56,844 nt of DNA from Clostridia bacterium (GTDB taxonomy: Bacteria > Bacillota > Clostridia > Oscillospirales > CAG-272): positions 1 to 56,844 of the forward strand of contig JAFTRE010000031.1 of the NCBI GenBank assembly GCA_017462385.1, read 5' to 3'. Position numbers and translations under genes: made by a program. Shown piece after piece: positions 1 to 56,844 of this stretch. Below the pieces are notes generated by a model. The model saw only the letters and a list, made by a program, of their open reading frames with translations. It ran no database searches and had not been told where the DNA came from. How positions within the stretch are numbered: position 1 is the first letter of the stretch; each line of letters opens with the position of its first letter.

Positions 1-149
1 ACTATTTTGCACAACTCCGGATATTCTTTCGAGAACGTAAGCAGCCTATTTTTGAGGCTGGTGTTGTATGTGATGACCGTAGTCCAATTGTCAGCTTCAT
101 CAAAATATATCTCGGTCGTTTTATGCGTTTTCTTAATGCCTGTAATCAT
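1..149 (-). CDS. Small mobile-element protein, 3' end beyond window (partial)
   Basis: Reads leftward off the window: 49 residues are visible, beginning MITGIKKTHKTTEIYF. The start is supported by GGAGG at 162-166, 12 bases upstream. The opening pattern (KTHKTTEIYFDEAD, later NTSLKNRLLTF and KEYPELCKI) resembles a family of roughly 90-residue proteins carried beside TnpV-type genes in clostridial transposons and integrative elements; that family memory is the only basis for the call. The function is unknown. The upstream reading frame (166-351) ends inside this gene's ribosome site, so the two were probably one transcript. A TnpV gene lies at the opposite edge of the window, so mobile-element material borders both ends. 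Confidence 0.6.
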   Translation of the reverse strand, partial: MITGIKKTHKTTEIYFDEADNWTTVITYNTSLKNRLLTFSKEYPELCKI

Positions 150-165
150 ATTTTTCAAAAACCTC

Positions 166-351
166 CTATTTTTTCGTTCCGTGAGAAGCACCCCCATTTT
201 GCTCAAAAAAGCCTCGGTCTGCATCGGCGTTATTTGAGAAATTCTGGGCGGAAGAACTCTCGTCGAGCGGGGCATCGTTTACTGCTCCCAAAATCGCCAA
301 AAGCCGATATTCCTTCGGTGTACACCGCAAATCATTACTACCGCTAAAATA
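166..351 (-). pseudogene. C-terminal fragment of an unrecognised mobile-element gene
   Basis: An open frame of 61 codons with protein-like composition (LRCTPKEYRLLAILGAVNDA, ending GGASHGTKK) runs to a TAG at 166-168. That stop lies inside the TAGGAGG ribosome site of the next gene, which is typical of genuine adjacent genes. There is no ATG or GTG at the front: the frame opens directly after a TGA at 352-354, leaving only an internal TTG as a possible start. The simplest reading is the tail of a gene that lost its 5' part when the ATPase operon was joined to this element. A real short gene with a TTG start is the alternative. The product was not recognised. Confidence 0.4.
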
Positions 352-394
352 TCAAAATTCTTATACAGAAATCTGTTGTTTTTCAACATAACAA

Positions 395-477
395 AAGGGT
401 GGTATCAGAATAAGACAGAGTTTTGCTCTGTAATAAAACTGATACTCACCCTTATCTCCCGATTTCACAGCCGGGAG
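395..477 (-). terminator. Tandem hairpins downstream of the ATPase gene
   Basis: Two inverted repeats follow the ATPase stop codon. The nearer is CTCCCG/CGGGAG (456-461 with 472-477). The farther is long and imperfect (395-420 with 425-453, TTTT loop) and on the minus strand is followed by CCCTTTTGTT. Together they look like a rho-independent terminator for the minus-strand operon. The 26-bp imperfect stem is longer than usual and could instead be the end of a small mobile element. Confidence 0.5.
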
Positions 478-488
478 GATGGCTCACT

Positions 489-2741
489 TTAGACTAATTT
501 GGATTTTACATCATTGTACAATTGTTTCAACGACCAATCAGATATATCAATTATTGGCTCATACATAAAAGAATTTAAATGAATATTCTCGGGAGTTATT
601 AGGTTGACTTCGTCCAATACCGATTTTTGCTCTCCGGTTAAGAATTGTGAAACTAAATTGCCCCAATCACGTGTTTGATTGCTGTCACTATCGGTTAAAG
701 TTAATCCATTACTTGCTGCTAAATCTTTTAAAAACTTCTCTGTGCGTTGCCTAATTGCGATGGAAATAACTAATTTGTTTTCAAGTATAACTTCGCTATT
801 ATTATCTGCAACACATAGATCAGCAATCCTAATCAATGCATCTATATATTTTTCGTCACCGCCAGAAAATGTAGGAGAAGTAGGAATAAATTTATTAATA
901 ATATTCCACAAATCCGAAAGCATAACTGTTCCGGTATCTATCGGTGTTGTTTTTAAGTGAAGAAAACTTGTTAATTTCAAATAGTCATTATCATCTCCAC
1001 TGTATTCACACAAATTTCTATAAAAAGGAATGCTCGATATTAATAGTTTTTTCTTTTCGTCAGTATCAATAACCCCAGTTTTTATTTTTTCTATTATGAC
1101 CTGTTTGAAAAAGTCTTTTTGATATCTAAAAACATTCATTGTTATAGCACCATCTTCGGATCTTTGCGCAATATAGCAATTTGGGCGTTGTACCCCCAAT
1201 CTTAATTTAACGGTTCTATAAAAATCAAAATTGTGTGTTAAAACAAGCAGATCTATACCAGGTGTTTGAGCGAGGTCATTTAAATATTCTATAATTGCAT
1301 ATTTGTTTTTGTAGTCAAAAGAATCAGCGATATCATCAGCAACAATTAAGAATTGCCCTCCACCCGAACTTGCACGTTGGCGTATTTTCTCCAAATCAAA
1401 AAGAATATATAGTAAATATAATGCTCGCCTTTCACCAGTGCTTAACGTGTCGAGCAGTTGGTCCTTTTTCATCGGAGCGACCTGTTGATTAGCTCCCGTT
1501 CCTCGCATGTAATCAAATGTTAGGTTTGGAGCTTCATCTTTTAACAAAAATCCCGCTTTGTTCTCAATTTTCACTTTAAATGGAACGCGAAATCTACGAT
1601 TAAATTCCTCGACCACCTCGCTCCATCGTTGTGACTGAGCAGACGCCTGCTCATATAACCCATGGATTTCTTCTGTATACTGTGATACCAAGGTATAATA
1701 CTCATCAAACGAGCGGTCAAGTTTGGTGAAATAATATAACCATGCCTTCACTTTAAAGCGCGGTATATCAGAAAGCAGGGGAATTATCTCTCTGTGATTG
1801 GATATTATTTCTTTAAGTTTTCGAGTTTCCCCATTGGCATTTAATAACTTTTTAAGGGTAGCAAATACTGTGCTTACTTCCGGGCGAGAATAGACTATAT
1901 CTAACTGCTCTTTGACCTTTGCATTCCATTCGTCAATATTATGAATAATTGTGACTCCATCTTTTAAGTGTATGGTGTGTTGCGCGCTGAAAATATTATT
2001 CTCTTTAAGAGCCTTGCCTAATGATTCGGCACTGTGATCATTAAATGATTCGCTCAAAATGGGATTATCAGACAGCAAATTATTCAGCTCACTAACATAC
2101 TGTGCTATGGACGAAATAAAGGCGGGTTTGGTATATACACTCATAACTTTATCGTTAAAAAGTGCCGAATAAGGAACCTCATCAAAAAAATCATATTCAT
2201 CAACTTCCGCAATGTGTTCGTGTATTTTTTCAAAAATGTCCGTCCAATCAAACAAACCCGCAACATCAAAATCTTTTGCGATAATGTCCTTTATCTGCGG
2301 TTTGGTCAATCCAGATACATCGTGCAATCTCTCAACAATTTGCTTTATATCATTTTGAAATCTTTCAATCAACACATTATATGTGTTTCTTGTTGTTTCA
2401 TCTGCCAATAACGTACTTACAGTTTCTTTTGTGAATTCAAAAGAATTAGTAAATGTATTCACAACATATATTCTGTCTGTAGGAGTCAAAACTGGAGGTG
2501 TTGCTGAATTAAAATTATATTGACTCGTATAATGAGTAACGGAATATATAGTAGGATCTCCCGTAAATATTCTATCGGATGTAGGAGTTCCTTTAGATAT
2601 GTCTTCAAAGACCTTTGCCAGAGAACTCTTCATAACTCCATTGGGTGCATATATAAGGGCTCTGTTGCTTCTTGCAAAGTTAATGTTGGGCATTGTAAAC
2701 GTTTTTAGCCCATAACAATTTTCAAATCGTCCATTTAACAT
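489..2741 (-). CDS. ABC/AAA-type ATPase, putative defence effector
   Basis: A 750-residue protein with a split ABC-type ATPase. The P-loop is near the N-terminus (YAPNGVMKSS, about residues 31-40). An ABC-signature-like LSTGERRALYLL lies near residue 434, a Walker B-like FLIVADDIADSFD near 465, and an H-loop LTHNFDF near 500, with a long helical insertion between. The P-loop departs from GPNGxGKS/T: Ala replaces the first Gly and Met the Gly before Lys. The C-terminal 230 residues match no domain I recognise. ATPases of this build (RloC-, PrrC- or Lamassu-like) often act in phage defence, but this assignment is by architecture only. It is the third gene of an operon with a LexA-like repressor and a zinc-ribbon protein. 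ATG preceded by AAAGGAG. Confidence 0.7.
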   Translation of the reverse strand: MLNGRFENCYGLKTFTMPNINFARSNRALIYAPNGVMKSSLAKVFEDISKGTPTSDRIFTGDPTIYSVTHYTSQYNFNSATPPVLTPTDRIYVVNTFTNSFEFTKETVSTLLADETTRNTYNVLIERFQNDIKQIVERLHDVSGLTKPQIKDIIAKDFDVAGLFDWTDIFEKIHEHIAEVDEYDFFDEVPYSALFNDKVMSVYTKPAFISSIAQYVSELNNLLSDNPILSESFNDHSAESLGKALKENNIFSAQHTIHLKDGVTIIHNIDEWNAKVKEQLDIVYSRPEVSTVFATLKKLLNANGETRKLKEIISNHREIIPLLSDIPRFKVKAWLYYFTKLDRSFDEYYTLVSQYTEEIHGLYEQASAQSQRWSEVVEEFNRRFRVPFKVKIENKAGFLLKDEAPNLTFDYMRGTGANQQVAPMKKDQLLDTLSTGERRALYLLYILFDLEKIRQRASSGGGQFLIVADDIADSFDYKNKYAIIEYLNDLAQTPGIDLLVLTHNFDFYRTVKLRLGVQRPNCYIAQRSEDGAITMNVFRYQKDFFKQVIIEKIKTGVIDTDEKKKLLISSIPFYRNLCEYSGDDNDYLKLTSFLHLKTTPIDTGTVMLSDLWNIINKFIPTSPTFSGGDEKYIDALIRIADLCVADNNSEVILENKLVISIAIRQRTEKFLKDLAASNGLTLTDSDSNQTRDWGNLVSQFLTGEQKSVLDEVNLITPENIHLNSFMYEPIIDISDWSLKQLYNDVKSKLV

Positions 2742-2765
2742 AAATTATCTCCTTTGTGTTAATAG

Positions 2766-2987
2766 TTATCCAACCAAATTTGATTGTTGCCTTTGGATAC
2801 GGTCATAAGTGACTATTAGCATTGACTTGCACTTTGCGCATAAAATCGTCCTGCCACCATAGTCATATGGCGCAATTTGAATATCGACGGTGTTTTTGTC
2901 TGTACCATTTGAAGAGTAAACAATAGAATGATTACATTCGGGACACCGTGCAATAGGTATTTTTTTATTATAATACGAATTATTCAT
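2766..2987 (-). CDS. Small zinc-ribbon protein
   Basis: A 73-residue protein with two Cys pairs, CPEC (about residues 18-21) and CAKC (about 50-53), spaced as in a zinc ribbon. The middle (TVDIQIAPYDYGGRTI) is not recognised. AAAGGAG precedes the ATG. It lies 33 bases after the LexA-like gene and 24 bases before the ATPase, all on one strand, so the three are almost certainly co-transcribed. A role as ligand-sensing or nucleic-acid-binding partner of the ATPase is inference from position. No known protein name can be attached. Confidence 0.6.
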   Translation of the reverse strand: MNNSYYNKKIPIARCPECNHSIVYSSNGTDKNTVDIQIAPYDYGGRTILCAKCKSMLIVTYDRIQRQQSNLVG

Positions 2988-3020
2988 TATAGATAGCTAC
3001 TCCTTTATAGTTGTTCAACC

Positions 3021-3638
3021 TTAATCCAAATCCTTCATCACCATGGTGGCAACGCCTTGGATCTTCAAAGCATTCAGCTGTTCACCTTTCAGAATAATTG
3101 GCTTCATTGAATCGTTTTCGGGGATGAGGTGTACCTCGTTATTGCTGACGCGATGGTAACGTTTGAGAGTAGTACAATCGCTGTTATAGAGAAAGGCAAC
3201 GATCTGACCCTCACGCGCCGTTTCCTGTTTGCGAATGAGAACGAGGTCACCGCTGTCAATGCCTGCGCTTATCATTGACTCTCCGCTTGCACGCAAAAGG
3301 AAGAAATCTCCGCTGCCGGTCAAAGCCATGGGCAAGCGAATATGCTCAAGCTCTGCATCGGTCACCTCGGTGAGTGGTCCGCAAGGAATGGAGTTACCCA
3401 TCTGCACACGATTGGTGTCCATAAGCTCTCGCATATATTTCGTAATGATTCCACGGTGACCGTCGTATTCGATCTCGCCTTGCTCCTGCATGGTTTTGAG
3501 GTAGCGCTGAATCGTGGGGCGCGATGCACCGATACCTTGCTCGATCTCGCGAGTGGATGGAGACCTGCCGTAATCCTCAAAATATTCATTCACAAAATCG
3601 ATGATCTTGCCGAACAGTGATTCATTTCTGCTTCTCAT
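3021..3638 (-). CDS. LexA-family self-cleaving repressor
   Basis: 205 residues when started at MRSRNES, where GGAGG lies 7 bases upstream; the frame stays open above, but no better start exists. Residues 1-70 form the winged helix (STREIEQGIGASRPTIQRYL as recognition region). The C-terminal S24 peptidase fold has Ser121 (GESMISAGI) and Lys159 (TTLKR). The expected self-cleavage site is Cys86-Gly87 (SIPCGPL); most LexA proteins have Ala-Gly, while Cys-Gly is known from UmuD-like proteins. It could be the chromosomal SOS repressor, but its placement 33 bases before a zinc-ribbon/ATPase pair in an accessory region suggests a dedicated regulator that opens the operon on RecA activation. Its promoter carries a palindrome that could be its own operator. 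Confidence 0.88.
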   Translation of the reverse strand: MRSRNESLFGKIIDFVNEYFEDYGRSPSTREIEQGIGASRPTIQRYLKTMQEQGEIEYDGHRGIITKYMRELMDTNRVQMGNSIPCGPLTEVTDAELEHIRLPMALTGSGDFFLLRASGESMISAGIDSGDLVLIRKQETAREGQIVAFLYNSDCTTLKRYHRVSNNEVHLIPENDSMKPIILKGEQLNALKIQGVATMVMKDLD

Positions 3639-3678
3639 AAAATGCCCTCCGAAATATAATAAGCCATTTGGCTCTTTA

Positions 3679-3707
3679 ATTATAACACAGCACCAAACGT
3701 TTGTCAA
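3679..3707 (-). promoter_or_regulatory. Consensus promoter with internal palindrome (LexA-like operon)
   Basis: On the minus strand TTGACA (3702-3707), a 17-base spacer and TATAAT (3679-3684): a perfect sigma-A promoter about 40 bases before the repressor start. The perfect 10-bp palindrome CAAACGTTTG at 3694-3703 sits between -35 and -10, a position where a bound repressor would block RNA polymerase. It differs from the classical Firmicute LexA box (CGAACNNNNGTTCG), so the element may have its own operator specificity. Confidence 0.8.
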
Positions 3708-3771
3708 GAGGTTTTGAAAATTATGTTTATAAAAATATCAAGTGGGTGGCGTGGGCAAGTATTATATCAGT

Positions 3772-4119
3772 TTACTTGTTTTTCTCTTGATTCTTTTTCC
3801 ATTCCTCGAACTCTTTTCGGTTATTTTCATCCTTATAGAATTCGACAATTTCCGGAAGAAGCGCTCTCGCTAATTCTTCCATTGCCCGTTTGGGTGGACG
3901 ATACGTATCCTTGTTAAACACGCAAATAGTATCTCCTGTTTCCAAATCGATAACAGAAACGCCATATCCTTGGCGCACTTTTTCTTTTTCTGCTTCGGAT
4001 ATTTTCTCATAGACAGCTTTTTGAACAGGGGATAACGCAGTTTCATCAAATTTTTTTGCATATTTGAGATCGGTTTCCAAAAACATAATCATGTATCCGG
4101 TTGAATTTTTTGATTTCAT
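3772..4119 (-). CDS. Hypothetical mobile-element protein
   Basis: A 115-residue soluble protein, strongly charged (KISEAEKEKVRQGYG, ending EEWKKNQEKNK), with a short strand-rich middle (VSVIDLETGDTICVFNKD) and Arg-Pro-Pro before a C-terminal helix. AGGAGTG lies just before the ATG. No family was recognised. It lies between the LexA-like operon and the DUF6809 gene, all on one strand, in a stretch of small accessory genes. The terminator at 4159-4190 separates it from the DUF6809 gene, so it probably needs its own promoter or read-through. Confidence 0.6.
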   Translation of the reverse strand: MKSKNSTGYMIMFLETDLKYAKKFDETALSPVQKAVYEKISEAEKEKVRQGYGVSVIDLETGDTICVFNKDTYRPPKRAMEELARALLPEIVEFYKDENNRKEFEEWKKNQEKNK

Positions 4120-4158
4120 TTTACACTCCTTTGTTTTTTGCGGATTATTATCTACGTA

Positions 4159-4190
4159 AAAATCACCTATCCAAGTGGATAAGTGATTTT
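4159..4190 (-). terminator. Rho-independent terminator after the DUF6809 gene
   Basis: Arms AAAATCACCTATCC (4159-4172) and GGATAAGTGATTTT (4177-4190) pair with a single G-U and an AAGT loop. The minus-strand transcript continues as TTTTT. It lies 22 bases after the DUF6809 stop codon. Confidence 0.75.
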
Positions 4191-4212
4191 ATCTGTAGTG
4201 CCCACGCCACTT

Positions 4213-4491
4213 TTAATCTTCGCTCAATGGTTCAAGGAAGGCTTCAGCCATCAGCTGCACTCCGAGTCGGAAACCGTAGGAGAAGGCGTCGCGCTCGGTG
4301 ATACTGTGCATTTCGTTCATGCAGTCCTCGAATTTTTCGAGTGTTTCCTTCTGCTTTTCTGTTAGCGTGCCGTCCAATTCCTCTCGGTTCCGGGCAACAA
4401 GCTTCAGCAGTTCCTTCAGTCGTTTGTTGCCACGAATGCATTGCTCAAAGGGAGAGATGTTGCCGTACCAGAGCTCGTCAAGTATTTTCAT
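4213..4491 (-). CDS. DUF6809 family protein
   Basis: 92 residues from MKILDELWYGNISPFEQ; the start is fixed by GGAGG five bases upstream (4497-4501), although the frame is open further up. The N-terminal pattern (I-L-[DE]-E-L-W/Y-Y-G-N-I-x-P) is characteristic of DUF6809, a small helical family abundant in clostridial mobile elements, of unknown function. The rest is helical (RGNKRLKELLKLVARNRE, then a GFRLGVQLMAEAF C-terminal helix). It overlaps the upstream gene by 14 bases, so the two are translated from one message and probably work together. Confidence 0.75.
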   Translation of the reverse strand: MKILDELWYGNISPFEQCIRGNKRLKELLKLVARNREELDGTLTEKQKETLEKFEDCMNEMHSITERDAFSYGFRLGVQLMAEAFLEPLSED

Positions 4492-4732
4492 CAGAACCTC
4501 CGCATACAGAAACGGTGACCGCATCCCCGAGTTCTCCCTCGGCAATACAGTCACCGCTCTTTTTCATTTGTTCAATTGCTATCACGGTCTGGCGGACAAT
4601 TTCAAGCTCCAGTGCCGTTTGCTCATCCACACTTGCTTTGTTGGGCGAAGCGAGGAACATTGTCTTGAATACTTCGCTCATCACGGCATATTTGTCGCCG
4701 TAATAAAGGTCTTTAATCGTAATTTTTGCCAT
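4478..4732 (-). CDS. Small mobile-element protein paired with DUF6809
   Basis: 84 residues from MAKITIKDLYYGDKYAV; GGAGG lies 8 bases before the ATG (4741-4745). A longer upstream extension in the same frame has no ribosome site and crosses the promoter, so it is rejected. The N-terminal half is helical, the C-terminal tail (GELGDAVTVSVCGGSDENT) is acidic. Not recognised beyond its regular appearance beside DUF6809-type genes. Its stop overlaps the DUF6809 gene by 14 bases. The ribosome site lies partly inside a perfect inverted repeat (4733-4764), so translation or transcription is probably controlled there. Confidence 0.65.
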   Translation of the reverse strand: MAKITIKDLYYGDKYAVMSEVFKTMFLASPNKASVDEQTALELEIVRQTVIAIEQMKKSGDCIAEGELGDAVTVSVCGGSDENT

Positions 4733-4764
4733 GTGTGTTACCTCCTTGGCTTTTGGTAACACAC
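4733..4764 (-). promoter_or_regulatory. Perfect inverted repeat covering the start region and ribosome site
   Basis: Arms GTGTGTTACC (4733-4742) and GGTAACACAC (4755-4764) are perfectly complementary with a 12-base loop. In the mRNA the downstream arm runs from inside the Shine-Dalgarno sequence to the base before the AUG, so the hairpin would hide ribosome binding. In DNA it directly follows the -10 box and could equally be an operator. Confidence 0.65.
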
Positions 4765-4793
4765 AATATACCACAGAAGATGGCACAAGTCCA
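4765..4793 (-). promoter_or_regulatory. Mobile-element promoter (DUF6809 pair)
   Basis: Minus-strand TGGACT (4788-4793), 17 bases, TATATT (4765-4770). The surrounding bases (GTTAACA, TCTGGACTT, GCC, TGTGGTAT) recur in the same order in front of the integrase gene at 17284-17312, so both promoters probably answer to the same regulator or descend from the same element. Confidence 0.6.
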
Positions 4794-4805
4794 GAGTTTT
4801 CTATG

Positions 4806-5405
4806 TTAACAAACGGATAACTTTTTGAAGCCAATTTCGCTCCGCTCATAACACACAGTGATGCAGTATTTCTTTTCGTAACAAATCTGAGTATGGGTGT
4901 TGTACTTTTCCGCATCAATACCCGCAAACTGCAACGACAATCCTAATCCCTCATACTTTGAAATTGCCTCTTTTATCGTCCAAAGTTTGATAAAATCCAC
5001 ATCCTTGTTATCACTCTGTTCCAACATTTCAAGCTCTGCCGCAGTGCAAATTCTCCGAGCGACGTCGGGATTATACGGCACGATACTTTCCACATCGATG
5101 CCGATATTGTGATCAGACACGGCGCAGGCAACGGCATCCTTGCAATGGCTCAAACTGAAATGGAGCGGCAGATTTGGCAACGAGGGTTTCCCGAATTCGT
5201 TATACACAAATTCGGGGACCTCGGTCATACCATATTCCTCACGCAGAGCGCGTTGTAAAAGCACGAAAGCCAAGACCGAACGCTTGCGGTCATCAAGCTT
5301 TTTATATTGCAACGCCTTTTCTCTGCGCCATGCGGGGAGTGAAGCAAGATGCTTTAAATACTGTTCATCGGAATAGTTTTCAAAAGTATCATATAGATAA
5401 ATCAT
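4806..5405 (-). CDS. Sfp-type 4'-phosphopantetheinyl transferase
   Basis: A 199-residue protein with the Sfp/Gsp family signatures in order: NEFGKPSLPN (about residues 69-78), HFSLSHCKD (about 82-90), GIDVE (about 102-106, Mg-binding Asp and Glu) and WTIKEAISKYEG (about 142-153). It transfers the phosphopantetheine arm from CoA to the carrier-domain serines of NRPS-1 (Ser986), NRPS-2 (Ser988) and the free ACP (Ser34). It is slightly shorter than Bacillus Sfp (about 224). The start overlaps the NRPS-1 stop by four bases (ATGA), so it is translationally coupled and is the last gene of the operon. Having its own PPTase makes the cluster self-sufficient after transfer. Confidence 0.92.
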   Translation of the reverse strand: MIYLYDTFENYSDEQYLKHLASLPAWRREKALQYKKLDDRKRSVLAFVLLQRALREEYGMTEVPEFVYNEFGKPSLPNLPLHFSLSHCKDAVACAVSDHNIGIDVESIVPYNPDVARRICTAAELEMLEQSDNKDVDFIKLWTIKEAISKYEGLGLSLQFAGIDAEKYNTHTQICYEKKYCITVCYERSEIGFKKLSVC

Positions 5406-8400
5406 TTCAAATCCCCTAAACCAATGATAGCATTCGCCACCTCATCTGCTCTCTGTGTATGGAAGTAATGGTTAGCACCATGGATCACAACCATATCAAT
5501 GGGATGCTTAAAGTAATGCTGCCATGCGTGCTGCGCTTTGTCAATATGCGGAGTGAATTTGTCAGCATCGCTAACGATCAAAGTACAAGGGATATCAAAT
5601 ACACCGTCAAGCAGAGCCATTTCACGGAAATAGCACTCGGTGTCTATGCGAAATTGCTTCGCAAGTTTGGCTTTTACTGCCTCTGACATCCCATCAAGCT
5701 CCATACCGACATTTTGCAAAGTGTGGAGTAGCTTTTCATCGCTCATAAACTTCCAAGGATTGAGCCGTTTGCCATATAGCTTGATGCCCTTGGGAGGAAC
5801 GTTGCCGCCCATAACGATGCGCTTGATCTTGCTATTGTCGGACAAGTTTTGATATAACTTCAATGCCATAGCAGAGCCGGCACAATGGCTATAGAACACA
5901 ACTGATTCGGCTTTCTCAATGATTTGCGATACTTCTTCTATCGCTTTAGAGAAATCAACCTCAGTCCAATTTGCATGGCGCAAAGCGTAAACTGTGATCG
6001 TCGGCAAGTGATCTTTTAGAGCCGATGCAAGGTCAATAAAGGTAGAGTCATCACTTCCCGCAAACGGGAAACAAACAATTACTTGCTTGTCCTCGCCCTT
6101 AACAAGTCGGCTGACCGTTTCATATTCCTTTTCTGTTCGTGTTTCGATAAACTCTGCAAGAGCCTTTACTGTAGGATGATCATAGATATCCTTGGCTGAC
6201 AGATGGAATTCTTCGGGAAGATGAGCGAGCATTTCAATCACATGGATGCTGTTGCCGCCGGCACCAAAGAAATCGAGGTTAATGCTTACGGGCGAGATCT
6301 TCAAGAGCCGCTCAAATTCCTTGCACAGCAGTTCCTGAAGCTCGGTCTCGGGAGCTTTATATTCTTCGGATGTTGTCAGTCCCGAAATATCGTATTTTGC
6401 CAAAACACCGCGTGCGATCTTTCCGCTGCTCGTCATCGGGAAGGATTCCAAACGTATGAACAGATTTGGGATCATATAGTTCGGCATTGCTTTAGCAAGA
6501 GTAGCCTTTAGCTCTGCTTCGTCAATCTCCAATGTCGATTGATAGAACGTACACAAAAAGTCTTTTCCGTCGTGCTTAACGATAACGACAGCTGTGTTGG
6601 AAATGCCGTTAAAAGCGCAAATATTGCTTTCAATCTCACCAAGCTCTACACGCAGTCCGCGGATTTTCACTTGTGAATCAATTCGCCCGAGACATTCGAG
6701 CTTACCATCGGGCCGATAATATGCAAGGTCGCCGGTTTTATACAATTTTCCGCAACCAAACGGATTGTCGATGAATTTCTCGGCGGTCAATTCTTCTCGG
6801 TTTAAGTAACCACGGCAAACACCGTCACCGGCGATGCAGAGCTCTCCCGCAATGCCAACAGGACACAATTCGTTTTGATCCGAAAGTATGTAGATCTGTG
6901 TGTTGGCAATTGGTGTTCCTATTGAGATATCTGACGAAATCACTTCGTCGACACTTGACCACACCGTAGTTTCGGTGGGGCCGTAAATATTATATATCTG
7001 TGCGGATGTATGTTCCTTTAATTCTTGATAAAGAGCTTCTGAAAAAGGTTCACCGCCAAGAATTATTTTTTTCAAAAATCGTAGATAGTTCAAGTTCTGC
7101 GTGTTTGATATAAGCATTTTCATTTTGGTAGGTGTAGTTTGTATCACCTCGATTTGATTCTGCTCTATCAATACACTCAATTGATCTTGCAGCTTGCTTT
7201 CCGCATCGTTAGCAAAATATACGGTCATTCCGTTCAAAAGAGCAAGCAGAGATTCGGTAACATAGATATCAAAACCGATTGTCGTAACTGATACGATACG
7301 GCTGATTTCATCGTCAATCACTTTGCCATGTACATTGTGGCAATTACTGTGGCAGTAATTGACTACATTTTGATGTGTCAGCATTGTACCCTTAGGTTTG
7401 CCGGTTGATCCCGATGTGTAAATAACATAACATAGGTCATTGGGATTATTAACGCTTTCGGGATTAGAATAAATTTTATCCAATGAGATCTCCGCAAGGT
7501 CAATCACTGATTCAAGTTTACTCGGCTTATTTGCTCGGTATATAAGAGCAGTTTTGCATTTTGCATCATCCAGCATATAATCGATTCTGTCCTGTGGGAA
7601 AGAAGGATCGATAGGAAGATATGCAGCTCCGGCTTTCAAAACACCGAGCTGTGCGGCTATGACAAGATGGCTTCGAATAGAAATAATGGGAACAATGTCA
7701 TCCTTCCCAATACCATGATCTCGCAAATCGTATGCAATACTGTTTGCCATACGGTTGATTTCGGCATACGAATAAGCACTTCCCTCAAAAACGACAGCCG
7801 TTTTATCGGGATTTTTTAATGCGATGGTTTCAAACAATTCGTGAACGCATCGGTCGGAAGGATATGCCACCTTCGTATTATTAAAGGTATCAGTAAGTAA
7901 AGTGTATTCATTTTGGGGGATAATCTTTGTTTCTGCAACCGTCTGTTCGGGATAGCTAACAATCTGTTCGGTGATATAGAGTAATCGTTTCAAAAGCAGT
8001 TCTGCTTCTTCATTGGAAAACTGTTCAAGCTGATAATCCAAATTCAGCACGTATTTTCCTACGTTATCGCGGTCATCAATGTGTAAAGCGAGCGGAACCT
8101 CGCTGTTTCCGTTGGTATACCATTTTGTATGCGCCTTAACGTTGCTATGCATAGTAGCATTTTGATAGCTGACCATAACGTCATAGAGGCTATCTATGTC
8201 GTGGTGTGCCTCACGAATGTTTTGCAACAGATGTGTATAGGGATATCTTTGATGGAAGAATGCTTTGGTTTGCACTTCGGAGAGCTGCTTGCATACATCC
8301 AACAAAGAAACATCTACGGAAAACGGAACAGTAATCGGTAAAGTGGAGATAAACATACCGAAAGTGTTCTTCTCGCTTCTGCCGAGACGATTCAGAGCTA

Positions 8401-9205
8401 CCATTCCTACAGACGGAACAGATTCCAGACCGTTGATCTTTTTCAAATAAACAAGAACAACTGCTTCAAAAAGAATAGCGGGAGAATAACGATATTCGGT
8501 GCAGAATTTACTGATACGATCAAAAAAAGCACCATCAATTATTTCAGTCAATCTATGAGCCACGGAATTACGGCTTTTTTCTTTGCCGGGTTTTAACTGT
8601 GTAATGACGGGCTTCTCTGCATATACAGAAGACCAAAATTGTTTATCACGAGCGTATTTAGTTGATTCAAAATATTTTGCTTCATTCTCTATATGAAGCG
8701 AGTACGAAGACAATTCGCAAATGATGGGCGCTCCTTCAATCATTTGTTGAAACAGCTCTGCGCCTTTTTCCGCTAACAACGCAAAAGACCATGCGTCGGA
8801 AATCATATGATGCATATATATAAGGACACCCCATGTGCGATCCTTTTGCAAGATTGTCCATCGGTATAATTGCTCATCAAACAATTCTATAGGCTCAGCA
8901 ATTTTACTTTGAACATACTCGTCTATATCTTGATCGCTTTTTCCTCGCATATCTACAACGGGAATGGTGATATACGAATATTCTTCAAAGTACTGCTCAA
9001 TGTTGTTGTCATTTTTGCAAAGGCGAATGCGAAACCCGTCCATTTTCTCAACAAGAATATTGATTGTTTTTTCGATAATATCTGCGTTAAGTCCTTCGAT
9101 GTCAAATTCAATCGTACCGCCGATATTACAAAGAGCCGTGCCGCTATAATATTGCGCCATGGTTAAAATATTGTTTTGTGCTGTTGTCAATGGATAGGTT
9201 TGCAT
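5402..9205 (-). CDS. Monomodular nonribosomal peptide synthetase (C-A-T-TE), NRPS-1
   Basis: 1267 residues. Condensation domain 1-430 with intact HHMISDAW (His132, His133, Asp137). Adenylation domain about 440-950 with YTSGSTGKPKG, NIYGPTE, TGDLAYY and SSGKIARG. Carrier domain with Ser986 (GGNSIHV). Thioesterase about 1030-1267, whose nucleophile motif reads YSHCAGS: Cys1108 stands where Ser is usual, with Asp (SDADKFTP) and His (HGANHYF) present. Reading the substrate pocket against PheA gives D-I-T-Q-I-G-I-V-W-K, close to the glycine code DILQLGLIWK; this is an inference by eye. As the first domain is C and a free ACP and acyl ligase lie upstream, it is probably a starter C domain that N-acylates the amino acid. 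Weak ribosome site (AGGCGA) before the ATG. Confidence 0.93.
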   Translation of the reverse strand: MQTYPLTTAQNNILTMAQYYSGTALCNIGGTIEFDIEGLNADIIEKTINILVEKMDGFRIRLCKNDNNIEQYFEEYSYITIPVVDMRGKSDQDIDEYVQSKIAEPIELFDEQLYRWTILQKDRTWGVLIYMHHMISDAWSFALLAEKGAELFQQMIEGAPIICELSSYSLHIENEAKYFESTKYARDKQFWSSVYAEKPVITQLKPGKEKSRNSVAHRLTEIIDGAFFDRISKFCTEYRYSPAILFEAVVLVYLKKINGLESVPSVGMVALNRLGRSEKNTFGMFISTLPITVPFSVDVSLLDVCKQLSEVQTKAFFHQRYPYTHLLQNIREAHHDIDSLYDVMVSYQNATMHSNVKAHTKWYTNGNSEVPLALHIDDRDNVGKYVLNLDYQLEQFSNEEAELLLKRLLYITEQIVSYPEQTVAETKIIPQNEYTLLTDTFNNTKVAYPSDRCVHELFETIALKNPDKTAVVFEGSAYSYAEINRMANSIAYDLRDHGIGKDDIVPIISIRSHLVIAAQLGVLKAGAAYLPIDPSFPQDRIDYMLDDAKCKTALIYRANKPSKLESVIDLAEISLDKIYSNPESVNNPNDLCYVIYTSGSTGKPKGTMLTHQNVVNYCHSNCHNVHGKVIDDEISRIVSVTTIGFDIYVTESLLALLNGMTVYFANDAESKLQDQLSVLIEQNQIEVIQTTPTKMKMLISNTQNLNYLRFLKKIILGGEPFSEALYQELKEHTSAQIYNIYGPTETTVWSSVDEVISSDISIGTPIANTQIYILSDQNELCPVGIAGELCIAGDGVCRGYLNREELTAEKFIDNPFGCGKLYKTGDLAYYRPDGKLECLGRIDSQVKIRGLRVELGEIESNICAFNGISNTAVVIVKHDGKDFLCTFYQSTLEIDEAELKATLAKAMPNYMIPNLFIRLESFPMTSSGKIARGVLAKYDISGLTTSEEYKAPETELQELLCKEFERLLKISPVSINLDFFGAGGNSIHVIEMLAHLPEEFHLSAKDIYDHPTVKALAEFIETRTEKEYETVSRLVKGEDKQVIVCFPFAGSDDSTFIDLASALKDHLPTITVYALRHANWTEVDFSKAIEEVSQIIEKAESVVFYSHCAGSAMALKLYQNLSDNSKIKRIVMGGNVPPKGIKLYGKRLNPWKFMSDEKLLHTLQNVGMELDGMSEAVKAKLAKQFRIDTECYFREMALLDGVFDIPCTLIVSDADKFTPHIDKAQHAWQHYFKHPIDMVVIHGANHYFHTQRADEVANAIIGLGDLK

Positions 9206-9232
9206 TTACTGTCGCCTGCTTTCGTAGTATTT

Positions 9233-9463
9233 TTATTCTTCCGTCGCTGCCTCGATAAACTTTACAATATCGTCCACGGTTTTCATGAGCTTGATCTTTC
9301 TGTCGGGGACTTCGATATCGAACTCGTCCTCGAATTTACCGACGAGACTGACCACGTCATAAGAGGTGAAGCCGAGGTCATTGACGAGATGACTGTCGGC
9401 GTGGATGGTGTCTGCGGGAATGTCCTGATATTCGCTAATGATGGAAATTACTTTATCTAACAT
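9233..9463 (-). CDS. Free-standing acyl carrier protein
   Basis: 76 residues, an acidic four-helix carrier protein with the attachment motif DLGFTSYD; Ser34 is the expected phosphopantetheine site. The usual motif is DSL or DSV, so Ser-Tyr-Asp is a departure but keeps Ser and Asp. It lies 10 bases after the acyl-AMP ligase, with GAGGA before the ATG and overlapping the ligase stop region, and 27 bases before NRPS-1. The likely role is to carry the fatty acyl group from the ligase to the NRPS condensation domains, not general fatty acid synthesis, since no fab genes are near. Confidence 0.88.
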   Translation of the reverse strand: MLDKVISIISEYQDIPADTIHADSHLVNDLGFTSYDVVSLVGKFEDEFDIEVPDRKIKLMKTVDDIVKFIEAATEE

Positions 9464-9473
9464 GGTGTTGTCC

Positions 9474-11081
9474 TCACTTTTTGTATGTTCTCTTGATTTT
9501 CTTGGTAGTCGTTTTCACAAACTCGGTATCACGAATGATGACCTTTGCAATCGCCTTATAGGGTGGGAGCGTATCGTTGAGCTGATCGATCTGCTCGTTG
9601 AAATAGGATTGGATGTTACTCTGCGCGGCGCGAAGTTCCTCATCGGGATAGATCTCGGCAACGAGCTTGTTATCTTCCTCGGACACAAGGCACTCGACAA
9701 CGCCGGGGATACGTCCGATCAGCGTTTCAAGCTCTTCGGGAGAAACGTTCTTGCCGTTTGACAAAATGATCAGATTCTTGATGCGCCCCGTGATGTAGAT
9801 GAAGCCGTCCTTGTCGAGCTTACCGAGGTCGCCGGTGTGGAACCAGCCGTCAACGATTGCCTTTTCGGTTTCTTCGGGTATATTGTAGTAGCCGAGCATG
9901 ACGATGTCGCCCTGCACACAGATCTCGCCCTCACCGTTCTCGTCGGGATTGTCGATCTTGACCTTGACCTCGGGGAGTGCCTGACCGATACTGCCTGCGC
10001 GGTAGTGATAACGGCGGTTGACGCTGACAACGGGTGAGCATTCGGAAATGCCGTATCCGTTTATGATCTTGATGCCATAGGAATCAAAGCGGTCGATGAT
10101 CTGCTGATCGATGGGCGCACCACCCGAAATGATGAAGTCAAGCTCGCCGCCAAGACCGTTGCGGATAGCGGAAAAGCACTTGTTGCGAAGCCCGATGTTC
10201 ATCGCATCGAAAGGCTTGCAGACCTTATCGAGAATACCGAGGAGCTTCTTCTTTCCGCTCTTTTCGATTTTGGCAAGGATGCCTTTGTCTACCTTTTCGA
10301 CAATCATGGGAACGACGGCAAGATAGGTCGGCTTGAAGTCATTGATCAGCTCCATCACGTTTTTGAGAGAGGGTGCGATCAAGGTGTCAACGCCGTAATA
10401 AATATTGGCAAGACCGCTGACTGTAAATGCGAAGGTGTGATGGAACGGCAACAGCGCAATGGTTCTGCCGTAAAGCTCGATAAAACCACACGCCGCGCGT
10501 GTGTCCTCGCAAATGTTCTTCTGAGACAGCACCACTCCCTTGCTCTTGCCGGTAGTACCCGAAGTGTAGATGATCGATGCAGGCGCATTTTTGTCGGTTG
10601 TGATCCACTCTGCCGACTCAACGGATTCGATAAAACCGCGCAACTTGGGCATAGCGATTGCTTCAAAATCGAGGATGATACCACCGATATCGTCAGCAAT
10701 GTCATCGTAGTCCTTGGAATAGATCAAAGTGCGACATTCACACTCTATCAGCAGCTCGGCAATGTCGGGAGCGGAAAGCTCCTTGTCGATGGGAACGATG
10801 ATGTTGTTACTGCACACAACGGCAAAATATGTGAGAATCCACTCGTAGCTGTTTTCACCGATGACGGCAATCTTGTTGCGTGCACCGTAGGTCTTGCTGA
10901 AATGCGATGCGAGCTTTTGCACGTCATCGTAAAACTGATTGTAAGTAACTGTTTCCTCGCTCTTGCGGCGTTTGGTACGGAACAGTACCTTGTCGCCATA
11001 TTTGGATTTGACGATGGCAAGAAGCTCTTCAAAGGTTTCGTAGGGGGATATGATGTAATGGGGGAAAGGTTTGTTCTTCAT
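9474..11081 (-). CDS. Acyl-AMP ligase (fatty acyl-CoA/ACP synthetase family)
   Basis: 535 residues of the ANL superfamily: P-loop-like YTSGTTGKSKGVVLSQ (about residues 173-188), INGYGISECSPVV (about 335-347), TGDLGKLDKDGFIYITGR (about 415-432), and C-terminal KTTTKKIKRTYKK with the lysines expected for adenylation. It activates a fatty acid with ATP; in this operon the acceptor is probably the adjacent ACP, giving the acyl donor for lipid initiation by the NRPS C domains. An ordinary acyl-CoA ligase is the alternative. Its ATG overlaps the stop of the membrane protein gene upstream (ATGA). By eye this gene is GC-richer than the membrane protein and NRPS-1, so the operon is compositionally mixed. 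Confidence 0.88.
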   Translation of the reverse strand: MKNKPFPHYIISPYETFEELLAIVKSKYGDKVLFRTKRRKSEETVTYNQFYDDVQKLASHFSKTYGARNKIAVIGENSYEWILTYFAVVCSNNIIVPIDKELSAPDIAELLIECECRTLIYSKDYDDIADDIGGIILDFEAIAMPKLRGFIESVESAEWITTDKNAPASIIYTSGTTGKSKGVVLSQKNICEDTRAACGFIELYGRTIALLPFHHTFAFTVSGLANIYYGVDTLIAPSLKNVMELINDFKPTYLAVVPMIVEKVDKGILAKIEKSGKKKLLGILDKVCKPFDAMNIGLRNKCFSAIRNGLGGELDFIISGGAPIDQQIIDRFDSYGIKIINGYGISECSPVVSVNRRYHYRAGSIGQALPEVKVKIDNPDENGEGEICVQGDIVMLGYYNIPEETEKAIVDGWFHTGDLGKLDKDGFIYITGRIKNLIILSNGKNVSPEELETLIGRIPGVVECLVSEEDNKLVAEIYPDEELRAAQSNIQSYFNEQIDQLNDTLPPYKAIAKVIIRDTEFVKTTTKKIKRTYKK

Positions 11082-12193
11082 CGCAGATTATTCTCCTCGA
11101 AAAATTTGCTTATTAGATAATTTCTCTTGTCTATGCTTAAATCTTTCTCGCACACGTCAATTTTCTTAAAAATACATTTGCACTTATTTACCCCTCGTTT
11201 TTTGTGTAAATATCTTTCAACTATGGTAGAACTTTTTAGAAATTCTTTAAATATTATTTCATTTCTTTTAGGGTTTGGACAACGATTACATTTTTTATTA
11301 TTACTCGAATATACCAATTTAGCTTTAGTGTAATCCAATACACTATTGGCAATTTCTATTTCGCGATTATAACGGGGCAAAAAAGATAAGCACCAATTGA
11401 AAGAAAGCAACCAAATTGAAAACATAATCCAAAAATCCAATTCAAAAGTGCATTTTAATGAATTTATATAAAGGATGAAAATTATATATGCAATGACTTG
11501 AATGAAAACGAAAATACAACATACGACTGTTGGATGATATTCAACACAATTCTTTCGTATAATTGTGTGAAGGAGTGAACAAATCACAATCAAACCGATT
11601 GCACATACAAATCCAACAACCACATATGATTCGATTTCATTATTATCATTTATGAGATATAGGTAATTTTCTATGTTCATATAGGCAACTATTAAACTCA
11701 TCACCAGAGAAATAATATCTATCCAAAACGGGATTTCTTTAGCTCCTCCAACACCAGTTGGCTGCCTGTAAAAATAATTCACATGATAATCCCTTTTGAA
11801 ACTTTCCCAAGATTCGTCATCATCAAATTTCACTTTTTCTCGAATATAATCAGTTAATTGCCCTATTCTCAATGAATTTTGAACGGTATAGCGAAAGTTT
11901 ATTTTGGAGAAAATACACGGAAGCAAAAAAACAACAGAAAAGAAAAACTCCACAAATAGTTTCATTGTGTTTGACAAGCTATTAGAATCTGCGAGAAAAG
12001 AAAATAATGCAAAACCTGCTGTGTAAACGACAAACGCAAATGTCAAAAGGCTCGTGTTGAGTTGATTAGAATATTCGTATCGAAATAGTTTTTCTGCTCT
12101 TAATGCTTCATATTCTGCTACACCGCTTACTTTTTCAATACTATCAGTAGATGGTGGATTCTTAATAATCTTTTGCTTTAAACAAAATTTCAT
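11078..12193 (-). CDS. Six-TM membrane protein of unknown function in the NRPS operon
   Basis: 371 residues with about six hydrophobic segments: FAFVVYTAGFALFSFL, FFFSVVFLLPCIF, IISLVMSLIVAYM, VVGFVCAIGLIVICSLL, IFVFIQVIAYIIFILYI and FWIMFSIWLLSFNW. A cytoplasmic-looking loop (YIREKVKFDDDESWESF) lies between the second and third, and the C-terminal tail is Lys- and Cys-rich (NKKCNRCPNPKRN, VNKCKCIFKKIDVC), perhaps metal-binding. No transporter family was recognised. It starts 34 bases after NRPS-2 and its stop overlaps the acyl ligase start, so it is firmly part of the operon. Export, self-protection, or a membrane anchor for the synthetases are all possible. The gene is noticeably AT-rich, which suggests a separate origin. 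Confidence 0.75.
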   Translation of the reverse strand: MKFCLKQKIIKNPPSTDSIEKVSGVAEYEALRAEKLFRYEYSNQLNTSLLTFAFVVYTAGFALFSFLADSNSLSNTMKLFVEFFFSVVFLLPCIFSKINFRYTVQNSLRIGQLTDYIREKVKFDDDESWESFKRDYHVNYFYRQPTGVGGAKEIPFWIDIISLVMSLIVAYMNIENYLYLINDNNEIESYVVVGFVCAIGLIVICSLLHTIIRKNCVEYHPTVVCCIFVFIQVIAYIIFILYINSLKCTFELDFWIMFSIWLLSFNWCLSFLPRYNREIEIANSVLDYTKAKLVYSSNNKKCNRCPNPKRNEIIFKEFLKSSTIVERYLHKKRGVNKCKCIFKKIDVCEKDLSIDKRNYLISKFFEENNLR

Positions 12194-12227
12194 CTTAACC
12201 TCAGTTTAATCTTTATTTTTGAAAGTC

Positions 12228-15200
12228 TTATTTCTTGTGTACAATAATTGCAGCAACTTCATCGGCTCTGTGTATATGGAAGTAATGGTTAGCACCGTGG
12301 ATGACAGCCATATCAACGGAACAGCTGAAATAATGCTGCCATTCGTGCTGTGCTTTGTCAATATGCGGAGTGAATTTGTCAGCATCGCTAACAATCAATG
12401 TACACGGCACATCAAATACGCTGTCAAGTAGAGCCATTTCTCTAAAATAGCACTCGGTGTCTATGCGGAATTGCTTGGCGAGCTTTGCCTTTACCATGTC
12501 AGACATTCCATCAAGTTCCATACCAACATTTTGAAGCGTGTGAAGTAGCTTTTCATCGCTCATAAACTTCCAAGGATTGAGCCGTTTGCCATACATCTTG
12601 ATGCCCTTGGGAGGAACATTAGCACCCATAACGATACGCGTGATCTTGCTATTATCGGGCAAGTGCTGGTAAAGCTTCAAAGCCATAGCAGAGCCAGCAC
12701 AATGGCTATAGAAGACAACCGATTCGGCTTTCTCAACAATCTGCGATACTTCTTCTATCGCTTTAGAGAAATCAACCTCCGTCCAGTTTGCATGGCGCAA
12801 AGCGTAAACGGTAACCATTGGCAATTGATTTTTCAGAGCCGATGCAAGGTCAATAAAGGTGGAATCATCACTTCCCGCAAACGGGAAACAAACAATTACT
12901 TGCTTGTCCTCACCCTTAACAAGTCGGCTGATCGTTTCATATTCCTTTTCAGTCCGTGTTTCGATGAACTCTGCAAGGGTTTCAACTGTCGGGTGATCAT
13001 AAACATCTCTTGCTGACAGATGAAATTCTTCGGGAAGGTGCGCGAGCATTTCGATGACATGAATACTATTGCCACCAGCACTGAAGAAATCAAGATTGAT
13101 GCTAACGGGAGAAACTTTCAAAAGCTTTTCAAACTCTGCACACAACAATTTCTGAAGCTCACTTGTGGGCGCTTTATATTCCTCTGCTTCGGTTAATCCA
13201 GAAATATCGTATTTTGCCAAAACACCGCGTGCGATTTTTCCGCTACTCGTCATCGGGAATGAATCCAAGCGAATGAACAGATTAGGGATCATATAGTTTG
13301 GCATAACTTTGGAAAGTGTATTCTTCAATTCTGCTTCATCTATGTCCTTGTTTGCTTGATAAAATGCACACAAAAACTCTTTTCCACCGTGTTTAACAAT
13401 AACAACTGCGGTATCTGCAATTCCATCGAATGCACAGATATTACTTTCTATCTCGCCAAGCTCTACGCGCAAACCACGAATTTTAACTTGGGTGTCGATT
13501 CTTCCAAGATGCTCAATAATTCCATTAGGTCGTATCAACGCGAGATCTCCGGTTCTGTACAATAATTTGCCCTCAATAAACGGATGAGGAACATATTTTT
13601 CTTTATTTAATTCCGGTCTATTCAAATAACCAAGTCCAATACAATCGCCCGAAACACACAACTCGCCGGGAATACCAATAGGCAAAATGTTTTGCTTATT
13701 ATCCATGATATAGATTTGAGTATTGCGTACAGGGTAACCCAGTGTAATATCATCATCTAAAAGTTCGCAACCGCAAATCCAAATGTGGTTTTCTGAAGGA
13801 CCGCAAGTGTTATATATGTGAGCGTGAGAATTGGAACGCATTTCATAGTAAATGTCACTTGTGAACGGCTCTCCACTTAACAGCAAGGCTTTGAAAGTAT
13901 CCAAATAATCCAAGTTTGTCTTATCTGCCGTCAATATTTTATATCTTGTCGGGGTCGTTTGCAGTATTTGAATGTTGTGTTTCTTGACATATTCCGCAAA
14001 TAATGTTTGATCAACCTGTTGCTTTTCGGTAGCTATATGTACGGTGATGCCAACAACCATCGGTGTTATGGTTTCGCACATGAACATATCAAAAGAAATA
14101 GTGTTAATTGAAATTGAGTTGTCATACTCGCATTTTCCAGGATATATGACAAGATTATGATAAGCGAAATTTACAAGACCTCTATGTGTTAATATTGAAC
14201 CTTTGGGTTTGCCTGTTGAACCGGAAGTGTAAATAATATGGGCACCCATATTCGCTGTAACAGCGGAGGATATAGACTTAGAATTGCACCGGTCTAAAGT
14301 AATCGAATCAATGTTTAAGATGTGAATGTTCTCACAGTTGATGGATGTATTTTTTTCTTTATCGCTGATAATAAAATATTTAGCTTGACAATCTTCAAGA
14401 ATATCGTTAATTCTCTCCGTTGGAACAGATATATCGATTGGCAAAAAAATGCCACCCAATTTCAACACAGCAAGTTGCGTCACCAAGATCATTTCGCTTC
14501 TGTGCATATGTAATGCCACCACATCACCGACATTGATCTCCAAAATGGACGCGAGGTTATTAGACATATGATCCAATTCGGTATATGTCAATGTTCGCTC
14601 ATCACATACAACCGCAACTTTATTTGGAGTCTTTTGTACTTGCTCGGCAAATAATGTGTGAAGACAAGTATCTCTTGGATACGGAGATTCTGTAGCGTTG
14701 AACTCGTAAATCAGTAGATTTCTTTCGCTTTCGGGAATAATGTTCACGTCTGCAACCGTCATATCGCTCTTTGCGGTGATCTGATCCACGATACAGAGAA
14801 TACGGTCTTTCAGCAGAGCAACCTCGGCTTCATCCGGGAACTGCTCGGTCTGATAGTCCAAGTTGAGCTTATACACGCCGAGGTGGTCGCGGTCATCAAT
14901 ATGGAACGCCAAAGCAACCTCGCTGTTGCCGTTTGTGTACCACTTGGAACGAGCATTGATGTCTGCATCGATCTGCGCATTCTGATAACTCATCATCACG
15001 TCAAAGAGCTTTTCCACGTCGGCGTGATGCTGATGGATGTCCGAAAGGATATGAGAATAGGGATATTTCTGATGGCGGAATATCTGCAAATGCAGATCGT
15101 TGATCTCGGCGCAAAGCTCGGCAAGAGTCTTGTCCTCGCTCGGCTTTGCGGTCAGCGGAATGGTGGAAATGAACATACCGAGGGTACGCTTATCCTTCGC

Positions 15201-16028
15201 TCCGTCACGGTTGAGAACGGCAAGACCGAGGCTCGGTGTTTTGCCACCGCCGTTGATGCGGTCAAGGTAAATGAGCATTGCCGCCTCAAAGACGGTTGCG
15301 GGGGAATACTCATGCTCGGTGCAGAATATCTTGATCTGCGCGGAGAGCGCGGGAGAAACCTCTGCATACAAACGGTTTGCAGAGGGAGATGTGCTTGTCA
15401 TGGCGTTGGGCTTGAGGCGCACATATTCGGGATGCTCGGCATACATCTCCGACCAGAATGCCTTGTCCTTCTGATACTTCTTGGATGTGAAGTATTCCTG
15501 CTCCTTTGCCACGAAATCGGTGTAAGGTGCGATATTCAGCACGGGTTGTTCACCATTCACAAGCGCATGGCAGGCGTGAAGAATCGCATCATCAATAATG
15601 GTCATCGACCACGCATCCGAAACGATGTGGTGCATAATGGCAACGATAAGCCACGAGTCAGTCTTTTTGAGAATCTCAAACCGGTAAAGCTTGCCATCGT
15701 AAGTGATGGGCGTGCGCATCATAGCGTTTACGTGCTCGTCGATCTGCTCTTGTGTCAACTCGGTTGCATCGATCACGGGAATACTTTCGTATTCGTGGCT
15801 ACCAACATATTGACAGACCTCGCCTCCTTCCTCGGTAATGCGCAGGCGAAGCCCCTCGGCGGCATCGATCAGCAGATTGATTGCTTTCTCAATGATCTCC
15901 GAGGTCAGTCCTTCCATTTGAAATTCTATCGTACCGCCAATATTGCCGAGGGCGGTGCCGGTGTAGAACTTGGTTTCGTTGTAGATGTTTTGTTGGGGTG
16001 TGGTGAGGTTGTAACGTGTATGATTCAT
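12228..16028 (-). CDS. Monomodular nonribosomal peptide synthetase (C-A-T-TE), NRPS-2
   Basis: 1266 residues with the same order as NRPS-1. Condensation HHIVSDAW (His133, His134, Asp138). Adenylation with YTSGSTGKPKG, but a divergent NTCGPSENH where NxYGPTE is usual, then TGDLALI and SSGKIARG. Carrier Ser988 (GGNSIHV). Thioesterase with YSHCAGS, Cys1110 as nucleophile. Pocket residues by eye are D-M-C-Q-L-S-T-I-W-K, sharing six positions with the cysteine code DLYNLSLIWK and several with glycine; the substrate is uncertain but probably small. From the motif QVKIRGLRVELGEIE onward it is close to identical with NRPS-1, whereas the adenylation core before that is clearly different and AT-richer. 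First gene of the operon; GGAAG before the ATG. Confidence 0.93.
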   Translation of the reverse strand: MNHTRYNLTTPQQNIYNETKFYTGTALGNIGGTIEFQMEGLTSEIIEKAINLLIDAAEGLRLRITEEGGEVCQYVGSHEYESIPVIDATELTQEQIDEHVNAMMRTPITYDGKLYRFEILKKTDSWLIVAIMHHIVSDAWSMTIIDDAILHACHALVNGEQPVLNIAPYTDFVAKEQEYFTSKKYQKDKAFWSEMYAEHPEYVRLKPNAMTSTSPSANRLYAEVSPALSAQIKIFCTEHEYSPATVFEAAMLIYLDRINGGGKTPSLGLAVLNRDGAKDKRTLGMFISTIPLTAKPSEDKTLAELCAEINDLHLQIFRHQKYPYSHILSDIHQHHADVEKLFDVMMSYQNAQIDADINARSKWYTNGNSEVALAFHIDDRDHLGVYKLNLDYQTEQFPDEAEVALLKDRILCIVDQITAKSDMTVADVNIIPESERNLLIYEFNATESPYPRDTCLHTLFAEQVQKTPNKVAVVCDERTLTYTELDHMSNNLASILEINVGDVVALHMHRSEMILVTQLAVLKLGGIFLPIDISVPTERINDILEDCQAKYFIISDKEKNTSINCENIHILNIDSITLDRCNSKSISSAVTANMGAHIIYTSGSTGKPKGSILTHRGLVNFAYHNLVIYPGKCEYDNSISINTISFDMFMCETITPMVVGITVHIATEKQQVDQTLFAEYVKKHNIQILQTTPTRYKILTADKTNLDYLDTFKALLLSGEPFTSDIYYEMRSNSHAHIYNTCGPSENHIWICGCELLDDDITLGYPVRNTQIYIMDNKQNILPIGIPGELCVSGDCIGLGYLNRPELNKEKYVPHPFIEGKLLYRTGDLALIRPNGIIEHLGRIDTQVKIRGLRVELGEIESNICAFDGIADTAVVIVKHGGKEFLCAFYQANKDIDEAELKNTLSKVMPNYMIPNLFIRLDSFPMTSSGKIARGVLAKYDISGLTEAEEYKAPTSELQKLLCAEFEKLLKVSPVSINLDFFSAGGNSIHVIEMLAHLPEEFHLSARDVYDHPTVETLAEFIETRTEKEYETISRLVKGEDKQVIVCFPFAGSDDSTFIDLASALKNQLPMVTVYALRHANWTEVDFSKAIEEVSQIVEKAESVVFYSHCAGSAMALKLYQHLPDNSKITRIVMGANVPPKGIKMYGKRLNPWKFMSDEKLLHTLQNVGMELDGMSDMVKAKLAKQFRIDTECYFREMALLDSVFDVPCTLIVSDADKFTPHIDKAQHEWQHYFSCSVDMAVIHGANHYFHIHRADEVAAIIVHKK

Positions 16029-16129
16029 AATGCGCTTCCATATCCTTCCGTGACCTGTATATTGTGAAATTTACAGATGTTTTTATAAATGCACCGAATA
16101 TGTACTTCGACGCAGCAAAAACGAAAAAA

Positions 16130-16167
16130 GGGCGAGTATTTTCTCAAAAATGAGAGAATACTCGCCC
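16130..16167 (-). terminator. Strong terminator hairpin between NRPS-2 and the integrase
   Basis: Arms 16130-16145 (GGGCGAGTATTTTCTC) and 16152-16167 pair at 15 of 16 positions around an AAAAAT loop. On the minus strand the stem is followed by TTTTTTCGTTTTT (16117-16129), a typical rho-independent tail, so it stops leftward transcripts coming from the integrase and shields the NRPS operon. The interval 16029-16129 holds the NRPS-2 leader; no clear consensus promoter for the operon was found there. Confidence 0.85.
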
Positions 16168-16195
16168 GAAAAGCTCGAATATTTACTTTTTATTA

Positions 16196-16224
16196 TTGAA
16201 TAATAGTCGAAAAAGTGTTATAAT
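16196..16224 (+). promoter_or_regulatory. Orphan plus-strand promoter next to the integrase
   Basis: TTGAAT (16196-16201), 17 bases, TATAAT (16219-16224). It points into the 3' end of a minus-strand gene and has no target here except a 17-codon frame starting ATGTATAGC at 16230. If the repeats at 16215 and 20444 are attachment sites, this was originally the promoter of the hydrolase gene at 20480. Confidence 0.6.
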
Positions 16225-16228
16225 TAAT
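16215..16228 (+). repeat. 14-bp direct repeat, candidate attachment site (left copy)
   Basis: GTGTTATAATTAAT, identical to 20444-20457. It lies 51 bases beyond the integrase stop, the usual place for an attachment core. It includes a -10 box in both copies, so part of the identity could be convergent promoter sequence. Confidence 0.45.
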
Positions 16229-16279
16229 TATGTATAGCCATTTTGGTGTACCGAAGTACATATTCAATGCAGTTTTATA

Positions 16280-17215
16280 CTAAAAATTTTTTGGTAATCG
16301 GTTCATCATTTCAATTTTTGTGTCCATCATACTGTGCGCGTAGCGGTTCAGAGTTATTGACGCATTTTTATGTCCCATGATCTCTGATAGCGTCTTAATA
16401 TCCATTCCACATTCAATGGCGCGGGTTGCAAAGGTATGGCGTAGGGCATGGAAATTGAGCTTTCTGACTCCGGCTTTTTCCGTGAGTTTCTCAAATATAT
16501 ACTGGTACGAGCGAATCGACATGCGCTCGCCCTTTTTGTTTTCGATAACATAGTCGCTTCTTGCCGTTTCTTTCTGCGCTATCATCATTTGCGTGATATA
16601 CGTCGGCAGGGGAATTATTCGATCTGATGATGCCGTCTTGGGCTTGTCCACGATGAGTTGCCATTCACCGCTTTCGTCCTTGTCTCGATATACCGTTTTG
16701 TTTATGGTGATAAATCCACGTTGAAGGTCAACGTCACCCCATTCAAGCCCTAATAGCTCTCCTATTCGAACTCCGGTATATAGGCAGAGGAGAATACCGA
16801 ACAGGCGCGGATCGTCGGATGCCATAATTGCTTTTTCAATTTTCCGTTGTTCGTCTTTGGTGAAGGCTTCAACCTTCTTAGCGTCCTCACGCGAACGCCG
16901 TATTCGCTCACACGGGTTTTGTGAGAGTAAATCCATATCGCAAGCGTATTCGAAAGCAAGGTTCAGCACCGTAAGCATCAGATTTGCGCTTGTTGCAGAG
17001 AGTTTACCGCCACCGCTACGAATATTACCTTCTGCCTTTTGCTGTGAGAGAAAATCTTGGATATCTCTACGGCTCAGATCTTCAATATTTTGTCCGCCAA
17101 GCGTTGGATTGATATGCGCTGTGATTAGTCCTTGGTAGCGAGAGTAGGTTCTTGACTTGATGTGTTCCTTTTCATAGGTCTCAAGCCATTCTGTGAGTAG
17201 TGTCTGTGTTGTCAT
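16280..17215 (-). CDS. int: Tyrosine recombinase (phage/ICE-type integrase)
   Basis: A complete 311-residue integrase. The N-terminal SAM-like core-binding domain covers about 1-105 (LLTEWLETYEKEHIKSRTY). The catalytic domain has all expected residues: Arg150 (TGVRIGELLGL), Lys193 (DKPKTASSDR), His256/Arg259 (HALRHTF), His282 (MGHKNASI) and Tyr292 (NRYAHSM). The short N-terminus without an arm-binding zinc domain fits integrases of small islands. ATG with AAAGGAG upstream. It is transcribed toward the NRPS operon and stopped by the hairpin at 16130-16167; the ATPase-HNH module is divergent from it. It probably mobilises the segment between the two 14-bp repeats. Confidence 0.95.
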   Translation of the reverse strand: MTTQTLLTEWLETYEKEHIKSRTYSRYQGLITAHINPTLGGQNIEDLSRRDIQDFLSQQKAEGNIRSGGGKLSATSANLMLTVLNLAFEYACDMDLLSQNPCERIRRSREDAKKVEAFTKDEQRKIEKAIMASDDPRLFGILLCLYTGVRIGELLGLEWGDVDLQRGFITINKTVYRDKDESGEWQLIVDKPKTASSDRIIPLPTYITQMMIAQKETARSDYVIENKKGERMSIRSYQYIFEKLTEKAGVRKLNFHALRHTFATRAIECGMDIKTLSEIMGHKNASITLNRYAHSMMDTKIEMMNRLPKNF

Positions 17216-17283
17216 AAGTTTTCTCCTTTAATTTTGATGGTGCTTATATTGTACCCCAAAATTATCGACCTGATGTTAGCAAC

Positions 17284-17312
17284 ACAATACCACAAGGTAA
17301 CGGCAAAGTCCA
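17284..17312 (-). promoter_or_regulatory. Integrase promoter
   Basis: Minus-strand TGGACT (17307-17312), 17 bases, TATTGT (17284-17289), about 70 bases before the integrase start. The flanks match those of the DUF6809 promoter at 4765-4793. The spacer GTTACCTTGTGGTA is dyad-like, as in MerR-family controlled promoters, but the spacer length is 17, not 19-20. Confidence 0.55.
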
Positions 17313-17421
17313 GATAACTTTTTGTTAACTTGAGGCGGAAGAACAAAGTCATTTTCTTTGTTTTCTCCGACGCAGATTTTGGAGGGTGAAACAGAAACGA
17401 GCAATTCTGCAATCTATAAAG

Positions 17422-17451
17422 TTGACAGATATACCACAAATATGCTATAAT
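17422..17451 (+). promoter_or_regulatory. Consensus promoter of the ATPase-HNH module
   Basis: TTGACA (17422-17427), 18 bases, TATAAT (17446-17451). It lies in the 406-base divergent gap between integrase and ATPase (17216-17621). The transcript would have a leader of about 165 bases (to 17621), AT-rich, without a recognised structure; only an eight-codon frame (17574-17600) without a ribosome site is present. Confidence 0.75.
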
Positions 17452-17621
17452 GTGATATAATATATTATAAAAACACAATCAACGACGAAACAATCAAGTT
17501 GGATAATAGATTGTAAATCACCCAAACGATTATCTGGGGAGTTATCTTTCGTAGCTGCAAATTCTATTGAAAAATGTCGAGATTCTTGAAGAAAAAATAA
17601 TACAAACAACTGGAGACATAT

Positions 17622-19181
17622 ATGAATTTTCAAGTTTATGATAAAGGCGAATCCATAAAATATTGTAGTGACACATTGTATCTGCGCCGTGATAATTGGG
17701 ATGACTATTCATTTAGAACTACATTTGAAGTATCATATTGTGAAAGTATCGGAAATGTTATTCTAATTGGGCAAGTGAAAATTGGCGTAATAGGTATGGA
17801 ACCACAAACCAAGGAAGTGACAAATTCTATTACAAGAACTGAGCCTGCTGTTACATTTGACATAATCCCCAAACATTTTTCTAAACTCGACAATACTTAT
17901 TTTTCTTTGGGACAAGATGAAAGCTATTATGCTAACATTTCAAGTTTGGGAGACAGCAAGAGAATCGAAATATTAACTGCACTACAAGATGTAGCTTTCA
18001 ACTTAAAGCATTTTAAAAAGGTTCTCGGAGAGAGAGCTATGAGAACATCGCTCCTGAGAAGTATAGGAACCAACTCTGTCAAGGAACAACTACACCGCAT
18101 CGCAGATGGTGGAGCCAGACTTACAAAATATAATTTTTCTTATACGGTTCAAGCGAACGATGACGAGCAATCCGTCTCGCGGTTATCTTTTGCTGTTGAT
18201 CCTGACAGTAATCCACCAACCAATATTCATGTTCTTATTGGCAGAAATGGCACAGGAAAAACCACTCTAATTAAAAATATGATTCACAGTATTCGTTACC
18301 ATGATAATTCACATGGTTGCTTTGAATATACAAAAGTGGGTAGAGTTTCAAAGCCTGCGAAATTTTCAAATGTTTTATGCGTGGCTTTCAGTCCATTTGA
18401 TGATTTTTCGGAACTCGATACTCCAGAATCAGATATCCCGTATTCTTATATTGGTTTAAACAAACATGGGGGAGATCTATTCCAGTCTATTGAGGAACAA
18501 TTTTTGGAAGCTTTTTCAAATTGCATGATGAATGCAAGAAAAAGAATGCTTTGGATAAAAGCCATTGAAATTTTAAAGAGTGATATTACATTCGGGGAGA
18601 TGTCTTTGGAATCTATAGTTTCAAATGATGTGTTTTCTGACAGCGAAGATCCTGTTATATCCAAAAATGAATGCATAAAACAGATCTTTTCAAAATTGAG
18701 TTCCGGCCACAAGGTGGTTTTACTTATAATCACTTGCTGTGTCGACAAAATAGTTGAAAAAAGTGTTATTTTCATGGATGAACCAGAAAATCATCTGCAT
18801 CCACCGTTGCTATCGGCCTTAATTCGCGCACTCTCAGATTTGTTAGTTGATAGAAATGGTGTTGCAATCGTATCTACCCATTCGCCAGTTGTGTTACAAG
18901 AGGTTCCAAATAATTGTGTATATTCGATAAGACGCTTAGATCAAAAACTATTAGCTGAACGCTTACCAATAAAAACATTTGGAGCAAGCATTGGAGCATT
19001 AACAAACGAAGTATTTGGTCTTGAAGTTACAGATTCGGGATATCATAAATTAATCTCCGATGCTGTTAAAAAAATGGGGGACTACGAACTAATTTCGGCC
19101 GAGTTTGAAAATCAACTTGGGAGTGAAGCGATAATGCTATTGAGAACATTGCTTGCTTTACATAAACCAGAGGATGAATAA
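17622..19181 (+). CDS. AAA ATPase of a Septu-like ATPase-HNH defence pair
   Basis: 519 residues. The ATPase has a clean P-loop GRNGTGKTTL (207-216), Walker B VIFMDEPENHLHP (Asp386, Glu387) and H-loop STHSPVVLQE, the SMC/ABC/OLD type seen in PtuA and related nucleases. Unusually, about 200 residues precede the P-loop (with YFSLGQDESYYANISSLG and LQDVAFNLKHF), whereas PtuA proteins normally begin with it. This N-terminal part is an unidentified domain. GGAG lies before the ATG. The stop overlaps the HNH gene start (TAATG), so the products are made together and probably form a complex in which ATP state controls DNA cutting. The defence role is inferred from the Septu precedent and integrase linkage. 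Confidence 0.82.
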   Translation: MNFQVYDKGESIKYCSDTLYLRRDNWDDYSFRTTFEVSYCESIGNVILIGQVKIGVIGMEPQTKEVTNSITRTEPAVTFDIIPKHFSKLDNTYFSLGQDESYYANISSLGDSKRIEILTALQDVAFNLKHFKKVLGERAMRTSLLRSIGTNSVKEQLHRIADGGARLTKYNFSYTVQANDDEQSVSRLSFAVDPDSNPPTNIHVLIGRNGTGKTTLIKNMIHSIRYHDNSHGCFEYTKVGRVSKPAKFSNVLCVAFSPFDDFSELDTPESDIPYSYIGLNKHGGDLFQSIEEQFLEAFSNCMMNARKRMLWIKAIEILKSDITFGEMSLESIVSNDVFSDSEDPVISKNECIKQIFSKLSSGHKVVLLIITCCVDKIVEKSVIFMDEPENHLHPPLLSALIRALSDLLVDRNGVAIVSTHSPVVLQEVPNNCVYSIRRLDQKLLAERLPIKTFGASIGALTNEVFGLEVTDSGYHKLISDAVKKMGDYELISAEFENQLGSEAIMLLRTLLALHKPEDE

Positions 19182-20050
19182 TGAAAAAATTACACAAACC
19201 ATTGCCAAGCACTCGTCCAGAAGACATTTTTGAAAAATGTGTTTCTGGGTACAGAGATAAACAAAAAGTAACGGCACTATTACAATGCAAATGTATGGTT
19301 GGCTGTGATTCCGAATTATATGACAGAGTAGTTCCCACGAGATTAGAGGAATACAAACAATCTTCTTTGCCCACCAATATCGATTCCAAAATGATATCGA
19401 AAGTCTATACAGAAAAATTTGCTAAAGAAAATAGCCCGGGAAGGCAGTATTATAACGCTATTATGGAGCAAGCTGAACGGAATATATGTCCAATATGTGG
19501 TATAAGAATGGTCAAAACACTTGATCATTATCTGCCTAAAAGTAAATTCCCCACGCTTTCGGTTACACCAAGCAATTTGATCCCTTCATGCCGCGACTGC
19601 AACATGGATAAACGCGATGATGCAGCATATGATTCCAAAAACACGCCTGTACATCTGTATTTCGATGATATTCCCAATGAACCTTGGCTTCAAGTTACAG
19701 TCGGAGATAACCTCGAGATTCTTTATTACATAGCTTGTCCAGACACATGGGATGTAGGGCTTCGTAGTAGGATTGAAAAACACTTGGATTTTTATGATCT
19801 TCATGAGTTATACAGTAGCCACGCAAATGGTGAAGTAGCCAATAGCATTCATATGTGGAAGAAAACTATTATGCAAAGCAGTCCTGAAGTACTCAAACTC
19901 GCATTAATCGATGAGTGCGAGAGTTCTGAACTCAATAATATGAATTCTTGGAAATCCGCTTTATATCGAGGGTTAGTAGCTAATTTCGACAAAGTGAAAA
20001 AGTACATATTTGGACTCTGTGTTACCGAACAAGTAGATTCAAACACATAA
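19181..20050 (+). CDS. HNH endonuclease, partner of the ATPase (PtuB-like)
   Basis: 289 residues. The HNH fold sits at residues 103-145: zinc pairs CPIC (Cys103, Cys106) and CRDC (Cys137, Cys140), the catalytic LDHYLPKSKFP (Asp115, His116), Asn132 in SNLIPSC and Asn141 after the second zinc pair. The first 100 residues have an unusual Cys group (LLQCKCMVGCD) and the last 140 are helical and unassigned. Its start overlaps the ATPase stop, a feature of two-component toxic modules. A sequence-degrading nuclease activated on infection is the likely role; restriction of invading plasmids is also possible. It is followed by two terminators and then the right 14-bp repeat. Confidence 0.85.
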   Translation: MKKLHKPLPSTRPEDIFEKCVSGYRDKQKVTALLQCKCMVGCDSELYDRVVPTRLEEYKQSSLPTNIDSKMISKVYTEKFAKENSPGRQYYNAIMEQAERNICPICGIRMVKTLDHYLPKSKFPTLSVTPSNLIPSCRDCNMDKRDDAAYDSKNTPVHLYFDDIPNEPWLQVTVGDNLEILYYIACPDTWDVGLRSRIEKHLDFYDLHELYSSHANGEVANSIHMWKKTIMQSSPEVLKLALIDECESSELNNMNSWKSALYRGLVANFDKVKKYIFGLCVTEQVDSNT

Positions 20051-20150
20051 TAGTGCGTAGAAACGCATTTATGATTAGGCCGAATCAATCTTTTTCACTA
20101 TTGCCATTCTTTGTTTATTTGCAACACATATTTTAGACAACAGAAGTAAA

Positions 20151-20191
20151 GAAAAATCCATCATGGACGGAATGTCTATGATGGATTTTTC
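20151..20191 (+). terminator. Terminator after the HNH gene
   Basis: A perfect 14-bp inverted repeat, GAAAAATCCATCAT (20151-20164) with ATGATGGATTTTTC (20178-20191), 13-base loop and T-rich descending arm. It lies 100 bases after the HNH stop. It would work in both directions. Confidence 0.8.
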
Positions 20192-20308
20192 TTCGTTTGG
20201 CTCTCTCAGGCGGTTGTTTAGTAAACCTCTTTATGATAGCGAGCCCTTCGCAGCAGTATTCTTTGATTTCAGTATCGTAATTTTGAATATACAAAAGGAT
20301 ATCTAAAA

Positions 20309-20345
20309 GCAAAACACCACGGACTTTCCTTCCGTGGTGTTTTGC
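20309..20345 (+). terminator. Second hairpin in the HNH-hydrolase gap
   Basis: A perfect 15-bp inverted repeat (20309-20323 with 20331-20345, 7-base loop CTTTCCT) ending GTGTTTTGC. The 429-base gap 20051-20479 holds this, the hairpin at 20151-20191, the right 14-bp repeat and the hydrolase promoter. No convincing gene is present. Confidence 0.7.
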
Positions 20346-20424
20346 CGTTAGGGCGGCTTATTCGGTTGTTATTATTTTACCGCTAATTTTGCACGCCCTT
20401 CCGTGCTTTTTATTTATATAAAGA

Positions 20425-20453
20425 TTGCAAATTTTTCTACTATGTGTTATAAT
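20425..20453 (+). promoter_or_regulatory. Promoter of the alpha/beta hydrolase gene
   Basis: TTGCAA (20425-20430), 17 bases, TATAAT (20448-20453). The -10 lies inside the 14-bp repeat while the -35 lies to its left, that is, on the island side if the repeat is an attachment site. The island would then have supplied a replacement -35. Confidence 0.65.
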
Positions 20454-20457
20454 TAAT
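20444..20457 (+). repeat. 14-bp direct repeat, candidate attachment site (right copy)
   Basis: GTGTTATAATTAAT, identical to 16215-16228. Together they bracket 4.2 kb containing only the integrase and the ATPase-HNH pair. Confidence 0.45.
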
Positions 20458-20479
20458 AAAACCTATGAAAGGATTTTTT

Positions 20480-21418
20480 ATGGAGATCAGAAAGACCATG
20501 CGTCCTATGTCTCACAAAGGAACGCCGATGGGCGACGATACAGTGAGAGAATACATATTTTTTACTGTTGAATACAACCATTATCGCGACGTCAGCGACG
20601 CTATAGAAAACGCCGTGCGTGACTGTGAAGATATGCGTGAATGCGAATGCGTTCTGGCGCTTCCCGACAGCTACACTGACAACGGCGAGGAAACTCCGCT
20701 GATCATATCTTTTCACGGGTCGGGTGCCAGAGTTTGCGAAAAGGACAATATGATAGGCGGTCTTGCATTCGTTACGCAGTGCGTCAATGCCGGATATGCG
20801 GCGCTTGATGTCAACGGCTCGGAGCCTCACGGCAAAACCATCGGGTGCTTTGAGCATCTTATGGCGGCATATAAGGCATACCGTTACGCTGTCAAGCACT
20901 TCAATCTTTCGAGAAATGTGCTGGTTGCCGGTGGTTCAATGGGCGGTCAGTCTGCATTTAACTTTATAAATATGTTTCCGAGTATAGTGACGGCGGCAGG
21001 GATCTTTTTCCCGCGCTTGAATATGGATACTGTAGATGTGAACGGTCACAGTTGTCTCGGTTCATGGGACAAGTTGGCTGTTCAGGGCAATGACGGAACT
21101 CCGCGCAGCCGTATTATAAATGCGCATAGGTTTCCGTCCGAGGAGTGGTGTGAGCAAAATACAATCGGCTTCAATCCTCACCGCATACGCTCGTTTGTGA
21201 ACAGTGACGGAGAGCGTGTTGTTATACCGCCGTGTCCAATTAAGATATGGCACGGAACGGCGGACAACACGATAGATTACGTCATTTCCGAGGAATACGC
21301 CCGTGCGGTACGTCGCGCAGGATGCTATATTGAGCTTCATCTTCTGGAGGGCGTGGGGCATAAGACCACTCCTGTTATGCGGCAGGAGCTACTCATGTGG
21401 TTCAACAGATTTATATAA
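20480..21418 (+). CDS. Alpha/beta hydrolase (esterase-like)
   Basis: 312 residues from MEIRKTMRP; AAAGGA lies 7 bases before this ATG. A start 15 bases earlier is in frame but would fall at the transcription start and lacks a ribosome site. Catalytic triad visible: nucleophile Ser in GGSMGGQ, Asp in WHGTADNTI and His in GVGHKTT, with oxyanion region ISFHGSGA. No signal peptide, so cytoplasmic. The substrate is unknown; resemblance is to prolyl-oligopeptidase/acetyl-xylan-esterase-like hydrolases. The Nudix gene follows 41 bases later, so the two are probably one transcript. Confidence 0.85.
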   Translation: MEIRKTMRPMSHKGTPMGDDTVREYIFFTVEYNHYRDVSDAIENAVRDCEDMRECECVLALPDSYTDNGEETPLIISFHGSGARVCEKDNMIGGLAFVTQCVNAGYAALDVNGSEPHGKTIGCFEHLMAAYKAYRYAVKHFNLSRNVLVAGGSMGGQSAFNFINMFPSIVTAAGIFFPRLNMDTVDVNGHSCLGSWDKLAVQGNDGTPRSRIINAHRFPSEEWCEQNTIGFNPHRIRSFVNSDGERVVIPPCPIKIWHGTADNTIDYVISEEYARAVRRAGCYIELHLLEGVGHKTTPVMRQELLMWFNRFI

Positions 21419-21459
21419 AGATATATGCGCCATAAAAAGGACGAAATTGAGGAATGATT

Positions 21460-21966
21460 ATGGAGATTTGGGACGCATATACCCGCGATGGGGTGTTGAC
21501 AGATAAAAAGCTTATACGCGGTGAGCCTATCGGGGATGGACTTTATCATATCGTTTGTGAGGTTTTGGTGCGACATGCCGACGGCAGTTATCTTTGCATG
21601 AAGCGTGCGGAGTCAAAGCCTGCTTATCCCGGATATTATGAGACCAGTGCAGGCGGCTCGGCGACTGTAGGCGAGACTCCGCTCATGTGTATCAAGCGCG
21701 AGCTGTTTGAGGAGACGGGGATTGTTTGCGATGATTTCATACAAGTGGCACACACTATAGTTGACCGCAGTCACACCATATATCATACATATGTATGTAC
21801 AGTTGATATTGATAAAAGCTCTGTCATACTGCAAGATGGCGAGACGGTGGCGTACAAATGGATGGATGAAGATGAGTTTATCGAATTTATTAATTCCGAT
21901 GATGTCATACAGCATCAAAAACAGAGATTTATGCCGTACTTCTCAGAGTGTGGCTATATAAAATAA
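21460..21966 (+). CDS. Nudix hydrolase
   Basis: 168 residues from MEIWDAYTRDG; GAGGA is 7 bases upstream, better than for the ATG six bases earlier. The Nudix box is complete (GGSATVGE, then seven residues, then RELFEETGI). The N-terminus (EIWDAYTRDGVLTD, then RGEPIGDGLYHIV) resembles the YfcD/IPP-isomerase-like subgroup, which acts on diphosphates of unclear identity. Cytoplasmic. The C-terminal stretch (KWMDEDEFIEFIN) is standard for the family. Terminated by the hairpin at 21973-22004. Confidence 0.9.
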   Translation: MEIWDAYTRDGVLTDKKLIRGEPIGDGLYHIVCEVLVRHADGSYLCMKRAESKPAYPGYYETSAGGSATVGETPLMCIKRELFEETGIVCDDFIQVAHTIVDRSHTIYHTYVCTVDIDKSSVILQDGETVAYKWMDEDEFIEFINSDDVIQHQKQRFMPYFSECGYIK

Positions 21967-21972
21967 AAATAC

Positions 21973-22004
21973 GCCGCCGATTGGGTTGATACCTTTTCGG
22001 CGGC
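21973..22004. terminator. Convergent terminator between Nudix and aldolase genes
   Basis: GCCGCCGA (21973-21980) pairs with TCGGCGGC (21997-22004). On the minus strand it is followed by TATTTTTATTTTAT, so it serves mainly the minus-strand aldolase gene; the plus-strand tail is ATATATATTATA. Confidence 0.7.
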
Positions 22005-22017
22005 ATATATATTATAA

Positions 22018-23043
22018 TTAAATGATAGCTTTCAACTCGTCGAGCTGCTCCTGTGTTGTAGACCAAGCGGTGGCGAAGCGGACGACGGTATGCGTGTCGT
22101 CGTACTTTTCCCAGAAGCTGAAGCGGACTTGCTCGGAAAGCTTTTGCATCTGTTCGTTTTCAAGAATTATAAATTGTTGATTTGTGGGGGACTCCAAAAA
22201 GAACTTATATCCCTTTTGCCTGAACATATCCTTGAGCTGCTCTGCCATGTCTATTGCGTGTCGGCTTATCTTGAAATACAGGTCGTCGGTAAACAGCGCG
22301 TCAAACTGAACGCTGTTGAGTCTCCCTTTAGCCAGCAGTGCGCCGTGCTGTTTTACCATAGTGAGAAAATGACGGGGGGCGTTATTATGTGTGAATACGA
22401 CAGCCTCGCCGCAAAGCGCGCCGACCTTTGTACCGCCAATGTAGAACACGTCGCACAGCGCGGCAATGTCGGGCAGGGAAAGGTCGGTCTGATAGCTCAT
22501 TAAGCCGTAGCCCAGACGTGCACCGTCCATGAAAAGGGGGATGTCGTAGTGACGGCAGACCTCGGCAAGGCGGGTCAATTCGTGCTTTGAGTAAAGCGTG
22601 CCGTACTCGGTGGGATGCGAGATGTAGACCATGCCGGGAAAAACCATGTGAGTGTGGTTGGCGTCGGCGTAAAAGGTATCGAGATAGCTTTTTACCTCGT
22701 CGGCGTCAAGCTTGCCGTTATGCTCGGGCAGAGTTATGACCTTGTGTCCCGTTGCCTCGATAGCACCTGCCTCATGTCCGCTGATGTGCCCGGTGGTGGC
22801 GGCAATAACGCCCTCGTAATTCTGCAGCATGGTGCTGATAATGACGCTGTTTGTTTGCGTTCCTCCTGTGAGGAAATGCACGTCGGCGTCGGGGCACTTG
22901 CACGCCTCGCGTATCTTTTTTGCGGTACTTTCGGTATAAATGTCACTGCCGTATCCGGGGAGCGGCTCAAAATTTGTCTCGGTCAGACGGCGAAGCACTT
23001 CGGGGTGCGCGCCCATGATATAATCGCTTTCAAATGACAACAT
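22018..23043 (-). CDS. Threonine aldolase-like PLP enzyme
   Basis: 341 residues from MLSFESDYIMGAHPEVL, with GGAGGTATTTT before the ATG (the frame is open above, but without a ribosome site). Fold-type I PLP enzyme of the low-specificity threonine aldolase / beta-eliminating lyase group: GGTQTNSVI near residue 60, ATTGHISGHEAGAIE, MDGARLG and the PLP lysine in YIGGTKVGAL. The likely reaction is cleavage of L-threonine or allo-threonine to glycine and acetaldehyde; beta-elimination of other amino acids is possible. Standalone gene, with no promoter seen on the minus strand in the short gap before the divergent LURP-one gene. Confidence 0.88.
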   Translation of the reverse strand: MLSFESDYIMGAHPEVLRRLTETNFEPLPGYGSDIYTESTAKKIREACKCPDADVHFLTGGTQTNSVIISTMLQNYEGVIAATTGHISGHEAGAIEATGHKVITLPEHNGKLDADEVKSYLDTFYADANHTHMVFPGMVYISHPTEYGTLYSKHELTRLAEVCRHYDIPLFMDGARLGYGLMSYQTDLSLPDIAALCDVFYIGGTKVGALCGEAVVFTHNNAPRHFLTMVKQHGALLAKGRLNSVQFDALFTDDLYFKISRHAIDMAEQLKDMFRQKGYKFFLESPTNQQFIILENEQMQKLSEQVRFSFWEKYDDTHTVVRFATAWSTTQEQLDELKAII

Positions 23044-23101
23044 AAAATACCTCCCGCCGCACATTCGGCGGCTTGATTTTTTATATATTTGAATAAGGCG
23101 G

Positions 23102-23130
23102 TTGACAAAATCGCCAATGTTATTTATAAT
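23102..23130 (+). promoter_or_regulatory. Consensus promoter of the LURP-one gene
   Basis: TTGACA (23102-23107), 17 bases, TATAAT (23125-23130), about 33 bases before the ATG at 23164. Confidence 0.85.
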
Positions 23131-23163
23131 ATAAGCAATATAAAATTGATAAAGGGGATAGCT

Positions 23164-23640
23164 ATGAGCGACTTATATATTCAACAGCGGATATTCACCT
23201 GGGGTGATAAATTCGAGATATACGACGCTGACGGCAATGTCAGATACTATGTCGAGGGCGAAGTCTTCACTTTCGGTAAAAAGCTGCATCTTTATGACAT
23301 ACTCGGAAACGAGCTGGCGTATATCGAGCAAAAGGTGTTTACCTTTCTGCCCAAATACTACATCCACCGCCCGGGACGGGATACCGTCGAGGTAGTCAAG
23401 GAATTTACATTTTTCAAACATGAATACAGTGTACACGGTCCCGATTGGTCGGTCCACGGCGATTTTTGGGATCACGACTACGAGATAGTCGACAACAGCG
23501 GTCTTGTAGCATCTGTTTACAAGGAGTGGTTCACGCTGGGCGATGCTTATGCCATCAATTTCGGTGCGAGTGTTGACGAGATACTGGCGCTTGCGGTCGT
23601 GTTGGTCATCGACGCTTGCATTGATGCTGAGCGTGACTGA
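23164..23640 (+). CDS. LURP-one-related protein (tubby-like beta barrel)
   Basis: 158 residues from MSDLYIQQRIFTWGDKFEIYD; AAGGGG precedes the ATG, and an upstream in-frame start lies within the promoter. The repeating pattern (KFEIYDADGNVRYYVEGE, KLHLYDILGNELAYIEQK, YEIVDNSGLVASV) is diagnostic of the LURP-one/YxjI family, a 12-stranded barrel around a buried C-terminal helix (EILALAVVLVIDACID). The bacterial function is unknown; membrane-lipid binding has been suggested by analogy with tubby and scramblase. The DUF2500 gene follows after 12 bases and is probably co-transcribed. Confidence 0.9.
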   Translation: MSDLYIQQRIFTWGDKFEIYDADGNVRYYVEGEVFTFGKKLHLYDILGNELAYIEQKVFTFLPKYYIHRPGRDTVEVVKEFTFFKHEYSVHGPDWSVHGDFWDHDYEIVDNSGLVASVYKEWFTLGDAYAINFGASVDEILALAVVLVIDACIDAERD

Positions 23641-23652
23641 GGGAGGAGTTAA

Positions 23653-24003
23653 ATGGAAGCAATATTTTTTATAATGTTCTTTTTGGTGATGAGCGTTTTT
23701 GTTGTTACATTTGTCAAAATGATTGGTGAGTGGTTTAAAAACAACAATTCTCCGCGCTTGTCGGTGGATGCCAAGATCGTTGCAAAGCGGTCACACGTTA
23801 GCCATCATCACAATCAGCATGGCTCCCATCGTTCGACCTCGTACTATGTGACGTTTGAGGTTGAGAGCGGTGACAGAATGGAGCTGCATGTCTCGTCTCA
23901 TGAGTTCGTGTTGCTTGTTGAGGGGGATTTCGGAGTTTTACATTTTCAGGGGACACGCTATCTCGGCTTTGACAGGCAGTACGGTGACAGCGTGGCGCAT
24001 TGA
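23653..24003 (+). CDS. DUF2500 family membrane-anchored protein
   Basis: 116 residues: an N-terminal membrane segment (IFFIMFFLVMSVFVVTFV) then a small beta domain with the DUF2500 pattern (VDAKIVAKRSHVSHHH, STSYYVTFEVESGDRMEL, GDFGVLHFQGTRYLGFDR). The His-rich stretch SHVSHHHNQHGSH could bind metal but may be a simple loop. GGGAGGAG lies before the ATG. Function unknown. It follows the LURP-one gene in one transcript and is ended by the hairpin at 24010-24045. Confidence 0.88.
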   Translation: MEAIFFIMFFLVMSVFVVTFVKMIGEWFKNNNSPRLSVDAKIVAKRSHVSHHHNQHGSHRSTSYYVTFEVESGDRMELHVSSHEFVLLVEGDFGVLHFQGTRYLGFDRQYGDSVAH

Positions 24004-24009
24004 TACCGT

Positions 24010-24045
24010 CAAAAAATCAAATGGGGTCACTCATTTGATTTTTTG
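24010..24045 (+). terminator. Terminator after DUF2500
   Basis: A perfect 14-bp inverted repeat CAAAAAATCAAATG (24010-24023) and CATTTGATTTTTTG (24032-24045) with an 8-base loop and T-rich tail. Confidence 0.85.
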
Positions 24046-24108
24046 TTTCTAACTATATAATGATAACTCAAACACAACCTTTTGTCAATAGATTTTAGTT
24101 CAAAGCTA

Positions 24109-24137
24109 TTGACTATTTTCGCGGATGGGTATATTAT
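24109..24137 (+). promoter_or_regulatory. Promoter of the secreted glycosidase-like gene
   Basis: TTGACT (24109-24114), 17 bases, TATTAT (24132-24137), 35 bases before the ATG. Confidence 0.75.
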
Positions 24138-24172
24138 TATATTAACTGTAAGATATATGAAGGAGTGCTGAT

Positions 24173-26227
24173 ATGAAGAGGGGAACCGCCAATATCATAC
24201 GTTTTTTGCTTTGCGCTCTACTGGTTGCCGTATCAATATCAGCTACGGCATGCGAGCGCGGGCGGGGAAACGGCGATATTACGTCAAACAACACAAGCGA
24301 GGTGAGTGATGTGACTACCGCTCCGGACAAGAGCGAAAATGAGCTTGATAATTATGCGGGTACGCTTAAATATAATGTCAGCGACGACGGCAAAAGCGTC
24401 AATATCAGCTATATGGTTGACGGCGAGCAAAAGAGCTACACCGTTCCCAACAATGTCAATTATCTGTCGGGCGGCTTTGCCGCGACGGACGACCTTTCCC
24501 GCTCGCTCCCCAATTCTCTGACTACCGGAATTTACGGCGAGAACGGCGAGAAGTATGTAGGGCTGTTTTATTTTCTGTGGCACGGCGAGCATGGCGACAC
24601 GGGCGTTTATGACTTGCAGAAGATCATGGATACCTACGGCGACCTCGCCAAGGATGCTAATGCAAAGGATCCGGTAACGGGCAAAAATATCTATGGCGCT
24701 ATCGGTCAGATGCACTGGTTTGCCGAGCCGCTTTACGGTTATTATTACGCATCCGACGAGTGGGTCATCCGCAAGCACATGGAGCTGCTCTCAAATGCAA
24801 ACATAGATTTTCTTTATTTTGACGTCACAAATGGATATATTTATAAGGATAATGCCCTCAAAGTTATGAAAGTGTGTCATGAACTCAACGAGCAGGGCTA
24901 TGACGCGCCGCAGGTCGTGTTTTATACAAACGCCAATTCGGCAGGTGTTATGAAGCAGCTTTACAATGAGATATATAAGCCCAAGCGCTACAGCGACACA
25001 TGGTTTTATGTTGACGGCAAGCCGTGCATAATCGGTGTGGAGTCGGGCAATATAGATGACTTCTTTACCGTCAAGGCGGCGCAGTGGCCCAACGAAGACT
25101 ATAAAACAAACGGCTGGCCCTGGATGGATTTCGAGTGGCCGCAGAGAGTATTCAAGGACAGTGAGGGCAATGACAGCGCCATCAGCGTTTCCATTGCACA
25201 GCATAATAGGTCCATAACTTTCAGCGATTCTTCACTATATGGCTACGCGCTCAACCGCGGACGCAGCTTTAATGCGTCGAGTGCGACGGATGCATTGATG
25301 CAGGCGTACCGCGCCGCTTATGATAACGACAATTCGCTTACTTTGAAAGGGCTAAATTTCCAGGCGCAATGGGACAGAGCCATAGAGTCGGGAGTGCCCT
25401 ATGTACTGGTTACGGGGTGGAACGAGTGGGTGGCACAGCGGCAGGACGGAGCGTTGCACCGCGGCGACGCAAGCTTTGTTCACTTTGTAGATACGGCGTC
25501 CATGGAGTTCAGCCGAGACGCCGAGATGATGCGGGGCGGCTATTTTGACAATTATTATATGCAGCTGATTGCAAATGTCGGGCGGCTTAAGGGCTTGGCT
25601 CCCGCTGTTGTTCAGGATGCGCGCAATCGTATTGATATTTCGGGCGATTTTGCACAGTGGGACAAGGTGATAGTCAGCTATACCGATCCCGAGGGCGACA
25701 CCAAAAACCGCAATTCCGCCTGCTTCGGAAAAGGACGTTATACCGATTTTTCGGGTAACAACGATATCGTCTGCGCGAGGGTGACGAGCGACAGCAAATA
25801 TGTTTATTTTTACGTCAAGACCCGATACGATATCAAACAGCCCGACACCGACTCGGCGTGGATGCAGTTGTTCGTAAACACCGACAGAGACGCTCAAAAC
25901 GGCTGGTATGGCTATGACTATGTCATCAACAGCGCCAAAAAGAGTGACACGATGACATGTGTCGCGAGGTGCTCGTCCGTCGACGGAGTGCTCTCGCTTG
26001 CGGAGTGCGGCGAGGTCAGCTATCGCGTCGAGGGCAATCAGATGATGATAGCTGTTCCGCAATCGATGCTCGGCATCGCTGAGTACGATAAAATTTATAT
26101 CGAATTTAAATGGGTGGATGCCGATGAGGGCGTGAAATTCACAACAATGGAGGACTTTTATACCTACGGTGACGTCGCACCGCTCGGCCGCCTTAACTGG
26201 ATATATCAAAATTATATTCCGAGCTGA
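24173..26227 (+). CDS. Secreted lipoprotein with glycoside hydrolase-like barrel and C-terminal CBM9-like domain
   Basis: 684 residues. Lipoprotein signal peptide ending in SATAC (Cys at about residue 27), then a Ser/Thr/Asp-rich linker. The central 350 residues read as a TIM-barrel glycosidase of the GH71/GH99 kind (GLFYFLWHGEHGD, NIDFLYFDVTNGY, KPCIIGVESGN, VTGWNEWVAQR), typical of enzymes acting on mannans or complex alpha-glycans. The last 180 residues (WDKVIVSYTDPEG, YVYFYVKTRYDI, MQLFVNTDRDAQNGWYGYDYVIN) look like a CBM9/DOMON beta-sandwich that binds sugar ends. It acts outside the cell, attached to the membrane. AAGGAG precedes the ATG. No transporter or regulator is adjacent, so it is a standalone unit. 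The specific substrate cannot be told from sequence alone. Confidence 0.75.
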   Translation: MKRGTANIIRFLLCALLVAVSISATACERGRGNGDITSNNTSEVSDVTTAPDKSENELDNYAGTLKYNVSDDGKSVNISYMVDGEQKSYTVPNNVNYLSGGFAATDDLSRSLPNSLTTGIYGENGEKYVGLFYFLWHGEHGDTGVYDLQKIMDTYGDLAKDANAKDPVTGKNIYGAIGQMHWFAEPLYGYYYASDEWVIRKHMELLSNANIDFLYFDVTNGYIYKDNALKVMKVCHELNEQGYDAPQVVFYTNANSAGVMKQLYNEIYKPKRYSDTWFYVDGKPCIIGVESGNIDDFFTVKAAQWPNEDYKTNGWPWMDFEWPQRVFKDSEGNDSAISVSIAQHNRSITFSDSSLYGYALNRGRSFNASSATDALMQAYRAAYDNDNSLTLKGLNFQAQWDRAIESGVPYVLVTGWNEWVAQRQDGALHRGDASFVHFVDTASMEFSRDAEMMRGGYFDNYYMQLIANVGRLKGLAPAVVQDARNRIDISGDFAQWDKVIVSYTDPEGDTKNRNSACFGKGRYTDFSGNNDIVCARVTSDSKYVYFYVKTRYDIKQPDTDSAWMQLFVNTDRDAQNGWYGYDYVINSAKKSDTMTCVARCSSVDGVLSLAECGEVSYRVEGNQMMIAVPQSMLGIAEYDKIYIEFKWVDADEGVKFTTMEDFYTYGDVAPLGRLNWIYQNYIPS

Positions 26228-26234
26228 TTAAAAA

Positions 26235-26277
26235 GTGTTTGTCGGGTATGGACAAACACAGCGTATTGTGATATAAT
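26235..26277 (+). promoter_or_regulatory. metY promoter overlapped by inverted repeat
   Basis: TGGACA (26249-26254), 17 bases, TATAAT (26272-26277). A perfect 9-bp inverted repeat GTGTTTGTC (26235-26243) with GACAAACAC (26251-26259) covers the -35. There is only a 30-base leader before the ATG, so no SAM riboswitch or T-box fits here; a protein repressor at the repeat is the likelier control. Confidence 0.65.
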
Positions 26278-26312
26278 ATAATGTAATTTTATTTACGATC
26301 TCGGAGGAAACC

Positions 26313-27593
26313 ATGTCTGAATACAAAATAGAAACAAAATGTGTACAGGGCGGTTATACCGCAGGAAACGGCGAGCCTCGTCAGGTGCCGATAATTCAAA
26401 GTACCACTTTTAAATATACGACAGGAGAAGCGATGGGTCAGCTTTTTGACCTTGAAGCAAGCGGATATTTTTATTCCCGTTTGCAAAACCCCACCTGCGA
26501 CACCGTTGCGGCCAAGATATGCGAGATGGAGGGCGGCAGTGCGGCTATGCTGACATCGTCGGGTATGGCGGCAAACTTCCTCGCTGTGTTCAATATCTGC
26601 TCCTGCGGAGACCATATCGTGTCGTCCGCATCCATTTACGGCGGTACATATAATCTGTTTGCCGTCACGCTCAAGCGCATGGGCATTGAGGTTACATTTA
26701 TCGCGCCCGACTGTTCCGATGAGGAGTTTGAGGCGGCGTTCAGACCCGAAACAAAGCTTGTTTTCGGCGAGACTATCGCAAACCCCGCGCTGAATGTGCT
26801 GGATATCGAGAGATTTGCATGTGTCGCCCACGCGCACGGCGTTCCGCTGATAATCGACAATACTTTCCCGACCCCCGTAAACTGCCGTCCCTTTGAGTGG
26901 GGCGCTGACATAGTTACGCACTCGACCACCAAGTACATGGACGGTCACGGAAGTGCGGTCGGCGGAGCTATAATTGACTCTGGTAAGTTTGATTGGATGG
27001 CGCATGCCGATAAGTATCCCGGTCTTTGCACACCCGACGACAGCTATCACGGTATCACGTATGCCGAAAAGTTCGGCCAGGGCGGCGCTTACATTACCAA
27101 GGCTACCGCACAGCTCATGCGCGACCTCGGAGTTACCCCTGCACCCATGAGCGCATATATACTCAATTTGGGACTTGAAAGCCTACACGTTAGAATGCAG
27201 AGACATTGCGACAACGCGCTTAAGGTAGCAAAATATCTTGAGTCCTCCGATAAGGTGGCGTGGGTCAACTATCCGGGGCTTGAGTCCTGCCGTGATTACG
27301 CACTGGCGCAGAAGTATATGCCGAACGGCACTTGCGGCGTTGTCAGCTTTGGTGTCAAGGGCGGAAGAGAGGCTGCGGGCAAGTTTATGAACGCACTGAA
27401 GCTTATCGCCATTGAGACACACGTTGCGGACGCGCGTTCCTGCTGTCTGCATCCCGCGACTACCACACACCGTCAGCTCAGCGACGAGGATTTGATCGCT
27501 TGCGGCGTCGGACCCGATCTCGTTCGTCTCTCCTGCGGTATCGAGAATGCAGACGACCTGATAGCTGACATAGAGCAGGCGCTGAACAGTTGA
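26313..27593 (+). CDS. metY: O-acetylhomoserine sulfhydrylase
   Basis: 426 residues, Cys/Met-metabolism PLP family. It makes homocysteine from O-acetylhomoserine and sulfide. Visible marks: YFYSRLQNPT near 50-59, SSGMAANFLA (about 81-90), SIYGGTYNL, IIDNTFPTPVNCRPFEWGAD and the PLP lysine in THSTTKYMDGHG. The insertion FGQGGAYITKA after DSYHG and the length near 426 fit the O-acetylhomoserine branch and not cystathionine gamma-synthase (about 380). Ribosome site GGAGG. The acetyltransferase gene metAA follows 13 bases later, so the two consecutive steps are in one operon, consistent with direct sulfhydrylation. Confidence 0.93.
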   Translation: MSEYKIETKCVQGGYTAGNGEPRQVPIIQSTTFKYTTGEAMGQLFDLEASGYFYSRLQNPTCDTVAAKICEMEGGSAAMLTSSGMAANFLAVFNICSCGDHIVSSASIYGGTYNLFAVTLKRMGIEVTFIAPDCSDEEFEAAFRPETKLVFGETIANPALNVLDIERFACVAHAHGVPLIIDNTFPTPVNCRPFEWGADIVTHSTTKYMDGHGSAVGGAIIDSGKFDWMAHADKYPGLCTPDDSYHGITYAEKFGQGGAYITKATAQLMRDLGVTPAPMSAYILNLGLESLHVRMQRHCDNALKVAKYLESSDKVAWVNYPGLESCRDYALAQKYMPNGTCGVVSFGVKGGREAAGKFMNALKLIAIETHVADARSCCLHPATTTHRQLSDEDLIACGVGPDLVRLSCGIENADDLIADIEQALNS

Positions 27594-27606
27594 TTTGAGG
27601 TGAAAA

Positions 27607-28524
27607 ATGCCTATTAAAATACCAAATCTTCTTCCTGCGACAAGTACCTTGCAGGAGGAGAATATATTCGTAATGACAGAGACGCGCGCGATAACCCAGG
27701 ATATCCGCCCGCTTCACATACTCATGCTCAATCTCATGCCTACCAAGATCGTCACCGAGACGCAGATAGCCCGCCTTATCGGCAACACGCCGCTTCAGGT
27801 CGAGCTTGAGCTGCTTCAGACGGCGACTCACAAGGCAAAGCACACCTCCGCCGAGCATATGCTGGCGTTTTATAAGACGTTTGACGAGGTGAAGCACAGA
27901 AAATTTGACGGACTCATTATCACGGGCGCGCCCGTTGAGCAGATGGAGTTTGAAGATGTTGAGTATTGGGAGGAGTTGTGCGAGATAATGGAATGGAGCA
28001 AGACGCATGTCACAAGCACATTCCACATCTGTTGGGGAGCACAGGCGGGGCTGTATTATCATTACGGTATCAAAAAATATCCGCTGGATAAAAAGCTTTT
28101 CGGAGTGTTCCGTCATACTCGCGACTATAACCGCTCAATGCTACTTCGCGGCTTTGACGACGAATTCTGGGTGCCGCACTCACGCTATACCACCGTGCGC
28201 ACAGAGGACGTTGCGGCGTGTCCCGAGATAAAAATAATATCCACCTCTCCCGAGGCGGGACTGTTTTTGTGTGCTACCGAGCGCGGCAAGCAGGTGTTTG
28301 TAACCGGTCACTCGGAATATGATGCCGACACGCTGGAGAGGGAATATCTTCGTGACAAAAATGCAGGTCTGCCCATCGAGGTTCCGGTAAATTATTATCC
28401 CGATGACGACGATACCAAAGCACCGTTGGTGCGTTGGAGAAGCTGTGCGAATCTACTGTATTCCAACTGGCTCAACTATTTCGTCTATCAGACGACGCCT
28501 TACGATATAAACGATATCAAATAA
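27607..28524 (+). CDS. metAA: Homoserine O-acetyltransferase, MetA type
   Basis: 305 residues, the full length of the MetA family. Catalytic Cys142 ([15 protein letters not shown]) and the His/Glu pair in TGHSEYD are present. Residue 111 is Glu ([10 protein letters not shown]): in this family Glu111 goes with acetyl-CoA and Gly111 with succinyl-CoA, so it makes O-acetylhomoserine, exactly what the upstream MetY uses. Ribosome site GAGGTG. A spacer of 13 bases indicates co-transcription with metY. Cytoplasmic. No regulatory leader is seen between the genes. Confidence 0.95.
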
Positions 28525-28557
28525 AAATCAAATAAAATTTATGAAAGCTGTGCAGCT

Positions 28558-29088
28558 ATGAAAACCAAGCTAAGACATAATCTTAAAAAGCTGACAGTCT
28601 CGGCGCTTTTCGCGGCGCTGACCTGCCTTTCAACCTTGATAGTCCTTACATATTCGCCTGCGGGCGGATATATCCACCTCGGCGATTGCTTTGTGCTACT
28701 GTCCGGATTTTTGCTGGGGCCGCTGTGGGGTGGTCTTGCAGCAGGACTCGGCTCGGCGTTGACAGACCTGTTTTTAGGGTATGCTACATACATACCTGCG
28801 ACATTTGTCATTAAATGGGGAGTTGCGGCGTTGGCATCGGTGCTTATGATGCTGATGAGTCGGAATAATACCCGCTTGTCGATCGTCAAACGTGCGGTAG
28901 CGGCATGTGCGGGCGAGTGCATAATGGTAGGCGGTTACTTTGCATACGAATGCATACTATACGGCTTTGCCGGCGCGCTTTCGGGTGTCGTTCCCAACAT
29001 AATTCAGGGCGTATCGGGTGTGGTGTTGGCATCCGTGCTTATGATACCGTTGACAAAGATCGGCTATATCAAGAGATTTTTCGAATAA
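28558..29088 (+). CDS. ECF transporter S component
   Basis: 176 residues with five to six membrane segments and the S-component pattern: N-terminal cytoplasmic helix (KKLTVSALFAALTCLSTL), GGYIHLGDCFVLLSGFLLGP, then GGLAAGLGSALTDLF and a C-terminal GVVLASVLMIPL. S components bind a vitamin or similar micronutrient and use a shared EcfAA'T module encoded elsewhere. The substrate is not evident, and no riboswitch precedes the gene. It lies 33 bases after metAA, so it could share that transcript, which would hint at a methionine- or sulfur-related substrate, but this is weak. Terminator at 29096-29125. Confidence 0.85.
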   Translation: MKTKLRHNLKKLTVSALFAALTCLSTLIVLTYSPAGGYIHLGDCFVLLSGFLLGPLWGGLAAGLGSALTDLFLGYATYIPATFVIKWGVAALASVLMMLMSRNNTRLSIVKRAVAACAGECIMVGGYFAYECILYGFAGALSGVVPNIIQGVSGVVLASVLMIPLTKIGYIKRFFE

Positions 29089-29095
29089 ACAAATC

Positions 29096-29125
29096 AAACG
29101 GGCTGCCGAAAGGCCGCCCGTTTTT
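29096..29125 (+). terminator. Terminator after the ECF gene
   Basis: AAACGGGCTGCC (29096-29107) and GGCCGCCCGTTT (29112-29123) pair with one mismatch around a GAAA tetraloop and end in TTTTT. Textbook rho-independent form. Confidence 0.9.
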
Positions 29126-29167
29126 CTATCAATTAATAAAAAAATAATAAAAATTTCTAAAAAAATA

Positions 29168-29196
29168 TTGCTAACGGCGCGGTATTGTGGTATACT
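29168..29196 (+). promoter_or_regulatory. pgk-tpiA promoter
   Basis: TTGCTA (29168-29173), 17 bases, TATACT (29191-29196) with TG one base upstream of the -10 (TGTGGTATACT). About 50 bases before pgk. Confidence 0.75.
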
Positions 29197-29247
29197 ATCA
29201 TTTGGAATATTTTTGTCTGGTAAAATAATTGAAAGGAATATAAAACA

Positions 29248-30441
29248 ATGACCTACAACAAAAAAACAATTGAAGACATTGATGTTGCCGGCAAGAAAGT
29301 GCTTGTCCGTTGCGATTTCAATGTACCGCTGAAAGACGGCGTAATTACATCCGACAAGAGAATCGTCGAAGCTATCCCTACTATCAAGTATCTGCTTGAT
29401 AAGGGCGCTAAGGTTATCCTTTGCTCGCACATGGGCAAGCCCAAGGGCGAGATCAACCCTAAGTACACATTGGCTCCTGTTGCCGCAAGACTTTCCGAGA
29501 TCCTTGGCTTTGACGTTCCGCTTTGCGCTGATACCATTGGTCCCGACGCAAAGGCAAAGGCTGCCGCTCTCGAGGCAGGCAAGGCTATTCTGCTCGAGAA
29601 CACTCGCTTTGACAAGAGAGAAGAGAAAAACGATCCCGAGTTTGCTAAAGAGCTTGCTTCTTTCGCTGATATATTCGTAAACGACGCTTTCGGCGCTGCT
29701 CACCGCGCTCACGCTTCTACCGCGGGCGTTGCTATGTACGGCGGACTTCCCGCTGTTTGCGGCTACCTGATCCAGAAGGAGATCGGCGTTATGGGTAAGG
29801 CTCTTGAGGATCCCGTCCGTCCCTTCGTTGCTATTCTCGGCGGCGCTAAGGTATCCGATAAGATCGGTGTTATCAACAACCTCATTGAGAAGGTCGATAC
29901 CCTCATCATCGGCGGCGGTATGGCTTACACCTTCTTCCGCGCTATGGGTAATACCACAGGTACCTCCATCTGCGAGGAGGATAAGCTTGATCTCGCTCGT
30001 GAAATGCTCGCAAAGGCAAGAGCAAAGGGTGTAAATTTCCTGCTCCCCGTTGACAACGTTATCGGCCGTGAGTACAAAGAGGACACCACCTTCATGCGCA
30101 TTTATTCCGATTCCATTCCGGATGGTTGGATGGGTCTGGACATCGGTGAGAAGACTCAGGAGTTGTATGCTAAGTCTATCGTAGGCGCAGGTACCGTTGT
30201 TTGGAACGGTCCTATGGGCGTTTCCGAATGGGAGAACTTCGCAGCCGGTACTCGCTCCGTTGCTAAGGCAGTTGCCGACAGCGGCGCTATCTCCATCATC
30301 GGCGGCGGTGACAGTGCAGCGGCTGTTGAAAAGCTGGGCTATGCTGACAAGATGACCCACATCTCCACCGGCGGCGGTGCGTCTCTCGAGTTCCTCGAGG
30401 GCCTTGAGCTTCCCGGTATCGCTTGCCTCCAGGACAAATAA
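29248..30441 (+). CDS. pgk: Phosphoglycerate kinase
   Basis: 397 residues, the normal bacterial length. It makes ATP from 1,3-bisphosphoglycerate in glycolysis. Signature [15 protein letters not shown] at the N-terminus, [53 protein letters not shown] and the nucleotide site [12 protein letters not shown]. Codon use is strongly biased toward a few codons (GCT, GGC, AAG, CTT), as expected of a highly expressed gene. Ribosome site AAAGGA. tpiA follows 24 bases later in the same operon; gap and enolase genes are not in the window. Confidence 0.98.
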
Positions 30442-30465
30442 GACATATCGAAAGGAAAATATAAA

Positions 30466-31233
30466 ATGAATCCTGCAAAGAGAAGAACAGTTATCGCGGG
30501 TAACTGGAAGATGAACTTCACACCCGCCGAGGCTACTGAATTTATCAATACAATTAAACCCATGGTTGCCGGCAAGGACAACTGCGACGTTATTTTCTGC
30601 GCTCCCTATGTTACCATCGCGGCTGCTATGGAGGCTGCTAAGGGCTCGAATATCAAGATCGGTGCCGAGAACGTACACTTCGCTCCCAAGGGCGCGTACA
30701 CCGGCGAGGTTTCTGCCGAGATGCTCAAGGCTATCGGCGTTGAGGTGGTTATTATCGGTCACAGCGAGAGACGTCAGTACTTCGGCGAGACCGACGAGAC
30801 TGTAAACCTTCGCACAAAGGCCGCTCTTGAGGCAGGCCTGCGCGTTATCCTGTGCCTGGGCGAGGTCAAGGAGCAGAGACTGTCGGGTATCACCAACGAG
30901 GTCGTTGCTATGCAGACCAAGCTGGATCTGGCCGGTATTTCTGCCGAGCAGCTTAAGAATGTAGTTATCGCTTATGAGCCCGTTTGGGCTATCGGCACAG
31001 GCCTTACCGCTACTCCCGAGCAGGCTCAGGAGACCTGCGCGGTCATTCGTGGCGTGCTGGCTGATATGTACGGCGCTGACGTTGCCGAGACCGTTACTAT
31101 TCAGTACGGCGGCTCCATGAACGAAAAGAACGCGGCTGAGCTGCTTGCAAAGCCCGACGTTGACGGCGGCCTTATCGGCGGCGCATCGCTCGTTCCCGAG
31201 AAATTCACCGCTATCGTTGACGCGGCACAGTAA
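30466..31233 (+). CDS. tpiA: Triosephosphate isomerase
   Basis: 255 residues. It interconverts dihydroxyacetone phosphate and glyceraldehyde 3-phosphate. VIAGNWKMNF (active-site Asn and Lys), VIIGHSERRQYFGE (catalytic His), IAYEPVWAIGTGLTATPEQAQE (catalytic Glu and flexible loop 6) and YGGSMNEKNAAEL (phosphate site) are all present. Highly biased codon use like pgk. AAAGGA before the ATG. Followed by a hairpin at 31255-31279. Confidence 0.98.
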   Translation: MNPAKRRTVIAGNWKMNFTPAEATEFINTIKPMVAGKDNCDVIFCAPYVTIAAAMEAAKGSNIKIGAENVHFAPKGAYTGEVSAEMLKAIGVEVVIIGHSERRQYFGETDETVNLRTKAALEAGLRVILCLGEVKEQRLSGITNEVVAMQTKLDLAGISAEQLKNVVIAYEPVWAIGTGLTATPEQAQETCAVIRGVLADMYGADVAETVTIQYGGSMNEKNAAELLAKPDVDGGLIGGASLVPEKFTAIVDAAQ

Positions 31234-31254
31234 TTAAATAATAAAATTAACATT

Positions 31255-31279
31255 AAAGCCCGGCATTGCGCCGGGCTTT
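31255..31279 (+). terminator. Hairpin between tpiA and rbfA
   Basis: AAAGCCCGGC (31255-31264) and GCCGGGCTTT (31270-31279) with loop ATTGC. No long T-tract follows, so it may attenuate and not fully end transcription into rbfA. Confidence 0.65.
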
Positions 31280-31315
31280 AAGGCAACAGGGGGCTGTTGC
31301 CTTAGAAAGGTAGAT

Positions 31316-31702
31316 ATGGCAAAACACAGACGTGGGCGCATAAATGATGAAGTTCTCAAAGAAATGGCAGAAATTTTGCGCGAGGTCAAGGATCCGCGCG
31401 TTCGCGACGCATTTATAAGCGTTACGGGTGCGGATGTTACGCCCGACCTTAAATACGCTAAAATATATTATTCGCATCTTCAGGGTGACTCGAAGGAAGT
31501 CAGCAAGGGACTCAAGTCGTCCGCGGGCTTTATCCGCCGTAAGCTGGCGGAGCGCCTGAATCTGCGCATTACGCCCGAGCTGACATTTATAGTTGACGAA
31601 TCTATCGCTCACGGTGCTCATATCGCGTCCCTGCTCAGCGGATTGACTTATTCAGACGATAGTGACGAGGACAACAGCGAGGACGAAGGCGATGAGTCCT
31701 GA
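31316..31702 (+). CDS. rbfA: Ribosome-binding factor A
   Basis: 128 residues. The KH-type 30S maturation factor: RRGRINDEVLKEMAEIL, VKDPRVRDAFISVTGADVTPDLKYAKIYY, GFIRRKLAERLNLRITPELTF and DESIAHGAHI are all typical. The C-terminus is an acidic tail (DDSDEDNSEDEGDES). AGAAAGG precedes the ATG. It overlaps the nrnA start by 11 bases, a pairing common in Firmicutes (rbfA-nrnA after infB), although nusA and infB are not here: tpiA lies upstream. Confidence 0.95.
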   Translation: MAKHRRGRINDEVLKEMAEILREVKDPRVRDAFISVTGADVTPDLKYAKIYYSHLQGDSKEVSKGLKSSAGFIRRKLAERLNLRITPELTFIVDESIAHGAHIASLLSGLTYSDDSDEDNSEDEGDES

Positions 31703-32696
31703 ATATAAAGCACTCGGATTTTCTGAGCTGTGCGAACGGCTGACGACGCGGGCGCGAACGCTGATAGTTTTTCACGACCGTCCGGACGGCGACGCCGCAG
31801 GCTCGGCTTTTGGTTTGCGTGCGTTGCTTGAAGCGCTGGGGAGCGAGACAAGGTGCGTTTGCTCCTCGGAGGTGCACCCCCGTTACCGCTTTGCGGTTGA
31901 GGAACTGTGCGACAGCGTACTGCCCGAGAATTTACCTGCGGATTTTGTTCCCGAGCGTGTGGTCAGTGTTGATACCGCATCTCCCGCGCAAATGAAGGAG
32001 CTTGACGGCAGGCTGAAATATAAGGTCGATATTATGATTGACCATCATGGCAGGGGAGAGCCGTACGCCGACTATTACGTTGACGGCGGTGCGGCGGCAT
32101 GCGGTGAGATAATTTACGATATTGCGCAGTATTTTTTGAATAACGGCAAGATATCAAAGCTACCGGAACGCTTTGCGTTGTTGACCTATATGGCGATAGC
32201 CACCGATACCGGTTGCTTTAAATATTCAAATACCACCCCCGAAACACACCGCCGTGCGGCGGCGCTGATGGACGGCTCGTTTGACTATGCCGAAACAAAT
32301 TTCCGCTTGTTCGATTCGCGCTCTAAGGACGAGCTTAAGGTAAGCTCGGCGGCAATGCAAAATATGCGTTTTTATTTTGACGGCAAGCTGGCGATTGCGG
32401 CACTGGATTACGCTCAGATACTCGCGCTCGGCGTACCGAGCGAGTATTATGACGGGCTTATAAGCGCGGCGCGCTCTGTTGAGGGCGTTGAGGTCGCAGT
32501 CGCAGTTCGACGCATGAGCGAGCAGCCCGTGTTCCGCGTTTCCACCCGTTCAAACGGCGCAGCGGATGTCTCGGAGCTGTGCGCAAAATTCGGCGGCGGC
32601 GGTCATTCCAAAGCGGCGGGGTGTTCAATAAATGCAAAAACGCTTGAGGAGGCGATCGATATGATCGTTTCCGAGTCCAAAAAATTTTTCAAATAA
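31692..32696 (+). CDS. nrnA: DHH/DHHA1 phosphoesterase (NrnA-like nanoRNase/pAp phosphatase)
   Basis: 334 residues from MSPEYKALGF, with GAAGG 4 bases upstream inside rbfA. DHH domain: HDRPDGDAAGSAFGL (metal site), SVDTASPAQM, IDHHGRGEPYADYY and YMAIATDTGCFKYSNT. DHHA1 domain at the C-terminus with FGGGGHSKAAGC. It degrades 2-5-base RNAs and dephosphorylates pAp in the cytoplasm. The first motif is HDRPDGDA where many members have HxxPDxDA, so catalytic residues are intact. It overlaps rbfA and is followed 20 bases later by the nitrilase-GDPD gene. Confidence 0.92.
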   Translation: MSPEYKALGFSELCERLTTRARTLIVFHDRPDGDAAGSAFGLRALLEALGSETRCVCSSEVHPRYRFAVEELCDSVLPENLPADFVPERVVSVDTASPAQMKELDGRLKYKVDIMIDHHGRGEPYADYYVDGGAAACGEIIYDIAQYFLNNGKISKLPERFALLTYMAIATDTGCFKYSNTTPETHRRAAALMDGSFDYAETNFRLFDSRSKDELKVSSAAMQNMRFYFDGKLAIAALDYAQILALGVPSEYYDGLISAARSVEGVEVAVAVRRMSEQPVFRVSTRSNGAADVSELCAKFGGGGHSKAAGCSINAKTLEEAIDMIVSESKKFFK

Positions 32697-32716
32697 AACA
32701 CAGGAGAATGGTCACT

Positions 32717-34312
32717 ATGAAAGTTTGTGTGATTCAACCTTATTATTCCTTTGATGCAAAGGATACCGAAGCGTGCTACCGTCAGCAGGTAGAGCTGCTC
32801 GATAAGTGTGATGACAGCATGGATCTTATTGTGCTGCCCGAGTATGCAGACGTGCCCGCCGAGCAGCCTAACGCAGAATCTTACTATGCAATGGTAGACA
32901 AATACAATGCCGATATTATGGAGCGTTCGATTGCCGCCGCCAAGCGTTGCAATGCAATCGTTTTTGTCAATGCCGCATATCATACCGAGAGCGGTTGGCG
33001 CAATACCACACACGCTATCGACCGAGAGGGTAATATTGTCGGACGCTATTTTAAGGCGCATCCCGCCCCCAGCGAGATGGCAAACGGGCTTGACGCTACC
33101 TATAGCTACGAATATTCCGAGCCTTATGTTATCGAGATAGAGGGTGTTCGCTACGGCTTTATGACTTGCTACGACTTCTATTTCTACGAGGCATTCGCAC
33201 CGCTGGCACGTCAAAATGTTGACGTGATCATCGGCTGCTCGCATCAGCGCACCGATACACATGAGGCACTTTCTATCATCAACCGTTTCCTGTGCTACAA
33301 TACAAACGCTTACCTCATCCGCGCATCTGTTTCGCTTGGCGAGGATTCAAAGATTTGCGGTTGCAGCTGTGTTATTGCGCCCAACGGTGATGAGCTGGTC
33401 AACATGAAGAGCAATATCGGCATTGCGACATGCGAGATTGATCCCCATAAAAAGTATTATAAGGCAGCAGGCTTTGGCGGCAAGACAAAGTCGCATTATG
33501 AGTACATAGAGCAGGGCAGACGTCCCTGGCTGTACCGCAACGGCGGCAGTGCAATGGTCAAGTTTGATGACATTATGCCTTATCCCCGCCTTTGCGCACA
33601 CCGCGGCTTTAACACCGTTGCTCCCGAAAACAGTATGGTAGCCTTTGGCGCGGCTGTAGCGCTCGGAGCAGAGGAGATCGAGTTTGACCTGTGGTTCACC
33701 TCGGACGGCGAGATAGTTTCCTGCCACGACAGCACGCTTGACCGCGTCAGCAACGGCACGGGTACTATCACCGAGCACACGCTCGCCGAGCTTGAACAGC
33801 TTGATTTCGGTTCCAAGTTCAGCGAAAAGTTTGCAGGACTCGGCATCGTCAAGTTTGAGGACATACTCAAAAAGTTTGGTGGTCAGGTTGTAATGAATGT
33901 GCATGTCAAGGCACCGTGGGATGTTTACCCCGAGGATATGATGAAAAAGATCGTCGCGCTCATTCGTCAGTACGAGTGCGAGAAATATTGCTACTTCATG
34001 ATCGCGCGCGACAGCGTTATCAAGCAGTTTAAGTCCTACGCTCCCGATATCGCAATGTGCGTCGGACACCTCAAGAGCCGTCCGTGGGAGATAGTCGACA
34101 GAGCTATCGAGATGGGTTGCGAAAAGGTTCAGCTGTTCAAGCCTTACTTCAATGAGGAGATCATCAATAAGGCACATGAGCACGGCATACACTGTAATGT
34201 GTTCTGGGCTGACGATCCCGAGGAGGCTTGCCGCTACAGAGCAATGGGTATCGACACCATTCTTACAAATAACTATCTTGAAGTCTATAATGCACTCAAG
34301 AATATGAAATAA
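32717..34312 (+). CDS. Fused nitrilase-family amidohydrolase and glycerophosphodiester phosphodiesterase
   Basis: 531 residues from MKVCVIQPYY; AGGAG lies 10 bases before this ATG, while the earlier ATG would have a spacing of 1. Residues 1-275 are a carbon-nitrogen hydrolase with the triad Glu42 (VLPEYAD), Lys113 (RYFKAHP) and Cys151 (GFMTCYD). Residues 290-531 are a GDPD barrel with AHRGFNTVAPENS and EFDLWFTSDGEIVSCHDSTL, containing the metal- and phosphate-binding His, Glu and Asp. Both halves look catalytically complete. No signal peptide. The pairing suggests a pathway that removes an amide and a glycerophospho group from one compound, perhaps an N-acyl or amide-modified glycerophospholipid head group; that is inference. 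Possibly co-transcribed with nrnA. Confidence 0.88.
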   Translation: MKVCVIQPYYSFDAKDTEACYRQQVELLDKCDDSMDLIVLPEYADVPAEQPNAESYYAMVDKYNADIMERSIAAAKRCNAIVFVNAAYHTESGWRNTTHAIDREGNIVGRYFKAHPAPSEMANGLDATYSYEYSEPYVIEIEGVRYGFMTCYDFYFYEAFAPLARQNVDVIIGCSHQRTDTHEALSIINRFLCYNTNAYLIRASVSLGEDSKICGCSCVIAPNGDELVNMKSNIGIATCEIDPHKKYYKAAGFGGKTKSHYEYIEQGRRPWLYRNGGSAMVKFDDIMPYPRLCAHRGFNTVAPENSMVAFGAAVALGAEEIEFDLWFTSDGEIVSCHDSTLDRVSNGTGTITEHTLAELEQLDFGSKFSEKFAGLGIVKFEDILKKFGGQVVMNVHVKAPWDVYPEDMMKKIVALIRQYECEKYCYFMIARDSVIKQFKSYAPDIAMCVGHLKSRPWEIVDRAIEMGCEKVQLFKPYFNEEIINKAHEHGIHCNVFWADDPEEACRYRAMGIDTILTNNYLEVYNALKNMK

Positions 34313-34318
34313 GATCAC

Positions 34319-34355
34319 AAAAACAAAAGCTCTCCGCCGGAGAGCTTTTGTTTTT
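34319..34355. terminator. Bidirectional terminator between the fusion gene and rpe
   Basis: A perfect 17-bp inverted repeat (34319-34335 with 34339-34355) with loop GCC; A-rich on one side, GCTTTTGTTTTT on the other. It serves both convergent genes. Confidence 0.9.
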
Positions 34356-34361
34356 GTATTA

Positions 34362-35027
34362 TTATTTGATCGCCTCGCGGAACTTTTTGACATTCTCGGA
34401 GAGGTCGGCGCCGGGTGCGTAAAGGCTGGAGGTGCCCGCTACGAAGATATTCGCACCGGCACGGCTCATCTTTGTAGCGTTCTCGAACGAAACATTGCCG
34501 TCGCACTCGATCTCGATGTTGGGATAACCCGCATCATCCAGCATTTTGCGCAGACGTGCGATCTTGTCCAGTGTCTGCGGAATGAGCTTCTGACCCGCAT
34601 AGCCGGGGTTGACGGTCATGATGAGTACCGCGTCGATATCGGGCAGCAGCTCCTCAACAACATTAAGCGGAGTTGCGGGGTTGAGCGCCAGCATGGGGCG
34701 AGCGCCTGCCTCGCGGACAGCGTTGAGTGTGCGCTGAATGTGCGGAGTGGACTCATAATGGATGGAAACATAATCGTCCTCGTTGAACTCAAAACGGTCA
34801 AGCTTGCAATCGGGACGGTCAATCATAAGGTGGATATCAAGCGGTATGGAGCAGGCGCGGTGCAGCTTCTTAATGAAATCGGTACCCAGCGTGTAGTTGG
34901 GAACGAAAACACCGTCCATAATGTCTATGTGCAGATATTCGATGCCGTGCTCCTCAAGCTGTTTCAGCTCCTTGCCGAGCTCGAGAAAGTTGGCACACAT
35001 AAGAGAGGGGGATATTTTTTTGTCCAT
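34362..35027 (-). CDS. rpe: Ribulose-phosphate 3-epimerase
   Basis: 221 residues from MDKKISPSLMCANF; a TTG further up is in frame but the ATG fits the family length. ISPSLMCANFLELG, LHIDIMDGVFVPNYTLG (metal His and Asp), DIHLMIDRPD, VSIHYEST, LNPATPLNVVEE, MTVNPGYAGQKLIP and IECDGNV are all present. It interconverts ribulose 5-phosphate and xylulose 5-phosphate in the pentose phosphate pathway. AAAGGA precedes by 13 bases. Single gene with its own promoter. Confidence 0.96.
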   Translation of the reverse strand: MDKKISPSLMCANFLELGKELKQLEEHGIEYLHIDIMDGVFVPNYTLGTDFIKKLHRACSIPLDIHLMIDRPDCKLDRFEFNEDDYVSIHYESTPHIQRTLNAVREAGARPMLALNPATPLNVVEELLPDIDAVLIMTVNPGYAGQKLIPQTLDKIARLRKMLDDAGYPNIEIECDGNVSFENATKMSRAGANIFVAGTSSLYAPGADLSENVKKFREAIK

Positions 35028-35061
35028 GAGTATGTATGATCCTTTCAATTATTTTCAACTT

Positions 35062-35090
35062 ATTCTACCACAAAATACACGTCTTGTCAA
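35062..35090 (-). promoter_or_regulatory. rpe promoter
   Basis: Minus-strand TTGACA (35085-35090), 17 bases, TAGAAT (35062-35067). Confidence 0.8.
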
Positions 35091-35111
35091 TCAGTCGCGG
35101 TGCTTTACTTG

Positions 35112-35798
35112 TTAATCCGCACTGCCTGTCAGCTTGCGGCGGAGAGTCAGCAGCTTTTCGCGCGGCAGATCGATGGAATGGCAGTATTCCTCAACGTTTC
35201 TCCAGCGTGCGCGGAACATTGCGAGAAACAGCTCCATGTTTTCTGGCAGGGGAATGAGACGCTGTGTGGGCAACAGCTCTTCAAGCGGGGTGTCACCCCA
35301 GCGGGCGGTGTAGGTTTTGGCGTAATCGTCGATAATGTCGCGATCTTCAACATCTGCAATGAGCAAAAGCAGCGCCGCGGTGACGCCGGTGCGATCCTTG
35401 CCTGCGAAGCAGTTGAATATAGTACCGCCTTCGGCATCGGCGAGCGCGGTTAGAACACCGCGGATGTTGTCCTTGAGCAGGAGCAACATTATGTAATACA
35501 TGGCGGATTCCTCTACAGTGAAAAATTCACTTCGCCACCAGTTGTCGCATTTTTTATTGATATATTTGAAATCGGGATGATTGGCAAGCGCATGTGGATG
35601 CTTTATCAGCTCCTCGGGAGTCCGTAGGTCAATGATCGTTCGAAAGCCCTTTTGTTTTAGTGACTTTGTTTGCTCTGGAGTGATATTTTGTATTATATTG
35701 GAGCGGGCGAAAGCGCCGTAAAGCGTGCTTCCGCCGTTTTTTCGGCGTAAGCCGCCCAGGTCGCGGAAGTTGTATAGGTTGTCTGTGGGTGTATACAT
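35112..35798 (-). CDS. Tyrosine/dual-specificity protein phosphatase family protein
   Basis: 228 residues of the LipA-like PTP group (Y_phosphatase3). N-terminal NLYNFRDLGGLRRKNGG, middle TIIDLRTPEE and the P-loop FNCFAGKDRTGVTAALLL, with the CX5R motif complete; Asn stands where the usual His precedes Cys. It probably removes phosphate from protein Tyr/Ser or from phosphoinositide-like molecules. Cytoplasmic. AAGGAG before the ATG. The 3' end lies inside the upstream region of rpe, but rpe has its own promoter. Confidence 0.87.
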   Translation of the reverse strand: MYTPTDNLYNFRDLGGLRRKNGGSTLYGAFARSNIIQNITPEQTKSLKQKGFRTIIDLRTPEELIKHPHALANHPDFKYINKKCDNWWRSEFFTVEESAMYYIMLLLLKDNIRGVLTALADAEGGTIFNCFAGKDRTGVTAALLLLIADVEDRDIIDDYAKTYTARWGDTPLEELLPTQRLIPLPENMELFLAMFRARWRNVEEYCHSIDLPREKLLTLRRKLTGSAD

Positions 35799-35831
35799 AA
35801 TAAAGCTCCTTGATGTATTTTATCAGCTATT

Positions 35832-35860
35832 ATTGTACCATATAAAAGTCCAAAAATCCA
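35832..35860 (-). promoter_or_regulatory. Possible promoter of the phosphatase gene
   Basis: Minus-strand TGGATT (35855-35860), 17 bases, TACAAT (35832-35837). Weaker match than most promoters in the window. Confidence 0.5.
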
Positions 35861-35971
35861 TATAAAAATGCCAATTCCACAAAATAAACCGTCCAAAATA
35901 AGGCTGTGGAGTGAATAAATACGCCGATTTGAGGCAGACAATGGTAATACAAGAGCAGGAGGCGAAACATA

Positions 35972-36580
35972 ATGAAAAAATTAGTTACATTTTGCATTTT
36001 TATTCTGATCGGCGTGCTGATGCTGAGCGTACTTCCCGCACATGGCGAAGCCGAGATATATGACAGTGTTGTCAGACTGCATGTTCTGGCAAATTCGGAC
36101 TCGGAATACGATCAGCAGCTAAAGCTTCGGGTGCGCGACGGCGTGCTTGCTGCGGCGTCCGATATCGTCGAGGGGTGTTCGACGCGTGATGAAGCCGCCG
36201 CGGCGCTGAATGCACAGCTTGATGTTATACAGGCGGCGGCGCTGTCTGTCGTGCGCGAGGCGGGTGAGGACTACGCGGTCGAGGTAAGGCTGTGTGAGGA
36301 GCAATATCCCACAAAAAATTACGAAAGCATCTGTTTCCCGTCCGGGACGTATATGTCGCTTCAGGTTCGCATTGGCGAGGCCGAGGGGCAAAACTGGTGG
36401 TGCGTGCTGTTCCCGAACCTCTGTCTGTCGGCGGCGGGCAAAAAGGACGCAGAGGACGCCTTTATTCAGGCGGGTCTGACACCGGAGCAGTACAAGATCA
36501 TAACCGAATCAGAGGGGACGAAATATAAGCTTCGGTTTAAATTTCTCGAGCTTATCGAGCAGGCCTTCGGCACAAAATAA
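35972..36580 (+). CDS. spoIIR: Stage II sporulation protein R
   Basis: 202 residues. An N-terminal signal segment (LVTFCIFILIGVLMLSVLPAHG) is followed by the family signature VVRLHVLANSDSEYDQQLKL and VRDGVLAA, then YESICFPSGTYMSLQVRIGE and NWWCVLFPNLCLS. In Bacillus, SpoIIR is made in the forespore under sigma-F and secreted to trigger SpoIIGA cleavage of pro-sigma-E in the mother cell. Ribosome site GGAGG. No confident sigma-F promoter was found in the 170-base upstream gap. Its presence is good evidence that this organism forms, or descends from, endospore formers. Confidence 0.95.
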   Translation: MKKLVTFCIFILIGVLMLSVLPAHGEAEIYDSVVRLHVLANSDSEYDQQLKLRVRDGVLAAASDIVEGCSTRDEAAAALNAQLDVIQAAALSVVREAGEDYAVEVRLCEEQYPTKNYESICFPSGTYMSLQVRIGEAEGQNWWCVLFPNLCLSAAGKKDAEDAFIQAGLTPEQYKIITESEGTKYKLRFKFLELIEQAFGTK

Positions 36581-36590
36581 TAAAATTCTA

Positions 36591-36655
36591 TTGATTTTCC
36601 TTCCAAAATAATATACAATAATACCGATGAGTTATCATCGGTATTATTGTATATT
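36591..36655 (+). promoter_or_regulatory. Promoter overlapped by a perfect 20-bp inverted repeat
   Basis: TTGATT (36591-36596), 17 bases, TACAAT (36614-36619). A perfect inverted repeat with arms 36610-36629 and 36636-36655 (loop AGTTAT) covers the -10 and the start point and ends at the base before the ribosome site GGGAG. It may be a repressor operator, an RNA hairpin that limits translation, or the terminator of spoIIR. Confidence 0.7.
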
Positions 36656-36666
36656 GGGAGAAGGTT

Positions 36667-37500
36667 ATGACATACGCACAGGGACTTAAATTCGGCAGCT
36701 CGCTTTGCTTTACAAGATCGTTGGATCGCGACGCACTTCACACCTTGAAATCAGTCGGAATTGACGCCGTCGAGCTTTCCTTTAATTTTGATACATACAT
36801 GAATAAGCTGGATTTTGCACGCAACTGGGAGAAATATGCCGACATTGCGGCAGAGGAGGGGATAGAACTGTGGTCCATTCACCTGCCTTTTTCCCGCTCG
36901 CTTGACATTTCAAGCACTAAGGATGAATTCCGCGCCATCGCGCTTTACACCAACCGCACGCTCATCGAGGCGGCGGGCAAGGCGGGCATTAAGGTAGCCG
37001 TGCTTCACCCCAGCAGTGAGCCCATTACCGATGAGGACAGACCCGAGCGTCTGCGCCGTAGTCGTGAGGCTATAATCGAACTGCGCGAGGCTTGCGATAG
37101 GGCGGGCATGAAGCTGGCGGTCGAAAATCTGCCGCGCACCTGCATGTGCAACCGTTCCGCCGAGATGATCGAGCTGTTCCGCGATACAGGTGCGGGCATC
37201 GTTTTTGACACAAACCATTCACTGATCGAGGAAAATGTGGCGTTTTTATCTGCACTTGTGGATTCGGAGATCCCGATCTACTCCTTGCATATTTCGGATT
37301 ACGATTTTGTCGATGAGCGTCACCGCTTGCCCGGCGACGGTCTCAATAATTGGACAGGTATTCTCGCACAGCTTGAACGAGCAGGCTATTCGGGGCCGCT
37401 TATGTATGAGGTGCCGCGCCAGCCCAAGGAGCGCGACGTTATAGCTCCCGAAGAGCTGGGAGCAAATATGAGAGCACTTGCTGCGGGCGAGATAAAATAA
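36667..37500 (+). CDS. Sugar phosphate isomerase/epimerase-like TIM-barrel protein
   Basis: 277 residues of the AP-endonuclease-2/xylose isomerase-like superfamily. N-terminal KFGSSLCFTRSLD, GIDAVELSF, then WSIHLPFS, VAVLHPSSEP, LAVENLPRT (metal Glu), IVFDTNHSLIEE (Asp/His), YSLHISDYD (His) and LMYEVPRQ (Glu). The metal ligands are in place, so it is probably an active isomerase or epimerase on a small sugar or polyol; the substrate is unknown. It stands alone behind the inverted-repeat promoter, which suggests regulation by its substrate. Terminated at 37506-37547. Confidence 0.85.
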   Translation: MTYAQGLKFGSSLCFTRSLDRDALHTLKSVGIDAVELSFNFDTYMNKLDFARNWEKYADIAAEEGIELWSIHLPFSRSLDISSTKDEFRAIALYTNRTLIEAAGKAGIKVAVLHPSSEPITDEDRPERLRRSREAIIELREACDRAGMKLAVENLPRTCMCNRSAEMIELFRDTGAGIVFDTNHSLIEENVAFLSALVDSEIPIYSLHISDYDFVDERHRLPGDGLNNWTGILAQLERAGYSGPLMYEVPRQPKERDVIAPEELGANMRALAAGEIK

Positions 37501-37505
37501 AAATC

Positions 37506-37547
37506 AAGGTATGGATCAAATGCATTGCTGTATTTGATCCATACCTT
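37506..37547. terminator. Convergent terminator before the MATE gene
   Basis: A perfect 16-bp inverted repeat (37506-37521 with 37532-37547), ten-base loop, ending ACCTTTTC. Confidence 0.85.
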
Positions 37548-37559
37548 TTCATAATATTG

Positions 37560-38924
37560 TTATTTTAAAACACGTTGGAAGAATTTAATGTGAAAATACA
37601 CCGATACCAAAGCTGTCAACAGGTCGGCGAGTGGCTGCGCCATCTCGATGCCGGTGATGCCGATAATGTGCGGCAATATCAGTACCGCAGGAATAAAGAA
37701 TATACCCTGTCGGCAGGATGCAAGGAGCGCCGCTGTTGTGCTGAAGCCGAGACACTGATACAGTTGATTGACATATGTGGAATATGCCATCGTGGGCAGT
37801 ACAAAACAGCAGAAGCGCAGAGCATTTCGACCTATTTCTACCACCTCGGGGTCATCGCGAAAAAGCAATATTGCCTGCTCGGCAAACGGGAAGAGAAATA
37901 CCGCCGTAATAATGCACACACCGCTTCCCAGCGCTGTTGTGACCCAGAATGCCTCTTTGACGCGCCGCTTCTCACCCGCGCCGAAGTTGTAGCCCGCAAC
38001 GGGCTGAAAGCCTTGTCCGATACCGACCACAACATTGCGGACAAGCATATATACCTTGTTTGCGACTGTCATTGCGGCAATGGCGGCATCTCCGCCGACT
38101 GCACCGGCGCTGTTGTTGAGCAATGCCGAGGCTACGCTTGCCATGCCCTGACGACAGATGGTGGGAAAGCCACGCTTGAATATGTTGAGATATATCTTCG
38201 CATCGCGGCTGACATAACTAATGCCAAGCCGAATATTGCTCTTTTTACGAAGAAAGAATGAAAGCAATATCAAAAAGCTGACGCATTGACTTATCAGTGT
38301 GGCGAGTGCCGCGCCCGATATGTCCATGTTTGCACCGAATATCAGCAGTGGGTCAAGCACTATGTTGACTATACCGCCCGCGCATAAGCCTACCATTGAC
38401 AGTGTTGCCTCACCCTCGGAGCGCAGTATATTGCTGAGCACGAATGAGGAGCACATGACGGGTGCACCGATGAGTATGTAGATCGAATAGTCGCAGGCGT
38501 AAGGAAGAATGGTGTCTGTTGCGCCGAACAAACGCATTAGCGGTTCCAGAAAGATCAAGCCTCCCGCCATAAGTATAAATCCGAACGCTATGGCGGCTGC
38601 AAATGCGCTGTTTCCGTAGCGTGCGGCGAGATCGTCCTTTTTCTCGCCGAGCGTCGTGCTGATAAGGCTGTTTGCTCCCATTCCGAGGCCAAATCCGAAC
38701 GCTTGAATTACAGACATAAGTGCAAACACAACTCCGACCGCGCCCGAGGCGCTGTTATTGTCAAGCTGAGAGACAAAATATGTGTCGGCTGTATTGTATA
38801 TAACTGTGATAAGCTGGCTTGCCACGGTAGGTATTGCCATGCCGAGCACCAATCTCGGTATGGGAGTGCTTACCATGCGATGATGCTGGGCTTCACTGTT
38901 CAATTGTTTTCCGTATAAAGACAT
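37560..38924 (-). CDS. MATE-family efflux transporter
   Basis: 454 residues with about 12 membrane helices arranged as two MatE repeats (IPRLVLGMAIPTVASQLITVIYN at the start of the first; FKRGFPTICRQGMASVASALLNN at the second). It is expected to use a Na+ or H+ gradient to expel cationic drugs or metabolites. AAGGA lies 10 bases before the ATG. It begins 44 bases after the SGNH lipoprotein gene on the same strand without a clear promoter between, so the two are likely co-transcribed from 40002-40030. Confidence 0.92.
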   Translation of the reverse strand: MSLYGKQLNSEAQHHRMVSTPIPRLVLGMAIPTVASQLITVIYNTADTYFVSQLDNNSASGAVGVVFALMSVIQAFGFGLGMGANSLISTTLGEKKDDLAARYGNSAFAAAIAFGFILMAGGLIFLEPLMRLFGATDTILPYACDYSIYILIGAPVMCSSFVLSNILRSEGEATLSMVGLCAGGIVNIVLDPLLIFGANMDISGAALATLISQCVSFLILLSFFLRKKSNIRLGISYVSRDAKIYLNIFKRGFPTICRQGMASVASALLNNSAGAVGGDAAIAAMTVANKVYMLVRNVVVGIGQGFQPVAGYNFGAGEKRRVKEAFWVTTALGSGVCIITAVFLFPFAEQAILLFRDDPEVVEIGRNALRFCCFVLPTMAYSTYVNQLYQCLGFSTTAALLASCRQGIFFIPAVLILPHIIGITGIEMAQPLADLLTALVSVYFHIKFFQRVLK

Positions 38925-38968
38925 GCTTGTTTTTTCCTTGCAATTTTCGAGTGTTATGTTGGTTTGGA

Positions 38969-39961
38969 CTAATTGTTGACAGGTGCCTCGGCACCGCGGA
39001 CAATATGGTCTGCCGCCTGAGCCAGCAATTTAGCAGTGGCGGCATCGATGCCGTCATGATAAAGCTCCGCCGCGCCGACGGGAGATTCATTGTAGAAATG
39101 CGCGTAAAATGCACAAGCAACAGCATACGAGCCGTAAAGCGAGGGATGACGCTCGTCGGTGTGGTACATATTGATATTAGGATAGCTTGTTACCATAAAT
39201 TCAAACAGCGAAGAGCAATCGACCATAGGGGCCTCCAAAGCATTGGCGAACTCTTCCGAGACCGATTTCATGTAGGCTGTGTGGTCGGCGCGGGAGATGG
39301 TGTATTTTGCTATGCTCGTTGCATTGACACCGTCGCTGTTCATTCTGAATATGCTGCAGGAGCCGGTGTTATTGCCCCATGTAGCGTAAATGACGGTCTG
39401 AGCGCCTGCTTCCTTTATTCGTTCGTCAAGAACCTTGCTTGCGGCGAGCTCGGCATCCTTAACGGTGTTTTCTTTTTCGGTGATGCGGCGGGATGGCTGG
39501 ATGACTACATAGTCCCAATCCTGTCTGAAAGCAAGATTTACAAGCGAGCCTATCTCGGTCGTTTTTGATATCTGCTGACACATGGTGGAGCTGCCGACGG
39601 CGACTTTATAAGTGTATATATCCTTACCGACGGCTTTGCCGAGGGCCATCAGAATGGCGGGCATGTCATTGTAATATGTAAGGCTGTTGCCTATGAATAG
39701 AATTCTCAAGGGTGTCTCCTTTTGGGGCTCGGTGTTATGGCTGCTTTGCGCGGCGGTTGTTTCTCGTGGAGTGTCTGTTGTGGTATCTGCGAGGGGAGTG
39801 TTGGGGACGGGTGTAGTGTCCGCCGGCGGGGTCAGGGTAGTGTGTGTGCCGCTCGGTAGGTTGCCAGCACAGCTTACCAATGTCACAATGCACAGCACCC
39901 ATGAAAATATGCAGAGTGATATACGTTTTAGGTAAATATTGCGGCGGTCTATTTTATACAT
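38969..39961 (-). CDS. SGNH-hydrolase lipoprotein (DUF4886-like)
   Basis: 330 residues. Lipoprotein signal peptide (ISLCIFSWVLCIVTLVSC), then a 50-residue Thr/Pro-rich linker. The catalytic domain has the SGNH block I ILFIGNSLTYYNDMP with nucleophile Ser, block III-like VIYATWGNN and block V DERHPSLYGSYA with Asp and His. The pattern fits secreted esterases that deacylate carbohydrates or cell-wall polymers (DUF4886 group). Anchored on the outer face of the membrane. AAAGG lies 9 bases before the ATG. Upstream of the MATE gene in the same transcript. Confidence 0.82.
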   Translation of the reverse strand: MYKIDRRNIYLKRISLCIFSWVLCIVTLVSCAGNLPSGTHTTLTPPADTTPVPNTPLADTTTDTPRETTAAQSSHNTEPQKETPLRILFIGNSLTYYNDMPAILMALGKAVGKDIYTYKVAVGSSTMCQQISKTTEIGSLVNLAFRQDWDYVVIQPSRRITEKENTVKDAELAASKVLDERIKEAGAQTVIYATWGNNTGSCSIFRMNSDGVNATSIAKYTISRADHTAYMKSVSEEFANALEAPMVDCSSLFEFMVTSYPNINMYHTDERHPSLYGSYAVACAFYAHFYNESPVGAAELYHDGIDAATAKLLAQAADHIVRGAEAPVNN

Positions 39962-40001
39962 GCTCCGAGCCTTTCTTCTTGTATTTTAAACTCATGATAA
40001 C

Positions 40002-40030
40002 ATTTTACCATAACCTCGTAATGTTGTCAA
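40002..40030 (-). promoter_or_regulatory. Promoter of the SGNH-MATE unit
   Basis: Minus-strand TTGACA (40025-40030), 17 bases, TAAAAT (40002-40007). Confidence 0.8.
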
Positions 40031-40052
40031 ATACATATGATGCTATTCAGCC

Positions 40053-40090
40053 AAACAAGGCTGTCACGCCTCGGCGCGACAGCCTTGTTT
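40053..40090. terminator. Terminator after the CPBP protease gene
   Basis: AAACAAGGCTGTC (40053-40065) and GACAGCCTTGTTT (40078-40090) with an inner GC stem. It lies directly after the CPBP stop on the minus strand. The better T-run is on the plus side, but it is the only hairpin between the units. Confidence 0.7.
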
Positions 40091-41023
40091 TTAAAACACG
40101 ATCACCGCTACCGCGAATATTACGGCGCACAGTATAAAGGGCAGGGAAACAAACGCTTCTCCGAGAGATGCGAGTATCTCTCGCAGCGAGAGTGCGACGG
40201 GATAGGACGGTTCAAGCCGCTCGGCGGCATATCTGCTGTAAAGCTTGCCCGAAAAGTAACAGAACAGCGCCGCCGATACAAGAAACAGCGTTCCTACCAG
40301 CATGATAAACAGTGCTCTGCTGTCTGTGTTAATATAAAATGAAATGACATACGGACGGGCGTATATGCCGAAAAGGTTGTAAGCAAAATGTATTATCATT
40401 GGAACGGTTACCGAATGCGTGGCGTACATGGCCAGTGCAAGCAGTGCGCCTGACAGCACATAAAGCGGTAGCAGACGCATATCAAAATGCAACATACCAA
40501 AGCAAAGTGAGCTGACCGTTATTGCACGCACGACTCCACCGTGCTCATGCTCGGCGCACATCAGCGAGCGGTAAACCGTTTCCTCGCAAGCTGCGGGAAG
40601 TGCGGCGTAGGTCAATATCAGGTAAACATTACTCAAAAAGCCGCCCTCGACGTGAGCGCGAAAAGTATCGTAAAGCGCAAAACTTGATGCCCCGAGCGAG
40701 CGGCCGTAAAGCGCTATCGTCAAAATCACTCCCCCGCATATAAGCACCACCGTTGCTGTAAGCATGAGCGGTATGTGCGATAGGGCAGGAGGGGACAGCT
40801 TGAGGGCTGTTTTTGACAACGAGCGGCGGCGGAAAAACCAATAAAGTGTGGCGGGCAACAAAAATATTGTCAGCTCGAGCGGGATCATCAGCACCGTGAG
40901 CGTATCGGGGTCGGATACGCCGGCATCGATAATGCGGGCAATGACCAAAAGCACATAGCCGAAAAGTGCGGTATATGTGACATATGGAGCTTCGCCGCGA
41001 TGCAAAAAACGCAAAAATCGCAT
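40091..41023 (-). CDS. CPBP-family intramembrane metalloprotease
   Basis: 310 residues with about eight hydrophobic helices. The Abi/CPBP (Rce1-like) motifs are present: EETVYR (catalytic Glu-Glu and Arg), FGMLHFD (His) and IIHFAYNLFG (His/Asn). These proteases process prenylated or bacteriocin-type peptides, or take part in immunity to them; the substrate is unknown. No strong ribosome site precedes the ATG and the gap to the DJ-1 gene stop is only 12 bases, so translation may rely on coupling. Third gene of the hisS unit. Confidence 0.87.
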   Translation of the reverse strand: MRFLRFLHRGEAPYVTYTALFGYVLLVIARIIDAGVSDPDTLTVLMIPLELTIFLLPATLYWFFRRRSLSKTALKLSPPALSHIPLMLTATVVLICGGVILTIALYGRSLGASSFALYDTFRAHVEGGFLSNVYLILTYAALPAACEETVYRSLMCAEHEHGGVVRAITVSSLCFGMLHFDMRLLPLYVLSGALLALAMYATHSVTVPMIIHFAYNLFGIYARPYVISFYINTDSRALFIMLVGTLFLVSAALFCYFSGKLYSRYAAERLEPSYPVALSLREILASLGEAFVSLPFILCAVIFAVAVIVF

Positions 41024-41035
41024 TATTACGGTTGC

Positions 41036-41575
41036 TTAGCCCGCTATGACAGATGCGCTGAGATTTGCGGCGGCTACGTCGCCGCAAATCATTGCGACGA
41101 TCTCCAAACCGAACTGAAGTGCCACACCCATTCCCGCGGCGGTGACTATATTGCCGTCGCGGATGACATGACGGTTGGAAAGGCGGGCACCGTCAAGGAA
41201 TTTTTCAAAGCCGGGGTAGCAGATAGCCCGCTTACCCTTGAGCAGTCCGCGCTTGCCGAGCACCATGGGAGCGGCGCAGATGGCGGCGAGATAGCCGTCA
41301 TTTGCCACCACGGCTTTGAGCGCCGCGTCGACTACGGGGGAGGCGTCAAGGTTGCGCGTGCCGGGCATACCGCCGGGCAGTATGACCATTTCGGGCTTGT
41401 CGTCGCGGAACATGGAGTCGGCGATGTCTGCCTGTACCGTGATTCCGTGCGCACCCGTGATGAGCTCGCCGCCGATGCCCACGGTGGTGACCTCAAGTCC
41501 TGCGCGACGTAAAAGATCCAATGGGGTCAGTGCCTCAACCTCTTCGAAACCGGGTGCCAGAAACATATATATCAT
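41036..41575 (-). CDS. DJ-1/PfpI family protein
   Basis: 179 residues, complete. Class-I glutamine amidotransferase-like fold with LAPGFEEVEALTPLDLLRRAG at the N-terminus (active-site Glu), VILPGGMPGT, and the nucleophile elbow AAICAAPMVLG, Cys100. It belongs to the DJ-1/ThiJ/YajL group, linked to protein or nucleotide deglycation and oxidative stress; the exact activity is unproven. Ribosome site GTGAGG. It follows hisS after 37 bases on the same strand. Confidence 0.9.
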   Translation of the reverse strand: MIYMFLAPGFEEVEALTPLDLLRRAGLEVTTVGIGGELITGAHGITVQADIADSMFRDDKPEMVILPGGMPGTRNLDASPVVDAALKAVVANDGYLAAICAAPMVLGKRGLLKGKRAICYPGFEKFLDGARLSNRHVIRDGNIVTAAGMGVALQFGLEIVAMICGDVAAANLSASVIAG

Positions 41576-41612
41576 AACAAAACCTCACAATATTTATTTG
41601 TTTGTGATGTGA

Positions 41613-42920
41613 TCAAAGCGCGTTGAAGTAATTTACAAGCTCAGCTCTTGCGACCTCTGTCTCCTCTCGGGTGGCAAGATCCTTGACCTTTACCATGCCA
41701 CTCTCCAGCTCACTGCCGCCCATTATGACGATGTGAGTACAGCCCGAAGCGACGGCATAGTCTATCTGCTTGCCGAACTTCTTGGTACCGAGATAGCACA
41801 TGGCGGGAATGCCCGAGAGCACCAGCTCGTCCGAAAGTTTTTCATATTCGGTGAAGCTAACATCGTTGAAGCGTGTGATAAGCAGCTTGACCTTGTAGGA
41901 GAGCAGGGATGCGGGCACGAGACCGTGAATGTTGAGGAAGTTTTCGAGCGTCACGTCGCCAAAGCCGAAGCCGACACCCGAGATGGCGGTGTTGTGTACG
42001 AAAAGCCCGACAAGGTTGTCGTAACGGCCGCCGCCGAACATGGCGCGGTTGTTTTCGGGCGCTTCGTCAAACACCTCGAAAACAGTGCCCGTGTAATAAT
42101 CGAGGCCGCGGATGATGCCGAAGTCAAATACACAGTATTTGTCCAGACCGCACTCCGCGAGCGCCGCGAACAGCTCCGAAAGCTCCGCCGAACCGCGCGA
42201 TTCGGGGCAGAGGGCAGTAGCCTCGGCTATGCTCATGGTATAGAGCGCATCGATCTTGGCAATCTTTTCGTCATCCAGGCCCAGCGTGTACATATCCTTG
42301 ACGTATGCCTCGCGCGGCACCTTGCCCTTGCGGTCGACCACCTTTGAAACCGCCTTTGCGCCCTCGGCGTCCTTGCCTGTGACGGCGGCGATGACATCGT
42401 TGAAGAAACGGCGGTTGTTTATGTGAACCTTGAACATGGTCTCGTCCGCGCCGAACACGCGCAGCAGCTTGATGGCGACCGAGATTATCTCAAAGTCCGC
42501 CTCATACGAGTCACAGCCGAAAATGTCGGCGTTGACCTGCCAGAACTCTCTGAGTCTGCCTCTCTGGGGGCGCTCATAGCGATAAAAGTTGGGGATGGAG
42601 AACCAACGCAGAGGGTAGCTTAGTGCATTGACTCTTCCTGCCACCATGCGGGCGACAGTGGGAGTCATTTCGGGGCGGATCGCAAGCTGACGGCCGCCGC
42701 GGTCGGTGAAATTGTAGGTCTGCTCGCTTGCAAGCTCAACACCGCTTTTGGCGGCGTAAATATCGAGCGACTCGAGCATGGGACCGTTGTATTCGTCAAA
42801 GGATGCGCATTCCAGCACCTGTCTTATTTTGCCGAAAAACCAGTTGCGCAGGCGCATATCCTCGGGGTAGAAATCTCTTGTGCCCTTGTAGGGCTGAACT
42901 GAAAGCTGTGGTGTGCTCAT
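41613..42920 (-). CDS. hisS: Histidyl-tRNA synthetase
   Basis: 435 residues, class II synthetase. YKGTRDFYPEDM near the start, motif 2 RYERPQRGRLREFWQVNADIFG, the histidine-binding GLDYYTGTVFEVF, motif 3 region ISGVGFGFGDVTLE, and a C-terminal anticodon-binding domain (VKLLITRF, YLGTKKFGKQIDYA). The length and the complete GLDYYTG motif favour the tRNA synthetase over the HisZ regulatory paralog. It charges tRNA-His. GGAGG before the ATG. Own consensus promoter, with only a 40-base leader, so no T-box. Confidence 0.95.
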   Translation of the reverse strand: MSTPQLSVQPYKGTRDFYPEDMRLRNWFFGKIRQVLECASFDEYNGPMLESLDIYAAKSGVELASEQTYNFTDRGGRQLAIRPEMTPTVARMVAGRVNALSYPLRWFSIPNFYRYERPQRGRLREFWQVNADIFGCDSYEADFEIISVAIKLLRVFGADETMFKVHINNRRFFNDVIAAVTGKDAEGAKAVSKVVDRKGKVPREAYVKDMYTLGLDDEKIAKIDALYTMSIAEATALCPESRGSAELSELFAALAECGLDKYCVFDFGIIRGLDYYTGTVFEVFDEAPENNRAMFGGGRYDNLVGLFVHNTAISGVGFGFGDVTLENFLNIHGLVPASLLSYKVKLLITRFNDVSFTEYEKLSDELVLSGIPAMCYLGTKKFGKQIDYAVASGCTHIVIMGGSELESGMVKVKDLATREETEVARAELVNYFNAL

Positions 42921-42964
42921 ATGTCCTCCGAATGGAATAGTGATAAAAATAATTATACATATTA

Positions 42965-42993
42965 ATTATAGCACATTTTTGATAGCTTGTCTA
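42965..42993 (-). promoter_or_regulatory. hisS promoter
   Basis: Minus-strand TAGACA (42988-42993), 17 bases, TATAAT (42965-42970). Confidence 0.8.
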
Positions 42994-43013
42994 CCTTTAA
43001 TACAATAAAATTT

Positions 43014-43045
43014 ATGCTCACAGCGACATTTGCCGCTGTGAGCAT
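43014..43045 (-). terminator. Hairpin after the DUF2961 gene
   Basis: A perfect 12-bp stem ATGCTCACAGCG (43014-43025) and CGCTGTGAGCAT (43034-43045), 8-base loop; minus-strand tail AAATTTTATTG is a modest terminator tail. It lies 9 bases after the stop. Confidence 0.75.
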
Positions 43046-43054
43046 GTGTAGGTT

Positions 43055-45748
43055 TTATTTGATGTCAAACGTCAAGCTGTCAAGCCCTACATAGTATCCC
43101 GTCGAGGCGGTGTTTTTACCTTTGACAACAAATTTTATTTCGTTGTTACCGGCCTTCAATTCGACCTCGCCGAGTTGAAGCGTGGCGTGTGCTACTGACT
43201 TTGAATATCCGTCGTATTCGCCCACCTTTTGAGCGTTTACATATATTTCAACATTTGCATAGTCGGGCGCGGTGGTATAATCAAGCGTCATATCAAATTT
43301 GCCGGCGGAGGTGCTTGTGATGGAGGTTGTGAGAACGGCACTGTCCTGCTTTGCCTTCCAGAAAAGCTGTGCGCTTCTGCCCCATATACCGCTGTAATTG
43401 CTCATGTTTTGCTCTGCAAAAGTGCCGTTGGTCGCGGAGGAGCTACCAATATAGCGCTCAAGCTCTGCAACAAATGAGGTCGCAGGCGGCTGCTTTGTGT
43501 TGAGGCGGGGGACGGGCGTATATTCGGACAGATCAAGATTTGTAAGGCCGTTATATTCAGCGGTGGGGATGAGTATTACAAAATCCAAACCGAAATAATA
43601 GTTTTTGGAGCTTGTGTTTTTACCCGTGACGCTAAAGCTGAGCGTGTTATTCCAGCCCTCTTTGAGCGTTACCTTGCCTATTTCGATGACGTATTCGATG
43701 CGCACTGCAGTATCGTAAAGATCGACGGGGTTGCCGATCTTACTGCCGTTGACGGAGCATTGAAATGTGCCGTAATCGGGTGCTTTGGTAAATGAGGCGA
43801 GCAGCATATATTCGCCGTCCGACTTTGCGGGCAGTACAAGCTCAAGAGTGCGTCCCGATTCGGTAGGCTGCCAGAACAGCTGAAGATCGTTACTCCACAG
43901 AGCACCGCGTGCCGCCATGCTTTGCGATGTGGGAGTAGCGCCGGTGTAGCCTTGGATATACATATCCTCGCCCTCGGTCAGGTCATTGATATAGGCACTT
44001 CCGTCAAGCTCGAAATAATTGGTGTAGTCGTCAAACGAGTAACGCTCCATATCGACGGAGCCCTCCTTGTCCAGATAGAAGCAAACGGCGAAAGCGTAAT
44101 GGACATATTCATCGCTGTAATACTTTTCGAGATATCCGTCAAATTCGGAATAAAACGGAACATTGTCGTTGAGGAACAGACGTGTCTCAACGCGGTTGCC
44201 TTGACACTTTGAGCCGCCGTGAGCGTAAGGCTGAGTGTGGAAAGCTTCGGTGTAGACAGTGGGGTCACACCAAGCGTAGCCGAAGAAATCCTCTGTGCCG
44301 GTTCCGTACCAGGAGGGGAATTTTTCTCCGTCAATAAAGAATTTTTCGTCTCCCTCGCCCCACCATGCCTGACCGGGAGGGCTGTTCGGGTCGGTTTCGC
44401 TGGAGTTTTTATAAAGGTGAAGTGTTATTCCGACAAATCTGCCCGTTCCCGTAGCATGTAGAAAAGAGTAGTCGGGATGGCGGGAGGCGTCGGCGTGGTA
44501 TTCGCCGCGGTTGAACAGCGCATAAAAGCGCTGATCGGTGGTATTTTCCGTGCGTACAAATGTTACGGATACTTCAAGCTCGATGTCGTAGCCCTCATTG
44601 GCGCTTATTTCTACTTTTGCGCCGTCGGAGAAGGGCATGTAGTAGTAATTATAAAGCGTTTTGTCGTCGCGGACACCCATAAGCAGGGTACGGGAGGCAA
44701 CAAGGCCGTAGGATGAGCCGAAGAAGTCGCCGAGCGGGAGCTCGACGGACGGCGTTGTGTCGCCGTCATAATAAATCGACATTTTCAGATTTTTGAGAGT
44801 CTGTATTACCGTCTCGGAGTAATTGGGGCCGATATCATCGGGCAGACGGACAAGAATACCCGAAATAGCGCCCGCACCCTCTATATTTTTGACATAAGGT
44901 GTGTTTGATGTTACCTTGACGCTCTCAAATGCGGCGTCTTCGATGCCGAGCGGATTTGTGCCCAGCCCGTCATCGAAAAAGCTGTTTACTTTGTCCAGCG
45001 CCGCTTTTGCTTCGGCATCAAATGTTCCGGTGAAAGACGGAATTGTGTATTCGTCCGAAAATGTTGTGTAGTTGATTATGTAATATTTGCCCCAGTCATC
45101 GTACATGACAACACGGCAGGATTTGGAAAAGGTGATCGGAACATAGCAGTTGTAGCCGCGGGCGTCATTGAGATAGCAGAGATTATCGTACGTGAAGGGG
45201 ACAGTGTTGCCGCTGAAAAGATTTTGGAATGCAGTATCGACAACGGGCTGATTTGAGCCGTCGATGTATATTTTGATGTGTCCCGTGCCTGCCGTTGCGC
45301 TCCAGATGCGGGAGATGTAGCCGGGGCCATCTATTTCGGCAACGACATATCCGCCGTCGCCCTGCTTTCTGATATAGCTGCCGCCGTCGCCGTTGGCGTT
45401 CCAGTTGACGTACTGCCCGTTTTCATATGCGGACTTGCGGTTGTACGATGTGAATTCGGCTGACCGCTCTCCGTCTGGTGCAACAGAAAGATAACGCGTG
45501 TCTACCATGCGGCGCACGATGTCGGTGTAGGACAGAGTCTTTTTGCTTGCGTCGAAAGCGTCAAGCGTGGGAATGACGGTGTCTGCTGAGGCGTCAGACG
45601 TTTCGGCGTATTGAGGGGCGGTGGTGTCGTCGGGATTTTTTGGCGGTGTGGTTGAATCGTTGTCCCCGGTCGTCGGCGTGCGTGAGCAGCCGGTCAAAAG
45701 CAAGGGAAAGATCAGTACAAAGGTCAGAACCAAAAACAAATAACGCAT
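43055..45748 (-). CDS. DUF2961/GH172-family lipoprotein with duplicated C-terminal modules
   Basis: 897 residues. Lipoprotein signal (LVLTFVLIFPLLLTGC) and a Thr/Asp-rich linker. Residues about 65-560 match DUF2961: RSAEFTSYNRKSAYEN, AEIDGPGYISRIWSA, and the hallmark GEGDEKFFIDGEKFPSWYGT with GTGTEDFFGYAW, which contains the glutamates proposed as catalytic in GH172. GH172 members act on furanosides such as D-arabinofuranosides or difructose anhydrides. Two similar beta-sandwich modules follow (SNDLQLFWQPTESGRTLEL and SAQLFWKAKQDSAVLTTS, each ending with a GKN-T-S-YY-GLD pattern), probably for carbohydrate binding. It is cell-surface anchored. AAAGGAG precedes the ATG. Single gene. Confidence 0.85.
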   Translation of the reverse strand: MRYLFLVLTFVLIFPLLLTGCSRTPTTGDNDSTTPPKNPDDTTAPQYAETSDASADTVIPTLDAFDASKKTLSYTDIVRRMVDTRYLSVAPDGERSAEFTSYNRKSAYENGQYVNWNANGDGGSYIRKQGDGGYVVAEIDGPGYISRIWSATAGTGHIKIYIDGSNQPVVDTAFQNLFSGNTVPFTYDNLCYLNDARGYNCYVPITFSKSCRVVMYDDWGKYYIINYTTFSDEYTIPSFTGTFDAEAKAALDKVNSFFDDGLGTNPLGIEDAAFESVKVTSNTPYVKNIEGAGAISGILVRLPDDIGPNYSETVIQTLKNLKMSIYYDGDTTPSVELPLGDFFGSSYGLVASRTLLMGVRDDKTLYNYYYMPFSDGAKVEISANEGYDIELEVSVTFVRTENTTDQRFYALFNRGEYHADASRHPDYSFLHATGTGRFVGITLHLYKNSSETDPNSPPGQAWWGEGDEKFFIDGEKFPSWYGTGTEDFFGYAWCDPTVYTEAFHTQPYAHGGSKCQGNRVETRLFLNDNVPFYSEFDGYLEKYYSDEYVHYAFAVCFYLDKEGSVDMERYSFDDYTNYFELDGSAYINDLTEGEDMYIQGYTGATPTSQSMAARGALWSNDLQLFWQPTESGRTLELVLPAKSDGEYMLLASFTKAPDYGTFQCSVNGSKIGNPVDLYDTAVRIEYVIEIGKVTLKEGWNNTLSFSVTGKNTSSKNYYFGLDFVILIPTAEYNGLTNLDLSEYTPVPRLNTKQPPATSFVAELERYIGSSSATNGTFAEQNMSNYSGIWGRSAQLFWKAKQDSAVLTTSITSTSAGKFDMTLDYTTAPDYANVEIYVNAQKVGEYDGYSKSVAHATLQLGEVELKAGNNEIKFVVKGKNTASTGYYVGLDSLTFDIK

Positions 45749-45895
45749 ACTGTCGAACTCCTTTCTTCGTCACAAGCGTTTTGTGTGTTACAGTTATTTT
45801 ATCATTAATTAATACCATAGTGATAGTAAAATATAGCCCAAAAATATAGATATTTTATCTTTTTCTGATTTTTTTGCCGAAATGACAAAAAACTA

Positions 45896-45924
45896 TTTAC
45901 ATCGCGCGCCGAGAATGATAAAAT
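45896..45924 (+). promoter_or_regulatory. Promoter of the nucleoside salvage operon
   Basis: TTTACA (45896-45901), 17 bases, TAAAAT (45919-45924), 36 bases before the HD-domain gene. No other promoter is seen until 49436, so it probably drives HD-deoD-deoB-CYTH-cdd. Confidence 0.75.
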
Positions 45925-45959
45925 ATAAGATGAAATAATATGTAAAAGAGGATATATAC

Positions 45960-46544
45960 ATGACTAACCGCGAACGCTTCATTGATATTTACCGCCGCAA
46001 CATAACCCGCGAGGGCTCGGACGCACTGCTGTCCTTTCTTTGCTCGGATGCCTGCGACTTTTTCACTGCTCCCGCCAGCACCCGCTATCATGGCGCCCAT
46101 GAGGGCGGTTTGTGTGAGCACAGCTTGAATGTTTACGACTGCTTGGTCGATCAGCTTGCCCGCCGCCGCATGATAGAGAATTATGGCGTTCACTATTCGG
46201 ACGAGAGCATTGCCATCGCGGCACTGCTGCACGACCTTTGCAAGATAAACTTTTATCGCACCTCCTTTCGCAACGTAAAGGACGAAAACGGCCGTTGGCA
46301 GAGCGTGCCCTATTACACCATAGAGGACTCGCTTCCTTACGGACACGGAGAAAAGTCGGTATATATTGTGTCGGGATATATGAAGCTGACGCGTGACGAG
46401 GCGTTTGCAATACGTTATCACATGGGCTTCTCGGGTCCCGAGGATAACGGCACGGTCGGGCAGGCGCTGGAAATGTTCCCCTTGGCGTTTGCGCTCAGCG
46501 TTGCCGACATGGAAGCGGCATACTTTATGGAAGGTAAAAAATAA
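45960..46544 (+). CDS. HD-domain phosphohydrolase
   Basis: 194 residues. HD motif residues visible: GGLCEHSLNVYDCL (first His), AALLHDLCKINFYR (His-Asp), YGHGEKSVYI, RYHMGF and a late Asp in LSVADMEAAYF. Such small HD proteins hydrolyse nucleotides or RNA ends (YfbR- or YhaM-like). As the leading gene of a run of nucleoside salvage genes (deoD 14 bases later), a 5'-nucleotidase or deoxynucleotidase role that feeds nucleosides to DeoD is a reasonable inference. AGAGGAT before the ATG. Confidence 0.85.
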   Translation: MTNRERFIDIYRRNITREGSDALLSFLCSDACDFFTAPASTRYHGAHEGGLCEHSLNVYDCLVDQLARRRMIENYGVHYSDESIAIAALLHDLCKINFYRTSFRNVKDENGRWQSVPYYTIEDSLPYGHGEKSVYIVSGYMKLTRDEAFAIRYHMGFSGPEDNGTVGQALEMFPLAFALSVADMEAAYFMEGKK

Positions 46545-46558
46545 GAGAGGGACTGAAA

Positions 46559-47281
46559 ATGGCAAATAATTATCCTACACCTCATATTGCGGCTACTCCC
46601 GCCGACATCGCCCCCGTCGTGCTCATGCCGGGCGACCCGCTGCGCTCAAAATTTATTGCCGAGAATTATCTCGATTCACCAAAGCTTTTCAACAATGTCC
46701 GTGGCGTGCAGGGGTATACGGGCAGCTATCGCGGCTGTCGCGTGTCCGTCATGGCGAGCGGAATGGGCATACCGTCAATGGGCATATATTCTTATGAGCT
46801 GTATAACTTTTTCGGAGTTGACAGCATAATCCGTGTCGGCTCTGCGGGCTCGATGCGCGAGGATATCAAGATACGCGATATAGTGCTCGGTCAGGGCGCG
46901 TGCACAAATTCGGCTTATATCGAGCAGTTCAAGCTTGGCGGACATTTCGCCCCTATAGCGGATTATTCACTGCTTTGCGCGGCTGTTGAGGCATCAAAGC
47001 AGGCGGGTGCGCGGTATCATGTTGGAAATCTGTTATCTGCCGATACGTTTTACGACGATGACCCCGAAATGAATCCCCGTTGGAGACGGCTGGGTGTCAT
47101 GGCGGTCGAGATGGAGGCGGCGGGGCTTTATATCAATGCCGCCCGCGCAGGTCGACGCGCACTTGCCATCTGCACTATATCCGACAGCCTTATCAGCCAC
47201 GAGGCAACCACCTCGGAGGAGAGGCAGACATCGTTTACACAAATGATGGAGATTGCACTGGAAACAGCGAGAAGAGCGTAA
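46559..47281 (+). CDS. deoD: Purine nucleoside phosphorylase, DeoD type
   Basis: 240 residues. It splits purine (deoxy)ribonucleosides with phosphate into base and (deoxy)ribose 1-phosphate. Motifs: VVLMPGDPLRSKFIAENYL (phosphate site), GMGIPSMGIYSYELY, IIRVGSAGSM, VMAVEMEAAGLY (base/ribose site), CTISDSL with the catalytic Asp. Hexameric family, normal length near 235-240. GAGGGA before the ATG. Its sugar phosphate product is the substrate of DeoB, encoded next. Confidence 0.97.
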   Translation: MANNYPTPHIAATPADIAPVVLMPGDPLRSKFIAENYLDSPKLFNNVRGVQGYTGSYRGCRVSVMASGMGIPSMGIYSYELYNFFGVDSIIRVGSAGSMREDIKIRDIVLGQGACTNSAYIEQFKLGGHFAPIADYSLLCAAVEASKQAGARYHVGNLLSADTFYDDDPEMNPRWRRLGVMAVEMEAAGLYINAARAGRRALAICTISDSLISHEATTSEERQTSFTQMMEIALETARRA

Positions 47282-47312
47282 TATTTACGAAAGGTCGCAT
47301 TAGCTTTTAATT

Positions 47313-48488
47313 ATGAAAATAAAACGTGTATTTTTAATAGTTCTCGACAGCTGCGGCGCGGGAGAGCTGCCCGACGCCGCCGATTTCGGCGATGTGGGCG
47401 CAAATACGATACGCAGTGTGTCGCGGGCGAAAAGCTTTAAAATAGACACACTTCGCCGCATGGGCTACGGCAACATTGAAGGCTTGGATTTTCTCGGCCG
47501 CGTTGATAATCCAACTGCCGCCGTTGCAAGGCTTGCCGAGCGCTCGCGCGGCAAGGACACCACTATCGGACATTGGGAGATCGCGGGTGTGGTCTCGGAT
47601 GCGCCGCTCCCCACGTATACCGACGGCTTTCCCGCCGAGGTGCTTGACGAGTTTGAGATGGCGACGGGCAGGGGAGTGCTGTGCAACAAGCCGTATTCGG
47701 GCACTGCTGTCATACATGACTACGGACGTGAGCATATCGAGAGCGGCAAGCTGATAGTCTATACCTCGGCGGACAGCGTTTTTCAGATTGCGGCGCACGA
47801 GGATGTTGTACCGGTAGAAACGCTTTATGAATATTGCCGCGCGGCGCGTAAGATACTTACCGGTAAGCATGCTGTCGGAAGAGTGATTGCACGTCCGTTT
47901 ACGGGCGAATTTCCTAATTATATACGTACGCCTCGCCGCCATGATTTTTCGCTGGAGCCGCCCGAGAAGACTGTGCTTGATGCACTGTCAGCGGCAGGAT
48001 ATGACACTATCGGCGTCGGCAAAATAAGCGATATTTTTGCGGGGCGCGGTATATCCAAGTCATATTATACCCGAAGCAATGCCGAGGGCATGAACATCAC
48101 GAGTGACGTCACAAAACAAGACTTTAACGGCTTATGCTTTGTGAATTTAGTAGACTTTGATTCGCTTTTTGGCCATCGGCGCGATGCCGAGGGCTATGCC
48201 GCGGCACTGGCGGAGTTCGACACATGGCTCGGTGGATGGTTGAATGATTTGCAAGATGATGACATCGTCATGATCACCGCCGATCACGGCTGTGACCCCG
48301 ATTTCGCCGCGACGACCGACCACACCCGCGAATATGTCCCGCTGTTTGTCTGGGGCAAGGCGGTGAAGCCCGAAAACCTCGGAACACGTGCGACATATGC
48401 CGATATCGCCGCCACGGTGGCTGACATTTTCGACGTACCGCTCAAGACCGAGGGTAACAGCTTTGCACATGAGGTGATGGATATATGA
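47313..48488 (+). CDS. deoB: Phosphopentomutase
   Basis: 391 residues of the alkaline phosphatase superfamily. It converts (deoxy)ribose 1-phosphate to the 5-phosphate. FLIVLDSCGAGELPDAADFGDVGANTI carries the first metal Asp; DTTIGHWEIAG the phosphorylated Thr; VGKISDIFAG, DFDSLFGHRRD and ITADHGCDPDFAATTDHTREYVPL carry the other metal ligands. All ligands appear intact. AAAGG lies 18 bases before the ATG, a little far. Its end overlaps the CYTH gene by four bases. Confidence 0.97.
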   Translation: MKIKRVFLIVLDSCGAGELPDAADFGDVGANTIRSVSRAKSFKIDTLRRMGYGNIEGLDFLGRVDNPTAAVARLAERSRGKDTTIGHWEIAGVVSDAPLPTYTDGFPAEVLDEFEMATGRGVLCNKPYSGTAVIHDYGREHIESGKLIVYTSADSVFQIAAHEDVVPVETLYEYCRAARKILTGKHAVGRVIARPFTGEFPNYIRTPRRHDFSLEPPEKTVLDALSAAGYDTIGVGKISDIFAGRGISKSYYTRSNAEGMNITSDVTKQDFNGLCFVNLVDFDSLFGHRRDAEGYAAALAEFDTWLGGWLNDLQDDDIVMITADHGCDPDFAATTDHTREYVPLFVWGKAVKPENLGTRATYADIAATVADIFDVPLKTEGNSFAHEVMDI

Positions 48489-49018
48489 GCAACTCGAGCG
48501 GACTTGAAATAGAGCGTAAATATCTTATCGAGCGCCCCGACGAGACGCTTCTCGCCGCTATCAATGGAGCGTATAAATACGATATCGAGCAGATATATCT
48601 GCCCACCTCTCCCGACTCGGACGCGGCACGCATACGCCGACGCGTGGGAAAAGATGGCGTCGAATGCTTTTATACCGTAAAAAAACGTGTCAGCGCGCTG
48701 ACAAGGATAGAGGACGAGCGCCGTATCACCGACGAGACGTATGAAGCTCTTGCGGCAAGCGCGGGTGAGCATCCCGCCGTTATTCGTAAAACGCGCTGGT
48801 GCTTGCCCTGCGGCGAGCATATTGCCGAGGTGGATATATATCCCTTTTGGCACAATGTCGCAGTGGTGGAGGTCGAGCTTGGCAGAGAGGACGAGCGCTT
48901 TGAGTTGCCGGCGATATTGCATGTTTTGCGTGAGGTGACAGGCGAGAAAAAATACCTCAATCGCGATATGGCATATGAACTGCAAAAAAACGGACGAGTG
49001 GAGGAGCCGCAAATATGA
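48485..49018 (+). CDS. CYTH-domain protein (triphosphate-binding)
   Basis: 177 residues. The ExExK signature (LEIERKYLI) opens the domain, followed by basic and acidic strands lining the tunnel (ARIRRRVGKDG, YTVKKRV, RIEDERRI, IRKTRW, AEVDIY, VVEVEL) and the late GEKKYLNRDMAY. The pattern is of adenylate cyclase/thiamine triphosphatase-like enzymes; most bacterial ones hydrolyse inorganic or organic triphosphate. It overlaps deoB by ATGA and cdd by ATGA, so it is locked into the nucleoside salvage operon, which hints at a nucleotide-related triphosphate, but that is inference. Confidence 0.9.
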   Translation: MSNSSGLEIERKYLIERPDETLLAAINGAYKYDIEQIYLPTSPDSDAARIRRRVGKDGVECFYTVKKRVSALTRIEDERRITDETYEALAASAGEHPAVIRKTRWCLPCGEHIAEVDIYPFWHNVAVVEVELGREDERFELPAILHVLREVTGEKKYLNRDMAYELQKNGRVEEPQI

Positions 49019-49425
49019 CACCTAACGAATTGATGCAAAAGGCAATACAAGCTATGCAGCAGTCGTATTCGCCATATTCGCACTACCGTGTCGGTGCGGC
49101 ATTGCTGTCACGCGATGGTAGAGTCTTTACGGGCTGCAATATCGAGAACGCCGCATATTCTCCTACCGTGTGCGCGGAACGCTGTGCGTTTTTCAAGGCC
49201 GTGAGCGCAGGCGTTCGTGATTTTGAGGCTATAGCTGTTGTCGGAAGCCGCGAGGGTGGCGAGCCGACGGGAGCGCCGCCTTGCGGCGTTTGCCGACAGG
49301 TAATGGCGGAGTTTTGTGATGCCGATAGCTTCAAAATATATTTGATGGGTAAGAGCGGAGAGATAGTCTGTCATACGCTTGGCGAGCTGTTGCCGTCGGG
49401 CTTTGGTAAGGGAAATTTGGGCTGA
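49015..49425 (+). CDS. cdd: Cytidine deaminase
   Basis: 136 residues, homotetrameric type. It deaminates cytidine and deoxycytidine to uridine forms. Zinc motifs: TVCAERCAFF (Cys, catalytic Glu) and PCGVCRQV (two Cys). Substrate-contacting YSHYRVGAAL and GCNIENAAYSPT are present. The start overlaps the CYTH stop (ATGA). Together with deoD and deoB it completes a salvage route for nucleosides, apparently without a pyrimidine phosphorylase in this window. Confidence 0.97.
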   Translation: MTPNELMQKAIQAMQQSYSPYSHYRVGAALLSRDGRVFTGCNIENAAYSPTVCAERCAFFKAVSAGVRDFEAIAVVGSREGGEPTGAPPCGVCRQVMAEFCDADSFKIYLMGKSGEIVCHTLGELLPSGFGKGNLG

Positions 49426-49435
49426 AGCGTTGTTG

Positions 49436-49464
49436 TTGACAAAAAAGCCATCTTATGATATAAT
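49436..49464 (+). promoter_or_regulatory. Consensus promoter of the BMP lipoprotein gene
   Basis: TTGACA (49436-49441), 17 bases, TATAAT (49459-49464). A leader of about 130 bases follows (to 49602). It contains GGCGG...CCGCC (about 49488-49507) and other short pairings, but no riboswitch class I recognise. Confidence 0.88.
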
Positions 49465-49602
49465 TTAGTAGTTATCTGTCGAGGTCGGCGGGCAAATGCT
49501 TCCGCCCCGAAATCAGGCTTTGTATATTTCGCAGATTCTGTGCCGAGTACAGTGTATGACACAACGATCTGTGATCACCGATCAAGAAAGGTGCGGCAAA
49601 AA

Positions 49603-50754
49603 ATGAAAAAAATTATTGCTTTGTTGCTTGTGTGCGCGATGACATTGGCATGCCTTATGCTATCGTCCTGTAAGCTGCTGGACGGAGAAAACATAGAGAT
49701 CGCTATGATAACCGACGGAGGCAATGTCGACGACAGCTCGCTCAATCAAGCTGTCTGGGAGAGCGTGGCGAATTTTGCAATAGCAAAAAACAAGTCCTGC
49801 GATGCTTATCATCCTGCAACGCAAACTCACGAAGACAGGGTTGACTGCATAATGAAGGCGGTCGTCAACGGCGCGAAAGTCGTGGTGTGCTCGGGACGCG
49901 CACTTGAAGAAGCGGTATTTGAGGTAGAGGATCTGTTCCCGGATGTTCGCTTTATACTTGTGGACGGCGAGCCGAGAGGAGTCGTTCAAACATCGGGACT
50001 TTGGGCGCCGGTCGATACAACCGATGAGTCGGTTGTTACCACTGCAGGAAAAGAAACTCCGCAGGTCAAAATATCTTCCAATGTTTATTGTATAACTTTC
50101 CGCGAGGAGCAGGCGGGATATCTTGCAGGCTTTGTGGCTGTGCGCAGCGGATATACCAAGCTGGGCTTTGTTTCGGCCGAGGATTCTGTTTCGGATATGC
50201 TTTACGGATGCGGATTTTTACAGGGAATTCAGGATGCGGCGCGCGAAATGGGTATTCTTGACCGAATTACGGTCAAATTCCGCTATAGCGGAGCTAATAC
50301 CACAGATGAAATTCTGCTTAATGTCGCCGAGAATTGGTACATAGCCGGAACCGAGGTCATTTTCGCTTCCGGAACTACCTGCTCATCTGTTATCGAGGCG
50401 GCGGAACTGACAAACGGCAGAGTTATCTGCACCGACAGCGATCACTCGCCGGCATCCAATCTTGTTGTCACTTCGGCTATGAAGTTTGTCTATACCCCTA
50501 TCACCAATGCACTTAACTCGCTTTATGACAATGAGATGAAATGGGACGAAAATCACGCCGGCCGATCCGTGCGACTTGGTGTCGTTGAGGACGGTGTCGG
50601 GCTGCCGACGGAAAGCTCTTCATGGCGTCTGGGCGGTTTTACGGTAGAAGCATATGAGGCGGTTGTGGCAAGAATAGTCGGTGGAGAGATCAAGGTCTCG
50701 GATGGGGATGAAATATTGCGCGAGCATGAAATGATAGTTGAATTCACTTCGTAA
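49603..50754 (+). CDS. BMP/Med-family substrate-binding lipoprotein
   Basis: 383 residues from MKKIIALLLVCAMTLACLML, with AAAGGTG upstream; a longer upstream frame lies in the leader without a ribosome site. Lipobox LSSC. The mature part is a periplasmic-binding-type fold of the Bmp/Med/PnrA group: EIAMITDGGNVDDSSLNQAVWES, VVVCSGRALEEAVFEV, FRFILVDGE-like strand, REEQAGYLAGFVAV, LGFVSAEDS, FASGTTCSSVIEAA. PnrA-like members bind purine nucleosides for an ABC importer. Position directly after the nucleoside salvage genes supports that, although no permease genes follow. It could also act as a sensor. Confidence 0.88.
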   Translation: MKKIIALLLVCAMTLACLMLSSCKLLDGENIEIAMITDGGNVDDSSLNQAVWESVANFAIAKNKSCDAYHPATQTHEDRVDCIMKAVVNGAKVVVCSGRALEEAVFEVEDLFPDVRFILVDGEPRGVVQTSGLWAPVDTTDESVVTTAGKETPQVKISSNVYCITFREEQAGYLAGFVAVRSGYTKLGFVSAEDSVSDMLYGCGFLQGIQDAAREMGILDRITVKFRYSGANTTDEILLNVAENWYIAGTEVIFASGTTCSSVIEAAELTNGRVICTDSDHSPASNLVVTSAMKFVYTPITNALNSLYDNEMKWDENHAGRSVRLGVVEDGVGLPTESSSWRLGGFTVEAYEAVVARIVGGEIKVSDGDEILREHEMIVEFTS

Positions 50755-50760
50755 GTCAAT

Positions 50761-51378
50761 ATGAAAAAAGTACTGGTTTATTTGAGATATATCCTTCCCG
50801 CCGTGTTCGTGATATTGACGGTGGTGGCCGCATTTATTCCGAATGTCAGCTTTACTCTTGAGATGAACGAGCTTGAGGTGCGCTCGCTGGCGGCAGTGGT
50901 CAGCGACGCATGGCAGCAATGCAGGGAATATATTACCGATATAATGGTCACAAAGGACGAATCTACCACCGCGTTTGTTACGTGGACGATGGCCGGTATG
51001 ATAGTGGCGGCGCTTATCGCCGCAGCTTCTGTGGGACTTTCGGTCTGGTCGGCAGTGTTGGCTATACGGACGGTGAAGAGCTCCGACGGTGATACTACTA
51101 AAGCAGACCAAGCGCGCAGCTTGCTCTGCAGAGTGTTTCCGGGTAAGCTGTGGATGCTGGCGGCAAACTGGCTCATAATTATACCCGCTATGTTTCCGCA
51201 TTATCTTGCTATGGTGTATACCAATGTGCTGTATTTGACGACAAGCGCGAAAAGCGGGCTGACGTGGATAGCTTTCATGCTGGCGGCGGTCTCGGGCGTG
51301 CTGGTGTTTGTCACAAGAGATATCGAAAAGGATCTGAATATGGATGCTTTCGCCGTAAGAGCGAAAGAAAGCAAATAA
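50761..51378 (+). CDS. Four-TM membrane protein of unknown function
   Basis: 205 residues with about four hydrophobic segments: YILPAVFVILTVVAAFI, MAGMIVAALIAAASVGLSVW, LWMLAANWLIIIPAMFPHYL and WIAFMLAAVSGVLVF. A soluble loop (SFTLEMNELEVRSLAAVVSD) follows the first helix, probably outside. Not recognised. It begins 6 bases after the BMP lipoprotein stop, so it is co-transcribed with it and may be its membrane partner. There is no ABC ATP-binding protein. The ribosome site is weak. Ended by the strong terminator at 51377-51412. Confidence 0.7.
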   Translation: MKKVLVYLRYILPAVFVILTVVAAFIPNVSFTLEMNELEVRSLAAVVSDAWQQCREYITDIMVTKDESTTAFVTWTMAGMIVAALIAAASVGLSVWSAVLAIRTVKSSDGDTTKADQARSLLCRVFPGKLWMLAANWLIIIPAMFPHYLAMVYTNVLYLTTSAKSGLTWIAFMLAAVSGVLVFVTRDIEKDLNMDAFAVRAKESK

Positions 51379-51412
51379 TAAAAACGAGCGACGTGAGTCG
51401 CTCGTTTTTATT
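51377..51412. terminator. Strong convergent terminator
   Basis: A perfect 16-bp inverted repeat (51377-51392 with 51397-51412), GTGA loop, AATAAAAACGAGCGAC against GTCGCTCGTTTTTATT. It overlaps the ends of both converging genes. Confidence 0.92.
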
Positions 51413-52097
51413 ATTTGAAGAAATTTCTCAGCTTCAGCGCGTCCTTGAATTCAAAGTGCTTTTCAAAAAATTTCGAGAACATGGCAATTATGTAGCCATT
51501 GACAAGTGAATATATGATGGTACCCAGCTTGACGCCCTCAAAATGCCACATCCCAAAAAATGCAAAGGACATAATGACCGACACGGCACAGCTTATGTAG
51601 TCGTAAAATAATTTAACACGGTGCATTTCAAAGCCGAATTTGTCCGATATCTCCATTACGAACAGCTCATATACCTCGGGCGAGACATAAGTATGAAACA
51701 TAAACGAGATAGCAAGCGCGCAAATGAGCGCACCGAGCATAAAAAATACAATTCGTACCGGGAGCGCGGTCATGGGGATAAGATCAACGATCAGACCGAA
51801 ACCGTCGAGCAAAAAGCCGTAAATAACCGCCGAAACAAAGGAAAAAAGATAGCTGAGCTTAAAGCGGCGCAGAACTATTATCATAGCAATGAGCAACAGC
51901 GCCTGAAATGTGTAGGCAGCCATGCCGTATGAGAAAAAGGGAAGATACTCCGACAGCTTTAAGTGAAGCAGATAGGGCGGCGCGACCACCATGGATACGC
52001 CGAGGTCGGCGGCTTTCATTATAGCGGCGCTGAAAGCGAGCAAGACCAGCCCTATAACATAGCACAGCTCGGTGTAAAAGGTTTTTTTGGTTGACAT
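51411..52097 (-). CDS. YczE/YitT-like membrane protein
   Basis: 228 residues from MSTKKTFYTELCYVIG; AAGGA lies 7 bases upstream. About five to six membrane helices (YVIGLVLLAFSAAIM, LLLIAMIIVLRRF, IVFFMLGALICALAISFMF). KAADLGVSMVVAPPYLLHLK near residue 30 is the typical first-loop pattern of the YczE/DUF6198 group. Function unknown; YczE in Bacillus affects antimicrobial lipopeptide production by an undefined route. Given the NRPS lipopeptide cluster in this genome that is worth noting, but the genes are 35 kb apart. Confidence 0.8.
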   Translation of the reverse strand: MSTKKTFYTELCYVIGLVLLAFSAAIMKAADLGVSMVVAPPYLLHLKLSEYLPFFSYGMAAYTFQALLLIAMIIVLRRFKLSYLFSFVSAVIYGFLLDGFGLIVDLIPMTALPVRIVFFMLGALICALAISFMFHTYVSPEVYELFVMEISDKFGFEMHRVKLFYDYISCAVSVIMSFAFFGMWHFEGVKLGTIIYSLVNGYIIAMFSKFFEKHFEFKDALKLRNFFK

Positions 52098-52132
52098 TTG
52101 TTTATCCTTGTAGAATGTTGTCGTGAGAGTAT

Positions 52133-52161
52133 ATTGTAGCATACGGGGAGGGAAATGTCAA
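52133..52161 (-). promoter_or_regulatory. Promoter of the YczE-like gene
   Basis: Minus-strand TTGACA (52156-52161), 17 bases, TACAAT (52133-52138). Confidence 0.8.
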
Positions 52162-52226
52162 GTGGCGGCCGGCGGCCCACGATGCTTTTAGGAAAATATA
52201 AAGTCTGTTTTAGATTTTTATAAAAA

Positions 52227-53552
52227 TTATTGCTTATCCCCGAGCAACCATTCAACAAGGTTAAGGGATTTTATGCCGTCATAAGAGGTATTGAGTCCGG
52301 TATCGAGAGTCAAAACGATCTTCTCGTAGTTATCCTTGATGGCTTGCAATGGACGAAGCTCTCTTGCGCGAACGTCCTCGCTTTTCATCGATTCCGTGAC
52401 CTGCACATATAGCTTATCGTCGGCTTTTGATGCTATAAAGTCCACCTCTGCGTTATCCACCTTGCCGATTGCAACGTCATATCCGCGGCGCAAAAGCTCA
52501 AAGTAAACGATATTTTCGAGCGTGTGTCCCGTGTCGCGATCTCTGAAGCCTAAAAGATAATTGCGAAGTCCTATATCCACGATATAATACTTGCCGAGGG
52601 TTCTAAGATATTCCTTGCCCTTGATGTCAAAGCGCTTGATATCATAAAAGAAATAAGATTCGAGAAGCGCGCCTACGTAGGACTGCACGGTGTGCGTGCT
52701 CGGCGCACCCCGGCGTCCCGTTTTTTCGATCAATCCCTCGTTTACAAGCGTATTTCCGATAGAAGAAAAGGACACATTACTACCGATGTTATCCGCGAGG
52801 AAAAGGATGATCTTGCGAAGCAAAATTGGGTCGGTAATCTGTTTTCTTCCGCGCTTCTTCTCTCGTTCGAGCACGTCACGAACCACAACAGACGAATAAA
52901 TACCGTCAAGCAGGACGAGTGCTTTTTCCCCGTCAAGCCCGACGTCGGCAATACCCGGCATTCCGCCGAAGCGAACGTAAGCGTCAAACACCTCAGAAAG
53001 ATCGTATTTTTCACCGTTTTGATCGACCGCGACCTTGCGCTTTCCACCCAGCGCACTGACCGTTTCTTTGATTTCAAAGCCATGAAAGTCGATGAACTCT
53101 GCAAAAGAAAGCGGGAGCATTTTGATCTCTATGCACCGTCCCGAAAGGTAAGTTGAATACTCGGAGGACAAGAGATATGCGTTGGACCCCGTAATGTAAA
53201 TATCGCAATTAAGGTCAACGCGGAATGAATTGATAGTGTCCTCCCACTTATCAATTCGCTGCACCTCGTCAAAGAAGAGGTACATACGCTCGCCCTCTAT
53301 GGCTCTATCCTTTACGTAGTGATAAAGCTCGTCGGCGGTCATGTCCTTGAAGTCGTGGGACTCAAAATTCATTTCTATAATATTTGAAGCAGAGATCCCA
53401 TTCTCTTTCAAGTGCTCAACCATCAGCTTGAGCAGGCTCGATTTGCCGCAGCGGCGGATGCCCGTTACTACTTTTACGGGTTCGGTGTCCTTGAATGCTA
53501 TAAGCTTATTAAGGTAAATATCTCTCTTTCGCAATACTTGCTTAGGGTTCAT
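52227..53552 (-). CDS. AAA_14/DUF4143 ATPase
   Basis: 441 residues. N-terminal AAA domain with VVTGIRRCGKSSLL (P-loop), MYLFFDEVQRIDKWEDTI (Walker B and arginine region) and DIYITGSNAYLL (sensor). The C-terminal DUF4143 part has a PD-(D/E)XK-like nuclease fold remnant (VYFELLRRGYDVAIG, VDFIASKADDKLYVQVTES), with Asp and the E/QxK position Val-Gln-Val. These proteins are widespread in clostridia and Bacteroidetes; their function is unclear and a role in defence or DNA repair has been suggested. TAAGGAGGG before the ATG. Single gene with its own consensus promoter. Confidence 0.9.
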   Translation of the reverse strand: MNPKQVLRKRDIYLNKLIAFKDTEPVKVVTGIRRCGKSSLLKLMVEHLKENGISASNIIEMNFESHDFKDMTADELYHYVKDRAIEGERMYLFFDEVQRIDKWEDTINSFRVDLNCDIYITGSNAYLLSSEYSTYLSGRCIEIKMLPLSFAEFIDFHGFEIKETVSALGGKRKVAVDQNGEKYDLSEVFDAYVRFGGMPGIADVGLDGEKALVLLDGIYSSVVVRDVLEREKKRGRKQITDPILLRKIILFLADNIGSNVSFSSIGNTLVNEGLIEKTGRRGAPSTHTVQSYVGALLESYFFYDIKRFDIKGKEYLRTLGKYYIVDIGLRNYLLGFRDRDTGHTLENIVYFELLRRGYDVAIGKVDNAEVDFIASKADDKLYVQVTESMKSEDVRARELRPLQAIKDNYEKIVLTLDTGLNTSYDGIKSLNLVEWLLGDKQ

Positions 53553-53577
53553 ATACCATCCCTCCTTAGTTGGATTT

Positions 53578-53606
53578 ATTATAGCACAAACTCAAAATAT
53601 TGTCAA
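53578..53606 (-). promoter_or_regulatory. Consensus promoter of the DUF4143 ATPase
   Basis: Minus-strand TTGACA (53601-53606), 17 bases, TATAAT (53578-53583). The gap from 53607 to 53765 holds nothing else I can identify. Confidence 0.85.
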
Positions 53607-53765
53607 GTATTTGCACCCAAAAGCACAAACCTGTTGTTTCGACAAAGTTTTTGCTATCACAAATCAGTTTTGAAAAATATTTTCACAAAACCACACGGTC
53701 GGCGGGGAAGCTTAACACAACATATTATTAAAAAGCTTTTGTGGCTGGTAAAAGGTAAAGTCAAA

Positions 53766-53793
53766 AATAAACCGCTCAAACGAGCGGTTTATT
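53766..53793 (-). terminator. Terminator of the PadR-DUF1700-DUF4097 operon
   Basis: A perfect 12-bp stem AATAAACCGCTC (53766-53777) and GAGCGGTTTATT (53782-53793), AAAC loop, minus-strand tail TTTTTGA. Confidence 0.85.
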
Positions 53794-53798
53794 ATACT

Positions 53799-54710
53799 TT
53801 AACCCTCAAACTCGACCCGAATATCTCCGAGGCTTGTTTTTGCTGTCAGGCGTTTATCGCCGGCAGATTCGGTTATGATATTGGCATCGCCGAGGTCGGT
53901 CTCGACGGTTTTTGTATAGTCAGCGCTCTTTCCCGCAAGACGGGCGAATATATCGCCGTTATCGGTTTCAAGCGTGACAAAATCTGCTGTGATAACGGCA
54001 TCACTGAACTCAATGTCGCCGTTGTTTGTCTCGGCGCTGACTTCAATGGCATCCAGCGCGCCGAGCAGACGAACATCTCCGTTGTCCGACTCCGCCGAAA
54101 GCGTTTGAGACTCGGTTTTTCCTATGATAACATTGCCGTTGTCGGTAGCGTAATTGATGTAAGTCATGCAATCGACGGCGGCACTGTTGGTTTTAATATC
54201 GCCGTTTGAGGACTCAAGCGACAGCGATATCATAGCGCACTGCTCGCCGTAGAGCGTAATGTCGCCGTTGTCCGTTTCGATATCTAAATTGAGGTAATGG
54301 CGGTCGGCGGGCAAGCGTACCGTGACGCGGCGCGATGAAAGGTCAATGACAAACCAATTGTCCTGCCACCGTTGATTTTCGGTGAGCGAGAGCGTGCTGC
54401 CCTGTGTTGTGAGTGTTACCTCGCTGAGTGTTCCGTACCTTTTGCTTTTGGTTATAGGATATTCGACGGTGACGGCGGTTGCATCGGGGTCAAAATATAC
54501 GTCGATGTCGGCATTTTGAAAGTCTATCGACAGAGAACCGATAAGGTCATCCGATGCTTCGGTGTAAGTAACGCTTTCGGCAGTTACGGTCGAGATAACA
54601 TTAATGTCCCAGCCCGCCGCGGCAAACGCAACAGTGAATATGATGGCGCCGAGCAATGTCAGCCCAAGTCCCGACAAAAATATGATTTTTAAAACCGCAG
54701 AAATTTTCAT
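53799..54710 (-). CDS. DUF4097 beta-helix envelope protein
   Basis: 303 residues from MKISAVLKIIFLSG; GGAGG lies 8 bases upstream. One N-terminal membrane helix (LKIIFLSGLGLTLLGAIIFTVAFA), then an extracytoplasmic domain of repeating strands with the DUF4097 mark [ES]-[ST]-[DN]-NGD-[IV] at regular spacing (ETDNGDITL, ESSNGDIKT, ESDNGDVRL, ETNNGDIEF, ETDNGDIFA), a right-handed beta-helix. These proteins with DUF1700 and PadR partners are thought to respond to cell-envelope stress. The ATG overlaps the stop of the DUF1700 gene (ATGA). Confidence 0.92.
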   Translation of the reverse strand: MKISAVLKIIFLSGLGLTLLGAIIFTVAFAAAGWDINVISTVTAESVTYTEASDDLIGSLSIDFQNADIDVYFDPDATAVTVEYPITKSKRYGTLSEVTLTTQGSTLSLTENQRWQDNWFVIDLSSRRVTVRLPADRHYLNLDIETDNGDITLYGEQCAMISLSLESSNGDIKTNSAAVDCMTYINYATDNGNVIIGKTESQTLSAESDNGDVRLLGALDAIEVSAETNNGDIEFSDAVITADFVTLETDNGDIFARLAGKSADYTKTVETDLGDANIITESAGDKRLTAKTSLGDIRVEFEG

Positions 54711-55288
54711 GCTTTCCACCTCCTCATGTAAATAAATTGGAGTGCTTTAAATGTGCCGAGCGCGGTATATTTGGTCAGCAGCCAAAATACGACGAAAAGC
54801 AGGGCGCCGACGCCGCAGACGGCTATACATATACCTATTAGTGCCACGATGCCCGCCGCCCCTAAGCCTGCGGCGGCAAAAGGAACTATTATTATGCTCG
54901 CGATCCCCGCGATGACTACTATTGCGCCCGCGAGCGAAACTATGCCGAAAGACAGGATAACAGTCAGCACGGCACAGGCGAGCGGCAATATGAGAATGAG
55001 AGTCAGGAACACCAGCCCGATTATTTCGGCGACCGTGGCGCTGCCGCGCGGTTGCTCGGACGGGCGTGGGGCGGAGGAGTCTGTGACCTCGGCGCCGCTC
55101 TCGGAAAGTATGCGCGCGGCGCACTCGGCGGGAGAGCCGAAATTTTCAAGTATTTGCGCCTCGGTAAGCCCCGATTCAAGCTGATCGTCATATAATTCAT
55201 CGTAATAAGCAAGCGTCCGGCGGCGTTCGCGGGGAGAAAGCGGGCGCAGATGGCGCAAAAGCTCACTTTGCCATTGTTTTTTAGTCAT
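54707..55288 (-). CDS. DUF1700 membrane protein
   Basis: 193 residues. N-terminal soluble helical part with the family signature ELLRHLRPLSPRERRRTLAYYDELYDD and ILENFGSPAECAARIL, a linker, then about three to four membrane helices (IIGLVFLTLILILPLACAVL, AGAIVVIAGIASIIIVPFAAA, GIVALIGICIAVCGVGALLF). DUF1700 (HAAS-type) proteins act as partners of PadR regulators at the membrane. It overlaps PadR by 8 bases upstream and DUF4097 by 4 bases downstream. Confidence 0.92.
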   Translation of the reverse strand: MTKKQWQSELLRHLRPLSPRERRRTLAYYDELYDDQLESGLTEAQILENFGSPAECAARILSESGAEVTDSSAPRPSEQPRGSATVAEIIGLVFLTLILILPLACAVLTVILSFGIVSLAGAIVVIAGIASIIIVPFAAAGLGAAGIVALIGICIAVCGVGALLFVVFWLLTKYTALGTFKALQFIYMRRWKA

Positions 55289-55598
55289 GATTACCTCCGT
55301 TTAAGATAAAATCGCTGATTATTTTGAATTGCTCCATTGCCTCGATAAATTCGTCTATTTTTTGAAGCCCCAGCGGTGTAATGCTGAAGTAACGGCGCAG
55401 TCTGCCGTTGTACTCGGCACTACGCGCGGTAACGGCTCCGCTGTTCTCAAGACGACGGAGAATGGGATAGAGCGTGGATTCGGAAATGTCGATGTAGGGC
55501 GACAGATCCGAGATTATTTTATAGCCGTAGGACTCCTCCCGACGTACAGCCGCAAGCACGCAGACGTCAAGCAGTCCTTTTTTAAGTTGTGCGTCCAT
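55281..55598 (-). CDS. PadR-family transcriptional regulator
   Basis: 105 residues from MDAQLKKGLLDVCVLAAV; GGAGG lies 7 bases before this ATG, whereas the longer open frame begins in the promoter. Winged helix with the PadR core ESYGYKIISDLSPYIDISESTLYPILRRLENSGAV, and wing YNGRLRRYFSITPLG. The C-terminal helix is short, as in the s-PadR subgroup paired with DUF1700. It probably represses its own operon. First gene of the three-gene unit. Confidence 0.94.
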   Translation of the reverse strand: MDAQLKKGLLDVCVLAAVRREESYGYKIISDLSPYIDISESTLYPILRRLENSGAVTARSAEYNGRLRRYFSITPLGLQKIDEFIEAMEQFKIISDFILNGGNHD

Positions 55599-55620
55599 TC
55601 GATACCCTCCTTTGCATAAT

Positions 55621-55649
55621 ATTATATATTGCATAGTATATCTTGTCAA
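55621..55649 (-). promoter_or_regulatory. Consensus promoter of the padR operon
   Basis: Minus-strand TTGACA (55644-55649), 17 bases, TATAAT (55621-55626). Two copies of TATGCAA flank the -10 on the minus strand (one in the spacer, one after the -10), a possible binding site for the PadR protein itself. Confidence 0.85.
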
Positions 55650-55676
55650 GAGGTTTTTGGAATTTTTTCAAACGAA

Positions 55677-55703
55677 ACAAGGACGGAGATGTTCCGTCCT
55701 TGT
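55677..55703 (-). terminator. Terminator after the DUF2935 gene
   Basis: A perfect 11-bp stem ACAAGGACGGA (55677-55687) and TCCGTCCTTGT (55693-55703), loop GATGT, minus-strand tail TTCGTTTG. Confidence 0.7.
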
Positions 55704-55741
55704 GTGAATGCCCCTTAGCGTGCGGGGCAGGGCATATTTGA

Positions 55742-56455
55742 TTATACTGTCAGTAATCGAATATAATGATTGGCTTCTCTCAGTACATGGTCGGCAAGAA
55801 GCGGCAAGATCACAGAACGAATTTCGCATCCCGTGATCCCTTGCGCACCTGCTGTTTTGAAATCTCTGAATTTTAGGGTTTCGGTCAGGGAGCTGTCGGT
55901 CAGTGTGCGGCCATGGGCAGTATGACAGGCTTCTAAAAGCTTTTCGTAATTTGCCGCAAATTCATCTGCTGTGTTGATCAGCTCAACCTCGGTAGGATCC
56001 AAAAGTCCGCGAATGAATAAGGCATGCTCCATCATGATCTGATTCCAGAAGCATTCGGTGTCACGCATGCAGGCCTCTGACAAGCATCCATCCCGTTCCA
56101 ACACTTCAACATACCCGCGATATAGCTTTGCCTCGCGTATAATGTGCTCGATCAGCAGGGGATAATTTCCGGTAAACATTTTGCAATTCAAAACATTTTC
56201 CAATATCAGCTCTTTAAAGCAGATAAGTCCGTTCAAAAGCTCCAGGGCTATACGGTTGAGATGCTTCACACGGCGGTGAATTTCAGAGCCGATATTGTTG
56301 ACGCAACAGCCGGCGCGCAATTTAAGCTCTTTTGCGGTGATATCTTTATTGATGGATATTCCGGTAAAGGCTTCGGTCTGCTTTTCTGCCAAAGTTGTAA
56401 ATTCCGTAACCAATTCGTTCGAATTCAGTACATCCTGACTGGTCGGAGTGTTCAT
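55742..56455 (-). CDS. DUF2935 family protein with shortened N-terminus
   Basis: 237 residues from MNTPTSQDVLNSNELV, where AGGT is the only ribosome site, 7 bases upstream. The C-terminal 190 residues match DUF2935 (hemerythrin-like helical bundles): TGISINKDITAKELKL, KMFTGNYPLLIEHIIREAKLYRGY, FWNQIMMEHALFIRGLLDPTEVELI and VLPLLADHVLREANHY. Family members usually carry a first bundle with another E/HxxFW-type helix of some 60-70 residues in front; here it is missing. The reading frame stays open above the ATG but becomes non-family sequence (CFDHLAYRHKIRSV). I infer the 5' part was lost when the TnpV-type element inserted, leaving a gene that may still be translated. Confidence 0.7.
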   Translation of the reverse strand: MNTPTSQDVLNSNELVTEFTTLAEKQTEAFTGISINKDITAKELKLRAGCCVNNIGSEIHRRVKHLNRIALELLNGLICFKELILENVLNCKMFTGNYPLLIEHIIREAKLYRGYVEVLERDGCLSEACMRDTECFWNQIMMEHALFIRGLLDPTEVELINTADEFAANYEKLLEACHTAHGRTLTDSSLTETLKFRDFKTAGAQGITGCEIRSVILPLLADHVLREANHYIRLLTV

Positions 56456-56562
56456 AACAGACCTAATTTTATGGCGATACGCCAAGTGGTCGAAACATAT
56501 TCCCGAACAGCCGAAAAAGTCTGTATTTATAAGGCTTTTTTGAAAGAAAGGAATATGAATTT

Positions 56563-56844
56563 ATGGAAAAGTACATTATTGAAAACGGCATCAAATATGA
56601 GCTTCGTGGCGAGCAATACTACCCGATTTTTAGCGAAACGAACACTGCCGAGCATCACATTGGCAAATATGGACTGCTTCATCGCGACTATCTAAAGCAA
56701 CATAAGAGAGGTACATACACCACTCTCTTAACAGAAGGCAGACTCAACGCACACCTTCACGAAATCGACGTACAAGCCAATGAAATGGTAGAAGTCATAG
56801 TTGCCAACCTCGCAAGAGAACGTGGCATAGACGAAGAATTAAAG
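56563..56844 (+). CDS. tnpV: TnpV-type transposon protein (partial, runs off the window)
   Basis: The first 94 residues are visible (MEKYIIENGIKYELRGEQYY onward). The TnpV pattern is clear: IGKYGLLHRDYLKQHKRGTY, LLTEGRLNAHLHEIDVQANE and VIVANLARERGIDEELK, matching the usual GKYGxxRxxYLKEH and L-x-L-L-EIDxxA blocks. TnpV is an accessory protein of clostridial Tn4451-like transposons, with no known enzymatic role. AAAGGA lies upstream. The family is about 120 residues, so only the last 25-30 are missing. It lies divergent from the truncated DUF2935 gene, marking a mobile-element boundary between 56455 and 56563. Confidence 0.85.
   Translation, partial: MEKYIIENGIKYELRGEQYYPIFSETNTAEHHIGKYGLLHRDYLKQHKRGTYTTLLTEGRLNAHLHEIDVQANEMVEVIVANLARERGIDEELK

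Follow-up and report, generated by a model that had tools for sequence, protein, structure and literature searches.

The window, the whole stretch of 56 844 nt of clostridial DNA analysed here, most probably carries a horizontally mobile, phase-variable biosynthetic operon that encodes an N-acyl-amino-acid pathway. A dedicated tyrosine recombinase encoded beside the operon would invert a segment of about 190 bp (16084–16277) that lies between the two. On their own, the six operon genes would be a modest addition to the acyl-NRPS kind, and the novelty lies in the operon having its own switch, an arrangement that recurs with both tyrosine and serine recombinases.

Gene content and layout of the operon

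The operon occupies bases 4806–16028 on the minus strand. NRPS1 (12228–16028; 1266 aa, A code DMCQLSTIWK) is followed by a 371-aa six-TM protein with no family assignment (11078–12193), an acyl-AMP ligase of 535 aa (9474–11081; AMP-binding, PF00501, E 1.7e-61), a free acyl carrier protein of 76 aa (9233–9463; PP-binding, PF00550, E 9.9e-11), NRPS2 (5402–9205; 1267 aa, A code DITQIGIVWK) and a 4'-phosphopantetheinyl transferase of 199 aa (4806–5405; ACPS, PF01648, E 2.8e-14). The junctions, from NRPS1 to the PPTase, measure +34, −4, +10, +27 and −4 nt. The preliminary description of this span as six genes on one strand was borne out, all six ORFs being intact and domains being found with Pfam in all but the membrane protein, and its count of three of the five junctions overlapping or at most 10 nt apart agrees with the measured values of −4, +10 and −4.

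Domains were annotated with Pfam, supplemented by NCBIfam. Both synthetases are C-A-T-TE proteins matching Condensation, AMP-binding, AMP-binding_C and PP-binding, with a C-terminal match to Thioesterase/Abhydrolase_6 that scores near or under the curated cut-offs, and Pfam found no reductase domain in either of them. The C-domain motif within the C-A-T-TE chain is HHIVSDA or HHMISDA. With a full domain set in each, the two synthetases could each act alone, as had been suggested, and the combination of an acyl ligase, an ACP and C-A-T-TE synthetases in one operon is consistent with the N-acyl amino acid synthesis that had been proposed.

A simple hydropathy scan found six hydrophobic segments in the membrane protein, in agreement with its earlier naming. 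PADLOC gave no matches for it at E 0.1 and Pfam nothing meaningful (best E 4.2); a homologue with 42% identity is present in genome G174. The gene has a G+C content of 30.6% versus 42–50% in the other operon genes, which suggests a separate origin. In the related cluster of G076, the slot between the NRPS and the ligase is occupied by a gene encoding a PycTM (Pycsar effector) protein in place of the six-TM protein (L110:1229–1771; PF18967, E 1.2e-9; PADLOC, E 3.3e-22).

The operon is located between two predicted defence loci. One is an AAA ATPase gene (489–2741) matching the PADLOC candidate defence family PDC-S46 (E 1.1e-206), and the other is an AAA ATPase and HNH pair (17622–20050) matching PADLOC PDC-M01A/B and PtuA (Septu-like). 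Short inverted repeats after the HNH gene (20149–20193 and 20303–20351), 95% and 90% complementary with loops of 5 and 7 nt, are possibly terminators. Rfam and tRNA scans of the window gave no matches.

Relationship of the two synthetases

NRPS1 and NRPS2 are paralogues, identical at 719 of 1265 positions (57%). In bins of 40 residues, their identity is 20–72% before residue 834 and 75–97% from there onward, with 64% in the last bin; third-position identity is 0.23–0.54 before residue 834 and 0.61–0.82 from residue 1034. The C domain of NRPS1 is 88–90% identical to the C domains of G174, G069, G076 and G041, and its A core is just 39–40% identical to the A cores of the same four genomes, to which the NRPS2 A core is 69–70% identical. 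Along NRPS1, the G+C content drops from 50.6% in the C domain to 38.1% in the A core. We interpret the pattern as the outcome of a duplication, of swapping of C and A segments and of C-terminal homogenisation, events whose order we infer. The common origin of the pair, the 89% identity of their TEs and the mosaic structure of the genes do not fit the earlier description of two independent synthetases.

The suggestion that there may be two products is plausible, because the 10-residue codes of the two A domains differ. Applied to EntF as a control, the procedure used to extract the codes gave DVWHFSLVDK, and neither window code matches a known Ser or Thr code. The NRPS1 code shares six of ten positions with DLYNLSLIWK, which we take to be a Cys code, and is presumably nearest to the Cys and Ser codes. 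The NRPS2 code recurs in G174, G069, G076, G041, G078, L027 and L066.

Single-module synthetases near acyl ligase/ACP genes are not confined to the window; others were found in L107/G174 and L110/G076 (by Pfam) and in L030, L049 and L051 (by length and similarity). Among the loci compared, a pair of single-module synthetases was found in the window only. The G041 cluster includes two NRPSs (L111:3836–8029 and 9670–15600), the first with an N-terminal NAD_binding_4 domain and two thioesterase stretches, and the second consisting of C-A-T and a terminal NAD_binding_4 domain, with a Ser-type code.

A candidate invertible promoter upstream of NRPS1

The gene for the proposed invertase, a tyrosine recombinase (16280–17215, minus strand; PF00589, E 2.5e-32), is directed toward NRPS1. 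It is present in one copy in its own genome, and two congeners gave no match at E 1e-20. Two inverted repeat arms, one on the recombinase side (16241–16277, core 16252–16265) and one on the operon side (16084–16120, core 16096–16109), are both located between the recombinase stop and the NRPS1 start. With mismatch −1, none of 2000 dinucleotide shuffles matched the score of the 37-nt arms; the score of the 14-nt core was matched by one of 2000 shuffles at mismatch −2 and two of 2000 at −3. The window arms have the lowest score among the nine NRPS switches described below.

Within the segment, a sigma-70 promoter sequence (TTGAAT-17-TATAAT, 16196–16224) matching at 10/12 positions was found on the plus strand alone, directed away from the operon, and was equalled in 13 of 500 shuffles. 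Weak promoter-like sites (9/12) pointing toward the operon are present at 16221–16192 and 16314–16286. A terminator-like hairpin followed by a U-run (16124–16167, minus strand) is directed toward NRPS1 as assembled. The fold of 16121–16240 has an MFE of −29.3 kcal/mol (z −4.96), and a simple terminator scan listed none.

The segment 16084–16277 looks built to flip, as an invertible promoter assembled in the OFF orientation. The operon would be OFF as assembled because the promoter faces the recombinase and the hairpin separates the recombinase from NRPS1. By coordinate arithmetic, the inverted segment would have its −10 box about 110 nt ahead of the NRPS1 start, with the hairpin now lying behind the promoter, so that all six genes would be transcribed.

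Inverted repeats beside recombinase-adjacent NRPS clusters

An inverted repeat was found in the gap in all nine NRPS clusters with a recombinase directly upstream (0 of 300 shuffles in each case). These are the window, L107, L109, L110, L111, L113 (= L013), L053, L010 and L055, and they are partly non-independent, as the L107 and L111 switches are identical at 106 of 107 positions and L010 and L055 come from one MAG. By Pfam, the recombinase is of the tyrosine type in the window, L109 and L110 and of the serine type in L107; by similarity or by eye it is of the tyrosine type in L113, L010 and L055 (the last a contig-end fragment) and of the serine type in L111 and L053.

When the upstream regions of NRPS genes were scored, the seven with an adjacent recombinase ranked 1–7 among 55 (scores 14–25). 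The other 48, in which phmmer with eight seeds detected no adjacent recombinase, all scored 13 or less, and they include L053, which was mis-anchored in this scoring though a repeat exists there. The 55 derive from 82 loci with an NRPS ORF by the filter, 27 of which were left out as having too little upstream DNA; L013, L017, L112 and L113 failed the ORF filter. Several loci share a contig or MAG (L010/L025/L055, L033/L047, L048/L054, L019/L040 and L031/L052); duplicate loci were omitted from one of the comparisons.

Promoters with at least 10/12 matches and a 17-nt spacer were found on one strand in 10 of 13 segments, with none in the remaining three; a match of 10/12 or better was reached by 12–55 of 500 shuffles per segment. 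Eight of the ten are directed toward the recombinase and two toward the operon. For the nine NRPS switches, this gives seven assembled OFF, one assembled ON (L010) and one with no promoter call (L053). The recombinase at the sole ON switch (L010:1920–2658) is apparently split over two frames, so this switch may be locked.

Opposite orientations in the invertase subfamily

Relatives of the window recombinase at E 1e-50 were found in 34 of 295 family genomes, its own included. A downstream repeat with a score of at least 14 was present at 11 of the 26 homologues with at least 300 nt of downstream DNA, and an upstream repeat in 0 of 28 rows (one row unscored); in this survey no ORF was obtained for L169, and the downstream DNA of two loci was short. 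In a wider subfamily set of 29 loci, including the window and excluding loci that had under 250 nt of downstream DNA as well as the larger recombinases L170–L172 and L174, a repeat with a score of at least 12 was found in 18 and not in 11. L154 and L109 are the same locus. The subfamily promoters face the recombinase (OFF) in 17 cases and away from it (ON) in one, L180.

Opposite orientations of the segment were found at L165 (G211) and L180 (G261), which are orthologous loci in one genus with recombinases identical at 305 of 316 positions. The two interiors are opposite (91/99, score 148 v 34), the downstream lipoprotein-like genes are homologous (173/379) and equal in orientation, and the promoter is OFF in L165 and ON in L180, where the arms are imperfect (score 9). 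The window recombinase is identical to that of L165 at 133 of 308 positions. Opposite interiors were also found for L139/L141 in genome G750 (266/274, score 508 v 68) and for L010/L055 (123/153, score 104 v 22). Five close recombinase copies are present in G750, to which L013 also belongs; two of the five are contig-end fragments. Repeats adjoin the NRPS recombinase copy as well as the four other copies. At L139–L142, copies of one invertase type adjoin repeat pairs, and the cargo, judged by eye, consists of a 1804-aa surface-type protein, a zinc-ribbon-like protein and an AgrB-like/regulator/kinase-like set.

No ON example of the window's exact switch was found in an order-level search, which gave four genomes, all from the same family. 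The OFF bias and the 11 subfamily loci with no clear repeats are real caveats, and inversion may be rare or biased given 17 OFF promoters to one ON and the imperfect arms of L180.

The bias also bears on a different account, in which the recombinase serves a mobile element as its integrase and uses the repeats as binding or attachment sites, with the promoter fixed and the operon transcribed otherwise. The PF00589 recombinase has an integrase-type N-terminal domain, relatives lie near mobilisation genes, and 17 of 18 scored subfamily promoters face one way. We nevertheless consider this account unlikely, because the segment is inverted between the orthologous loci L165 and L180 while the orientation of the downstream gene is kept, the repeats lie just downstream of the recombinase gene and in no scored row upstream of it, and a pilin-like protein, lipoproteins and a flippase-like protein are, judged by eye, among the products encoded downstream. 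That the locus is an ordinary acyl-NRPS one, either on its way to being lost or permanently silent, appears more improbable still; the promoter directed away from the operon in the assembly would agree with this, but six intact frames and the retention of active-site residues argue against it. A phase-variable operon behind an invertible promoter is the reading that we prefer.

Thioesterases and product release

We infer inversion in this strain, transcription, the acyl starter, the amino acids and the product from the sequence, as follows. In ON cells, the PPTase would convert the ACP to its holo form and the ligase would load a fatty acid onto it. Each NRPS would use its C domain to move the acyl group onto the amino acid bound to its own T domain. 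For release, the Cys-type TE would either hydrolyse off the N-acyl amino acid or, if the side chain has a nucleophile, close a small ring as ObiF1 does.

The best solved relatives of the NRPS1 TE are ObiF1 (6n8e, E 2.9e-11) and then 8w2c (E 3.3e-5), which we take to be a SulM-type TE (a name that also leans on PMC11298585). Both window TEs have an SHCAG sequence that aligns with GHCAG in ObiF1, with Ser replacing the first Gly of the GxCxG-like motif, and both have Asp at position II and Ala or Gly, rather than an acid, at position I. The triad of ObiF1 is made up of Cys1146, Asp1254 and His1284 (PMC6668435), and these residues align with Cys, Asp and His in both window TEs. According to PMC11298585, only ObiF1 and SulM among NRPS TE structures put Asp at position II. 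Nine relatives match the window TEs at E 1e-4, and all nine have the Cys and the shifted Asp as well as a Ser-type code, DVWH[FI]SL[VI]DK, directly before the TE, from which the window codes differ. An EntF-like hydrolase TE was ruled out by the Cys nucleophile, the Asp at position II and the finding of ObiF1 and SulM as the closest solved structures.

On this evidence, ring closure by the window TEs is possible. A variant of the main reading, which we put forward tentatively, is that the Cys-type TEs close strained rings to yield N-acyl beta-lactones or beta-thiolactones. It draws on ObiF1 and SulM as the closest solved TEs, on the Cys nucleophile combined with an Asp at position II and a non-acidic residue at position I, on the Ser-type A code just before the TE in the nine relatives, and on the NRPS1 code being presumably closest to the Cys and Ser codes, but the window A codes are neither a known Ser nor a known Thr code, the NRPS2 code has no assignment, and Cys TEs are also able to hydrolyse or macrocyclise. 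TE-to-C transfer, in which NRPS1 would pass its acyl-aminoacyl product to NRPS2 to give one lipodipeptide, is very improbable. It would make sense of two complete modules neighbouring in one operon, but NRPS1 and NRPS2 each have their own C and TE domains, and in relatives a single synthetase of this kind accompanies the same ligase, ACP and PPTase. Release by each synthetase on its own is the preferred reading.

Distribution and mobility

A close relative of the ligase (E 1e-130 or better) was found in five of 395 family genomes, including the genome of the window, and these represent five genera. Identity in the four other genera is 80–93%, and the 93% match, in G076, is truncated at 402 residues by the end of its contig. 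At E 1e-180, an order-level search found the ligase in its own genome only (one of 394). NRPS1 relatives at E 1e-150 or better are present in seven of 295 family genomes, and two congeners contain no full-length NRPS2 relative. The ACPs of G174, G041 and G069 are 96–99% identical to the window ACP, and in G174 the genes for an NRPS, a membrane protein, ligase, ACP and PPTase are found in the same order, with a single NRPS. A relaxase gene lies near the cluster at L109 and a NikA/MobC-like gene near that at L107. When an empty insertion site was sought, the fetched stretches of right flank had one gene in common with each congener.

The recurrence of the ligase at 80–93% identity in four other genera suggests that the cluster moves, and acquisition by horizontal transfer is the simplest reading. 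A virus origin was rejected, as viral contigs contained no confirmed relative of the ligase or NRPS1, and so was a plasmid origin, since the NRPS1 plasmid matches were all below 60% identity (2388 records). A DUF6809 gene in the window (4213–4554) has a homologue near the L109 cluster (L109:17533–17868; 41 of 98 positions identical), and the presence of these homologues near both clusters hints at a shared mobile setting.

Comparison with known systems and implications

Gut invertons, for example those at Bacteroides capsule loci, consist of inverted repeats and an enclosed promoter with ON and OFF orientations, and have been reported in Clostridia-like genomes, with a median of three per genome in Firmicutes_A (PMC10939037, PMC11892184). 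The window is like them in having inverted repeats around an enclosed promoter. The cargo named for them is surface-related or regulatory (PMC10939037, PMC11892184), whereas that in the window is an NRPS operon, and the main text of PMC11892184 does not contain 'peptide synthetase', 'secondary metabol' or 'biosynthetic'. In Bacteroidales, resistance genes are reported to lie under invertible promoters (PMC8748976). Among the matches listed from the open-licence literature, none described a clostridial NRPS operon with an invertible promoter of its own. In Photorhabdus, promoter inversion decides the production of pepteridines, the product of an NRPS-like pathway, but that switch sets the cell form and acts indirectly on the pathway (PMC5384830), unlike the window switch, which lies directly before the operon and adjoins its own recombinase.

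Each of the known enzyme systems resembles the operon in part. ObiF1 and SulM (6n8e, 8w2c), the closest solved TEs by sequence, share the Cys nucleophile and the Asp at position II, but have different A codes before the TE, and ObiF1 has an MbtH-like domain, for which the window NRPSs have no Pfam match. The oaa-type fatty-acid-amide clusters of gut Clostridia likewise combine an acyl-activating enzyme, a free ACP and condensation chemistry, but use a free-standing C domain with DHxxxDS and free amines (PMC13142362), in contrast to HHxxxDA within C-A-T-TE in the window. The ruminopeptin-type dipeptide-aldehyde NRPSs also make NRPS products in gut Clostridia, but yield aldehydes (PMC12327764), whereas both NRPSs here terminate in a TE. 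The E. coli synthetase EntF (NC_000913) has C-A-T-TE in one chain, as here, but its TE motif contains Ser, its position I is Asp and its A code is one for Ser.

Most of what is known of gut invertible promoters concerns surface structures and regulators, along with some resistance genes. Where an NRPS operon is placed immediately after a switch of its own, its product can go unseen in bulk metabolomics or culture extracts; seven of the eight NRPS switches with a scored promoter are assembled OFF. Existing metagenome reads allow promoter orientation to be counted and compared with metabolite data. The nine relatives that combine Ser-coded modules with the same Cys-type TE point to unexplored acyl-serine ring compounds, with animal-gut and related bacteria as the predicted hosts. 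A broader proposal, which we regard as speculative, is that gut Clostridia contain a class of mobile NRPS pathways, each with its own switch served by a tyrosine or serine recombinase and mostly assembled OFF, some of which, the one in the window among them, make reactive N-acyl beta-lactones or beta-thiolactones via ObiF-type Cys TEs. If this is true, a covalent enzyme inhibitor would be released by the few cells that are ON, and the failure to detect such products would be explained by the switch.
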